DNA of 64,000 bases, taken from NCBI GenBank assembly GCA_946699065.1, contig CAMPDV010000695.1:1-64000 (forward strand). Direction: 5' to 3'. The notes under the pieces are model-generated. The model saw nothing but the letters and a program-made list of their open reading frames with translations, had not been told where the DNA came from and made no database searches. The translations under genes and the position numbers were made by a program. The stretch comes from Loxodes magnus. Taxonomy: Eukaryota; Ciliophora; Karyorelictea; Loxodida; Loxodidae. Position 1 is the stretch's first letter. The number at the start of each line of letters is the position of its first letter. Shown here in pieces: positions 1-64,000 of the stretch.

Positions 1-3000
1 AAGAAAAGTAAGAAAATAAAAGAAATGAAGATGACTGAAAATTCTATTTTAACTAGAAACTTTAGATTTAATATAATTTTAACTACACAAAGGCTAAATT
101 AGAAAAATTATTAAGCAATCTCTTGCTTTAAATGATAAATACTAAGATAAAACTACCATCTCTAATCTTAATAACTAATTCATTATTATAGATAAAATAC
201 CTAAAAGTCTTTTTTAAGATCAGAGCATTATTTCTTTTAGCTTAAAATGAAATTTAATTTTAATTACTCTTATTAAAAGCAAATTTTAAGCGAGGGTTTA
301 TAAGTAAAGGCTATTAAATGCTAACTATTATAACCAATTTTATAAATAAAAGGGAGAGTAAATATTATTTAAATTAGCTTTATAAAAATGCCTTAGCTAA
401 TTATATCAATATAATCCTTTCTTATTTCTAAGATTTTTTTATATATTTAGGATTTAAAAGGAATTTTAAAATTTTGATTACATTAAGTTATTACGACAAC
501 TAAGGTAAAAAAGGAAGGTATACTATAAGATCAAATACTTGATTTGTTTCTATTAATTACTCTTTTATAAAGTTAGTTAATGAAAGAGTGACAATGATAT
601 ATAAAAGCTATAGTAAGCCTAATTAGCAGTTTTAATGCCATGCATATTCTATATGTCCATAGAAAATCTAATCAAATACTTTTTTATCTCTAACGAATTT
701 AAAGAGAAGGAACGTTAAATAATAGTAGAAATATATAACTAAATTAGTGCCTTACACTTAAACTAAATAGGCTATTTAGTTTATTTCTAAAAGTATCTTA
801 TTCAAACATTTATATCCTAGATAGTTTTACTAGTAAGCTATTATTATTAAATTAAATTAGGTAGAATCATACTTTTTTCCTAAATTGGTATAAGATATTT
901 CTAAGTTATAGCTCTATTATATTCTATCCCCTTACTTCCTCTTATATCTTCTCTAATTTTTACTAATTTTAATACTATTTTTTAATGAAAAGTGATTTAG
1001 ATCCTTAAGAACCAATTTAATAAAGGTGAAAGTCTTCGATAAACAGAACCATACATAATAGAGCATATATAATATAAATATTAATAAATTTAAAAATAAA
1101 ATAAGGTTATATAAGCTAATAAAATAACTACTTTTATTAGCTACCTCATAGCTAATTAAGCACTATTTACTTTATTATATTATATTATCCTTATTATTTT
1201 AACTAATAAATAGATCAAATACATCATATTCAAACTTAAGATTATTATACTTTAATAACTTATGCTATTAGGCTAAGTGACATCAAAAAGAAAGGTTATT
1301 GATTTAAAAGTTATAATAGTGATAGCTAATAAATTTTATCTTATACTATATCTTATATTTATAGGATAGAAATAGGAAGTAATAATTCAGAAATTAATGC
1401 AGATTAAAGTAAGAAACTATACTTGAGGATTTATACTTCTAAGGTTTATTTTCTTAAGCTTTATTGAAATATTTATTAAGGAGTAAGATGAGAAGGATTA
1501 AGAAAAGTGTTAGTCAAATCATAGGAGAATTATTTTAAAATTATTAATAATTTCCTAACTTAAAATAACTTTGAAAATAGTAGTCTAAATAAATGAATCT
1601 TTTAAGGCATAAAAGACTTCGACATTGAGTAAATATCTCTGTTTAAAAAGCTAGAAAACTAATATTTAAAAGTTATATAGAATATGAAGCAAATTGCTAA
1701 GAATTGTATTATAAAATCTTGCTTTAATAACTTGAGAAATATTTGTTGGTATAAAAGTATAATAATAGCAAGCTAACTTTAAATAATAAACTATATAATA
1801 ATAAAAAATTGCTTTGTATAACTAAGTATTATAATAAGCATCTTATTTACTTGGAATTATAGGTTTAATAAGATTAAAATTCTTATCATTTATCAAGGAG
1901 AAAAATAACAAAGCTGAAGTTTTTCAAATAAGAAAAAGATTTATTTGCAGGTAGTAATAAATGATTTTTTTAAAGAATAAGGCTAATATTGGGGATTTTA
2001 AACACTGTGCTATATTTTATTCTAAAGTGGATTATTTTCATTTTAGAATGAATTAAGTCATACAATTCTATATGATGTTGCTCATAACTCTTTATTTAAA
2101 TAACTAATATGATAGAAGAAAATATAAGATATATTCAAAAGTAGCTGAGATAGTTAAAACTTAATTTAATCAAATATAAAATTTCAGTAGATAAAAAACT
2201 AAATAAGTGCTATTATATAACTAGACTCAGTTCTAGAAGATGAAAAGTACAATATCTTATTCCGAATATCTTAATTTAGCCTTTATACAAAATAATTACA
2301 CTAAACTTTTTAGCAAATTTAATTAAAATTATTGCACTAACTTTATAAGCAAAACTAAATAATTTAACAAAGATATTAAATTATTAACTTAATCAAGAAA
2401 GAGATCTAATGTTAAAGATAAAATTTAAAAGAGCTAGAAAAAATTAAAAACTAACTGTATATAGCAATAGTAAGAGATTAAATAATATGCTATTTGTAAT
2501 AATATTTGGAGGTTAAAAAGAGCTTAACCTTTTTATTAAAATTAAATACAAAAATTTAAAATAAAGGAAAGCATTTTAAAATAAAATAAAATAACTTAAT
2601 TTATGCTTAAAGGGGCATAAATTAAAACATTAAACCAAGAAAAATTCAAAAAGCTTTAATTTAAGACTTGAATATCCTATTTCATTTAAAAGGAATTTGA
2701 TTATCAAATTATATAACAATAATTTTATACAATTTAAGATTTAATAAAATAATAGGGATAACTTTCTTTTTAAATTTGTATCTTAGAAGTTAAATAATTA
2801 TATAGATGTAAAGAATATAGATTAAGTATGTATTTGAAATTTTTTAGATATAAAATTAAAATTATATTTTTAAGTTTTCTTAATTTAAGAGCTTTATTAT
2901 GTTTCTAAAGTCAATAATTAAAAAAGATAAACATTTATTCTCCCTAAATTATAAAAGAGAAACAAAATTAAATGTTCTTTCGATAAAAGATGAAATTTTA

Positions 3001-3568
3001 TATTTTTTTACTAAAAAATTATAAAATAGCAAAATGAAATATTTATAGCAAGTAATCTTTATAACTAAACAAATATTAAATTTTCTTAAATTATTAAAGA
3101 TAAAAATTATTAAAAATAATAGATAAAATAAAATATTTTATAGCTATAAGTTTATGAATTTATTTGATAAGACTTAGAATTACTAAATAATCTAAGAATT
3201 TATCTTGGATAAGAAATATAAAGTTGTCTATATGATAAAGAAAAAATTAAATAAATATTTTGAAAAATTATAAGAAAAAGCTTAAATCTAAGTAACTAAA
3301 CTTTCTAGTTAAATTCTATATAAATGTATATTGCTATAAAACTTATAAAGGATCCTGTGATTATCTAATTTATTCTATTTATAATAATTTATTTATAGTT
3401 GTATAAGATATATGCATAATTTAGATAAATGCATTTATTTTTCTTTATTTCTAAGTAATTAGTTGTAAGTTTATCTTATCTGATTTATTTAAATATAGCT
3501 AATGATAAGTTTAATAGTCTAGTTATAAATTTATACTTTTAATACTTTAAAATTAAAATTATTAAAAT
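1..3568. other. AT-rich stretch, no confident gene
   Basis: With TAA/TAG read as glutamine, one plus-strand frame is open from 1736 to 2668 (about 310 codons). Neighbouring pieces of the same frame look like hydrophobic protein. TGA is about equally frequent in all three plus frames over the first 2 kb, so the openness is not good evidence of coding. No domain was recognised. It may be a decayed membrane-protein gene or ordinary intergenic DNA. Confidence 0.3.
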
Positions 3569-3640
3569 GCCGAAACCCGGGATTGAACCGGGGACCTTTA
3601 GATCTTCAGTCTAACGCTCTCCCAACTGAGCTATTTCGGC
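3569..3640 (-). tRNA. tRNA-Phe (GAA)
   Basis: The reverse strand folds into a complete 72-nt cloverleaf. The 7-bp acceptor stem pairs GCCGAAA with TTTCGGC. The D arm carries AGTTGGGA, the anticodon loop is CTGAAGA with anticodon GAA at 3605-3607, and the T arm is CCCGG/CCGGG around TTCAATC. No intron is present and CCA is not encoded, as usual for eukaryotes. The A box and B box of the internal RNA polymerase III promoter lie in the D and T arms. It stands alone in AT-rich DNA. Confidence 0.98.
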
Positions 3641-3994
3641 CATACTTAAATAGTCATACAAACTATTAAAAGCATAATTATCATTTAATGCTAATAATTT
3701 TCTTATATCAAGCAATCAAATTAAAATCCAGTTATAAAAGCGTAAAATAACTTAAAGATATAATTAAGTTAAAATCCATCTACTAGTAGTAAAGATAATT
3801 AACTATTACTATAAAGTAGCTTTGTATATATAAAGATCTTAATGTATTAATATTAAAAGCATATATATTTAAATAGCTATTCTCTATAAACTTAATAGCA
3901 TATATGAAGAAATAATAAAACTAATTACTTTTTATTAAACTAAAAGTTTGAGAAATATACAAAGGAACTCTTTCTATTTTATAGAATCTATCAA

Positions 3995-4966
3995 ATGGAA
4001 TCTAAAAACGAAAACAGTATAATTAAGATTATATTCTTAAGAAAGATATTAAGAAGAAAAAATTAGTTAAGAAGAGAATAAATTTTGGTGTAATTCGGAA
4101 TAGTTGTCTCCAAATATGAAATAATTCCTAGCTTAATTCAATTGAGATATTTCAAATAAATAGAAACTATTTTATGATCTTAAAATCTTAAGAAGACTTT
4201 TTCTCTATAGAATAAATAATTTTATTAACAAGAAATTATCATTGAAAAAACTTATAAAAGCAATACTTTCATAGAATAAGTAAAAAATGAGATACTGTTT
4301 ATATCTGGAGGATTTTAGAGCTGTAGATTTACTATATATTCATCAAATAAAACAGAAAATTATTAAATGTAATTTGAAAGAAATACTCATAAAACTCATA
4401 AAACCAATTTTAATAAAAGGAATCTAATTTATATCATTTCAGGGTCTAATTCTATTGATAACGATTAATTATTTCATGTGGCAGAATATGAAGCATTCAA
4501 TATAAGCAAAAATAATTTTAACAGTATTTAAGCTATCTAAATTCCAGTTAATTTTTTTGGATGTGACTAACATAATAAATAGATATATGTATTTGGTGGA
4601 TTTAATTAGTAATAAAATTATTGTAAGGATATTTAAGTATACGATATAATTAGCAATGAATGGAAAATAAGTAATTTACATCTATTTAAAGGTGGATTAT
4701 TCTCAGCAATATTTATTCCTCAAATAAAGGCTTTTCTAATATATGCAAACTAAAAATAATTAGATACCTTACTATTTGATTTTTAATCTATTCAAATTAA
4801 AGGCTAGCCATATCCAATGAATTTGAGTGCTTAATGTGATAATAGAAAACCAGTTCTAAGCAAAAATTAGGATTTTTAATTCAATCTTGATAATATGCTA
4901 TATAATTATGATCTGATTACTAAAAAGTGGAATCTGATCCAGTGGGATTGGTAAACTTTGTAATGA
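3995..4966 (+). CDS. kelch-motif protein, one internal TGA
   Basis: Read with TAA/TAG as glutamine, the frame starts at ATG 3995 and ends at TGA 4964-4966. One in-frame TGA (4175-4177) interrupts it, after which it stays open for 262 codons. That part has kelch-like blades: LFISGGF, then a weaker IYIISGS, then IYVFGGFNQ followed by VYDIISNEW. The C-terminus YDLITKKWNLIQWDWQ carries the Y-D-x(6)-W spacing typical of kelch repeats. Kelch repeats build beta-propellers that bind partner proteins. Tryptophan here is written TGG, and the frame ends naturally at TGA. The 5' end is uncertain because of the internal TGA, which could be a mutation, a missed intron or a sense codon. Confidence 0.5.
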
Positions 4967-6842
4967 TTTGAAGTTTTATATATCTTAATATTTAGTTTTT
5001 AATTTAAAATAAATGTATATAATCTATTAGAAGATTAAGTATAAATTATGTTTGAACTAAGTTTATAGCTGTTTTTGAATTAAATGAATTAAAAGTATTT
5101 GGTTAATTTAAATGAATTTCTTGATAGTTATTAGTATTAAACAATTTGTAATCCATTTATATTTGGTTTTAATCCTTGTTATAAATTGAGTAAATTTAGG
5201 TTTTATTTAATTTAAATGATGTCTCTTTTTAAATAAAGCTATAAAAGATATTAAATAAGCATTCTATTTTTAACTATAGAATAAAAATATTTAGATGTAT
5301 ATATAAAGCTTGATTAAGCTTTAATAATATCCTGACACTTATTATATGTTTTATTCTATAAACAAATCTACCATTAAAATACTTGGATACATTTTTTAAT
5401 TTCTTAATAGCAGTTTTAACAAGCATAATGCTTAATATAGATAGACTCTTTTTTAGAAATAATTTACAATAGCCTTTTGATTAATCACAAATAATATAAA
5501 CTTTATATAATCTTAATAGATTAAAAGTTTAGTGCTAAGATAAAAATAACAAATTAGCCTATATTAAAGTTCTTATTTATTCTGAGATAGTTTTTAGTTA
5601 TTACCTTATGCAAGTAAATCCATTCTATTATATCAAAGAAATATTACACTAATTATTATTAAATATAATAGTATCATGATAATGCTGCTTTATATACTTA
5701 TAAAGCACCTCACCACTATTTATAAGTTTTATTATACATAACTACATTAATATATCAATTCTGCTATTTAATCAAATGTATATAATCAAACATTATGCTT
5801 AAATCCCTATAAGCAACATATAGTTATATACCTATTTAACATCAATTTACTAATTATATAACTGTAACACCTAATTATTTTATGCCTTATTCTTAAATTA
5901 CCTTATTAACAACTGTCTAATCAACAAAATACAACTTAAACATTCAATTCTTAAAGAGTTAAATACCCTTCAATTATACTTATACCTAGTCACTTTTTAT
6001 GCCTTATAATGAAAATGCTCACTAAGCTACCATATTTAATAATTATAATATTATCTTTAAGAAAATATTCAATAGAGTGAAGTGACGGAGAAAATACCGC
6101 AAATTTTCTAGTGGAGAAAATTTTAATGCAATCAGCTTCTAATTTATTTGTGATATGCATTTCAATAATATACAATTACTTGCTACTATTCAGGCACCAG
6201 TTAAACTTAGTAATTGAAATCAACAATTTTAAGTCATGGAATTTTAAATTTACCAAAAAAGTGAGAATTACACTCCAATAGAATAATTAAGTAATATTAA
6301 AATCAGAATATTTAAAGAGGAAGATTTAGAAAACACTAAAATTATATTAAAATAAAAGAAAAAAATCTGATTCTTCTAAGTTAAGACAAAGAAATAATTA
6401 GAATCTATTAAAATCATTTTAATCTTCAATTTATAAAAAATTTAAATCACATTCCACTAAAACAATTTCTCTACTAGCTTATCTAAAAACAAAGGATAAA
6501 CTTTTGCTTATAAATATAATCTAAATAATTAGATATTAGATCTTAGTTTAAACTTAATGATTTATGCATTTAATTAACTGAAGATAAAATTTAGGCATAT
6601 AAATAATAAAAGCTAAAATCAAATTTTCAATACTAAATTTAAAATACAATTCTTCGTTTGTCATTCTGTATCAGGTATTTCTTTTTCATTTGGTTCTTAG
6701 TGAATTTGTCTTACAACTGTATTTAAATGGAATATTTAATTCTTTTATTTATTGATTTAATTTTTTAACTGCCTCTAGTACTTTAACTTTATTGTTTGTT
6801 AAGCAATTTTTTATAATTAAATCACTTAAGTTTCAAGCTGTT
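4967..6842. other. AT-rich stretch without recognisable gene
   Basis: No RNA gene, repeat or protein family was recognised. A plus-strand glutamine-rich frame around 6260-6660 is open for some distance but has no family signature. The short minus-strand frame at 5990-6175 has no supporting feature. Confidence 0.4.
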
Positions 6843-7631
6843 TCATTAATTTTTTCTGTCTCTCTTATTTACTTTAGCTTTACATAAGATATATTCCTTG
6901 TTATATTTCCAATTTAGCTTATTAAATTTATTCCTTCCATCTAACTCAGATAATTTATTTATAACATATATCTTCAATGCATCACAGTTCACTTTAACTT
7001 CTTCTCCCTTGAATGGTTCTTTTTCAACAAGATTCTTTACTACTAAATATATGTTTAAGTATTAAATTATTCAAACTATACTTGAAATACTACTCTCTTT
7101 TATTCTTTACTTCCTATTCTTCTTTACCCAGACTTTACTATATTTTCCATTAATTTTTTAAATATCTCATTGATATTAATAATTAAATTCCTATGCTATC
7201 ATTGATCCTTTAAAGCAGCATCCAATTATCAACTCTTTCAAATTTTTGGGCAAAATGCGAATTGAAATTTTTAAGTTAAATTTCAATATACTTTAGCAAT
7301 TTAAACTCAAGTTTAGTTTTCCAATATTTATTCAACGTTTTCTGTAAAACTTGTGCATTTAATTTGTTTTAGTTATCCTATTTATTCTTATACTTAATTA
7401 CCTTCACAATCTTACTAAGCTTTTTCTGTTAGTACTCTTAAATTTTCTAAATCACAATTGGCATTTCCAAAGCTAAGAATTGATATATCAACATATTTTA
7501 CTAGGCTATTTATGAAAATTATTTATAAAACTCTAGATCTTTTAAGCATTCGCTTGGCAAGCTATTAGTTGCTACAATTATTTTTTTATCTATGACTTCC
7601 CTCACTAGCCTCTATAAATAGCTAAAAAGAT
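6843..7631 (-). pseudogene. decayed helical protein gene, unknown function
   Basis: The minus strand is purine-rich and reads as charged, helical protein in at least two consecutive frames. The upstream piece (about 7630 to 7170) includes LVREVIDKKIIVATNSLP and a Lys/Gln-rich coiled-coil-like stretch. The downstream piece (about 7050 to the TGA at 6845-6843) includes PFKGEEVKVNCDALKIYV. A frameshift separates them, so this copy looks broken. No known domain was recognised. It is divergent from the long plus-strand frame that begins next to it. Confidence 0.4.
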
Positions 7632-10230
7632 AGCAGAATCTAAGGCAGAAAGGGCTCCTACTTTAATTTAGTCTATCTTATCAAGAAGAACATTGAAATG
7701 TCTTTATGGAAGAGAATTAAATTTCGATGATTTTATTGATAAAGGAGAAAGTTTTATTGAAATGGACTGTAGTCTTTAATACTATTCGTTTAAGCATAAG
7801 GTCTATTTTATTTTAGCTTTGGCTAGTTAGTTAACTTTTATTCCATCTGCTATACTAGCCATGCCACATTGGCAAGATATATACCACTTTTCTTTGAACG
7901 TTAAATAAAAGCCAAATTATATCCTTTTTTATATTTTTACTCAAGTAGCATTAAGCTGCTTATGTAGCTGCTTGAAGTACTGGAAAGAAGATCTCTATGG
8001 ATTCCTTTATATCTCAATTATGTTCGTTTTTACAATCTCTCACTTTTTAGCCAAACATTGCAATTATCAACTTCTAAACTGGTGAATTGGAATAAGACTC
8101 AGATTAGTAACTTGGACAATTGTATTTGTTCATCTTACTAGAATAGTAGATAATTCCAAAGCTCGCCTAGCTTTTGTTATTGTTCTGGGAGTAGGAGATT
8201 TCTTAATACTAGTAATTGCTAAATTCTTAGGTAATTAGAAAAACAAAATTTGGCTTAAATGAGACACTCCTGATAAAATAATGCTCTTTAGGTTTGCTTA
8301 TAGATGTGGAGCATAAGTATCGATGCTTGATAGTTATTTATAGAAATAAAAGTAAAGACTAAAACTAAAGAATACTTATGTAAACTATGAAAGAGTGCCT
8401 TAAGATAACTCAACATTATATTCTAATTAAATTATGCTAGACCCAACCAATCTATCCTTAAATATCAACCAAAACCTACATCCTTCTTAAACTGCCATTT
8501 AAAAAGAACAAAATTACTAACACTTTCAAAATCACAAGATAAAAGCTAATTTATTCATTTAGATAAATGTAATAACAAGAAAAAGCACCTCAGTATCTAG
8601 AAACGCAGTTTTCATTTATCGAGCATAAAACTCTCAAGCAGAAGTGTAAAGAGATCAACGAAGAAATTTGAAATTAACTCTTATAACTTAATAGGATAAT
8701 TTCCTTTAAACCTTCTTAATTTATAAGTCAAACTAGAATCATAATTTATTAAGTATTTTCATCTTATATTTCCAAAGTATTTTAGAGATAAACTAAAGTA
8801 ACTAAATAAAAGCTTATAACTATTACTTTTTCTATCTATCTCGATAACAATAAATTTAGGCTACTGAAATAAAGATGTCACTGAGACGAAGATATATTAT
8901 TTAAGCTATACTTAAGGGTTATGTATTAAGCATCTATTTTAATTTAGAATTTATTGGAAAGTTACTAAATAGCTATATTTTTAGTATCTCTATAAAGCTT
9001 TTAAATAATTATTATCATTAGTCTACCTAAACTTTAGAACCTATCTAAAAAATAGTTATAAAGATATGAGATTTGATTTATCAATTCCTAGTTAATGCAT
9101 TTTAAGTATTGCTTACTTAATATTAAACTGACTCTATTATAAGTGGAATCTACTTCTCAGAAATGATGGATTGGTATTCAATTTAAATAATTGGAAATTA
9201 GTAGATATTTTTATTACTTTGAAGAAGAGGTGGATTTACTTTGATTAAAGTGATGAAAGGAGTTACATAAACTAGCTCAAATTATACTTTGATAATATCA
9301 ACTAAAAGAGGAAAATAAAAACTAGAAATTGATGTCTAGTGATTCTAAATTAAGCAAGCCAAAATCCATACGAAAATTACCAATACAAGAGCTTATCTCT
9401 CTTAAATGAGTCTGAGATTCTAAAAACAGTGTAAGATATAGGAAATAAATTTATTGATAAATGACCACCATGCTAATTGCAAGATTTATTGATACTCCAC
9501 AACAAATTTTTAGGATATCCTTTCTTATTACTACTTATTCTTAAAGATTTATTAAATAAATTTCAATCTATTTTAGTAAAAATGATTCATCTAGAAATAA
9601 AACTATTTAATTAATTAGACTGAATTTGCTTACACTGCTCTATAGCAAAAAAGAATTAATACTATCTATTTTATTAAAGCTTCTAGTTCTTTTATAGTTG
9701 AGCTTTTGCATAACTTTAAATATAAGCATATGCTTAAGATGGAGGAAGTAAAAGAATTAGGCAATGTGTAAATTCTAGTTTCAGATGATTTAAATTTAGA
9801 GCAGTTAAGTAAAGAACTTGTTTAATATATTGCTTGGAAAGTATTTTAGAAAGCTAAAGAATACAACTAAAATTATTATGGGTTATTTCATTAAGAAGCA
9901 AGTATCTTTGGTAATCTAATGGAATAACAAAATACTTCTATTATTTTATTAACTTCAACTAGAATATTGCCTAAAAACATTTTCAGTACAACTTAATTTC
10001 AATTGAAATCTTTATTTAAAAGCAAAGACTAAAAATCTTGTTGATACACCTATTTGAAAGTTTCATTTATAATCTTTCCTAAGATAAAGTTATTTTGGCT
10101 TTAATCTTAAGAAATTAGATTCCATCTAAATTAAAAAGATGAAAAAGCTAAGTTGCTAATTTAAAGTAGAAACTTAAGGCTTAATATCTAATAATGCTAA
10201 ACATTATTTTTATCTTTCATTGTATAATGA
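7621..10230 (+). CDS. large multi-pass membrane protein, internal TGAs
   Basis: A single plus-strand frame reads as protein from about 7621 to a TGA at 10228-10230 (about 870 codons). The first in-frame ATG is at 7762, but coding appears to start upstream, so the 5' end is unknown. The N-terminal third has several hydrophobic segments (VYFILALASQLTFIPSAILA, then two or three more). The rest is soluble, Gln/Lys-rich, and includes EELGNV-like and SKELVQYIAWKVFQKA segments. Eight in-frame TGAs interrupt it (8083, 8260, 9067, 9220, 9340, 9490, 9583, 10042), yet I found no frameshift. Eight tryptophans are TGG. It is either a decaying gene hit mainly at TGG codons or one in which UGA is read through. 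The family was not recognised. Confidence 0.45.
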
Positions 10231-10261
10231 TATAATATAAAGAGTTTCTCTTTATCTTAAT

Positions 10262-11072
10262 ATTTTAAACGATATAATTTTATGGCTTGTATCTTAACTA
10301 AATGTATTAGCTTGTGAGTGCTTTTAATTATTTATCATTGCCCCAATATATAAATACAATTGCTCTTTCTTTTTAAAATTAACTAGCATATTTATAACAA
10401 AAATAAATCAAATCTCCTGCATTTAGAAATAGATGATTGATATCCTAATTTCAGTATAATTATCGAATTCTTTAAGTTATCTTCTAGCTTATAAAATGAA
10501 AATAGCTTTTAAGCTAATTTGAAGATGGTCTAACTATATAGCTAATCATTCATTTCTAAAATTATATTTTTCTAATAAGCTTTAAATCATAAAATTAACT
10601 CTTACTTCCTTCCAAGATTGTTGTCTTATAAACAAAATCTATCTCTTTTGCTAATCGCATTTTTAAGATATTCTAGAGTATCTTTTCTGAATGGACTACT
10701 ATAATCCTAAAATGAATTAACTAGGAAATAGCTAAAGCTGAAAATAATAAAAGCACTGAAGAGTATTGATTTTATAGCAGTATTATGAAATACTCTTTAG
10801 AGTTGGAGTTAGTTCTTGATTGGAATCTATACTACATTAGTTACTTTTACTTTAGTCTTAAATTCCCCAGAATCATGCTTTCGCTACGTCTAATAACAAA
10901 ATCACATTTAGCACTATAAAATAATATAAAATAATTACTAAGCAAAAGATTCTAAATATCATAGTCACCAAAATTATTAAGATAGAAAAGAATAGAAACT
11001 TTTAAGATTACAGCTTGATATTTCAACTCATCTACTTTATATGCATTAAGAAGTGTTTTCATAATCTTAAAT
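10262..11072 (+). pseudogene. fragments of a membrane-protein-like gene
   Basis: Two plus-strand pieces in different frames look like coding sequence. One lies at about 10270-10690, hydrophobic with Cys. The other, at about 10735-11070, includes SLELELVLDWNLYYISYFYF and LRLITKSHLALQNNIKQLL. A frame change and several TGAs break it. Similar character to the gene just upstream suggests a related or continuing sequence. No domain was recognised. Confidence 0.25.
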
Positions 11073-11276
11073 TTTTAAAATAATTTATTTTAAAATTACA
11101 AAGAGTAAATATAAGTAAGAAATATATTTTAATTAGTAAACTATTTCTTATTACTATTTCATTCAAATTTCTTAAATAAATTTTCCTCTTTTAGTATTTG
11201 CAAAAATAATTTAATACTTAAAATTAATGTTTATTCTAAGTTTCTTATATTTTTGGATAACTTTATTTATAATAAA

Positions 11277-11579
11277 ATGAAAAGAAGGTTGCATAATAAG
11301 AAATTATATGAAAGATTCTTTAACGCTTATGAAAATAAAAAATTAGAGTTTGACGCTACTCATCCAATAGACTAGAAGTTTATTAAGGAATATAAAAAAA
11401 TAAGTATATATAATGAAGTCTATCCATTCTAGTTTTTTCTATTACTGTGGATTTAGAATGGAAAGTTTGGAACAAAAAATGTGGACAAAGCCAAAGAGCT
11501 GTTTTTTATAGAATCTTAATTGCAAATGAGACTTGTTGGTGTTTGTCATAATTTTGTCCTTATATATCTATTTCAATGA
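11277..11579 (+). CDS. small conserved-looking protein, unknown
   Basis: ATG 11277 opens a 100-codon frame with TAA/TAG as glutamine, closed by TGA at 11577-11579. The product begins MKRRLHNKKLYERFFNAYEN, is basic and aromatic-rich, and has two hydrophobic patches (FQFFLLLW and VCHNFVLIYLF). Sequence beyond the TGA keeps a similar character to about 11700, so the true end may lie further on. Function not recognised. Confidence 0.4.
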
Positions 11580-13225
11580 CAGATATGTAAAGAGCTACAT
11601 AAGAATGTGTATCTAAATATGAAGTTCAACTGAATAAGTTTTATTCATAGGACAATTACTCTTAGGACTGATATTTTCCAAAGTGAAAAAATGAACTAAA
11701 ATTAATATTTAATTCAATAAAATATCTAACTTTAAGATTCTTTTTTATATCAAATATATATAATAAGAATTTTACTTGATGCTTTAATCTAAAGACATAA
11801 ATATATCTTACAACTAAAATCAATTAATCATATATTTATATTTTTCATCCTCCTTTTTTGGTTATTTCATCCTCCAAACGCAAATATCTTTTCTTCACAT
11901 ATATCTCATCCAAAAAGATTTATTGGTAGATAAATTCAACTGATACTTCTGAATGTCTACGTTTTAATATCATAGACTTCGCATTCTTTTACATCTTTAT
12001 ATTTACATTATAAGAATTTTAATCCTGATATAATATAAATTTCTTTCTTTTGATTGCATTTGGTTTTATGAAAATATCTATAGAATATATTTCATAATAT
12101 TCAGTTCTATTCATATTATAATTATAAATATTTATATTCCTCACCAGCAGATCCTAATAGTGCAAATGTGTTTTAGTTAATTTATTCCATAAAAATAGTA
12201 GTTTACTCAGACTTTTTTATATCTATTTGCTGCTCTTCAAATTTATTATTTTTAATGCTATAGCCTTCTTGATATTTGTGTCTGATTTGATAGTATAGAT
12301 ATTGGAAATATGCAAGTATTTAAATATTGGAGTATATTTCATATTTAATTACACCTATCCCAAATTTTTAAAATAGTTGACTAGTATTATAAACTTTTCT
12401 TAGCAATTACTTAAGATAAAGAATTTAATTGCATTTCTGTTCACTAGACACTTAAATTAATTTATTTAATCCTTTATAAATAAATACTAATGCAGTTTAA
12501 TTATTAAAACAGTTACTTATAAAGTTCTTTATTTATAATTTTATTTCTTATTGTCTATCTTATATTTTTCTCTTTTCTATATGAATTAATTAGATTCTTT
12601 ATAGTTGCTATAATCACTTCTTTTTAGTTTCATTAAATCTAAAAATAAATTTGGTTTATGTTGGAGATTATTTACAAACTAAGTTTTATTATAAAGTTAG
12701 ATTTAAGCATTACCTTTATCTCACTAAAATTGAAAGTGAGACTTATTAGGAGGTACAAAAAAAAGAATTGATTGAGAGATTTAATTAATCTTAGCATTGA
12801 ATTTACATAAAGATAAACTAATATGTGAATAAAATAGCTGCTTTGAGTGAAAAAATCTTATAATTATAAACTCAAAATATAATATTAGATAAGATAGAGT
12901 AATAACTTGAATTAATAAAGCAATAAATATGCTACAATTTATTTTGTAAAAGCTGAAATATTACAAGATCTATAATCTTTAAGATATTTAAATTATAAAT
13001 AATTATCATGTATAGATAAAGGTAAATAGTTATTTTTACTTTAATAGTCGTATATAGATATACTATCTTTAAATATTTTTATGAAATTATCTCTACTTTT
13101 TTAGCATAGAGACTTTGTTGTTAGTTTTTCATTTAAGATAGTAAAGTAGATTAATCCTTTTAAATACTTTTTGATTTTATCTTTTTATGAGAAAGATAAA
13201 TCTTTTAAAACAGTCTATGAATATT
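11580..13225. other. AT-rich stretch, nothing recognised
   Basis: Apart from a short possible frame near 12658-12770, I see no gene, RNA or repeat signature here. Confidence 0.4.
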
Positions 13226-13580
13226 TTGATATACTTTATATAATTAATTAATTTCAACTAAAAAAGCTTATGGACCGGAAACTCCTTTCCGATTGCACGA
13301 CCCGACGCTTTTTTTTTATGGAATAACGGGGATATCCTGTTATGCTCCAGGCACAGCTGCTAGGGAGCTCCATCGCTATGAGCAGCCAGGCTTCAAGCCC
13401 CTACCAAGAGTGGATAATCTCAAAGACAGTGTTCCCTTCAGAAAATAACTCTGACCAGGGACTTTCTCAACGACAGGAAAGGAACTTGTTCCTAGCCATA
13501 AAACCAGAAAGTTTTGTCACGAAGGTCATTCTCAGCTCCCACCATCTTTTCAATTATCTTGATATACTTTATAATTAATT
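13226..13580. repeat. near-identical direct repeats bounding a GC-rich insert
   Basis: A 24-bp sequence starting TTGATATACTTTAT at 13226-13249 recurs at 13559-13580 with a 2-nt deletion. The repeats bracket the GC-rich island exactly, as a target-site duplication would. They could also be a pre-existing repeat used for insertion. Confidence 0.55.
13264..13555. other. GC-rich island, possible structured RNA or foreign DNA
   Basis: About 290 bp at roughly 50% G+C sit in a window that is otherwise nearly 80% A+T. Visible structure includes a perfect CGGAAA/TTTCCG hairpin with loop CTCC (13276-13291) and a run of nine T (13309-13317). There is also a 7-bp long-range pairing GGGAGCT (13363-13369) with AGCTCCC (13534-13540), and an ATCTTTT terminator-like end at about 13544-13550. 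A 78-codon standard-code frame (13342-13578) lies inside but runs into the flanking AT-rich repeat, so I do not call it a gene. It is not rRNA, tRNA or U6. I could not identify it. Confidence 0.5.
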
Positions 13581-13965
13581 TATTTTTGATGGTATTAAAT
13601 CTTATCTGTAGAAAATTTTAATATCTTTCATATTATTAGATTTTTTCTTAATTGAATAATAGTATGAGTTAGATTATTTAAGCACTTCTTTAAGTTTTTA
13701 TTATGAATTTCTAATTTCATTTTCTTATAAAAGTGGTTTATTCAGACTATATTTTAAATTATTTATTTTATGTTTAGATATAGCTAAAGTTTTTGTTATT
13801 CCAAAATTTTTTATCTCATAGTTATGTTGTATATAACTTAGAGTAAAAGTGCCTGATAGTGTTAATTTAAATAATTTTATTTATCAATGAGCTATAATTT
13901 GTTTTGCAATCTTTTATCATTTCATATTTATAATTGAATCCTTACGCTATTGTTTTACATCTTAA

Positions 13966-14874
13966 TCAATTTCGAATTTTGTAATGATATTTCTTAGGTT
14001 TAATCAATTAAGGTTTTAACTTGAACTTCATTTAAATTACACGGCTTTTAATTCTTTTTCCAGTTGGATAGTTAATTAGCTTTCTAATAAATTTTATATT
14101 TAGCTTAGTTCTTTTAAACTGTTAATAGTTTTTTAGAGCATCATAATATAGTTAAGTTATATAGTACTATTATCTACCTTTATCCTATTGAATATGATCT
14201 TTCAAGTATTTGCTTTAAGTTAGCTATTTTCTAGAATTTCTACTTGCAAACCTATTTTATTTTATGTTTGCTTAATTATTTAATTAAGAAAATTTAGTTA
14301 ATACAAGGATAGGATGACGAAATAAATATTTCATAAATAAAGTAATAATTGAAAATTACTATAAAAAGTCTACCTTACCAAAAATAGTAGACAAATGAGT
14401 TCTATAACTGAGAATATAGAGTAATTCATAAATATTACTGTAAGTACTCTAATAACCAATACTATAAAGTTTATATTTTAAATTTGACTAACTAATGATT
14501 CTTATTATCATATACCTTTGACTATTTATATGCAGCTAACTAAATTTATTTTATGTTTTCTTTTTCTCATATCCAGTCTTAATATCTTTGATCATTTCAG
14601 GACTTTCTTTTGCTTATTTCTAGTTGATAAATTATGTAAATATCTTAAACTTCTCTATACTTTTTTAAGAATTGAAATACTTTAATTCCCTAGGCGTTAA
14701 AATTATGTTGTTAAATTTATAAAAATTTTTTATATTGTAACAAATAGTTTTTGTATAGAGTTAAACTGAAAGTTATTTGATAAAAAATTAAGATGAAAAT
14801 AGTTTTATTGGTAAGATCTTTTAAGAGTTAATGAAATTATTTCTGCTACAAGCAGTATACATTCTGATTCTCAT
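13966..14874 (-). CDS. 302-aa protein of unknown function, copy A
   Basis: ATG at 14874-14872 opens 302 codons with no TGA and ends at TGA 13968-13966. The partner in copy B (54427-55335) has exactly the same length and the same stop. Alignment shows two patches where copy A is shifted out of the copy B frame and then restored by compensating indels, near 14470-14530 and 14730-14870. Copy A is therefore slightly damaged but open. The product is basic, Gln- and Lys-rich and has no Trp. One segment has several hydrophobic residues (LFMKYLFRHPILVLTKF). No domain was recognised. It is divergently oriented from the RING gene 680 bp away, and the pair is duplicated together. Confidence 0.6.
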
Positions 14875-15549
14875 ATATTTAAGTTTAGTACTTATTATAA
14901 GATGGAATTATTATTATTTATTTTAATAGTGTTTCGATATTAGGACTTAATGGTTATTTAAGAAATTAACTACTTAAATAATTTTCTTTAAATGATTTAC
15001 TGTAGTTAAGTTTCAAGTAAAGGATTCATATGAAGTGATTTACTTTAAAGTTTCTAATAAATTTTTAAAGCTAATAGAAGGAGATATTAAATTTTGTGTT
15101 GAAGTAAAGCTGAATACAAAATGTATTTGAAGGAGAATCTAAAGAAGAGTTTCTTAAATATTAATTATATACTTATTAAAAAAAATCATTTTAAGTAGTT
15201 TTCATCTAAGTTAATTAAGGTTTACTGTTTTAGAGTATCTGAATGGTAAGTTAAAAGATTAATTTGAGATAAAGGGTAAGAAAAGACTAATAATTATGAA
15301 TTAGCACAATTTAACAAAAAGATTAAATATTAGTTTTGTTATTAATTTTCTTTGTAGAAGAAGATGAATCCAAGAAGATATATAGAAATTCAAGATATGT
15401 GGTTCTTATATTAATAATACTAAAGTTTCATAAAATTATTATTATTATTTTTAGCTACGTGTTTTTTTAATTTCATAATATTGTTTAACATATACTTACG
15501 TGGTTTTTGTATATAAGGAATTGTTTTTTCTAAAAAATAATAATAAGAA

Positions 15550-17607
15550 ATGTCCTAGGTTGTTTAATGTCAATCTTGTAACGGAGATTTCGACGGTTAG
15601 GAAAAGCTTCCCATGTTGTTGCCATGTAAGCATGATATGTGTTATCTATGTGCGCATGATCAGTATCTAAAAACCAAAAGTATCAAATGTGCAAATTGTC
15701 AGCAAGTTTATAAGATTCATCCTTCAAAGTTGTAAGAAGACAGTTAGTTACTTAAGTATCTTGAGTAGAAGAGTATCATGGAGAGTATATCATTGTTGGA
15801 GAATCAATCACTGAGATTGCGTTAAGCTTAGACTTAATTGTCTAAGGTCTAAATTACTTTCATCTAGTAGTTGATTAGGCACGTGAGTAGTTACGTTTTA
15901 AAGGGCAATATTGTTTTATAAAGGTAGTTGTTTGACTAGGATAGATAAATATAGGAGTAGTTAAGGTTCTTAAAAATCTAGAGGTAAGTAATAACTATTT
16001 GCAATAATTATTAGTAATAGCCATTAGAATTACTAAGGTTAGGATATTTCTAGGTATGAGTCTAAGGTGTTGAGATTGTTAGATGAGGTTTAAAGGATCA
16101 TCGATGTGAGGGTATCGGTTAATGTTTACGAGGAGTTGGACAATTATAAGTTGAGTCAGGAGTAAATGGTTAAGAAAAATGATTATTTGAGGAGTGAGAT
16201 ATAGAAGTTGAATGATTAAGTCTAGAATCAGTAATAATAGTTGACTTAGTTATAAGGTTAGTTGATCTAGTTCTAATAAGTAACGCCAGTAGTGTAGTCT
16301 AATTAGCCAATTTCTCCTCTATAAAATATTCCTCAGTAGGCAAAGAAATAGGATATCAGTATAACTATCGTATCGCCGAATAATAAGAAATTAACGCTCA
16401 AGGTCAAATAAGAAACTACTATCTGGTAGATAAAAGAATAAATCGAAAAATAAACTTAGTTATGATCATCAACTCTCGACATCTTTAAGAGCAATACTAA
16501 ACTGGAGGACGGTTAATCAGTATCGAGTTTATAAATTGTCGATGGGGAATAGCTTCAAATGAAGTTAAGTAAGTTTAAAAGTTAAATGTATTATTAGATG
16601 GTAAGTTTACTATATAAATAATTTTAGGAAGTATGTCACATTTTTAAAACATATAGAGAGTAAGTATTATAATATTCTTTAAACATATAGAAGGTAAGTA
16701 TTTTAATATTCTTTAAACATATAGCATGTAAGTATTATAATATTCTTTAAACATATAGTTGGTAAGTATTTTAATATTCTTTAAACTTATAGTTGGTAAG
16801 TATTATAATATTCTTTAAACATATAGGGGGTAAGTATTTTAATATTCTTTAAACATATAGAAGGTAAGTATTTTAATATTCTTTAAACATATAGGATGTA
16901 AGTATTTTAATATTCTTTAAACATATAGAAGGTAAGTATTTTAATATTCTTTAAACATATAGAAGGTAAGTATTTTAATATTCTTTAAACATATAGTTTG
17001 TAAGTATTTTAATATTCTTTAAACATATAGAATGTAAGTATTTTAATATTCTTTAAACATATAGCTGGTAAGTATTTTAATATTCTTTAAACATATAGAT
17101 GGTAAGTATTTTAATATTCTTTAAACATATAGAATGTAAGTATTTTAATATTCTTTAAACATATAGGGAGTAAGTATTTTAATATTCTTTAAACATATAG
17201 ATGGTAAGTATTTTAATATTCTTTAAACATATAGATGGTAAGTATTTTAATATTCTTTAAACATATAGAATGTAAGTATTTTAATATTCTTTAAACATAT
17301 AGGGAGTAAGTATTTTAATATTCTTTAAACATATAGATGGTAAGTATTTTAATATTCTTTAAACATATAGAGAGTAAGTATTTTAATTTTCCAATTTAGA
17401 GAGTATTTATTAATATTGATAGTATGTAAGGTGTATTTATAGTTTTTTTTCTGTATTTTAGATCGTAGGTTTAGAATAATCAAAATAGGAGGTGAGTTAT
17501 TAATTATGTTAAATAGAATGTATGTTAGTTTAAGGTAATTATAAAGGGGGTGAGTTAGTGTTTTAATGAGTTTAAAATAGGACGTGAGTATCAATATAAC
17601 ATAGTGA
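15550..17607 (+). CDS. RING + coiled-coil + ubiquitin-like protein with micro-exon tail, copy A
   Basis: Exon 1 (15550-15983) encodes a RING finger with Cys/His at residues 7, 10, 26, 28, 31, 34, 47 and 50 (C-x2-C-x15-C-x-H-x2-C-x2-C-x12-C-x2-C), then Gln-rich coiled coil. A 31-nt intron (15984-16014) follows, and exon 2 runs to 16600. Residues about 259-328 resemble ubiquitin: KLTLKVKQETTIWQIKEQI, then SNTKLEDGQSV and LQIVDGEQLQMKL. From 16601, 31 introns separate 30 single-codon exons and then the TGA at 17605-17607, giving a predicted 370 residues. RING proteins are usually E3 ubiquitin ligases, and a ligase role here is inference. An in-frame TGA (16463-16465, residue 295) lies inside the ubiquitin-like part, so this copy may be broken unless UGA is read there. 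Copy B has a sense codon at that point and its own TGA nearby. Confidence 0.7.
15984..16014 (+). other. intron 1 of the RING/ubiquitin-like gene, copy A
   Basis: 31 nt from GTAAGTAATAAC to AATTATTAG, phase 2. Removing it joins the RING/coiled-coil frame to the frame carrying the ubiquitin-like domain. Without removal the frame hits TGA at once. Copy B has the same-length intron at 56439-56469. It has the length of the array introns downstream but a different interior. Confidence 0.8.
16601..17604 (+). repeat. array of micro-introns separated by single-codon exons, copy A
   Basis: Thirty-one consecutive segments begin GTAAGT, GTATGT, GTGAGT or a similar donor and end in AG, each followed by exactly 3 nt. 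The central 21 (16660-17370) are near-identical 31-mers (GTAAGTATTTTAATATTC to TTTAAACATATAG), giving a 34-bp tandem period. They contain about four substitutions in 651 nt. The 22 codons between and beside them are of 11 kinds: AAG and ATG four times each, AAT three, AGA, TTG and GGA twice, and CAT, GGG, GAT, TTT and CTG once. The introns at both ends (27 and 26 nt upstream; 26, 20, 36, 24, 25, 27, 31 and 21 nt downstream) differ in sequence from the array but obey the same 3-nt spacing. A four-codon block ATG-AAT-GGA-ATG occurs twice. Confidence 0.93.
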
Positions 17608-18366
17608 TCAATTGGTGAGAGTGAGTGAATGACTTTAAATACTTAATTTAACTCTACTTAATTTAGCTTTACTTAATTTAAACTCTGCTTAATTTGAACT
17701 CTACTAAATAAAAGTTTATTAATTAGGTATTTATATATAAGGGGTATTAAAGGTATTAATGATTAATATTAGTATATCTTAGTATATTTTAGTATATCTA
17801 AATATATTTAAATATATCTTGTATATCTTTAGTATATCTTAATTTATCATTTGAATATATCTTAATTTATCATTTGAATATATATTATTGTGTTTGTTAT
17901 TATGAAGTTATATAATAATTGATATTATTATAATTGATATTTTTAATTTAATTTAAAATTTTGTTATTTGTTTTTTGATTTTTTACAAGGTTGTACGAGT
18001 GTGGAGAATGAGTGTAAAAGGTATAAGTTATTTTATAATACTGTATTTTAAGTATTGGGGTTAGAATATTTGTATAGTAGTTTAATAATAATATAAGTAG
18101 TTGTTAAGGAATTATTTTTCTTAAGGGTAAAGGTATATTGTTAAAGAGTAATTAGAGGAAGGTTATATTGTTTTTACTTTCTAAAAATGATAAAAGTTAT
18201 AAAAGTTAAGGGGTAAAAAATTGTGTAAATTAAGGCAGAGATATTTTTTAAAATAAAAGGACAGAAAGAGTGTAGTTGTAAAGAAAGGAGAAAGATACTT
18301 TTTTAAGAGTTTATAGAAAGTAATCCTTTTTAATATGTATTAGATAATTTCTAAATTATTTAAAGT
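17608..18366. other. AT-rich 3' flank with short direct repeats
   Basis: Loose repeats of ACTCTACTTAATTT (17647-17705) and of AGTATATCTTA (17770-17880) follow the gene. The flank is shared with copy B to about 18070. No gene is seen. Confidence 0.5.
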
Positions 18367-18368
18367 AT

Positions 18369-18441
18369 TAAAAATAATAAAAATAATAAAAATAATAAAA
18401 ATAATAAAAATAATAAAAATAATAAAAATAATAAAAATAAT
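18369..18441. repeat. 9-bp tandem repeat (AAAAATAAT)n
   Basis: About eight copies of a nonamer occur in a row. It is simple-sequence DNA at the start of a satellite block found only in copy A. Confidence 0.9.
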
Positions 18442-18489
18442 TAAATTTTTTTTGAATATAAATTGTTTTTTGTTTAAATTTTGTGAAAA

Positions 18490-20131
18490 ATTTAATTTTG
18501 TTTTTTTGCTCAGCGTTTTCCACTATAGGGAATGTTTGGGACGGAATAAACTTGTGAAAAGCTGGATGTAAATTTCTAAAAGGAATAAGGAAAGTTGAAA
18601 AGGGGATAAAGGTTAGTGAGTGGTTGTTAAATAATTTTAAAAGTTGATTTTTTGAAAGTGAAAATTTTTGAGAAGGAAATGAAAAATCCATAATGAATAA
18701 TTTTTGATAATTTTTAATTTTTTTTTTGGAATTAGAGAAAAGTAAGAAAGTTTTTTTTGTTTGGTGGAAAGAGTATAAAAGGGAAAAATTTTTTGAATTT
18801 TGGAAATGGAATAAAAAAATTTAATAAAAATTAAAAATTGTTTGTGAAGGGTAGTAAAAAGAGTATGGTATGGTGTTTTTGATTTCAAAAATCGATTTTT
18901 TTTTGTAGTTAGAGAAAAGTATTTTTTCCTAATAAAGTCAAAATTTATTAAATTTTGTTGTTTTCATTTTTTAAGAGTAATATGAAAAATGGTGTTAGGA
19001 AAAGTAAAAAAGTTTTGAAGATGTTTAAAATGTGAAAATTTTAATTTTGTTTTTTTGCTCAGCGTTTTCCACTATAGGGAATTTTTGGGACGGAATAAAC
19101 TTGCGAGATTTGGGATAAAAGATTTCAAAATGGAATAAGGAAAGGTGAAAAGGGAATTAAGGGGAGTAAGTAATGTTAAAATTTTCGAAATGAAAATATT
19201 GAGTAAGGAAAGAATAAAATTTATAATATAAATTTTGAAAAAAGTTTTTTTTTTTAAAAGAGAAAAGCTATAAAAGTGGGAAAAATTTTGAATTTTGGAA
19301 ATGGAATAAAAAAATTTATAAAAATAGAAGGTTTGGAAACAGTAGTTAGAAAGCGAAATAGTAGTTGAAAAAGTAAAAATAGATTTTGAAGAGGTTCAAA
19401 ACGCGAAAATTTTAATTTTGTTTTTTTGCTCAGCGTTTTACACTACAGGAAAATTTTCGGACGGAACAAAATTTTTTTTGGAATTTTAAAAGAAGGATAA
19501 GATTTTTAGATTTTTAGATTTTTAGATTTTTAGATTTTTAGATTTTTAGATTTTTAGATTTTTAGATTTTTAGATTTTTAGATTTTTAGATTTTTAGATT
19601 TTTAGATTTTTAGATTTTTAGATTTTTAGATTTTTAGATTTTTAGATTTTTAGATTTTTAGATTTTTAGATTTTTAGATTTTTAGATTTTTAGATTTTTA
19701 GATTTTTAGATTTTTAGATTTTTAGATTTTTAGATTTTTAGATTTTTAGATTTTTAGATTTTTAGATTTTTAGATTTTTAGATTTTTAGATTTTTAGATT
19801 TTTAGATTTTTAGATTTTTAGATTTTTAGATTTTTAGATTTTTAGATTTTTAGATTTTTAGTAATCAATTTTTTTTTAATTTTATAATTTTTTTAAACTA
19901 TGAATTGGAAAAATTCAAAAAGTAAAAATAATTAATTATTAATTAATTTTCTTTTTTATCTAATTTGAATAAAATAATTTTTTATAATTTTAGTGGAGGT
20001 GAGGCTAAGAAAGTTTTAATCTATATCAATTAATTTTTGTTTAACTGATAAAATCGATTTAAGATGTAAAAATTTAATTTTTATTTTTCGCTCTGAATTT
20101 TACTATAGAAGATTTTTCTGATGGAACAAAA
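18490..20131. repeat. degenerating tandem repeat with GCTCAGCGTTTTCCACTATA core
   Basis: A roughly 65-bp core occurs at 18490-18553, 19037-19102, 19405-19472 and, decayed, 20066-20131: T-rich lead, GCTCAGCGTTTTCCACTATA, then GGGACGGAATAAA. Intervening sequence is also repeated, for example a stretch around TGAATTTTGGAAATGGAATA at about 18794 and 19291. The larger unit is therefore about 370-550 bp. Conservation drops from left to right. Short minus-strand standard-code frames inside it look like by-products of the repeat. No function was recognised. Confidence 0.8.
19501..19860. repeat. perfect octamer satellite, 45 copies of GATTTTTA
   Basis: Exactly 360 bp are made of 45 consecutive copies of GATTTTTA with no mismatch. 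It lies between the third and fourth cores of the larger tandem repeat. Perfect identity points to very recent expansion or strong homogenisation. Confidence 0.98.
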
Positions 20132-23100
20132 ATTTTAGAAATTTTGAATCAAGTTTTTAAGTCTAAAGTTATTCTTATTAAAGTAAACCATTTAGAATTT
20201 TTTTAGATAATGCATAATATAGAGATTAGGAATATTAAAAAATATTTTTATAATTAAATTTTTGTTTTTTTATTTTAGATTTACTACAGGAACTTTTAAA
20301 GATAGACTAATATTTTAATAATTAAAAAAATATAATTTAATTTAATTTTCTCACTCTAAGTTTTTAATAAAAATATTTGTTTATTAGACTAATGCTATAT
20401 AAATATTTTTAATACTAATTCATTAATGTAGTTTTTTATATTTAATACTGATAAAGATGATAAATATCTCATTAAGAAATATTAAAAAATAATAAATATT
20501 TTAATGTTCATTTAAGAATTCAAAATTGCTAAAAAAACAAATTAAAAATCAGCAAATTTATTTTCTTCTAAATATAATTTAATTGCAAATATTAAATTAT
20601 AAAATGAGAAAAAAATTTAATAGCAAAAAAAATTAAAATTTTTTAGACTATATCATATGAATCTTTATTCATACACCAATAAAAACTTAAAAACTTTAAA
20701 TTTTTTATAATGAAAGAAAACATTTTTTTTGCAGAAGACATGAAAAATTTTAATAAACATATTTGTATATTCTAGAAAAAAACTAAATATATTAAGCTAA
20801 AATTTATTATTAGTAATGCATTGCTTTCACAACAATTATTTTTAAATCTAAGTTTAATGTTTAATATTATTAACTGTAATATTTAAAATTAAATTATAGT
20901 TAACTGAAATATTTTTATTTTCAAACCAAACAATTTTAGAAGTTAATTCTAAATAATTAAATATTAACTAATATTACTATAAAAAATTACTTTGAAATCT
21001 ATAAAACTAAAATTTTTTAATATTGTTAATCTTTTAAAAATGTATAAAATATTGCAGAAGTTTAATCTGATAACATAATAAAAGATACTAATAATTTTAA
21101 ATAAAAATAAATATTTATATTAAATAAAATAAATTTATATAATTATGATACAAATTTTAAAAACACAATAGAATATGTTAATTTAGCATCAGAATAAATC
21201 ATTTTATAAGATAAATATACAAATTAAGAACGAAAAAAAATGAGGCTATAACTATAGAATAATCTAACTGCTCTGCATTTTAATTTAATTATTATAAAAG
21301 AAAAAAATAAAAAGATAGAATTACATAGTAAAAACTGATGAAGATACTATTAAATACTATTTGAAGGCTTAATTACTAAATTGTTGTCTTTTAAAATATT
21401 TTAAATTAAGCTAAACATTAAAATAAAAGAACATAAATAAATAATAAATAAATTTGATTATAGAGCGCGTAGAACCTCATTTATGTGCAGCTCTTTATAA
21501 TAAAAAAGAAAAATAAATTATAAACTATAAATAACTAAGCTATTTAAATTTTTTTCATATTAAATTAAAAAAATTAAATCCTTCATCAACAGTAATTTTA
21601 AAATAAATAAATTGTAAATCAAAACATATTTACAAAAAATATAAAATAATTAAAAAAGATAAATAAAAATAACTTAATAAATAACAAAAAATTATTAAAA
21701 TTTAAGAATCCAGATATATGTAGTTAAAAGCTTTATGCAAAATTAAAAGATTAATAATTAATAAAATAGCTATTTTTAATAAATAAATAAATAAAAATTG
21801 CATACAAAGTAATTATTTTTTATTATAATAGCTTAAATTATAAAAAATTCAATAATTAAAAATTAAATAAAAATTGCAATCTAACATCTTATGAATTTTT
21901 TTTTATTGATTCTTAACTATTTGAATTTTTTTGCAAAATAAAAAACAAAGGAGCAAATTTCCTCGATATTTGAAAGATAATTATTAGATAATTTACGAAA
22001 CTATAATATAACATAATTTATTAACGTGGTGTCACCTTTATTTGGTTTGCCATTAATCAAAAATTTTAAAGTTTAAAATTGTCTTAAGTGTTATTCCATT
22101 TCTAATCTTCCTGAGTCTTCTTCTTAGAATATATATTTTTAGAAATAAGCTTACAGTCAATTCCGCTAATTTATTTAATTTGGATTTTATTTGTTCAATT
22201 CTCAGATTGACTGGTTGGAAATTTTTATTTTTTTGTATTTATGTGTTAGACATTAGGTATACGATTTTTCTTAAAGCTCTTATACGTTTCTTAAAAATTT
22301 AAAATTCTCCTATAACATAGCTTTGAGTTCTTAGAGTATGTTTTGCTAATTGTAATTTGAATGGGATGGATTCTGTTTAGAAGAGACTTTTTGCAAGAAA
22401 TTTTGAATTTTTTCTATTTATTTTAATAATTAATAAAATACGAAATAGTTTCTTTAACTCAAAAATTTATTAAAAAGATTAGTTATAATTCTTCTCTAAA
22501 TATAAACTAAAAAATCATAGAAAATTATTTTGTATAAAGAAGAATAAATATCTTATATTTATTTTATGTAAATGCTAGATAATAATGAATCATAAGAAGT
22601 AATTAAAAAGTTTATATTAGTAAATTTCTTACTAAATTCATAAAAGAAATTTTTAAAGAAAAATCTTTAATAATAATTAAATAAACCTAAAAGTATAAAA
22701 CTTATAAATTAGTTCACTTAATAACTTTTATATTGTATGAAGTTTCCGATTTAATTCAGATACTTCAATTTATATAAATTTAAGTTTATTAATGTTAATT
22801 TCTTTTTTCATTTGGCTTTTTACGTTTCTTGCTTTCATTATCACTCTCTTTTTATTCTACCTTTGGCTCTATTTAATTTGATATACTTCTTCCAAATATT
22901 TAATTTATTTTTCAGTAAATTCTTATGAAAAATTTTAATTTGAAGATCTATTTCTAATTTTTATAAAAAGTAAAATATAAGTTTAAGTAAATTTGATTTA
23001 TGTTATTGTCTTTACAAATTTTTACCTGGAAATTTTAGAAAAATTTCAAAGTAAAATTAAATAGTAGAAACATTTGAAGATATGTATAAGCATGTTTTTC

Positions 23101-23240
23101 TTTCATTCATATAGAGATCACTTTTCACAGAATAATACAGCAAATGTAATTCATATTTAAAACTGGATGAATCAGTTTGCAACTTAAAGATAATATTATT
23201 TCTTACTATATTACTTATTTATTATATATAAAATAATAAA
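20132..23240. other. AT-rich region with one hairpin motif and one short minus-strand frame
   Basis: The part from 20508 to about 21300 matches copy B. The part from about 21300 to 23230 is absent there. It contains a minus-strand hairpin tail (21456-21496) and the 20-bp motif GTGGTGTCACCTTTATTTGG at 22026-22045. Next to the motif is a minus-strand frame (about 22230-22040, starting MSNTQIQKNKNFQPVNLRIE) that may be a gag-like remnant. Otherwise no gene is seen. Confidence 0.5.
21456..21496 (-). repeat. conserved hairpin tail, member 1
   Basis: On the minus strand it begins AAAGAGCTGCACATAAATGA and ends in CTATAATC. AGAGC pairs with GCTCT. The same tail ends four other elements in the window. 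Confidence 0.75.
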
Positions 23241-24095
23241 ATGGCTTCTAAGAAATAACAGAACTTTGAACAAAACATTTAAACAGGAAAATTCTCTAAA
23301 AAATAAAAAAAACGAAATAATTACAATGAGTGAAAGTGAGAAATATGATTGATATGACGAACATTAACCACTTGGAAATCCAGTACTAAAAAAACTTCCG
23401 ACATAAACTCAAAATGAAATATTATCTAAATCATTAAAAGAGTTTATGTTCAAAAATAGATACCTCACTGATAAAGTAGAAAAATTAGAAAAACTAATAA
23501 CTTCTTTACTTGAGAAACAATATTAATAATCATAAGAAATAGAAAACAAACTGGAACAAAGAATTCTTTAAATTTAATAATAAATTCAGGTAATGCCGTT
23601 TAGTTTTAACAGAATTAATCAGATCCTATGGAAATAGAAAATGAAGCCTCAAATTAAAATAAACAGTAAACTTTTATTTAAAATAAGTAGTAAATTTAAA
23701 TTAAATAAGTGTTACAGGAATAATAGGTTAAAAGAAGAATAAAATGCTATGTGTGCAATAAATAACACCAATGAAAATACTGCTACTAACTAAGCGAAAT
23801 TTAAAGAAAGAATAAATAAGATATTTTTAGAAAACTATTTAGGATATATCCAACATAAAGCGGAAAAATTTATAGAAAAAAATTCTTTAATTCAAATCTT
23901 AATCCTTGTATAAATAATTAGGAACGCTACGTGCAAGATCAAAACTATTCCAAATATTAAAGGATGGTGCGCTAATGAAGTGCTACACCGCCTAACTAAG
24001 CCTAGTAGAAATTCAAGACAAACTAATGGAGACAAGCTGATAGAATAGGTCAGATGGCTGACTACTAAGGCTTTAGCAAAGCTTTTTAACTTTTA
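23241..24095 (+). pseudogene. gag-like zinc-knuckle protein, copy A (frameshifted)
   Basis: This is homologous along its length to the open version at 59508-60356. ATG 23241 starts the product (MASKKQQNFEQ), but an extra A in a poly-A run near 23310 and a missing base near 23600 break the frame. The coiled-coil segment (LTDKVEKLEKLI) and the CCHC knuckle survive in separate frames. A TGA in the context KYD-TGA-YDEH is present in both copies. The sequence stops matching copy B at about 24095. Confidence 0.6.
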
Positions 24096-27000
24096 ACTTT
24101 TATAGTTAATTTAAGGAAATTCCTAAATTCTTTTAGTTTTTCTTGGATTATCCATGTAGTTTGCATGACTCTAAAATTTAAAGTAGTTTCTTAATAGAAT
24201 TTTACTCAAATTTTATTTTTAATATAGTTCTCAATAGGAATATAACTTAAAGCAATGAGTTGATATTAATAATTTATTCCATAGAGACTAAAATATGTTA
24301 AAATGATAGAATTAATAAATAAAATTTGCTTATATTAATTTTATATTTAAGTTAAAAGCATTTTTTATTTTCAAAATCTTATAGAATAGACTTTACAATA
24401 TAAAGTGAATTAAGAAGCTTATAATTTATTAAGTAAAGCTAAACATATGAACATAATCAATCATTAATTATACAAAATATAGATAATCTAATAAAAGTAC
24501 AATTCTCTTACTACCAAAGCCTTAGATAAAGCATACTCTTTTGAAAAAGTGCCTGGTAAATTGTTTGTGCATGTTTTAACTTATAAAGTTATAACATACA
24601 GTGTGAAAAAAGATAATAAAATAAATATTTGTAGCAAATTTAGAGAAATTTGGATCATATTGATTTAAGATAAATATTTAGATCAATTTTTTTTTAATTT
24701 CATTAGAATATTTAAAATTCTGTTTTCTAAGTTATATTTTCTATATTAAGCATACTAAAATTAATTTAAAATACGCCTTAAAATAACAAGTTAATGACCA
24801 ATGACTTAAATAAGGAATAAATTCAAATTAATCTTGGAAATTTACTAACTAATTTTGAAAATAAATTAATATATAATATAATTTAAATATTTAAAAGAAA
24901 ATTAAAAAATACTTAAATTTTAATAAAACTTAGATAATTTTATGCATTAACAAAAAAATATATTAGAAGTGTTAATTATTGGAAAAATTTAAGCTATTAG
25001 CAAATAATAAATAAAAAAATACAACTGAAGAGGATAAAAAATAAAGTTACTTTAAAAGGAAATAATTAGTATGACACAAATAACTTAATAATTGAATAAT
25101 AAAAAACATCATTATTAGTTAAATAATAAGAAAGAAAAAAAGATTAAAAATATTAAAATTAAAAATATTAAAAAAACTGAAGTTTATTGTATATCTTATT
25201 AAGGAAGAAAAATACATTAAATTAAATAAAAATTTAGAAAAATTAATATCTTTCATTTTGTTGATTAAAAACTTAAAATAATATTTTATATATAAAATGT
25301 ATTAGTGTTTATAAAGAAAACAAAACAAAATGTTTGAAAAAGTAATAAAATATAATTAGAAAAAATTTAAGAAAATTTATTCTTTTAAATGATATTTTAA
25401 ATAAATGCTTAAAATATTTTAACTTAATGTTAAGATAAAACATATAATAAATTATATAATCTAGATTTTAACTTTGAAAATATGTTATAGTTAACTAAAG
25501 TTAATTAAAAAAATATATGGAAAACTTAAAAAATTGAATTTTTTCATAAAAAATGATTATAAAAACTACTTATAATTTAATTGACACTATCAGTTTCTAA
25601 AAGAATATTTAAAAATATTACTAAAAGAAAAAGCATAAAGTGTAAATTAATAAATAATCAAAATATTAATAAAATTTTAATTTGAAATTATTTATTTACA
25701 AAATAAATTATATCAATAAATAATAATCCCTTCTCATTTTTAGTTTAAATATATTCCTTTCTATTAAAAATGATATAAAAACTTAATTTTCTAAACATTT
25801 CAAGCAAAATTAATTATAAAAACTTCTTTTATAATTTAAACTCTGGTAACTTGATAAAATTCAATTTATACTTTTATCGAAGAGATGTTCTTTCTAATTA
25901 TATTATAGCAAGTGATTCATTTATTATATTTTCAAATATATAAAGAAATTAAAAAAATAAATGAAACTAGAATTTTATAGTTTTGCATTATAAAATATTT
26001 ATTTTATATATAGTAAATTTATGCAAGAAATGATATAGTAAATAAAGAAATTAATAAATAATTTTATTTATAAGCATCATTAATGGACTCTTTATATCTA
26101 TTATACAAATATTTAATTTCTTATTATATTCTAAATAATATATTTTTCTGTTTTATATCTTTATATAATAGTTTTAATTTATTTTTCATAAAATTTTAGC
26201 TTAGCAAAATCTCTATAAGTTAAAAGATATTTATATTTCAAATTTAAAATATTTTTAATTGTAAAATTATCAAATTATTTTAAGCTACAATAAGAAATAA
26301 AGAAAGTATTAAATTATGTTAGAATAGCATTTAGAAAATATAACTATATTTATTAAATATATTAAATAACTTAAAAAATAATTTAATTTTCTTTGATTTT
26401 AAACATTTTAAGCATGGTAAAGCTTTAAATAATTTTAAATTATATATAGAAATAAATAATACTATTTTAATAAAAATTATAAATCAAATAGTTAAATTAA
26501 ATTAATATAATTCTTTCAAACTTAATTTAAGATTATTTTTATTGCTTATTATTATTATTTTTTATATTTATTTATTTATAGTTTTTATTATTAGATTCTA
26601 AATATTTTTAATAGTATAATTTATAATTTAGAATTTATTTATTTCAATGCATTTGTTTTTTTTATTATTTTGTGATTAAATTATGATATTTTTAATGTTT
26701 ATCATATTCTTTTAGAATAAAAATTGTTAAATTCTTATCATAATTACTTATTTATTATTCAATCCTTATAAATTTTCTTAAAATATAGACTCAATTAATT
26801 TAATTCTAGCAAATATCTTTCAATAAACTAAGTTTTTTCACTAATAAATTCATTTTAATATATTGTTTCTATATTTTTAAATTATGTATTTTCAAATAGT
26901 CATATTCTATTAAAAAATTGCACCAAAGCTTTATAAAGTTCGAAAAGGTTATTTTATTGCTAATTTTTTACTTGCCTTTCTTTTTTTATTCCAGATAAAT

Positions 27001-27295
27001 TTACTAAATCTTATTTACTAAAATATCAGATCTGGTTTTTTTTCTAAACTAGAATCGATAGATTAAATTTCAATGAAATAATTTTAATTAAAAATAGTAT
27101 TATTTTAATCTTTTATTAGTATTATCAAATCACTTTTTTTACTTAAAAATCCAAACTTTTTTGAGTAGAAAATAAATCTATATAGTTTTAATGAAGAGAA
27201 ATAACAATTTTAAATGAGGACATTTGATACTCTAAAATTTTAGAAAAAACAGCAAATATTAATTGATGCTATTATAATTATATAAAATTGTTTTT
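24096..27295. other. very AT-rich spacer
   Basis: This is among the most AT-rich DNA in the window, dominated by A and T runs. I see no gene, RNA or clear repeat. Confidence 0.5.
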
Positions 27296-27299
27296 CTGT

Positions 27300-28046
27300 T
27301 ATTAGATTCACCCTATCAAGTACATCGCTTTAAACTCCTCATTTTTCGCAAAAATGTTTGGGGGTAACAGGAAGATTATACGTTCCCATTCGCGGGTTTT
27401 TTAATAGGTTTTCCGTCCTACATTCCTGTCAAGTCTTGGTTATAACTCCATTTACTTCCTCTTATAAATACTACATTCTTTTTGCAAAAAATGTTTTTTA
27501 GTCGAATTTTTTCCGTTTGCTTTGTTTATTAAAAGTCCCGCTATTTCTATTGAAACTTCCGACTGTTCTGATATAGGTGTTATTGGTTTCTGTATCAAAA
27601 GCATCTCTTCCTGATCGGAATTAGTCTCATTCGAGGTTAAGCTTAGTATTCGACAATCATTGGGTTAAATCCATTATTCAGCTATTCCATTCTTGATCTT
27701 TTAGGATTTGAATTTCCTATTCTTATTTCGCTACTTAATCCCTCGACTAAGTTTTGTTCTTATCTTTGTGGTGTTGGATGCTGAAGAACACATCTATTGA
27801 GTGCTCATATTTGTCTATACAATCCCCGTCCATTTAATTATTTTCTTCTAGCTTGGAAATTAGTTTTTTCGTTCAAGTATTTCAACTTTAAACCTCTTCA
27901 TGGAGATTCTCCACCATCAATGCAAACTACGCTACATCAACTTGATCGTAATTGAAGCCAAATGATCTTAACTTGTCATGCAATAACATTTTCTGTTTTT
28001 TCGAGGTATCTTTTCCGTGTTAAGAGTTTGTGGAATATTTTGTCAT
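27300..28046 (-). CDS. gag-like or ORF1-like protein, internal TGAs
   Basis: From ATG 28046 the minus strand reads MTKYSTNSQHGKDTSKKQ and continues as plausible protein to about 27300 with no frameshift. Seven in-frame TGAs occur, with codon starts at 27884, 27875, 27680, 27659, 27629, 27431 and 27341. A segment KKFDQKTFFAKR resembles EEFDYKTF-TGA-GQK in the remnant at 41200-41770, which supports the frame and a common family. No stop is evident at the 3' end. It is probably a mobile-element structural protein, inferred from the family resemblance to zinc-knuckle remnants in this window. No catalytic motif is seen. Confidence 0.4.
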
Positions 28047-28599
28047 TTAGCCCGCTTTGGAAGTTGCTAGGTCTTTTATTATTTTTTTGGTTGATCAAAA
28101 AGTTGATTACAATTAAATTAAAGACTTGAGGCTATAAGAAGTGGCGTCTCGCTTCCTCTCCTCCTTTTTGTCTTTGGAAGAGGTGGTAAAAACGCCCTAT
28201 TGGATGTTTATTCTTTTTTGGCTACATATAAATTGATGTAATTTATAATTATCAAGCTAGAAGAAACTTAAAACTTAATAAAGTTAATAATTTAAAACTA
28301 ATTAATTATTAGATTAAAACTCTTTAAATAAAATTTAGTTTTAAAAAAGCTTACCAAGTTTTATAACTTTTAAGAAAGCATCTTAAACTTTTTTGTATTC
28401 TAAGTTTTGAAATCTAAATTTTATTTTTCAATTTAAATTATTAAATTAAAAATTTTAAAGTTAATAATCTTAATGAAATTAAGCTTTTAATATTACTTCA
28501 ATAAAGGCTTATAATTAGTGTTAGAATATTCAATTTAAGATTGCTAGTTTAATTAAAAATGTTTTTAAAGTTTCTATCTAATAGAGGACAAAAATTCAA

Positions 28600-30402
28600 T
28601 CTCTATAGACATATTTCACATTTCAAATGACGTGGATCATCATGCAAAGCAACTTTCAATATTTATGAGAAAGATGTAAAACATATAGGACATCCTGTCT
28701 TATTTCCATTTGCTACCATATTTTTTCTTTTTCTTGGTTGAAGATTCCTACTATTAAAATAGCTTTTTCTATATTATTCTCAATTTCCTCTTATATTTCT
28801 TCCTGTTTTTCTTCACTTTCTTTTATTTACTTTTGCTGTATATCCTGATTTTGTTCTTATAGTTTATCCTAATTACATTATTATAAGACTTACTTATTTT
28901 TTAACTGATTTTCTTTCATTTCCCCAATTCATATCGTAACTGTTAAGCTTAGGAAGTCTTTCCTTGAAAGCCTCATATACTGCACTATCTTAAGAAGTTG
29001 TCCTTGCAATTATAAGTAAAATAAATTTTACTCCTAAAGGTAGTGAAAGATTTTCTTATTTACAAACATCTAATATCTCTTAGAGAGCTCAAGCACTTTC
29101 TTCGCCTTTGCTAGACTTAAAATAATAATTTTTCACTCTTTGCTATTTTAGGATTTATGAATTTGATTTGAAAAGTGAGAACTTAAGGTTTGATAAAGAT
29201 TTGACATTTATTTAGTTTGCTTTACTTTTCCTATTCAGTTTATTGAGCACTAAGAACGTTTTAAATATTTTAGCGTATTCTCTAATCTAAAAGAGGCGTA
29301 GAAGCATTTGATTATACTAAAATAAGCATCAGCTCTCCTATTAGAACAGCATGTCTATTAAGTTTAATAGCTCCTAGAATAAATTCTGCAACTCCTGCAT
29401 CACTTAAGGAGTTTTTCACACTTGGAGAGATGGCTAAATATAGAGTAGAATTCCCTTCAAATCTTTACAATTTTCCCTTACTAAAGATAAATTCTTACTT
29501 GTGATATATAAGCTAGTCATTCCTCTAAGTCTCTAAAAGGCTGTTCTGAAACAATCTAATACAAAACTACAACTTCTTAGCGTATTTTGCACTGAATTTT
29601 CTGCTTTTTTGCGTAAATATTAAATCAGTTAGTCTCTTTCTAATATGCCTTCCACTTCAAGACTTGGAATATTTCTAGCAATTCTTTCCCAAATCATTCT
29701 TAGGCTTGATAATCCATCAAATGTTATATTTTATTGATGAGAAAAAAATAAACCATAAAAAAAGCCATAAGTTGTTTATTTAAGAACGTTTTACTATTTC
29801 AGAATCTCCCATATTATAAAGCATGAAGTTAAAGTCACTAGAATGAAGAGAGTTTATATAATCTTTATATTTTATAGCTGCTTCAAGAGTCATCTCTCTT
29901 CATCATCAGTTCTTCTAATAGCTATATTCCTTATAGTTTCTACTAAAAGTTTATCAAGTCAGATACTTTCACTGATTATTCTCTTAGAATTATTTATACA
30001 GTGTTATCATAGTCCGTATATAAGTTAAATATTTGTCTTCCCCTAATCTATTATAAACCACTAGAACACTATGAATACATGCTAGATAAGACAAAACATT
30101 TCAAGATAATTTTTTTCCTCTCTGATCTTATCAATCTATTCTATGCGTCAGGTTCTAGATGTACGAAAGATGATATTAATCAGTTTTCGTTCTCTGGAAA
30201 TTTCTCTCTCCAAAATACATTATCTATTATTCTGCAGGTAATAATCCTAGAACACCTCCTAATTTCATCCATTATTTCTTCTACATAAATACAGGTACAG
30301 TGTCCGTTTGTAATGACACATCTATTTCTGGTAATTAAAAACGAACACAAGATATTCATCAGCTTCAATTTTACCATCATGGGCTTTAAAAGTATCATTA
30401 AG
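28600..30402 (-). pseudogene. decayed helical protein with C-terminal CxxC finger
   Basis: The minus strand carries coding-like sequence throughout. One frame, about 30398-29830, includes CRIIDNVFWREKFPENEN and KVSDLINFQQKLQGIQLLEE. A second, about 29700-28850, includes VLDCFRTAFQRLRGMTSLYI and VYEAFKERLPKLNSYDMNW. A third, from ATG 28719 to about 28600, has a TGCPICF ... LKCEICLQRL finger with two CxxC pairs. TGAs and frame changes separate the pieces. The finger suggests a RING- or zinc-ribbon-type protein. Function is unknown, and the pieces may derive from more than one gene. Confidence 0.35.
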
Positions 30403-30571
30403 CATTTAAAATACTACATTTTGTCTCAATCAATTTTATTTCTCAGCCAGCCCACTACTTTGGAGATGCTATCTAATAACTCATTATAGGAGACAGGCAA
30501 TCTTAATAAGATATTTAAAGTACATAAATTTTTAGCTAAAGGGTAATAAAAAGATTTAAATAAATAAATTT

Positions 30572-31075
30572 GATTATAGAGCGCATAGCACTCTCGTTGG
30601 TGCGCAGCTCTTTAAAAAAAAATGTTTCATACTGACAAGAATGTTTGTCACTGATAAAATTATCAGATACTGGTAAACCTTGTTCAATACTGGTATAATT
30701 ATTCAGTACTGATAAAAATGTTCAATACTGATATAATTTTAGAATACTCGTAATCTTTAATACTTGCTGGAGGTCCAAGGACATGACAGGATTGTGTCTC
30801 ATTGCATCACCAAAGCAGAGGACGACATGTGTCAATTATGGGTACTTAAATTCCCCACCTCTGATGAAGCTCGCAATATTGATTCTTTTTCGTTCCAGAA
30901 TTAAAAATAAACGAAGCCAAACCAAGTCAGTGTCGAAGGTCTAAGAATCTTATGTCTCGAGGCCAAACCAAAGCAGAGGAAGACATAAAGTCGATTATGG
31001 GTACTTAACTTCCTCAACCTCTGATGAAGATGACCTTGTTGTTCACCTTCGAACAACTATGGCGGTTTTAAAAAA
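30572..31075 (-). mobile_element. dimeric 0.5-kb dispersed element, copy 1
   Basis: This is the inverted counterpart of 58811-59302. On the minus strand it starts TTTTTTAAAACCGCCATAG. It contains two related halves that each include CTTCATCAGAGGT and AAGTACCCATAATCG (or AATTG), and CCTCTGCTTTGG. A run of about five 22-bp repeats around TATCAGTATTGAAC follows, and the element ends in the shared hairpin tail (30572-30613). There is no coding capacity. It resembles a short non-autonomous element, but no RNA polymerase III boxes are convincing. Confidence 0.8.
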
Positions 31076-31118
31076 TATTTAATAAATATATAATATAAGA
31101 AAGAAATTATAAAAATAA

Positions 31119-31810
31119 TAAGAATATGTGATATTAAGACAGAAAATTTATTTAAGAAATTAAAAAGAAGCACTGATAAAATAAGGTCTGCGATGATAGC
31201 AAATGAAAATAAGAAACAAAAAAAATTTGGAGATGATTAAAAATTAAAAGAAGACTAATAGTAGATTGAAGAGGATATTAAGGGAAATCGATTTGATAAT
31301 ACATGGATGTACGATAGAAAGAGTGTAAATGGAGAGAAAAATAAAAGATTTAACTTAGAAAAAAATTATCATTAAATTGAAATTAAAAGATAAAATTTGT
31401 AAATAAACGAAAATAAAATTTTAAATATTTAAATATTAAAAATAATTGAAAGATATATTTTAAAACAAAAATAGAAAAAATTAAATATAAAAAAAATTAA
31501 AGAATAATTTAAATGTCAAATTACTATTCGAAATAAATAAGTAAAAGGGAAAATCAAATTTATAAATAAAAAATTAATCTTTAGTTAAATATTATTGTTA
31601 AAATAAACAAATAAAAATAAATTTGAAGTATAAAATAAATTAGAAATTTAATAAACGTAAAAATTTATAAGATGTAAAAGGAAAATTGATAAAAGCGGAA
31701 TCTTATTATTAATATAATAAAAAGAGTAAAAGAAAGTAAATATGAGAAATTTAAATTATAATGTTGGAAAAGCAGCAAAAAGGATGAAAATAGTATTTAA
31801 TTTTTGGTTT
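31119..31810 (+). CDS. possible charged protein fragment
   Basis: One plus-strand frame has no TGA for about 230 codons. Its first third looks like coding sequence (SAMIANENKKQKKFGDDQ, then RFDNTWMYDRKSVNGEK), with ATG at about 31191. The remainder is AT-rich Lys/Ile/Asn sequence that could be non-coding. No domain was recognised. Confidence 0.25.
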
Positions 31811-32560
31811 CTTGTTTCTTGTTTTTTGCTTTCAGTTTTTGGTTTTTTGGTTTTTTAAAGTTTTTACTTTTTACTTTTTGGTTTCTTGTTTTTGTTTTTG
31901 GTTTCTTGCTTTTGGTTTTTTATGCTTTTTTGTTTTGGTTTTTGGTTTCTTGTTCTTGATTTAGATTTTTGTTTTTTTGCTTTTAGTTTTTAGTTTCTAA
32001 CTTTTAGTTTTTTGTATTTGATTTCTTTATTTTGGTTTTAGATATCTTGATTTTGGTTAATTTTTTCTCGATTTTCGATTTTCGATTTTGGCTTTTTGTT
32101 TTTTGTTTTTTGGTTATTTGTTTTAGTTTTTAGTTTTTCTTTTTACTTTTGTTTTTGTTTTTGGTTACTTGCTCTTATTTTTATGTTGTTGTTTGGTTTC
32201 TTAATTTTAAATATTGGTTTTTGTTTTTAGTTTTTTCTTTACTTTTATTTTTGGTTTACTTGTTTTCGTCTATATATATTTTTTTTTTTTAAGCTTTCTT
32301 TTGTTGCTTACATTTTATTTATAATTTTCTATAATTTTTTTTTCATTTTTAGGTTTTAGGTTTTAGGTTTTAGTTTTTTTGTTTCTAGCTATTTGTTTTT
32401 ATATTTCTTGCTTATGTCTTTTTATTTTTTATATTTTTTCTTTTATTTTATTTTTTTATTTTTCTTCAAGTTTTTGTTTTTCAGTTTGGGCTTAATTTAT
32501 GTTTATTGTTTTAGGCTTCAGTTTTATCTTATGATTTTCTTGTTTTTAATTTTAAAAATT
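31797..32560. repeat. G/T-rich low-complexity tract
   Basis: About 760 bp of plus strand consist almost only of T and G, with motifs such as TTTTTGGTTTCTTG, TTTTGTTTTTGG and a local TTTTAGG triplet run (32347-32370). The strand asymmetry is extreme. No gene is present. It may be a simple-sequence expansion. Confidence 0.8.
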
Positions 32561-33059
32561 TTTATCTAAAATTTTTTTGTGATATAATTTTTTATTTTTT
32601 AAGATATTTTTTGCTTTTCATCTAACAAAAATAAAATTTATTTTATCATTAAAATACATTAAGACTTTTCTTTGTTTTTTTCTTAATCGGTTTTAAAAAC
32701 ATAGATTAAATCTTAATTTTTAAATTTAAAAACTTTATTAATAAAAAATTTACAAAAAAGAAGATGGTTGAAGTTAATAAATACAAAAAATATTCTATCA
32801 CTAATTATTTAGAAAAGTTTAAATATTTTACAGACTAAAGTCTAAAAGAGTATATCCTATTAAAAGAACTAATAAATAGATTTAACTATCTAATAAAATT
32901 TTTATCAAAATGAGATAAAAAGGGAGCTATGATTGTAATTGCAGAAACTTTTAAATTTACATAATTTTATTGGTTTTTACTAATAATTATTCAATTATGT
33001 CTCAATATTTCAAATATTGAAACTCATATTTTGTTCTTTATATTATTATAAAAATATAT

Positions 33060-33463
33060 AAAATGGATGTTGGCCGCATCAGAAAAACTAGTAGGAAATC
33101 TAGTGCAATGTATACTGCATTGCGAGTTATCTCGCACTATATGCCACCACGGGGAAGAGTGAATAAGCTCCGTTGAGACATACCTAACTTACCCCGAGGG
33201 TTCTCTCTAGTAGTATGAAAGTACGGGCCTTCTAATTACCGACTTAATAACTAATTCTTATTTGGACCTTATTCAAGAAGACTGAAGCATTTGACTCAAG
33301 ATTTAAGAATAATTTTTAATAAGAAGATTCCCCATTTGAAGAAGCTGTCATAACTCATCAGACCTCTTAGAATTTTAACAAGAAATATGAGAACATTTTC
33401 TTAATATCAAATATTAATATTGAAAGAGCTGCGCGCCAATGAGGTGCTACGCGCTCTATAATC
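33060..33463 (+). mobile_element. 0.4-kb hairpin-tailed element, copy 1
   Basis: It shares about 400 bp with 37810-38207, including GATTCCCCATTTG and GGGGAAGAGTG. It is locally GC-rich and has internal inverted repeats such as GCAATG/CATTGC. The 3' end is the shared hairpin tail (33423-33463), which has AGAGC/GCTCT at its base. No open frame is convincing. It is probably a non-autonomous dispersed element, and it shares its tail, but not its body, with the dimeric elements. Confidence 0.75.
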
Positions 33464-34680
33464 ATTTTTATTTATTTATTTATCAAAATTTTATAATTAA
33501 AGAACAGCTTAATAAATTTCTATAACTATATGTATAACAAAAAAAAAACTAAGTTTTGCGTGTTTCAAATTAATATTTAATTAATAAAAAAGGAAATTTT
33601 TAAAATTCATAAAATAAAAGACTTATACATAAATATACTTCACTAACTATATATTATTTTGTTACTATTTTTATCTTTATTATTGAACAACTCATTACAA
33701 AATTATTTGTTTTAGCCTGATTCTATTTTTAATTTATGTAAATTACTTCATAATTTTATTATTATGGTTAGACTTTTAATAGACTTTTAATAGACTTTTA
33801 ATTATTTAATTTCTTTCGAGGTTCAATGAAACTTAATAAAAAGTAATTAATTTTAAAAACATCTCTAAATTCAGTGAGTTAATACATTGCTTTAAATAAT
33901 TTTACATATGATTTAACTATTTTTATATTTTATCTTTTGATTTTTTTAATTTTATCGAAAAAATAATTTTTTATTAAGAAAGTAGAAATTAACAAATTAC
34001 TGTTCCTTTACTTTTTAAATATAAATTTCTTAATTTATTTTTATTAACTTTCACTTTTGTATACCAGTAAATATTTTTTCTTAAATCTTTTTATTTACTT
34101 AAACGTTTTCTTTATATAATATCTTCTAAAAAATTAGCTCAAGATTTCCTCCTTATTTATTTACTCGTTTTTAGCAGTTTAATTCAAATTTTATTACAAC
34201 AATTTTAATATCTTTTAATTATTTAATAACCTTTCCTTTTTAATTCTAGCTACTGCTCTTTATATAATTTTTAAGTAATAAATAATTCTAAAATTATTTT
34301 CCATATTTAGATTTTAAATAAAACTCCTAATTTTTATAAATCAAATTATGCACTTTTAATAATGCTTTACTACTCTCTTTTTATAATTTCAACTCTCCAT
34401 TAAAAAATATTTGATAATTTTCTCTTTTTAAGATGAATTCTTCCTTTCCATTAAGTATATAAAATTTTTTTGATTCTCATTTTTTATATTTATCAAATTT
34501 ATAAATTTAAATTATTAAATTAATTTTTTTTTTTAAAATTTTTATAGTTAGAAGCTTAATTATTCTTTCATTGGTTTCATATATCCTCTTTTTATTATTA
34601 AATAGCTTTGCATATATATCCTTTATTTATTTAAATTTTTTAAATTTATCATTTTTCTTCTTAAAGTTCTATTTTTTTCT
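33464..34680. other. AT-rich spacer
   Basis: Long A/T runs, no gene recognised. A minus-strand, Lys-rich continuation of the WD40 gene may extend into 34400-34800 if the TGA at 34803-34801 is not a stop. Confidence 0.4.
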
Positions 34681-34800
34681 CATCTACTCTCCTTCTAAAT
34701 TTTTCTCCCTTCCCTAGATATTCTCTTTTAAATCTGAACTAAAATATTTTACCTTTACTTACTTGTTCAATATGCTATTTACATACTTTCTCTACATATT

Positions 34801-36600
34801 TCACTTCCTCACATTTTTATCCAAACTACCTGATGTTATTCACTAGTCATCACTACTAAGTACCACAGTCCTTACTTCAGCTGTATGCCCCGTTAAAGTA
34901 CATACACATTCTCCTGTTTAGAATTCTCATATCTTTATTGTTTTATCTCCATTTCCTGATATTATAAAACTATTGTCGCTTGTCAATGTAAGTACTTCTA
35001 TTCAACCTTAATTTCCTGTTATTGTTCTTATACATTATCCAGTCTTAAAATTCCATATCTTAATCATCTTATCAGAACTTCCAGAAACGATTCTTCTCTG
35101 GTCACTTGATATTACTACATAATTTACAGATTATGTATGTCCCTTCAAAGTACTCTTTAACTAGTTAGCTTGTAAATTTCATATCTTTATTGTATTATCT
35201 ATACTTCCAGATAAAATATAGTTGTTTTCACTTGAAATTGCTATAGATAAAACTTTAATCGTATGTCCCTACAAGAAACTTTTTAATTAATTAGTTTTGA
35301 AATCCCAAATTTTTATCGTATTATCATAAATACAAGAAACGATTTACTTCTGGTCATTTGTTAGAACTACTAAGTAAACAGAACTATTATGTCCAAATAA
35401 AGTAATCTTTAACTAACCGGACACTAATTCACATATCTTTATAGTATTGTCATCACTTCTAGATATTATATAGTTGCTGTCACTCGATATAGATGCAATT
35501 AAAACAGAACCTGTATGTCCCTTCAAATACTCTTTAATTAGTCACTATTAAAGTCCCATATTTTTATCTTATTATCATCGCTTAAAGAAACAATTCATTT
35601 TTGTCTCTAGATATATTTACAGATAATATATTTTTTGTATGTCCCTACCTTATTTGATCTGTGTATAAAAAGATACTTAATCTTAAAATTAATTAAATTA
35701 ATTAATAGCTTTCTATTAATAATTTACTGTTTTGTTTCTATATAAATATTTTAAATAAGTACATTAAATTTATGATTCTTAAGAGTTTATCCATTACCTC
35801 TGAAATTTATATTAAACTTACTTCTGGTTTTTATAAATATTCTTTATAGAATTCTTGGTACATCTACTTTAATTAGTCTCTTTCTTAGATTGATATATTT
35901 TAAAATTTCATTAACTAGCTTGATAATAGTTTTATCTAACTCATTTAATGTTTAATAATCTCTTTATGTTATTCTATCTGTCTACGGTAATCTTATATCT
36001 TACATTTAAAGTTATTGCTTAATTAAAAATAATTTTAGTCGTGGTTAATTAAAACAATATAGGCCTGCTAAGCTTTTAATATTGCACTTTAAACTTTTTA
36101 AATTATTTAGGAATATTCTAAATTTGAAGCAACATGTCGTTTATTTCATTTCAATTAGCTTTATAACTCCTGTAATTTATTTATCTCCTTCTTTGTTGTT
36201 ACTTAGTGACTTATAGTTCTTCATATATTTTAGAACTATCTGTGAATAAATAATTTTCGAGGTCCTCTAGAAGTTTATTTACTATAGCCAGCTTTATCTT
36301 TTTTATCTTCTATAACTCTTAACTTACTCTATTCTCTAATGATTTTAACTATACTATATTTGATTATTTAAAGCTTTGCTTGATAGTGTCTATTAATAGT
36401 TTATCACTTTATAATTAAGTAGGTGAGATTTAGTATGAATTTTGCAGTTAATATCCAAACATTAGATTTATTTAGACCTTAAGAACTAGTTATGAATACA
36501 CTCTTAATACATTTTATGAACTACATTCAAGTATCATAGGAACCTTCACCTAGTCATAAAAATCTCCATTACATGCTTTACATTTGATGTTTACGAACAT
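34801..36600 (-). pseudogene. RING-like + coiled-coil + WD40 protein, decayed
   Basis: ATG 36600-36598 begins MFVNIKCKACNGDFYDQVKV, closely matching the RING start of the gene at 15550. The second half of the RING is shifted out of frame. A Gln/Lys-rich coiled coil follows (LKSLENRVSQELQKIKKIK). From about 35640 to 34801 there are seven WD40-type repeats, with GH(T/N), SSD and TIKIWD/N elements spaced about 42 residues apart. TGA replaces Trp at the IKIW position twice (35181-35179, 34929-34927) and at the final RKW (34803-34801). Three more TGAs fall where repeats often have Trp. A frameshift lies near 35520. WD40 propellers recruit partners, so a ligase scaffold role is likely by analogy, but this copy looks dead. 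Confidence 0.75.
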
Positions 36601-37416
36601 TTTAATAATTATTTTTATTAATTAAAAATTAGATTTTAAATAATATCTTAAACTCTTAAACTTGCTACTTTTATTTTAGCACTTAACATCAGTTAATGCT
36701 TAAAAATTCTCTTATTTATCAATATACTAAGCATATAAAGAACTATAATTTAATAGTTAGAATTAAAACTCAGTAATAATAATATTAAATTAATTATAAA
36801 AGTATAGCCTATTAGTAAGTCAGCCACTTTAATCCTTAATTCTTTCTCATCTTTTATCTTTTTTTGGGATTACATACTTTGCTGTAGGTATTTAAAAAAA
36901 GCTTCTTAATTTTTCTCCATTTTGTTTATTATATTTCTCATCTCAGTTATTCTTTTAATTATGTAATTTAATTATTTTCAATTTGTTTCTATTACTATTC
37001 TGGAACTATATTTAACAGTAAAAAGCTTACTATAGTTTTCTTAATAAGTTTTGTTTATTAGATTAATCTTCTTTGTTTTCTATTATCTTTATCTACCTTA
37101 AAAAATCTGCAGTTTATTATTAAATATCATATTTCATTTTTGTGTACAAGAATCTTTTAAGTCTCTTTTATTCATTACTACAAATTGTTATTTTAGGTTT
37201 AATGTTCATATTATCTCTAATTACAATTTAGGTGTTCATTTACTTTCTGTTGAAATTATGCTAAACAGTTAATCAATCAAGAGATTTTATTGTTAAAAAT
37301 TTTAATTTGATTCCAAATATTTTAATTTCAAGTTTTCCTTTTTGACTCTTGGACTGCAGCTTGATAAGATCGTTTAAGATAAGAAGAATTTTTAATCTAA
37401 TTAATATACACAAAAA
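36601..37416. other. AT-rich spacer
   Basis: No gene or repeat was recognised between the RING/WD40 gene and the fragment downstream. Confidence 0.4.
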
Positions 37417-37780
37417 TCAAACTTTATTTATTACTTAAATCAGAAATATTTATATATCGCCACCAAGAAAAGTCTAAATTTAAAAATTATAATCATAAAC
37501 CTTAAGTTTTGAGGACAGCTAAGCACTCGTCTTGCTCATTCTCTGAATGGCCTCGTTACGAACGTAATAGGATTATTCTGTTGATCGGTTTCTGAAAACA
37601 GGAACACCATGATAAATTAGTTTTTACTCCATAATTATATACTTGAAGCCTCTATCAAATTCATGTAATCTTCCAGATGCCCTTTCTTCAAGAAATTTTA
37701 TCCAACAAGTAAACTTTCTAAGATTAGAGATATAATCAAACAATTCAAAATATTGCTCACACCATTCTTTTGATTATTAA
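37417..37780 (-). pseudogene. gene fragment truncated by an element
   Basis: A clean minus-strand frame of about 120 codons runs from about 37780 to TGA 37419-37417. It includes CEQYFELFDYISNLRKFTCW, RLHEFDRGFKYIIMEQKL and VPVFRNRSTEQSYYVRNEA. Tryptophans are TGG. The 5' side meets the hairpin-tailed element starting at about 37810, so the start of the gene is missing. The family was not recognised. Confidence 0.5.
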
Positions 37781-37809
37781 AGTATAAATTTAATCTTTTT
37801 ATATATAAT

Positions 37810-38207
37810 AAAATAGATGTAGGCTGTGGTTTGAGAACTATTAGATAATCTAGTTCAGTGTATATTGAATTGCGAGTAACTTCTTACTAGATGCCACAAA
37901 GGGGAAGAGTGGACAAATTTGCAAAAGGTAAGCCTAACTTGTCTAAGGGTTCTCTTTGTAGTATGAAAGTTTGACTGACGAGTCTACTAATGACTTAATT
38001 ATTGGTACTTATTTGAATTTTATACAAAAAGAGTGGAGCATTTGGTTCAAAATTTGAGAATAATCTTTAATAAGCAGATTCCCCATTTGGAGAAATTGAC
38101 GTGACTAATTGGAAGGTTAGAATGACAGCAAGAAGTATGAGAACACTTTCTTAATATTAATAATGAAAGAACTGGCTACCAACGAAGGTGCTAAGCACTC
38201 TATAATC
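37810..38207 (+). mobile_element. 0.4-kb hairpin-tailed element, copy 2
   Basis: A diverged copy of 33060-33463, with the same order of landmarks (GGGGAAGAGTG, GGGTTCTCTTTGTAGTATGA, GATTCCCCATTTGGAG). The hairpin tail at 38165-38207 is partly decayed (GAACTGGCTACC in place of GAGCTGCGCGCC). Confidence 0.75.
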
Positions 38208-39624
38208 AAATTTATTTATTGTTTATTATTCCATGCAATATAAATTAAATATCACGAGAGTTTAAGTATTTTCTTATTAATAAAACTTAAGAAAAATCAA
38301 CACGAGTGCTTAATTATTTTTTCTTGATACTTATTATAAAATAAGTTGTCACAAGTTTTTAAGTGATTAATTATGATAAGCACTATTAAAAAAGTTATTG
38401 CGAGAGTTTTAATATTTAATTATATTAAGTACATTAAAATAAGCTTTCTTAGGTTTTTAAGTATTTTTTATGGCAAGTACAATAAAATGAATTATCAGAA
38501 GTGTAGAAGTATTTATTTTTTATAAGGATTATACAATCCCAACTTATTTTTTACTATTTAAATTTCCATAATTCTTTTAAAATTTATTATACCTTTATAT
38601 TAATTAACAAAAGATTATTATTTTTAATAAAATTTTTATTTAAATTGTTAATTTTATAAAAACTATTATTTTTGTATTTATTAGCTTTTTTAAAGTGCTT
38701 CAATTTTTTTAATTCATATTTTATAATATGGCTTGAAGAATAAAATAATTTAATTTTAATTCTATTTATTATATTTTAATTTTTTTTCTTGGTTAAATAG
38801 TTTGATAACAATCTTTTTATAAATAATTTGCATTAAGTAAATATCTGTTCATACTACAATAATATTATTTTTTATAAGATTTTTTCTTCATTCATGTTCT
38901 TTTATATTTATTTTTTAATTTTTTTCTTTTTAGTGAAAATGTAATATTCATATAAATTTCACTTAAATTATACTTATTTTATCTGTATAATGGTGCATAT
39001 GAAATTAATATTATTTATTTATTATTTTGCTTATCATAAATCTATCTGATTTGTTATTTTTGTTAGTATCTTTATCATTATCTTTAAGAATATAAATATT
39101 TTCTACAATAAAAATATTTTTTGGTTCCTTATAATATTTTTTTCTTAATTTCTAGGTAGAAATGTAAATAATAATTCTATAATTTGAACAAAATAAATGT
39201 TTAGTAATTTAAACTAATTAGTTTAGTTTATTTTACATGCATCAAATTCTAAAATTAGGTAATGATATATTTTAGTTTTTTAGTATTAAAATAATAATTC
39301 TTAGATTTTATTATTATATATAATTAATTAATATTTATTTTATTTTTTATTATTTTATTTTTTGTAGTTACATATTTTAGTAACAGATAAATAAATATTT
39401 TCTTTTTAAGATAAATGTTTCTTTAATTATTTTAATTTAATTATTAATTTTGGTCTATTTTTAATATATAGTATTAATATTATGCAAATTTAATATTTAT
39501 TTTTTATATTATAACTATTTTTTTATTAATGCGGTTTAGGTAATTTAAAGATTAATTTCTAAGTTTAAAGGTTTAATCTAATATATTAATTTAAATATTT
39601 TTAAGTAAATCATAAAAGTTTAAG
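38208..39624. other. AT-rich spacer with short direct repeats
   Basis: Several loosely repeated phrases such as AGTTTTTAAGT occur at 38260-38520. No gene was recognised. Confidence 0.4.
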
Positions 39625-41200
39625 ATGTCAGTAAAATGCTAATGTTGAGATTGTAAGAGTGAATTTTATATTTAAGTAAAGATTCCAATGATCCTTCCTT
39701 GTAATCACTAATTATGCTACGAATGTGTTTAAAAATAATTTTAGTAGTCAAAGTAAATCTAATATTCAATTACAAATTGTGAAAAAATACTAAAATACAT
39801 CCTACCTTACTTAGAAGTGATGAAAAGTTATTAAATATCATCAAATAAATTTAATTTTAAATAATTTAGAATTTATGCAAATTCAGGAAAATGATATAAA
39901 TGTAGGATTATAAAACTTAAAAAGAACAAAGCTTAATGTAGTTAATAAGTTTATATAAGATTTAGAAAATTAATACATGGTTAAGTTTTCAAATATCTAA
40001 AGAGAGTTGTAAAGTTTAGTAACTGCATGTAAATAAGAAAATATTAAACTATTAAATTTTTTTAATAGATTAAAAGTAAGAAATGGTAAAGTTAGCTTTT
40101 AGGATTTAGATTGAAATCACTTAAATGAAAAGACGCAAAGATAAATTAAAAAAACATAAATTAAAATAAAGAATCTAATGAACTTTTAGCGGAATATATT
40201 TGAGGAAAATAAAAATTAAGAGTTAAACATTAAAAAAGTAAAAAGGCAATCGAATAGTAAAAAGTTTGCATAAAAAAATTAGTGAATTAAGTTTAGCAGG
40301 TTTAGAGTTAGTTATTGATTACTTAATATTAAAATTATTCAGGTGAGAGATTAGTTAGATAAAGTAAACCTTAAGATATAATGGAGTAAGAACTAGCTAT
40401 TAAAAATTAAATTAATATTTATAATAGAGCAAGAAGATAAATATATAGTTTTTATGGAAAATATTAAATAAAATTCAAAATAATTAAATAGATTTAGATT
40501 CAATAATTAAGAATCTCATAAATATAATTCAAATCAATCAAAGAACGGAAAATCTTTTGATTTAGTTTAACTATAATCTGAATAGAACCAACATTGGATG
40601 CTATAAATTTTAAATCTAACAAGGAATCAACCTTAAATTTAATAAGCAGTTGCCAATGCCATAACTATTTAAAAAATACATGAATTATGTATTTACCCAT
40701 CAAAATTACCAGAACATTGATTTAACTAAATCGGATCTTTCGGATACTACATTCACTAACTGCAATTACTCCAACTCAAATCTAACTTTATCGAACCTTC
40801 GAAACTCCAAATTCGTCAGCTTAGACTTATTCAGCGCTAATTTATATTCAATCTCATCTGAATATTCTCACATCCTTGTCGGCCACACGTATTATGTCTC
40901 TTTCTTTTCGACATAAAGTGATAGCAAGGTCATAGTTTCTGGAAGTGGAGATAAAACTATGAGGAGATGGAATGGAGATACAGGGAAGTGTGATGAGTGG
41001 TCACATGTATATGTCTGAGCTGTAAAGATATCAAGTGACGTAAGGTCTTAATTTCTGGAAGTTTAGATGCAATTGTTTGAATTTTGAACTTTCTTTCTGC
41101 CTAATGTCTTAAGATTCTTTCTGGACATTCTAATTGAGTGTATTTGATTATATTTTCAAGTGATAAAAGTTTATAATATTGATAATAACAATAATAAAAA
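39625..41200 (+). pseudogene. RING + coiled-coil + pentapeptide/WD40 protein, decayed
   Basis: ATG 39625 begins MSVKCQC, then TGA, then DCKSEFYIQVKIPMILPC followed by NHQLCYECV, a RING-type pattern like that of the 15550 gene. Coiled-coil sequence follows in a shifted frame (39860-40290). At 40680-40850 there are pentapeptide-like repeats (NIDLTKSDLSDTTF, SNSNLTLSNL). They run into WD40 repeats: GHTYYVSFFST, then KVIVSGSGDKTMRRWNGDTG. Further repeats appear with TGAs, one in HVYV-TGA-AVKISSD and one in GHSN-TGA-VYL, both at usual Trp sites. Multiple frame changes show decay. The gene stops at about 41200, where a gag-like remnant begins at a GTGGCGTCAC motif. It is related to, but not the same as, the minus-strand RING/WD40 gene. 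Confidence 0.65.
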
Positions 41201-41770
41201 GTGGCGTCACCTTTATTTGGTGTATCACGAATTAGAGCTTGTAAAAAGACTTTTATCCTCAAAAGGTTTTGTAGTCGAATTCTTCTGGTTTCTCTGGATC
41301 GTAAATTTTTATTACTTTCTTGTTTTCTCCTCTCGTTTATTATTGTAAGTCAAAACCGTACTATCATCTTTCAAATCGTCTCAGTGCATCCGTGATCTTT
41401 GGAGCTTTTAAGTATGGTTAAAATCTTTTTTCTAGTATAATATTCAATTTGGCATGCAGTAAATCTTAAATAAGTTTTAAGTATCTTTTTCCATTGCTCA
41501 ATCTTATTTTTATTTAAATTTGTAACAATTTTTTATCGTGTGGCCATATTTTGCAATATCAACATTTATTTTTTCTCTTTTATATGAAGACTTAGGGCGA
41601 TTTTTGTTTTTCTCTTGATTCTGGAAAAATTCATTTGTTAATTTATATTGCTCCAATTGGATAAATCTCTGATCCAAGTTTTGTCTTAAACTTCTTTCGA
41701 TTGTATTGAATTACATTTACATCTATTAGGAGAGGGGTTATTAATTAAATTCTTGCTTGATATTCTATTT
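41200..41770 (-). pseudogene. gag-like zinc-knuckle remnant
   Basis: The minus strand reads as a coiled-coil-like segment (IERSLRQNLDQRFIQLEQYK). It continues to a degenerate CCHC knuckle, AKYGHTIKNCYKFKQKQD, which keeps the GH and last Cys but has lost the first two Cys. Nearer 41300, EEFDYKTF-TGA-GQKSFYK resembles the 27300-28046 protein. The plus-strand edge carries GTGGCGTCACCTTTATTTGG (41201-41220), also found at 22026. It is inserted at the end of the RING/WD40 pseudogene. Confidence 0.5.
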
Positions 41771-42539
41771 ATAGATCAATTTTTAATAGTTAGCATAAGA
41801 GATTAAGTTATTTATTTTAGATCTTAAACTTCTTTTGTTAGTTACTAATTGTCCAGTTTTAGCATGTACAAATTATTACTTAAGTCTGGTTAATTATTCG
41901 GTTGTGCTAAAGAAGTATGTTATTTCTTAGGAGCTATTTTATTTATATCATAAAGTTAATAATAATATTTAGATTTATTGTTAAAATAAGAAAATATTTA
42001 GTATTAAAGAAAAATAAAATAGAAGTAGTAAGACTTAGGATAAATGAAGGTATTTAAATATAATGTGTGAAATTATTATTACTAGAATATTACTAAATTA
42101 TAAGGGATTATACTCAGTTATTTAGATTAACAATGCTATTCTTGTCTTATAAATAACCTTATTATTTATATTAATTTTTCGAAAATTAAAAATTAAAATT
42201 AAGCTAAAAATGAGTGTATATTATCAGTTGATTAAATTAATTCTCCGTCTTACTGGTTGAGAAATGGAGGAACAAAACTTGACCAAAAATTAAGTTTTAA
42301 AATAAAAATATGAATAATAGTAAATTAAAATGATAAATTAGGAAATTTTAAGCTAAATTAAATTAAATTAGATACTTTAGGTATAATTAATTTATTGAAT
42401 TTCTTTAAAGCAATTGCTAATAAAGAATAAAAGAATAATTTGATCATAAATAATATTAAATTTGAAAGATTTTATAATCAAGAGAAAATAATTCTAAAAA
42501 ACTAAAATTAAGATACAAGAAATGAATAAATTAAAGCTT
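41771..42539. other. AT-rich spacer
   Basis: No gene was recognised. Confidence 0.4.
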
Positions 42540-43373
42540 TGATTTAGCCATAAGTTTTTTTATATATTATTAAACTAAAAGCCAAAAAAAATTTGTGTTC
42601 CTGGAATCTAAACGAGGTTCTCACTGCCAGTTTTTTAACGTGGTGGAAATCACGGCCAAGTTTTTTATGTGGGAGGTATTCACTATGATAATCTCCTTGA
42701 TCAACTGAAAATCTCCTTCTTGAATACTCCATTAAGAGTTATATATAGCCTTGTAAGTTCACGTTATTTAATCTTCTTTTCTCTTTAGTTGCTTAAAGCT
42801 TTTGCAGATTTTCAGTAAATGGTTCTTTGAGTGGCAGAATCAGAATTTTCTATATTTGATGATTTTAGGCTTGAATTTCGGGTATAAATGATTCTTTATC
42901 TTTTCTATTCTAGTTATTAGGTTCTATTATTATTTTATTCTTATTAATTCTATTTGTTCTATGTTTATCTTATTCAATATCCATTATGTCAACTTTGTTT
43001 GATCATGATAAAGATTATAGTCAGAGTTGTTCTTTAGTCACTACTTGACTTTTATTAGTTGATTCCTTATGCAATTGTTTTCTAATTAAGTTCTTCAATT
43101 GTATTTAGGAGTTCTCTTATCTTTTCCGCGAGATTAAATATTGTCTCATTCTGCTTTTTGAAATTTTTTTTCATAAGTCAAACTTGATTACTTAACGATT
43201 TGATTTTATCAAATTCTTGCTCCTCAATGTTTCCTTTAAGGAGTTTTCCTTTTGGCGATGGATGAGAGTCAGGATCACTAAGTTCTTTTATTTGAAGTTA
43301 TATTTGTTTTTGTGCAAGTTTCCTGGCTTTCTTTGCTTCGATATTCTTTTGCTTGCTTTCCATTTTTTTATTC
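42540..43373 (-). pseudogene. gag-like zinc-knuckle protein, decayed
   Basis: ATG 43373-43371 begins MESKQKNIEAKKARKLAQKQ. A coiled coil follows (LMKKNFKKQNETIFNLAEKI), then a frameshift, then an acidic/Asn-rich linker (KVDIMDIEQDKH) like the SDPMEIENEA linker of the 59508 protein. A knuckle lacking its first Cys (FCHSKNHLLKIC) sits in another frame. The C-terminal part (YSRRRFSVDQGDYHSEYLPH) is open to about 42545. The order of coiled coil, linker and knuckle matches the other gag-like genes here. Confidence 0.5.
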
Positions 43374-45091
43374 TAAGTTTTTTTATATAAACAGAAGAAT
43401 TTAATTTGCTAAAAAACTGAGAAATAGTTCATCATATAATAAAAAATAATTAAAGTACTTTTTCAATGTCTTAAAAAGTAGCTTAGTTATAAAACTGAAG
43501 CAACTCAAATGAAATGGAAATTTGATTGAAAAGTTAATAGCTAAATTAAGTGCATCAAATATCCTTGCTATTAGTAATAAAATTATCGAGAAATTAATTT
43601 AAAACGCGGGAAATTATAGCAAGAGTTTATAAAGGAACTTTATCGAGACTAATTAAAACTGGAAAATAATATTTTAGCCAAGTTTTCGATTGTAATCCAA
43701 TTCTTTAAATTAGTGTCAGAAAATCCACAGAAGCAACCAAATAGAATTAATTCTTTTGAAGACTCCAACACAATATAATCCGTCAGTATTTACAAACATG
43801 CTAATTGGATATGAAACGTTATAACATCTAGATAATACATTTCTTACGAGGTAAATTTAAATATGAAAGTAATAAAAATTAAAATGACTAAAAATAATGC
43901 TTAGAAACATATCCCAACCCAACATTAATTACGAAAAATAGAAATACAGGGAAAGATAAAATTAATTTTTAGTGAAAAATAAAAGGAATAAGATGAAAAA
44001 GTTTGGTATAAGTTTTCTGAAGTTTTTATGAAAAATATAAAATAAATTGATAGCCTTTAATATGAAGTATAATGATAACTCTGAAAAAGAATAATTAAAA
44101 TTTTTTTTCGAATTTCTAAAACAAAAGATCTAAATTGTAGAATATCTTGCTATCTGAATGTGATTACAAAAATAATGAATCAAATTTTCAAAAGAATATA
44201 GAAAACCTAGTTAGTTAAATTTAAGAAATTTATTCGCTTTCTAATTATTAATAATTTATTTATTTATTTATTTAAGAAAATCTATGTTTATTTGAGTTTT
44301 TTAGATTATACTAAGAAATTTTTTACAGAACTGAGGAAATATAATTGGAATTTAATTTTGGTGATAAGATTAGTCAAACAAATAGTTTTCCTACTTAAGG
44401 ATTACAATTTCTCATCTCTTATTTAGTATAATCTCAAGCCGGTATAAAATTATTAAGATTTTAAATGTGAAAGACAAACTAAAAAAACTATGGCTTACTA
44501 AAGAATCATTTTTTTAAAAATAACTTAAACAACAATAAAAAGAAAAAAAATAGGAATTATAAATAATATAAATATAAATAAATTTCTACTTAAAAAGAAA
44601 TTAAATTTCATCCAAAAAATCGCAATTTTGATATATTTTATCATTTACTTATTTATGTAATTTAAAGTGAAACTATCAATAATTGATTTTAAATATAGAT
44701 GATTTTGCTAAAAAATAAACATCTATATTTATTACATAATTTAATAAATTAACTTTAGATTAGAGCTAAATTACAAAATAAATTATTATTTTAAATTTAG
44801 CTGGCTTATTAAATTAATTTGGTAACATCCAAATTGTAAAATTCTACTGTAATTTAATGTATAAAAAATAAAATATTAATAAAAATAGAAAAATATAAAT
44901 TTAAAATAAAATTATTTAAATAATATTTTAAAGTAATTATTATTAATATTCAGAGAGTTATAAACTTATCAACTATTAAAAAAGCCATAAATTTTAGCTA
45001 AAAATAATTAATTATCTTATAATATACTTTATTTTAATCTAAAATTTATAATAAGCATTTAATATATATTTAAAAATGTAACTCATTAATC
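43374..45091. other. AT-rich spacer
   Basis: No gene or clear repeat was recognised. Confidence 0.4.
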
Positions 45092-45830
45092 TTGTTTTAT
45101 TTGCATTTCACAAGCCTTTTCTTTATTATAATAATAATTAATTATCGTGGCTTTATCATTATAAAATTAGCCACTTTTAAGTTCAATTGTATTTATTCTT
45201 ATAGAACTCTTGTTTCTTCCTACAAAGTTGTTCATAGATTTCTTGTTCTTCTTTTTCTGTTGCTCATTCTTTTTCTTCCTCTTGTAATATGATATGTCCA
45301 ATGCTCCTGCTAGCATCTTCTTCATTTTAATGTTGTTTACTTCTGCTATATCTTCATGCAGTTCTTATTCTTATTATAATTCTCTTCTATAAGTTGACCC
45401 TAATGCGTACAATATAGTTAATTAAGTTTATTCCAGAATTTCATCCCTTCTATCTTTTGATTTTTTGTAAATTATAAGTATTATCTGACTAAGTGACCTT
45501 TTCTCTTGCAGTAACAGTATCTAGGCATCTTACTTTGCTAATAAGTTGGTATGTATTCCGTCTCAATATTCATTGGATTATTTTTGAAATACATTTATTA
45601 CGATTATGCTGCAATCTTTTTAAGCTACTCTTTGAGCAATGACAATCTCATATTCTCTTCAGAAGATTCAGGTTCATTGCTGATTTCCTTTTTAATAAAT
45701 GATTAACTTACTGAATTTTTATAGCATGGCTTTTAATCTTTTCATTTAATTTATTAACTTAATTTTAAATACCTTTCGTGGCTAATATTAAAAATTATCT
45801 ATATTCTTCTTTATTTGAGTTAGAAGCCAT
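45092..45830 (-). pseudogene. gag-like zinc-knuckle protein, decayed
   Basis: ATG 45830-45828 begins MASNSNKEEYRQFLILATKG, sharing the MAS start with the gag-like gene at 59508. A frameshift follows, then an acidic helix (EPESSEENMRLSLLKEQLKK), the linker NNPMNIETEY and a knuckle-like RYCYCKRKGHLVRQY with the last Cys lost. A Lys-rich C-terminus in a third frame (EVNNIKMKKMLAGALDISYY) continues to about 45092. It is a broken copy. Confidence 0.5.
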
Positions 45831-48769
45831 TTTAACGTAATTAAATAGTCCAAAAATATATAATCTTCCATATATATCATCTCATTGTTTAATTTGACAT
45901 ATTTCTGAGCAAATTTGAATGCAAAAGTTTGATACTAAAACAGTTTTTTAAAGTGTATTAAAGTAGGAAATTATTAAAAAATAAATTTAGATGCAAATTT
46001 AAAGTTTTAATAAGCCATATTTCTGAATTATTTTATTTCTGCATTAAACTAATCTATGCATTTATAAATAAAGATTTAGTTTTTAATTCATCTCTAAATA
46101 TACTGCATTTTTTATTATATTAATCAAAATTGTAAATAAAAGTTCTGAAAAATATTAACTGAGCTATAGTCTTTTTAAGGACTTTGTATCCATAATTTTC
46201 AGAGCTATTTATAAGTCTTAAGAAAATAAATATTTATATATCTCAATTATCTTCAAAAATATCTTAAATAAGTTTCTATTAGTTTAAATTTACCTTTTTA
46301 AATAAAACTTTGCTTTCCTAGTACTTTAATATTATCTAAAAAACTATTATATTTTTGTTAGATTTTTTAATATTAAACTTTATTTTTTTATAATATAAAG
46401 AAATATTTAAAAACAAAATTCTGATCTGTACTCTACTTTTGGAAGTTAAAATTAGTAGGGAATTTATTTAATTTTTAAGATTTAATAATTAAACATTAAG
46501 ATAACAGAGTTTCTGGAATTCTAAAGGAATTATCTTTATAATTTTAATTTTGAACTAAAATTTTAACTTAAATAATTAATTTTATTAATGACAAAATTAG
46601 TATTTTATTCAAATATATTTTGAATAAAAGATTTTTAGGATTTAAATATTAAAATTAAAATGAAATCTGATTATGTTTTGTGTATAATTTTATTATTACT
46701 AGTACTTTTGTAACTATTATTTTTTAATATAATTCTATATATTTATTTGAATATAAAAAGATGTTGATGTCAAAATTAGGTTCTTTATAATTAAAAAATA
46801 ATAATATATAAATAATAAATTAATAAAGGAAAAGTGAAAAATTATTAGTTAATAAGATTAATAATTACATTAATTGTGCTTTTTCTTCCAATTTTTAATT
46901 AAAATTTATAGTTTATAATTTTATGTTTTCACTTTTTTAAAATTTTTCTTTTTTAAATTAAATGATATGTTTGCTTAAGAGCATTGAAAATAATTATTCG
47001 GTAAATAATAATTTTTTACTATTTTATCATAGTAATTTAAAATAAAAATAACTAAATAAATAAAATAAAAGCATTATTAAATTAGTTTATAATGGAATTA
47101 GAAGATATTTTAAAGATTAACTAAAGATAATCAAATTTTAAAATTAATAGAAATAATTAATTTATTAAGTTAAAGCTTAAATATAAATATAATATTAAAA
47201 GTTAAAAAATGGAATAGAAGATATGGAAATTTAATAAAAAGATGAAAGCATTTTGAGTAAAATAGCATTCTTTAATAAAAAAATAATGAAGCTAACATAA
47301 AATAATTCCAAGAATTAAAGTGATTATCTAAATAATAAGTTAAATAAATAAGAAAACTTTTATTTTAGGCAGAAATGAGAAATTAACAAATGCTAACTTA
47401 ATTAAGAATTAATGATATAAGGTAGAAAGAATCAAAAATAATTTATTTATATTAAAAGCAGATTAAAGCAAATTAAATAAATCAAATATAAAACTAAACT
47501 AAGAAAAATTTTTTGATTATTTAAGTAATTAACTAAGAATAATTACATAAGAGTCACAATTATAAAATTATAGATTTCTATATTTTCTTTTAATCTAAAA
47601 TTATTTACTTTTTAAATAGAAATAGTTAATTGAAATTTAAAAGTAGAAATTAAAGTCTTTAATAAAAAATTAGTTAATAATTAAATTCTTTAAACTTAAT
47701 CAAGTTAAATATTTAAAAATTTATTTTCTTTTCTATTTTAATTTAGTTTCTCATACACTAAAATTTTATATTATGCTTTATATAATTTTATATTTACTAC
47801 AATATATTTTTAAGTTTAATTTACTTATTAAAAATTTGTCTTTAATAAATATAAAATTTAAAATAAGAAGAGAGAGAAGAAATATTGAAAACAAAATTTA
47901 GGACTATTATAAAAGAAACAAAAGAACAGGAGCAGGAAGAATTAGCATGAAGTTTATTATAAAATTAGATAAACTCTTATACTTAACATAATTAGCATGA
48001 AATATAACTAAAGTACTGCAATTATATTCCAATACTTAAAATATTGAAACTTCTTATTATAATTAAGATTCTGACTTTATTTTATTGCTAGTTTTATTAT
48101 ATTATTTTTTCAAAAGTTATTAATGATAAATTAATATTATAAAATATAATTAATAAACTAGTAAAATAAAATTTTATATCTTAAACGCAGCATAAAACTT
48201 TAAACTAAAGATTAAAATTTGAATAATTTTGTTTATCATTTTTAATAAAAGATAATAAATTATTTTAATATTCATATAAAGGAAATTTTATTTTACTAAA
48301 ATGATTAATATAAATTAATCTGGAGAAAAAATCTTAATAAGTATTGAAAACAAAATAAAAATTTATGTATTTAAAATAATTTTCCTTATCGATTAGATTG
48401 AAATATAACAGAATTAGAACTAATGAAAAAAAACAAAAAAGTATTTTTCTTAAATTGATGATAAAAACTACTTTTATATATTTAAATTTATTAGTTTATT
48501 AAAAAATAATTAGAAAAATAAAAAAAATTTATCTTAAAAATAATCATTAAAATTTTAACTAAACTTAAATTAATAAATTTTAATATTCAAGCAAAATTAA
48601 ATTAATTCAAATAAAAAAAATAAAGTTAAAATAATTTGGTGGGAAGAAATCTAAAGATAATAAGTTTTAAATTAAAATATTAATATAAATATTAAAATTA
48701 AAAAATAAATAGAAATTATACTTTATAATCTTTAATAATAATAATAAAAAAATATAAAAGTTAAGAATT
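45831..48769. other. very AT-rich spacer
   Basis: Dominated by A/T runs. No gene, RNA or tandem repeat was recognised. Confidence 0.5.
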
Positions 48770-49703
48770 TTTGCTTTATAAGAAGATCTTTTTAGGTCTA
48801 TACCCACATTTGACAGCATTTATGCAACTACTTTTTTTATTTTTTTATAGTCTGGATACTCAAGTATGCTATTGAAAATTCCTTCCTGAGACTGTGTCCA
48901 AGTCGTGTCTTGATCTAAAGAGAAATTTTTAATCTTCTTATTTTAGTCCAAACTCTTCCCGTAAATCCTTCCAGAAGAATTGCATTAGAGTTGTTGCTTT
49001 TGGTAGAATTTTTAGCTTAATTCCTTCTTTTTATATCTTTCGTGAATTACCTTCTCTTTCTTTAATTACAGACAGCATTCTCTTTATTAAGAGAGAAATC
49101 TCTTACATTTTTGGTAGATATGCCATCCAATGAAGCAGAAGAAGGGTTTCTTTTTCGGACGGTTTTACTGGTTCTTGAGAAGTTAGTAAGATTGCTAAGA
49201 AGAATACACTTAATATAACTCCATAAGAAATCATGATTAGAGTTATTTGGAGGAAGCTTCATTCAAACTTTCCCTGTGCCGCAAGGTTACGTAGTTCTTG
49301 TTCCAGATTGTTGATTAGAGATTCAATAGTTTTCCTAGACACATTAAGCACCTACTACAATTTCTGAACTTCCTTGCCATGTAAATTTAACAAAATTCAA
49401 TTCCAAATTCAAATCGGTACATTTTATCTGCACCTGGGAGTTCTCAACCCTTATTAAATACATGTCTTGTCTCAGCACATCTAACTCAAAGGCGAGTTAG
49501 TCCTCAAATCCTAAGCTGGATATTAAGAATTTCCTCACAGCTAGTGCAACTTATTCCTAATACTGTAGGATTTCAGATTTCAGGATAATTCTTTTCTTGG
49601 AGCCCAGTCGATAAAAATTTTCTAAGTTTGTCTGTTGCTTTCCTTTTTCAAATTATTTTGCACTCTTAGATAGTGGATAGGAATTTTTCTTAATGTTTGA
49701 CAT
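48770..49703 (-). pseudogene. decayed protein gene, unknown (MSNIKKN start)
   Basis: ATG 49703-49701 opens MSNIKKNSYPLSKSAKQFEK and stays open for about 125 codons (including FEDQLAFELDVLRQDMYLIR). A frameshift leads to VSRKTIESLINNLEQELRNL, then a Ser/Asn-rich segment (TVRKRNPSSASLDGISTKN). A C-terminal piece includes KNFSLDQDTTWTQSQEGIF and IKKVVAQMLSNVGIDLKRS. Base composition is clearly richer than the flanks, as for other genes here. No domain was recognised. It could belong to a mobile element. Confidence 0.5.
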
Positions 49704-50904
49704 TATTTATTACACTTAATTTATAATATTTAATTAAATAATTTTAAAATTAATAAAAAAGATAAATAATTTATAACAGTTTGTATTTTAATTTGAATGC
49801 AATAAATACAAAAATCTAGAAAATTAAAAAAATAAAGAAAAAATAAAAATTATAATAAATTAGTTCTAATTTAGAAAATAATTTAAACTAATTAAGAACT
49901 AAATTTATTATAATTTAATCATAAATGTCTAATATTAAATTTTAAATAAATTTAAAATAAAGTTAAAATAGTTTGTAATCAAATTACAACAAATTAAAGC
50001 TTATTTAATTAAAAAAGTAAAATAAAATTTGATAATAATAAAAGGATATTAATTTGCTATAATTTAAAATTAGTTAATTTAATTAATTTATGATTAAATA
50101 AAAGTAAATATATTTATATTATGCTTTAATTTTTAAAAGTTAAATAAAATAAACTAAAATTTAAATTTAATTTAAAATGCTAAAATATATATTAAATTAA
50201 GATATATTCACTTTTTTACTTTATCTAGCATACATAATTGTTCAATCTTCTGTTTAACTCCATTTTTTCATGCCTAAGGCAAATAAATATCTTAAATTTA
50301 AAAAATCTTAAAATAATTTAATATTAATAGAAATGAAAATAATTAGTAAGCAATTAATAAATAGTAGTTAAATAAAGCAGACTATTAAATTAAAATAATT
50401 ATAAATCAAATTTAAATTAGAAATAGTAGCAATAAAATAAGTTTAAATTAAATAAAATTAATCTAAGATAGCAACAAATATCCTTCTAATAGTATTTTTT
50501 GTGATATTACACAACCAATGTAAGGTAAAAATTCAATTTTTTAGTTTAATGTATAAAGTGTTTTATATTAATATGAAATAAATAGCACAGAATGGAAGAA
50601 AATATAATGAGAAGTTAGAATCTTTTTTTTTACACTAAAACATTTTTATTTCTTTTTCATAAAATTTAATTAACAAGCGAAAATAAAAAATTCTGACCCT
50701 CTAATTTTAAATTTACTTGATATTAAAAAAAATCTACTTTTAAATTTTATATTAACAATGCTTATTAATAAAAATTGTTGATATAATGTCTTAATTTTTT
50801 ATTTATTTTATAGTTATTGTTTATTTCTATATTATAATTAGATATCTTAAATATAAAAGTTTAGTTGGCTTGTTATACTTATCTTTTAATAAGCTGAAAA
50901 TGAG
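49704..50904. other. AT-rich spacer
   Basis: No gene was recognised between the decayed minus-strand gene and the left edge of the duplication. Confidence 0.4.
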
Positions 50905-51017
50905 TATCTCATAGTTATGTTGTATATAACTTAGAGTAAAAGTGCCTGATAGTGTTAATTTAAATAATTTTATTTATCAATGAGCTATAATTTGTTTTGC
51001 AATCTTTTATCATTTCA

Positions 51018-51030
51018 TATTTATAATTGA
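51018..51030. repeat. left target-site duplication of the non-LTR element
   Basis: TATTTATAATTGA occurs here and at 54386-54398. Copy A has it only once, at the uninterrupted site near 13926-13938. The duplication and the empty site together define the insertion exactly. Confidence 0.93.
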
Positions 51031-54000
51031 AATATATTATTAAGAGATTTTAACGCTCTACTATAAGGCTTTGGGGATAACCCTATTAACAACTATGACA
51101 ATACAAATAGATTCTAAGAATTCATTCTCTAAAACGATTTAGAAATAATAAACGATGCAAATATGAACACATGCTTACATAAAGGGAATAAAAATATGTA
51201 TTGCAACGATTATATTGTCATCAGTAATCACTTGAATATGAATTAATTTAGAAATTTTCAGGTTCATAATTAAAGCTTATTTTCAGATCATATTCCATTC
51301 ACAGTTGAATTTGTATACCATACTCATCTTCAAACTGAAAAAATAAAAGAGAGAAAGCACAAAATAAGTAGACTGTAGGATCCTATTGATAGATTTATCT
51401 ATTAGAATTCATTCAAAGATTAAGTAGAAGTATTCTTCCTAATTGATAGAGATAACTTAGAAGATTAGTACACTTATATTAGAGACTGCATTTAGAACAA
51501 TGCAGATTAAGTTTTAGGCTCATTTATCCCAGACCCGAAGTATAATAGACTTCCTAAGGACCTCACATAAAAATATATCGAAGCAAAGAGAGCAAATTAA
51601 TTGTACAAAGAAACTTTAGCATATATAGGGAGGAATAACTAAGAAATCATTGATCTTCACTAAAGAGCGAACACATTATGAAAAAGCTTTTAGCATCATT
51701 TATGATAATTTAAAAAACAAAAGGCCAAAAACAGATTCCTACTCCTCAATGAAACCACAAAAGATATGTTTTCTTAAGCAAAGAAAATACTTAACCCTAG
51801 ACAAAGAAATTTGATGAACTTTAATAAGGAATTGAAGGACTAATTTGTAGAAGCATGGGAAAATTAGGTATTTAGCAAGCATTCGAATTTAACTAACCAA
51901 TAGATTGAACTAAGTAACTAGAAAATAGATGCAATTTATGAAAATAACATAGAAATTCAAAATTAACCCTTTTCTTACTTATAAAATTTCGATCCTTTTA
52001 CAATAGAAGAGATTACCTAACTTATAAGTCTAATTCCTAATGGTAAAGCACCAGGGCCAGATGGAATAAAAGGAGAACTGCTAAAATATGCAGGATATTA
52101 TCTAGCGTTGATGCTTCATTCTTTTATAAATAACATGCTTAGAATTGGAAGGATTCCTGAAGAGCTTAATACTTCTATCATAATCCCTATTTTCAAAAAA
52201 GGAAGTAAAGACGATTGAAAAAACTGACGCCCTATTTCCCTTATCAACACTATTTTGAAATTATATGATAAGGCCCTTACGAAGAGACTCTACTCAATAA
52301 TTTATGAAAGACAGTTAATCCACTCAAGCTAAATGGGGTTTATGAAGAACAAATAAGCCACCTAATAAATATGAGTGATCCAATAAATCATAGATCTTTA
52401 TCGAAAACAAGCGAAAGGAAAAATTAAACTGATTGGAACTTTAATTGACGTAGAGAAAATGTTTGATTCTATTGAAAGAAGAATTCTTTTTAAATAACTA
52501 AGAAGAGTCAAATTACCACTAGGTCTCATCTTGGCTTTAGAATCATTTTATAATAACTTAACTACTTCCTTTATTATAGACGGAACAAATTCTAAGAAAT
52601 TGAAATTTAGCAATGGAGTGATGTAAGGAAGTTCGCATGGACCTGTGCTTGCATTATTATACTATGACATTGTCATTAGACATATAGAAAACAAAGGAGA
52701 AATATTAGGATTCAGATGTGTTAATTTTAAGAATAGGTTCACTTGTAGAGGTTGAGCTGACGATTTAATCCTATTATCGAACTCATAAAAAAATATGTAG
52801 TCACTTATTAATGAAGCAAACTCCATTTTCAATTAGGCATTTCTTAAAATAAATGTCTCCAAATGTGAAACGTTATAGTTTTTAAAAAAGAAAAGCAAAG
52901 AAACAAAACTAGACTTAAAATAGGAGACCAAGCAATAATTTAGAAACAGCAAGTCACATATTTAGGGGTGATCCTTCACCAAAAGAAGAATATAATTAAC
53001 CATTGCAAATACGTTGCTGGAAACTATCTTTCAGCAATTAAAAAGGCAGTATTTGCATTATCAAGATATAGAAACGTAACACCTTGAAATTTCAAAATGC
53101 TTTGTAGACTGTTCACGCTTCCTAAAGCAGAATACGGTGGTACTTAATACCTTGGACTGTGCAGTATGGAATAAACGGAATCTTGAACAGAATTGAAAAG
53201 AGCATGAGGTTAATAGCCAGAAAAACCTTTTAATCAGCAGGAAATACGTTTAATGAATCATGCTTTGTAGACCTCAACTGGATGCCATTCAAACACATGA
53301 TGGCTCTTAAGTATTTCAGGTTTTTCTTTAAGATTAGAAATGAAAGCTAAAATCAACCTTATTCATCTATTGGAATATTGTTTGAGAATAATTATAAAGA
53401 GGGATATCAATATTATGATGAAGTTTAGAAACTGGCCTCATTTTATAAAATAGAAACTGATAATAAAGAGCACAATAACAACTTAACTTAATTCAGTAGA
53501 TATGTGTAGGCATAAATATAAAAGACATATTTTGAATTAGCTCTTTCAAGATTCAGCAGAATACCTACTGCATAAATATATACAGAACAATTTTAAAACC
53601 TAAGATAATTCCCCAAAATAACATACACGAAATTAAACAAAAAATATTTGAAAGAAATAATTTGCATCTATAAGATTAGAAGCCAGTCTTACGCATTTAG
53701 AAAGACTCTGAAAGATCGAAATTATATTATTGAAAACCCTTTTTGTATATGCGGAGAATATGACACTCTCCAACATGTAATGGAATGTATATATTACATT
53801 GATATAAGAGAATGATTGGTCTCCAAATTGGTTAGTGTGATATTTTGAAACTAATAAATTACGATTAACTATATATAAACTCTTTTCCTAAGAAAAAAAT
53901 AGAAATGGTGGATGAATAAATAAAAATATTCATTCAAATGTTTATCAAAAGGAGGCGAGAAATTCTATAACAAAAGAAAGAAGAAGAGCAATACGAGAAA

Positions 54001-54385
54001 TAATAAAAAGAAGCAAATCTAAGAATAGAAAATTTTAATGAAGAGAATGAAGAATAATAAAAACAAGAAAGCAAAGAATAAGATGTCCAACAAAATTAGA
54101 TGAAAAATGATGAGGAAGAAGAAGATTGGAACGAAGAGGAAAACGATAGCGAAGATGAAGAAGAAGAAGATTGACAACAGAAAATAGAAAAAAATGAAAG
54201 TTAGCTTGAAAATGAACAAGAAAGGAGATACTTAGAAGAAAAAAAAAACCTAAACTAGAAAATTAGTTCTGAAGAGCAATAAACTTGATATATAATAACA
54301 TTTAAAAACAATATAATACCTTCAATTGGAAGAACATATTCTGAAAATTGAAGGTACCACAAATTTTTTTAGTTAAATTTAAATT
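51031..54385 (+). mobile_element. non-LTR retrotransposon, 5'-truncated
   Basis: The 3355-bp insertion encodes the C-terminal part of an APE-type endonuclease (RDFNA for the usual GDFNA at 51043, SDHIPF at 51283). Reverse-transcriptase motifs follow: GKAPGPDGIKGELLK, N-TGA-RPISLIN, GTLIDVEKMFDS, GVMQGSSHGPVL and ADDLIL. Next come YLGVIL and a C-terminal Cys/His motif, CICGEYDTLQHVMEC. The frame is unbroken from 51043 to about 52900 apart from six TGAs, then shifts near 52915 and 53155. A Glu/Gln-rich acidic tail ends near 54290. The missing 5' part fits incomplete reverse transcription. The insertion lies about 30 bp beyond the stop codon of the minus-strand gene. Confidence 0.93.
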
Positions 54386-54398
54386 TATTTATAATTGA
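54386..54398. repeat. right target-site duplication of the non-LTR element
   Basis: Second copy of TATTTATAATTGA. Sequence resumes here in register with copy A. Confidence 0.93.
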
Positions 54399-54426
54399 AT
54401 CCTTACGCAATTTTTTTACATCTTAG

Positions 54427-55335
54427 TCAATTTCGAATTTTGTAATGATATTTCTTAGGTTTGATAAATTAAGTTTTTAACTGGAACTTCACTTAAGATA
54501 CACGGCTTTTAATTCTTTTTCCAGTTGGATAGTTAATTAGCTTTCTAATAAATTTTATATTTAGCTTAAATTTTTTAAACTGTTAATAGTTTTTTAGAGC
54601 ATCATAATATAGTTAAGTTATATAGTACTATTATCTACCTTTATCCTATTGAATATGATCTTTCAAGCATTTGCTTTAAGTTAGCTATTTTCTAGAATTT
54701 CTACTTGCAAATCTATTTTATTTTATGTTTGCTTAATTATTTAATTAAGAAAACTAAGCAAATACAAGGATAGGATGACGAAATAAATACTTCAATAATA
54801 AAGTAATATTTGAAAATTACTATAAAGAGTCTAACTCACCAAAAATAGTAGACAAATGAGTTCTATAACTGAGAATATAGAGTAATTCATAGATATTACT
54901 GTAAGTACTCTAATAACTAATACTAAAAATTTCTATTTTAAATTTGACTAACTAAATATTCTTATTATCAATACCTTTTACTATTTATATGTAGCTAACT
55001 AAATCTTATTTTTATGTTTTCTTTTTCTCATATCCAGTCTTAATGTCTTTGATCATTTCAGGACTTTCTTTTGCTTAATTCTAGTGAATAAATTATGGAA
55101 ATATCTTAAACTTCTCTATACTTTTTTAAGAATTGAAATACTTTAATTCCCTAGGCATTAAAATTATATTGTTAAATTTATAAAAATTTTATATTGTAAT
55201 AAATAGATTTTGTTTAGAGTCTAACTGAAAGTTATTTGATGAAAAATTAAGGTGAAAATAGTTTTATTGGTAAGATCTTTTAAGAGTTAATGGAATTATT
55301 TCTGCAATAAGTAGTATATACAATCTGATTCTCAT
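54427..55335 (-). CDS. 302-aa protein of unknown function, copy B
   Basis: ATG 55335-55333 to TGA 54429-54427 gives 302 codons with no internal TGA, identical in length to copy A. Conserved blocks include MPRELKYFNSQKSIEKFKIF, STYSNIYELLYILSYRTHL and LINYPTGKRIKSR. Where copy A is locally out of frame, this copy reads more smoothly (DLVSYIQIVKGIDNKN), so it is probably closer to the ancestor. The product is basic and lacks Trp. No known domain was recognised. It sits head-to-head with the RING/ubiquitin-like gene. A retrotransposon has landed just past its 3' end without damaging it. Confidence 0.65.
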
Positions 55336-56004
55336 ATATATAAGTTTAGTACTTAATATAAGATGGAATTATTATTATTTATTGTAATAGTGTTTCAATA
55401 TTAGGACTGAATGGTTATTTAAGAAGTTGACTACTTAAATGATTTACTGTAGTTAAGTCTCAAGTAAATGTTTCCAAAAAGATTAAGTTATTTACTTTAA
55501 AGTTTGTTATAAATTTTAAAAGTTTATAAAAGGAGATATTAAATTTTGTGTTGAAGTAAAGCTGAACACCAAATGTATTTGAAGGAGAATCTAAAGAAGA
55601 GTTTCTTAAGATTTATTAATATACCAATTAAAAAAAATCATCTTAAGTAATTTTCCTCTAAGTTAATTAAGGTTTACTGTTTTAGAGTATCTGAATGGTA
55701 AGTTAGAAAGATTAATTTGAGATAAAGGGTAAGAAAAGACTAATAATTATGAATTAGCACAATTTAACAAAGAGATTGAATATTAGTTTTGTTATTAATT
55801 TTCTTTGTAGAAGAAGATGAATCCAAGAAGATATATATAAATTCAAGATATGTGGTTCTTATATTAATAATACTAAAGTTTCATGAAATTATTATTATTA
55901 TTATTTTATCTACGTGTTTTTTTAATTTCATAATGATATTTAACGTATACTTACGTGGTTTTTATATATAAGGAATTGTTTTTTCTAAAAAATAATAATA
56001 AGAA

Positions 56005-57756
56005 ATGTCCTAGGTTGTTTAATGTCAATCTTGTAATGGAGATTTCGACGGATAGGAAAAGCTTCCCATGTTGTTGCCATGTAAACACAACATATGTTAT
56101 CTATGTGCGCATGATCAGTATCTAAAAACCAAAAGTATCAAATGTGCAAATTGTCCGCAAGTTCATAAGATCCATCCTTCAAATTTGGTAAAAGACAGTT
56201 AGTTACTTAAGTATCTTGAGTAAAAGAGTGTCATGGAGAGTATATCATTGTTGGAGAATCAATCACTGAGATTGCGTTAAGCTTAGACTTAATTGTCTTA
56301 GGTTTAAAATACTTTCATCTAGTAGTTGATTAGGCACGTGAGTAATTATGTTTTAAAGGGCAATATTGACTTATAAAAGTAGTTATTTGACTAGGATAGA
56401 TAAATTTAGGAGTATTTAAAGTTCTTAAAAATATAGAGGTAAGTAATAACTATTTGTAATAACTATTAGTAATAACCAATAGAATTACTAAGGTTAGGAT
56501 ATTTCTTAGTATGAGTCTAAGGTGTTGAGATTGTTAGATGAGGTTTAAAGGATCATCGATGTGAGGGTATCGGTTAATGTTTATGAGGAGTTGGACAATT
56601 ATAAGTTGATTAAAGAGTAAATGGTTAAGGAAAATGATTATTTGAGGAGTGAGATATAGAAGTTGAATGATTAAGTCTAGAAGCAGTAATAATAGTTGAT
56701 CTAGTTCTAATAAGTAACGCCAGTAGAGTAGCCTAATTAGCCAATTTCTCCTCTATAAAATATTCCTCAGTAGGCAAAGATATAGGATATCAGTATAACC
56801 ATAGTATCGCCGAATAATAAGAAATTAACGCTCAAGGTAAAATAAGAAACTACTATCTTGTAGACAAAAGAATAAATCTAACAATAAACTGAGTTACGAT
56901 CATGAACTCTCGACATCTTAAAGAGCAATACTAAACTGGAGGATGATTAATCTGTATCGAGTTTATAAATTGTCGATGGGGAATAGCTTCAAATGAGAAG
57001 AAGTAAGTTTAAAAGTTAAATGTATTATTAGATTGTAAGTTTATTATATAAATAATTTTAGGATGTACGTCACATTTTTAAAACATATAGCATGTAAGTA
57101 TTTTAATATTCTTTAAACATATAGTCTGTAAGTATTTTAATATTCTTTAAACATATAGTCTGTAAGTATTTTAATATTCTTTAAACATATAGATGGTAAA
57201 TATTTTAATATTCTTTAAACATATAGCAAGTAAGTATTTTAATATTCTTTAAACATATAGAATGTAAGTATTTTAATATTCTTTAAACATATAGAATGTA
57301 ACTATTTTAATATTCTTTAAACATATAGAATGTAAGTATTTTAATATTCTTTAAACATATAGATGGTAAATATTTTAATATTCTTTAAACATATAGCAAG
57401 TAAGTATTTTAATATTCTTTAAACATATAGAATGTAAGTATTTTAATATTCTTTAAACATATAGAATGTAACTATTTTAATATTCTTTAAACATATAGAA
57501 TGTAAGTATTTTAATATTCTTTAAACATATAGAGTGTATTTATTAATATTGATAGTATGTAAGGTGTATTTATAGTTTTTTTTTCTGTTTTTTAGATCGT
57601 AGGTTTAGAATAATCAATATAGGAGGTGAGTTATTAATTATTTTATATAGAATGTATGTTAGTTTAAGGTTATTATTAAGGGGGTGAGTTTGTGTTTTAA
57701 TGAGTTTAAAATAGGACTCTATGAAAAATCGAATTGCTGTGAAATATTCTGAGTGA
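56005..57756 (+). CDS. RING + coiled-coil + ubiquitin-like protein with micro-exon tail, copy B
   Basis: Exon 1 (56005-56438) keeps all eight RING ligands. Intron 1 (56439-56469) is 31 nt. Exon 2 (56470-57034) has a clean 7-codon deletion relative to copy A and otherwise keeps frame through the coiled coil and ubiquitin-like domain. Twenty-one further introns then separate 20 single-codon exons from a last exon. That exon starts GAC at 57715, encodes 13 residues in all and ends with TGA 57754-57756 (366 residues predicted). One in-frame TGA (56903-56905) lies eight codons into the region where copy A has its own, different TGA. The last six array-distal codons TAT, ATC, GAG, AAT, GGG, GAC are identical in both copies. 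An E3 ligase role is inferred from the RING. Confidence 0.7.
57035..57714 (+). repeat. array of micro-introns separated by single-codon exons, copy B
   Basis: Thirteen near-identical 31-nt introns at 34-bp period (57094-57532) lie between 14 single codons: AAT six times, TCT, ATG and CAA twice, and CAT and AGT once. A five-unit block ATG-CAA-AAT-AAT-AAT is repeated in tandem, together with its GTAAAT and GTAACT donor variants. Unrelated introns of 27 and 26 nt precede the array. Introns of 20, 37, 24, 25, 27 and 31 nt follow it, and all leave exactly one codon between them. The array codons differ from copy A, while the outer introns are nearly identical to those of copy A. Confidence 0.93.
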
Positions 57757-58810
57757 GTGAATGACTTTAAATACTTAATTTAAACTCTACTTAATTTAAA
57801 ATCTACTTAATTTAAACTCTGCTTAATTTGAACTCTACTAAATATAAGTTTATTAATTAAGTATGTACATAAAGGGTATTAAAGTAATTAATGATTAATA
57901 ATAGTATATTTAAATATATCTTATATATTTTTAATATATCTTAATTTATCATTTGAATATATATTATTGTGTTTTTTATTATTGTGCTTTTTTATTATGA
58001 AGTTATATTATAATTGATATTTTATAATTGATATTTTTATTATATTTTGTTATTTGTTTTTGATTTTGTATAAGGTTGCATGAGTGTGGAGAATGAATAT
58101 AAAAGGTTTAAGTTATTTTATAATAATGTATTTTAAGTATTGTAGTTAGAATATTTAGTATTGTAGTTTAATAATTATAAGTTGTTCATTTAAGAATTAA
58201 AAATTGCTAAAAAAAGTAAATTAAAAATCAGAAAATTTATTTTCTTCTAAAAATAATTTAATTGCAAATATTAAATTATAAAATGAGAAAAAAATTTAAT
58301 AGCCAAAAAAATTAAAATTTTTTAGACTATATCATATGAATCTTTATTCATACACCAATAAAAACTTAAAAATTTTTAATTTTTTATAATGAAAGAAAAC
58401 ACTTTTTTAGCAGAAGATATGAAAAATTTTATCAAATATATTGGTTTATTCTAGAAAAAAACTAAATATATTAAGCTAAAATTTATTATTAGTAATGCAT
58501 TGCTTTCACAACAATTATTTTTAAATCTAAGTTTAGTGTTTAATAATATTAACTGTAATATTTAAAATTAAATTATAGTTAACTGAAATATTTTAATTTT
58601 CAAACCAAACAATTTTAGAAGTTAATTAAAAATAATTAAATATTAACTAATATTACTATAAAAAATTACTTTGAAATCTATAAAACTAAAATTTTTTAAT
58701 ATTGTTAATCTTTTAAAAATTTATAAAAATGTTGAGGAAATTAAATCTAATAACATAATAAAAGATATTAATAATTTTAAATTAAAATAAATATTTTTAT
58801 TAATATATAA
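57757..58810. other. AT-rich 3' flank shared with copy A
   Basis: Matches 17608-18070 and then 20508-21117 of copy A, the satellite block being absent. No gene is seen. Confidence 0.6.
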
Positions 58811-59302
58811 TTTTTTAAAACCGCCATAGTTGTTCGAAGGTGAACAACAAGGTCATCTTCATCAGAGGTTGGGGAAGTTAAGTACCCATAATCGACTTTA
58901 TGTCTTCCTCTGCTTTGGTTTGGCCTCGAGACATAAGATTCTTAGACCTTCGGCACTGACTTATTTTAATTTTTAATTCTGGAACGAAAAAGAAATAATA
59001 TTGTGAGCTTCATCAGAGGTGGGGAATTTAAGTACCCATAATTGACACATGTCGTCCTCTGCTTTGGTGATGCAATGAGACACAATCCTGCCATGTCCTT
59101 GGACCTCCAGCAAGTATTAAAGATTACGAGTATTCTAAAATTATATCAGTATTGAACATTTTTATCAGTACTGAATAATTATACCAGTATTGAACAAGGT
59201 CTACCAGTATCTGATAATTTTATCGGTAACAAACATTCTTGTCAGTATGTAACATTTATTAAAGAGCTGCGCACCAACGAGAGTGCTACGCGCTCTATAA
59301 TC
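58811..59302 (+). mobile_element. dimeric 0.5-kb dispersed element, copy 2
   Basis: Plus-strand counterpart of 30572-31075, with the same two related halves, five tandem repeats around TATCAGTATTGAAC (about 59140-59245) and the hairpin tail (59261-59302). Copy A continues uninterrupted across this site near 21117, so it is an insertion. No clear target-site duplication is visible in the AT-rich flanks. Confidence 0.85.
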
Positions 59303-59507
59303 AAATTTATTTATTTAAATAAAATAAATTTATATAATTATGATACAAATTTTAAAAACACAATAGAATATGTTAATTTAGCATCAGAATAAATCATTTT
59401 ATAAGATAAATATAAAAATTAAGAACGAAAAAACATATGAGGCTAAAACTATAGAATAATTTAACTGCTCTGAATTTTAATTTAATTATTATAAGATTAT
59501 ATATAAA

Positions 59508-60356
59508 ATGGCTTCTAAGAAATAACAGAACTTTGAGCAAAACATTTAAACAGGAAAATTCTCTAAAAAATAAAAAAACGAAATAATTACAATGAGTGAA
59601 AGTGAGAAATATGATTGATATGACGAACATTAACCACTTGGAAATCCAGAACTAAAAAAACTTCCGACACAAAATCAAATAGAAATATTATCTAAGTCAT
59701 TAAAAGAGTTTATGTTTAAAAATAGATACCTCACTGATAAAGTAGAAAAATTAGAAAAACTAATAACATCTTTTGAGAAACAATATTAATCATCATAAGA
59801 AATAGAAAACAAACTGGAACAAAGAATTCTTTAAATTTAATAATAAATTCAGGTAACGCCATTTTCGTTTTAACAGAATTAATCAGATCCTATGGAAATA
59901 GAAAATGAAGCCTCAAATTAAAATAAACAGTAAACGTTTATTTAAAATAAGTAGTAAATTTAAATTAAATAAGTGTTACAAGAATAATAGTTTAAAAGAA
60001 GAATAAAATGCTACGTGTGCAATAAATAACACCAATGAAAATACTGCTACTAACTAAGCGAAATTTAAAGAAAGAATAAATAAGATATTTTTAGAAAACT
60101 ATTTAGGATATATCCAACATAAAGCGGAAAAATTTATAGAAAAAATTCTTTAATTCAAATCTTAATCCTTGGAGAAATAATTAGGAACGCTACATGCAAG
60201 ATGAAAAATATTCAGAATATTAAAGGATGGTGCGCTAATGAAGTGCTACACCGCCTAACTAAGCCTAGTAGAAATTCAAGACAAACTAATGGAGACAAGC
60301 TGATAGAATAGGTCAGATGGCTGACTACTAAGGCTTTAACAAAGCTTTTTAACTTT
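59508..60356 (+). CDS. gag-like zinc-knuckle protein, copy B
   Basis: ATG 59508 opens a frame without frameshift to the end of the duplication. It begins MASKKQQNFEQNIQTGKF, has a coiled coil (NRYLTDKVEKLEKLITSF), an acidic linker (SDPMEIENEASNQNKQQ) and a CCHC knuckle CYVCNKQHQ-TGA-KYC (Cys 168, 171, His 175, Cys 180). Two in-frame TGAs occur (59616-59618, 60036-60038). Both are retained in copy A, and the second falls between the His and last Cys of the knuckle, where an aromatic residue is common. Small coiled-coil plus knuckle proteins are typical gag/ORF1 nucleic-acid-binding proteins of retroelements. This assignment rests on that architecture only. No stop lies before the duplication boundary, so the 3' end is unknown. 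Confidence 0.5.
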
Positions 60357-60358
60357 TT

Positions 60359-61679
60359 ATATAAAATCTCTTAATATTTTATAAAAACCAAAGTAAATGC
60401 AAAAAATTAATTAAATATAATTTAAAATTATTAAGAAAATTTATAATTCTAAATTATATTTAAATAAATATTTAAAATATTTTATTAATTTTAGATAAAA
60501 CATATAATAAATTATGTAATCTATATTTTAACCTTAGAAATGTAGTAAAATATTTTTAAAAGCTAAATTAAAAATTATAAGGAAAACTTAAGAAATAAAT
60601 CTTTTCTATAAAAAATGAATATAAAATTTACTAATTATTTAATTGAAACTATCAATTTCTATTAAATTATTTAAAAATATTACTAAAAGAAAAATAAAGG
60701 ATAAATTAATTAATTTAATAAACTAAAATAAATTATAATTTAAAATTTTATATTTAACAATATTTGTGATAAGGATAAATATTAAAGAATAAAAATTTTA
60801 AATATATAGCATTGATTGACTTTTTAAATAAAGAAATTCAACATAAAAATAATTATTCTTAGTAATTTTCAGTTTCAAAATATAAAAAATTAAAAATGTT
60901 AAAAAATCCTCAAACTCACAGTTTTCTTATAATCAGCCTATTCAAAGAAAGTTTATTTTTACTATTTTTCATCCTTTATGAATGTATATTATGTTAAAAT
61001 TACTAATTTTTTTATTAGTTTCAAATTTTAAACTTCTGCTTAAGTGGAAACTTTTCAATATTTGAATAAATAAATAAAAATTATTTAATTTTTTATTTTC
61101 TAAACTTAATATTAAATTCAGCTTCATTTTTAAAAATTATTTGATTTTATTTAAATATTAGCATTCTAACTTTATATATTAAATAAAGTAGCAAAATTAA
61201 TTAAAATTTTGAATTAAAATCATATTTATTTTTTAATTTTATTGATTAAAAAATGCCTATAAATAAAAAAATATGAAACTAGGAGTGTTTTTTATTAAAA
61301 GGAGAGTTAAAGATTGTCTAAGAACAATGGATATACAAATAAAAGATAATTTGAATATTATTCTTGCTTATTTAAAATTTAATATTATTTAAATATTTTA
61401 ATCTAAAATAAAAATTTCTGGTAATTAAATTGTATAAAACTTACTCATTTATAATTACAAATTATAAGCGAAAAATAATATTATTATAATAATAGTATTT
61501 ATAATTTATTTACGTATCTTATATTTATTATTTTTATAAATTTAATTTCATAGAAAAATAATTAATAATAATTAGTATTTAATAATTAACATAATTGTAT
61601 CTAATTTATTATTCAAATCAAAGTTTTCTAATTCTAGGTTTAAGATATCTTAAATAATTTAGTGAAATCATTGTTAAAA
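60359..61679. other. AT-rich spacer
   Basis: No gene or repeat was recognised. Confidence 0.45.
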
Positions 61680-63330
61680 ATCCCTCAGTCCCTTTCTATC
61701 AGCACATGCTAACAAAAAATTTGCTAGAAAAAATAAAAATTGGCTTTATAGATTGATTTTGATTTTTAGATACTTTTTATTTGAGTCTTATTTCCTAAAT
61801 TGTTCTTATTCTCTACATTAAAGATCTTTCTCTAAATTCTATTTTTCACTTCCCATTTATTGAACTGAAAGCTGTAGCTCATTCAATGGTCCTAAATTAT
61901 CTTACTTTATCTTTTTTTTGCCACTTTTGTAATTATTTAATGAGGCATTTCTTTATCTTGTGAAGATTTTTCTGAATCCTCAAATTCAGAATTCAAACTG
62001 ATTAAAATATTTCCCATTTTTTTATTTTATACTTCTTATATTATTCTTTTAACAGGCATTTTATAGTGTTTTACATTTATTCTACTCAATGAGTCCTTTT
62101 TCACTTTCAAATAAAAATAATTTCCAATAGCTTCAGTAAATCATAAAGTCTTTAGATTTTATTTTTGGATATCTATTAATTTCTTTTTGATTTATGACTT
62201 ATACTTTCTTATTTACTAATAATCATAATTATTCTTATTTATTTGGTAAATCTAAAGTTCTAATTTTGAAATAGTTTCTCAATTTGTTTAGATGGAGATA
62301 AAATTTTAATTGTTCCCAGTTAATTGCTTTATTTCTTTAATTTAAATGAAATAAGAATCTTTCTTTTATTTAATTAAGATTTATATTAAATTAAAGATAT
62401 TCAATTAATATATTTATTAACAGAAGTACTTTTAGTTAAGAAGTCTTCTACTATTATTAATTTCCTTTTTCTTAAAATTATACTAATTCCCTTTATCTAA
62501 ACTTGAGTCTTATTATTATTATTTTAATCTACTCCTTATTTCTAAATAAGATGATACTATCATTTTGCTCTAATGCTTTATAGCTAAAAGATTAAAATTT
62601 AAATATTATTAAAAGATAACCAAGCAAGTTAATGTTCTTATTCTAAATAATTCAATGAGTGTTAAAGGTATTAGATAAATCAAGTTCATTTGAAGGCTTA
62701 AAACATTATTTCATATCTATAACTTGCTCCTAAACTCTTCCTTTTTCCACTTCTATTCCCTTTTAGTTATTTTTGCTTTTTGGAGTTCTTGATGTTCCAG
62801 TCAATGGAGAATTGACTTCTATAAAATCATCGAATTTAAATTACAACTTTCAGATAAACACTTTAATTAACTTCAATTCTTTTAAACATCTTATTTGATA
62901 TCTTCTTTTCTGCTTAAAAATTGTCTCTTTAAGTTAAGTCCTAGTATTTTTAAGGATCTAGATCTTAGCATGATACCATTTAAGAATTTTAATTAGCTTG
63001 AAATTTACACCTTTAAGTTTTATTATTATTAGGTTATAACTATACATATTAATGATATTAAAGTATTCTTATCTTAGTCTTCATTTGTTACTTCTAATGT
63101 TTATATTATTCTATTAAGATTTAAGTCTCTTCCTCAATCTTGCAAGTTAACTGTTTACAACTTGTTTATGAATAGTATCACTAAAATAGAAGGTTTAGCT
63201 GATTCTATAACTCATTTATAATAGCATTTAGTCTCTACAGCTAATAAAATAGCTTAGTAAGTTTTATTAAGTTGATAATGATTTACTTGCTTCAATAATT
63301 AAGGATTAACCTTTTTCTTTTTTTAATTAA
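61680..63330 (-). other. possible decayed minus-strand gene
   Basis: Patches of the minus strand look like coding sequence. One is NSPLTGTSRTPKSKNNQKGI near 62790. Others are YLKVKKDSLSRINVKHYKMP and LNSEFEDSEKSSQDKEMPH near 62130-61930. They are in different frames and interrupted by TGAs. No family was recognised. Confidence 0.3.
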
Positions 63331-63351
63331 TTTAATTTAAAAATTAATAAA

Positions 63352-63981
63352 ATGTAAGTGTCTATTTATTAAAATAGAGCCAAGAAAAGAGTTCATAGTG
63401 ACCCTTCATACAGTGAAGTCTTAAATTATTAAAAATTAATAAAGTAATTTAAGCTTTTTAAGTAAGCAGAACATAGATAGTCCAAGACTACCATTATAAA
63501 AAAATTAGCCTGAATATTTACCTATACAGCTAAACATTCCTATAGAAATATCTCATTGGAGCTTAAAGGAGAAGTAATATTTATAAAAGACGGAACTGTA
63601 TAAAAAGAGTAAGACAATCTATATTGCACGAAGCTTAAAATAATAAAAGAGTAAGTATTTGTAAATTTAGAAAAATTAGAAGCATAAAGCTAATTAAAAT
63701 CTTAATTAGTAAGATAATAAGACTAATTAGTTCATCAATTGAAGAAAGTTTTAATAAAGAAAGTAAAATTTATAATAAATCAGAGGAAGATTAATTATTA
63801 GGGAAATTTAAGAAAATAAGCTAATACCTATAGGTACTAAAAGATAATAGCCTGTTTATATAAATTAGTCTTCATTGATATTCAAATTAATATCCTAAGA
63901 TTATTCTTAGATATTATATTTCTCAGCTGTTGGAATTTTTTAATGCAAAAATTATAAAGTTAAGAAATAGAAGAGCTATGA
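63352..63981 (+). CDS. small protein of unknown function, one internal TGA
   Basis: ATG 63352 to TGA 63979-63981 gives 209 codons. The reading includes VSIYQNRAKKRVHSDPSYSE and SYRNISLELKGEVIFIKDGT, then a Gln/Lys-rich helix and a hydrophobic C-terminal segment (LRLFLDIIFLSCW). One in-frame TGA is at 63511-63513. No domain was recognised. Composition is richer in G and C than the flanks, as for the other genes here. Confidence 0.45.
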
Positions 63982-64000
63982 AAATGTAAAAATTTAATTG

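Follow-up and report, generated by a model that had tools for sequence, protein, structure and literature searches.

A multi-copy gene family of the ciliate Loxodes magnus with a C-terminal tail putatively encoded by arrays of three-nucleotide exons

Introduction

Can the end of a protein be encoded by a long run of exons, each only three nucleotides long? This question is raised by a gene of Loxodes magnus on contig CAMPDV010000695.1, of which positions 1 to 64,000 were analyzed (hereafter the window); two copies of the gene lie inside it. The published macronuclear assembly of this ciliate comprises 706 Mbp, with TAA and TAG encoding glutamine and TGA serving as tryptophan or stop (PMC11441545). 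The passages of that article on exons and tandem repeats hold no description of the arrays reported here, and ubiquitin is absent from its text. Likewise, we found no report of runs of 3-nt exons in the accessible parts of the open-access literature.

Results

Layout of the gene and its tail

Copy 1, its exons translated with TAA and TAG as glutamine, is organized as follows, together with the second copy:

15550..15983, + strand: exon 1, 434 nt, with start ATG at 15550; putative RING-type zinc finger and beginning of a coiled coil
15984..16014, + strand: intron 1, 31 nt, GTAAGT...TTAG, placed by inspection
16015..16568, + strand: exon 2, 554 nt; coiled coil and ubiquitin-like domain; its last base, A, is codon position 1
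16569..16597, + strand: first tail intron, 29 nt; exon (retained) in the earlier phase-0 model
16598..16600, + strand: 3-nt exon ATG, from the tail parse
16601..16659, + strand: two 5' outer introns, 27 and 26 nt long, and the 3-nt exons GAA and AGA, from inspection and parse
16660..17373, + strand: central array of 21 units, each made of a 31-nt intron and a 3-nt exon of variable sequence, from the parse and TRF (period 34)
17374..17583, + strand: 3' outer block with introns of 26, 20, 36, 24, 25, 27 and 31 nt, from inspection, parse and shuffle control
17584..17607, + strand: last intron (21 nt) and TGA (17605-17607), from inspection and parse
56005..57756, + strand: second gene copy (L063), with a shorter array (57074-57538) that follows the same 3-nt rule

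Throughout the tail (16569-17607), GT..AG introns of 20-36 nt alternate with exactly 3 nt. A first-pass annotation had read 16601-17607 as 30 exons of 3 nt and 31 GT..AG introns ending in TGA at 17605-17607, and our parse of that stretch agrees; parse and TRF also return its 21 central introns as 31-nt copies within one 34-bp unit and its ten outer introns of 20-36 nt. Its tail start at 16601 has to be moved, because the candidate intron 16569-16597 and the exon ATG (16598-16600) lie upstream. The 3-nt exons of the 3' outer block are, in order, AGA, TAT, ATC, GAG, AAT, GGG and GAC, and a 38-nt version of the last intron is also conceivable. For intron 1, an alternative acceptor at 16020 keeps the frame too; in the alignment of family copies, a 13-column gap in two of them coincides with this intron, and a 7-column gap in one copy (16016-16022) lies just past it.

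The terminal exon of the second copy (56005-57756) lacks the last intron. Both window copies lie within a duplicated block (13925-18114 and 54386-58199), approximately 40 kb apart, and several cases of copies on one strand with a spacing of again about 30-40 kb were seen on contigs C78, C310, C158 and C1978.

Three-nucleotide spacing against chance

The 249-nt 3' outer block contains an 8-intron chain at exon length 3, a chain reached by none of 5000 dinucleotide shuffles (maximum 5); at exon lengths of 1, 2 and 4-9, no chain is longer than 2. In the 92-nt 5' outer block the chain length is 3, a value also reached by 7 of 5000 shuffles. Across the whole tail of copy 1 the chain rises to 32 at exon length 3; exon length 7 gives a chain of 23, because a second GT lies four bases downstream in each unit, and all other exon lengths within 1-12 give at most 3. 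With both tails removed from the window, the longest 3-nt-exon chain is 2 on the + strand and 4 on the - strand, the latter near 34829.

The 3-nt rule in the close family

The assembly searched contains 705,730,643 bases. A DNA search with exons 1-2 returned 399 candidates, and the best 40, which were scored, all match at 85-100% identity. We parsed 41 loci including both window copies, yielding 37 unique tails and 1058 triplets (17 of them terminal TGA); L071 and L072 repeat other loci and were dropped, and L008 was inspected only. Some copies may be alleles, because some are identical and the published assembly is described as unphased in the portion of PMC11441545 available to us.

Allowing 3-nt exons only, the parse starts at the first donor and reaches the conserved GGG exon unbroken in 35 of the 37 unique tails, even as tail introns vary in length among them. 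Variable spacing in other copies, combined with absent transcription, had been named beforehand as an outcome that would count against the 3-nt exons; the spacing was kept in these 35. In the other two tails, the parse stops at a rearranged unit after 105 exons (L067) and at a lost acceptor after 131 exons (L066), beyond which the array continues. Predicted tandem tiny exons that are each a multiple of 3 nt, as in micro-exon genes, run unbroken in 35 of 37 tails, and GT and AG stand at the ends of the predicted introns as in spliceosomal introns, with one acceptor lost, in L066.

The parser itself demands 3-nt exons, a GT donor and an AG acceptor, and counts made without it therefore weigh more. 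Between consensus unit flanks, located independently of the parser, the spacer is 3 nt in 849 cases, 4-24 nt in none and 0-2 nt in one. Among the distinct spacer contexts in the fetched loci, 473 are of 3 nt, one of 2 nt and one of 10 nt; the sole 2-nt case, in L073, can alternatively be parsed as a 34-nt intron with exon TAA. The drifted copy L008 maintains 3-nt exons between introns of several lengths, with its first 3-nt exon missing.

Intron lengths and the reading frame of the conserved end

Central introns of the 35 tails (n = 473, giant arrays left out) measure 31 nt in 424 cases, 32 nt in 21, 29 nt in 15 and 30 nt in 11, with single introns of 34 and 27 nt. Homologous outer introns differ among copies by 1, 2 or more nt, and the first tail intron is 29 nt long in all 37 unique tails and, by inspection, 41 nt in L074 and 36 nt in L075. 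The summed intron length modulo 3 is 2, 1 and 0 in 16, 11 and 8 of the 35 tails; in an earlier set of 27 tails, it was 2, 0 and 1 in 13, 7 and 7.

These sums bear on whether the array might be translated unspliced as a tandem protein repeat, in which three 34-bp units would form a 34-residue repeat with TAA and TAG as glutamine and TGA ambiguous. The array is indeed open under the ciliate code. However, the 16/11/8 spread means that a reader keeping the introns would meet the conserved end in all three frames, depending on the copy, whereas for a reader removing the introns no shift arises. The units also have a strong donor at their start and AG at their end. On the strength of the modulo-3 spread, we rejected this read-through and assign it only a very remote chance.

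Distant members and chains elsewhere in the genome

A protein search with exon 2 gave 624 candidates; the best 150 were scored, and all 150 match at E 2e-27 or better. Within these matches TAA and TAG are dense and TGA is rare, which fits a code where TAA and TAG are glutamine and TGA seldom codes.

Two of the chain loci described below, on contigs C2 and C41, belong to the RING/coiled-coil/ubiquitin-like family as distant members. Their array introns show no relation to those of the window, and the exons are again 3 nt long. The distant members L074/L076 and L075/L077 have different array introns and a common end, GGG GA(C/T); L074 and L075 contain one 6-nt exon each (AACAAG and AGCAAG, respectively).

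A generic chain pattern that excluded the unit family of the window produced 8330 matches with 3-nt spacers and none in the reversed control; these matches overlap heavily inside arrays and are not gene counts, and 100 of the 8330 were listed. The same pattern gave 132 matches at 2 nt and 18 at 4 nt. A slightly looser pattern at 6 nt gave 5 matches (reversed control, 1), all five of which can be re-read as 3-nt exons after AAG. The generic pattern reveals several unrelated unit families. As judged from these sequences, the 3-nt rule is a property of the predicted exons, not of one repeat.

Spacers of 2 nt are common in long arrays on few contigs (7 contigs among 100 listed of the 132 matches). 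In the very long arrays C675:204633-216714 and C4762:129-10839, spacers of 2 nt and some of 4 nt occur, which gives the impression of a loosened 3-nt rule.

Long arrays and the many 2-nt spacers of these few contigs are what might be expected of a satellite in which three positions form a mutational hot spot and spacing is free of selection. Such a satellite would leave unexplained the unrelated outer introns, the several unrelated unit families and, at the loci examined, the tie to one gene family, and the relaxation is limited to few contigs among the matches listed. We therefore regard it as highly unlikely. The same 3-nt rule in two distant members with unrelated array introns also bears out the view of the first-pass annotation that this is not a plain satellite.

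Ciliates eliminate short DNA elements, and the units could in principle be removed as DNA in the manner of internal eliminated sequences instead of being spliced. Yet the assembly is consistent with the macronucleus, from which such elements would have disappeared, the unit ends are GT..AG with U1-like donors, and a search of the genome for the start of the tail in joined form, exon 2 running directly into the first triplets, gave 0 matches. In the part of PMC11441545 available to us, moreover, L. magnus is described as lacking extensive elimination. Removal at the DNA level is thus extremely improbable.

Variation of triplets and introns

Per-site diversity was calculated from 427 units with a 31-nt consensus-like intron. 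It reaches 0.71, 0.70 and 0.69 at the three exon positions and averages 0.013 in the intron (0.0133 in the unfiltered 424 central 31-nt introns), an approximately 50-fold higher variability per site in the triplets. A plain satellite would be expected to vary evenly over its unit; here, diversity is about 0.70 at 3 positions and 0.013 at 31.

Introns within an array are nearly identical, and neighbouring triplets have a mean Hamming distance of 1.94, against 2.02 for random pairs from the same array (SD 0.04). Near-identical introns beside neighbouring triplets that are barely more alike than random pairs imply either that the introns are homogenized without the exons or that the exons are strongly diversified. 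The proposed origin of the array by tandem duplication of an intron plus its codon is therefore upheld in part: unit and block duplications are visible in window copy 2, L066 and L067, whereas the slight likeness of neighbouring triplets (1.94 versus 2.02) speaks against it.

The central triplets use 33 of the 64 kinds, and among 508 of them TAG is absent and TAA occurs once (in the L073 reading). In a first set of 379 central triplets, neither TAA nor TAG was seen, against approximately 14 and 11 expected, respectively. This contrasts with the exons, where TAA and TAG are the commonest glutamine codons. The triplets do not match the codon usage of the gene in any phase, the likelihood lying below the null for all three.

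Triplet usage unlike that of the gene is what one would see if the triplets never reached the mRNA, the whole array being either untranslated or spliced out as one block from the first donor to the last acceptor; identical splice sites would ease such skipping. Nothing would then maintain the 3-nt spacing in ten unrelated outer introns, in the drifting L008 and in the distant members, however, nor GT and AG in each intron, and the outer triplets GGG GAC/GAT are conserved in the distant members examined. Removal or silence of the array as a whole is accordingly unlikely, though less so than the satellite.

Protein domains and selection on exons 1-2

The protein of window copy 1 matches the Pfam profile Rad60-SLD above its cut-off (24.2 bits versus 23.8, E = 3e-5); ubiquitin (E = 7e-5) and a weak zf-C3HC4 match (E = 0.004) fall below theirs. 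The best RING profiles also remain below cut-off, with 17.5 bits (cut-off 21) for this protein and 23.5 (cut-off 25.2) for the L075 protein, and the RING-like Cys/His spacing fits by eye. The ubiquitin profile scores 22.6 against a cut-off of 25.4 in the L075 protein. A PDB search returned E-values from 1.4e-15 upwards, the lowest being summed across polyubiquitin repeats, and single ubiquitin stretches match weakly (E about 0.006, 5jg6).

Exons 1-2 are under purifying selection, with a dN/dS of 0.53 over 35 unique copies. In exon 2, the chosen frame has the lowest dN/dS (0.55, versus 0.82 and 1.22 in the other two). Four of sixteen 20-codon windows exceed 1, with values of 1.80 and 1.39 in the ubiquitin-like domain and of 1.05 and 1.71 in the coiled-coil part. 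In the copy alignment from 16023 on, two copies have a gap of 21, two a gap of 3 and one a gap of 1; the 7-nt gap at 16016-16022 in one copy falls outside this count. Highly variable sites cluster at 15630-15661 in the RING-like loop and at 16420-16512 in the second half of the ubiquitin-like domain; dN/dS is above 1 in 20-codon windows of the latter cluster.

Phase of the tail

Exons 1 and 2 (434 and 554 nt) sum to 3n+1, and the tail is therefore in phase 1 if 16569-16597 is an intron and in phase 0 if that stretch is retained. The lengths of this first intron, 29, 41 and 36 nt, are not all equal modulo 3; were the stretch coding, family members would end up in different frames. In the phase-1 reading, leucine after GGA is preserved by CTG, CTC, CTT and TTG, a preservation that in spliced forms hinges on the acceptor choice of the last intron. 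In the same phase, the eight distinct terminal exons lacking the last intron end in CEIF, which we take to resemble a prenylation motif. Substitutions in these eight gave ratios of 0.89 for phase 0, 2.78 for phase 1 and 0.53 for the phase-2 control, and the test is weak because of that control value. The phase 0 assigned initially thus keeps a slight lean from terminal-exon substitutions, whereas exon lengths, the first intron and the preserved leucine favour phase 1. Taken together, the tail leans to phase 1, and phase 0 is doubtful; if phase 1 applies, every tail codon is split by an intron. The 3-nt rule is independent of phase.

Splicing of the arrays

The architecture is real, recurrent and constrained. 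Splicing unit by unit is the best supported reading of the sequences, and we consider it probable that these are functional multi-copy protein-coding genes whose variable C-terminal tail consists of 3-nt exons joined by spliceosomal removal of introns of 20-41 nt. Each 3-nt exon would be joined through ordinary removal of one such intron; over 8 bases, the donor GTAAGTAT is complementary to the 5' end of U1. The removals would probably proceed one after another from 5' to 3', since after each step the growing exon 2 would abut the next GTAAGT donor. Array introns are mostly 20-38 nt long. Among RNA-supported introns of L. magnus, 93% are 25 nt or shorter according to the part of PMC11441545 available to us, which places the 31-nt introns in the tail of the length distribution.

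Under unit-by-unit splicing, the array would grow, shrink and shuffle by single units, and with the introns removed and every exon 3 nt long, such changes would keep the frame, an automatic preservation that the first-pass annotation had anticipated and the comparisons support. The tail could therefore change rapidly in length and sequence with the downstream end in frame, as comparison of the copies suggests.

A more tentative idea is that the arrays act as a codon-level diversity generator, combining skipping variants, codon swaps between genes and introns kept identical by a process that spares exons. With exons of 3 nt and identical splice sites, any donor could join any acceptor in frame, so one gene could yield many tail variants. 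Recombination between identical introns would swap single codons between genes, and the process sparing exons while keeping array introns identical may be reverse splicing or very short gene conversion.

Relation to known systems and implications

Like these tails, schistosome micro-exon genes have many tiny symmetric exons in a row, encode variable proteins and keep the frame on skipping. Their exons are about 6-36 nt and their introns much longer; the array exons predicted here measure 3 nt and are separated by introns of mostly 20-38 nt, and one array contains more than 131 such exons. Aphid bicycle genes share with this family fast evolution and a gene structure with many small exons, although their exons are larger than the 3-nt exons here, and we know of no tandem intron-plus-codon units among them. 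Tetrahymena 90-bp-exon LRR genes, also from a ciliate, likewise grow by tandem duplication of exon/intron units, with a fixed exon length and one intron phase; their unit is a 90-bp protein repeat, whereas here it is a single triplet. In the available parts of the literature, bicycle genes are described as a rapidly evolving family whose members are identified by their many-small-exon structure (PMC9168663), and the LRR genes as a 90-bp-exon family (PMC6564038). Splicing is able to include lone exons of 3 nt and 1 nt, according to the accessible portions of PMC7392893 and PMC4674806; those exons are isolated, in contrast to the runs of dozens here.

If the tails are spliced as read, the accurate splicing events needed per transcript would number from about 20 to more than 130, each adding one residue, and the exons seem too short for two side-by-side spliceosomes. 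The arrays would then probe how small an exon can be, as well as intron definition and sequential splicing, and duplications carried by introns would let the family change its protein one codon at a time. Should RNA confirm the splicing, genes with dozens to more than 100 three-letter exons would represent an extreme gene design. Because common aligners probably fail on 3-nt exons, annotation is likely to have overlooked such genes.

Other features of the window

Downstream of copy 1, at 19500-19861, 45 perfect copies of the 8-bp unit AGATTTTT occur, and repeated blocks nearby carry similar strings, such as GCTCAGCGTTTTCCACTATAGG. A Kelch motif (Pfam E = 2e-10) is predicted in an open frame at 4178-4963 of the window.
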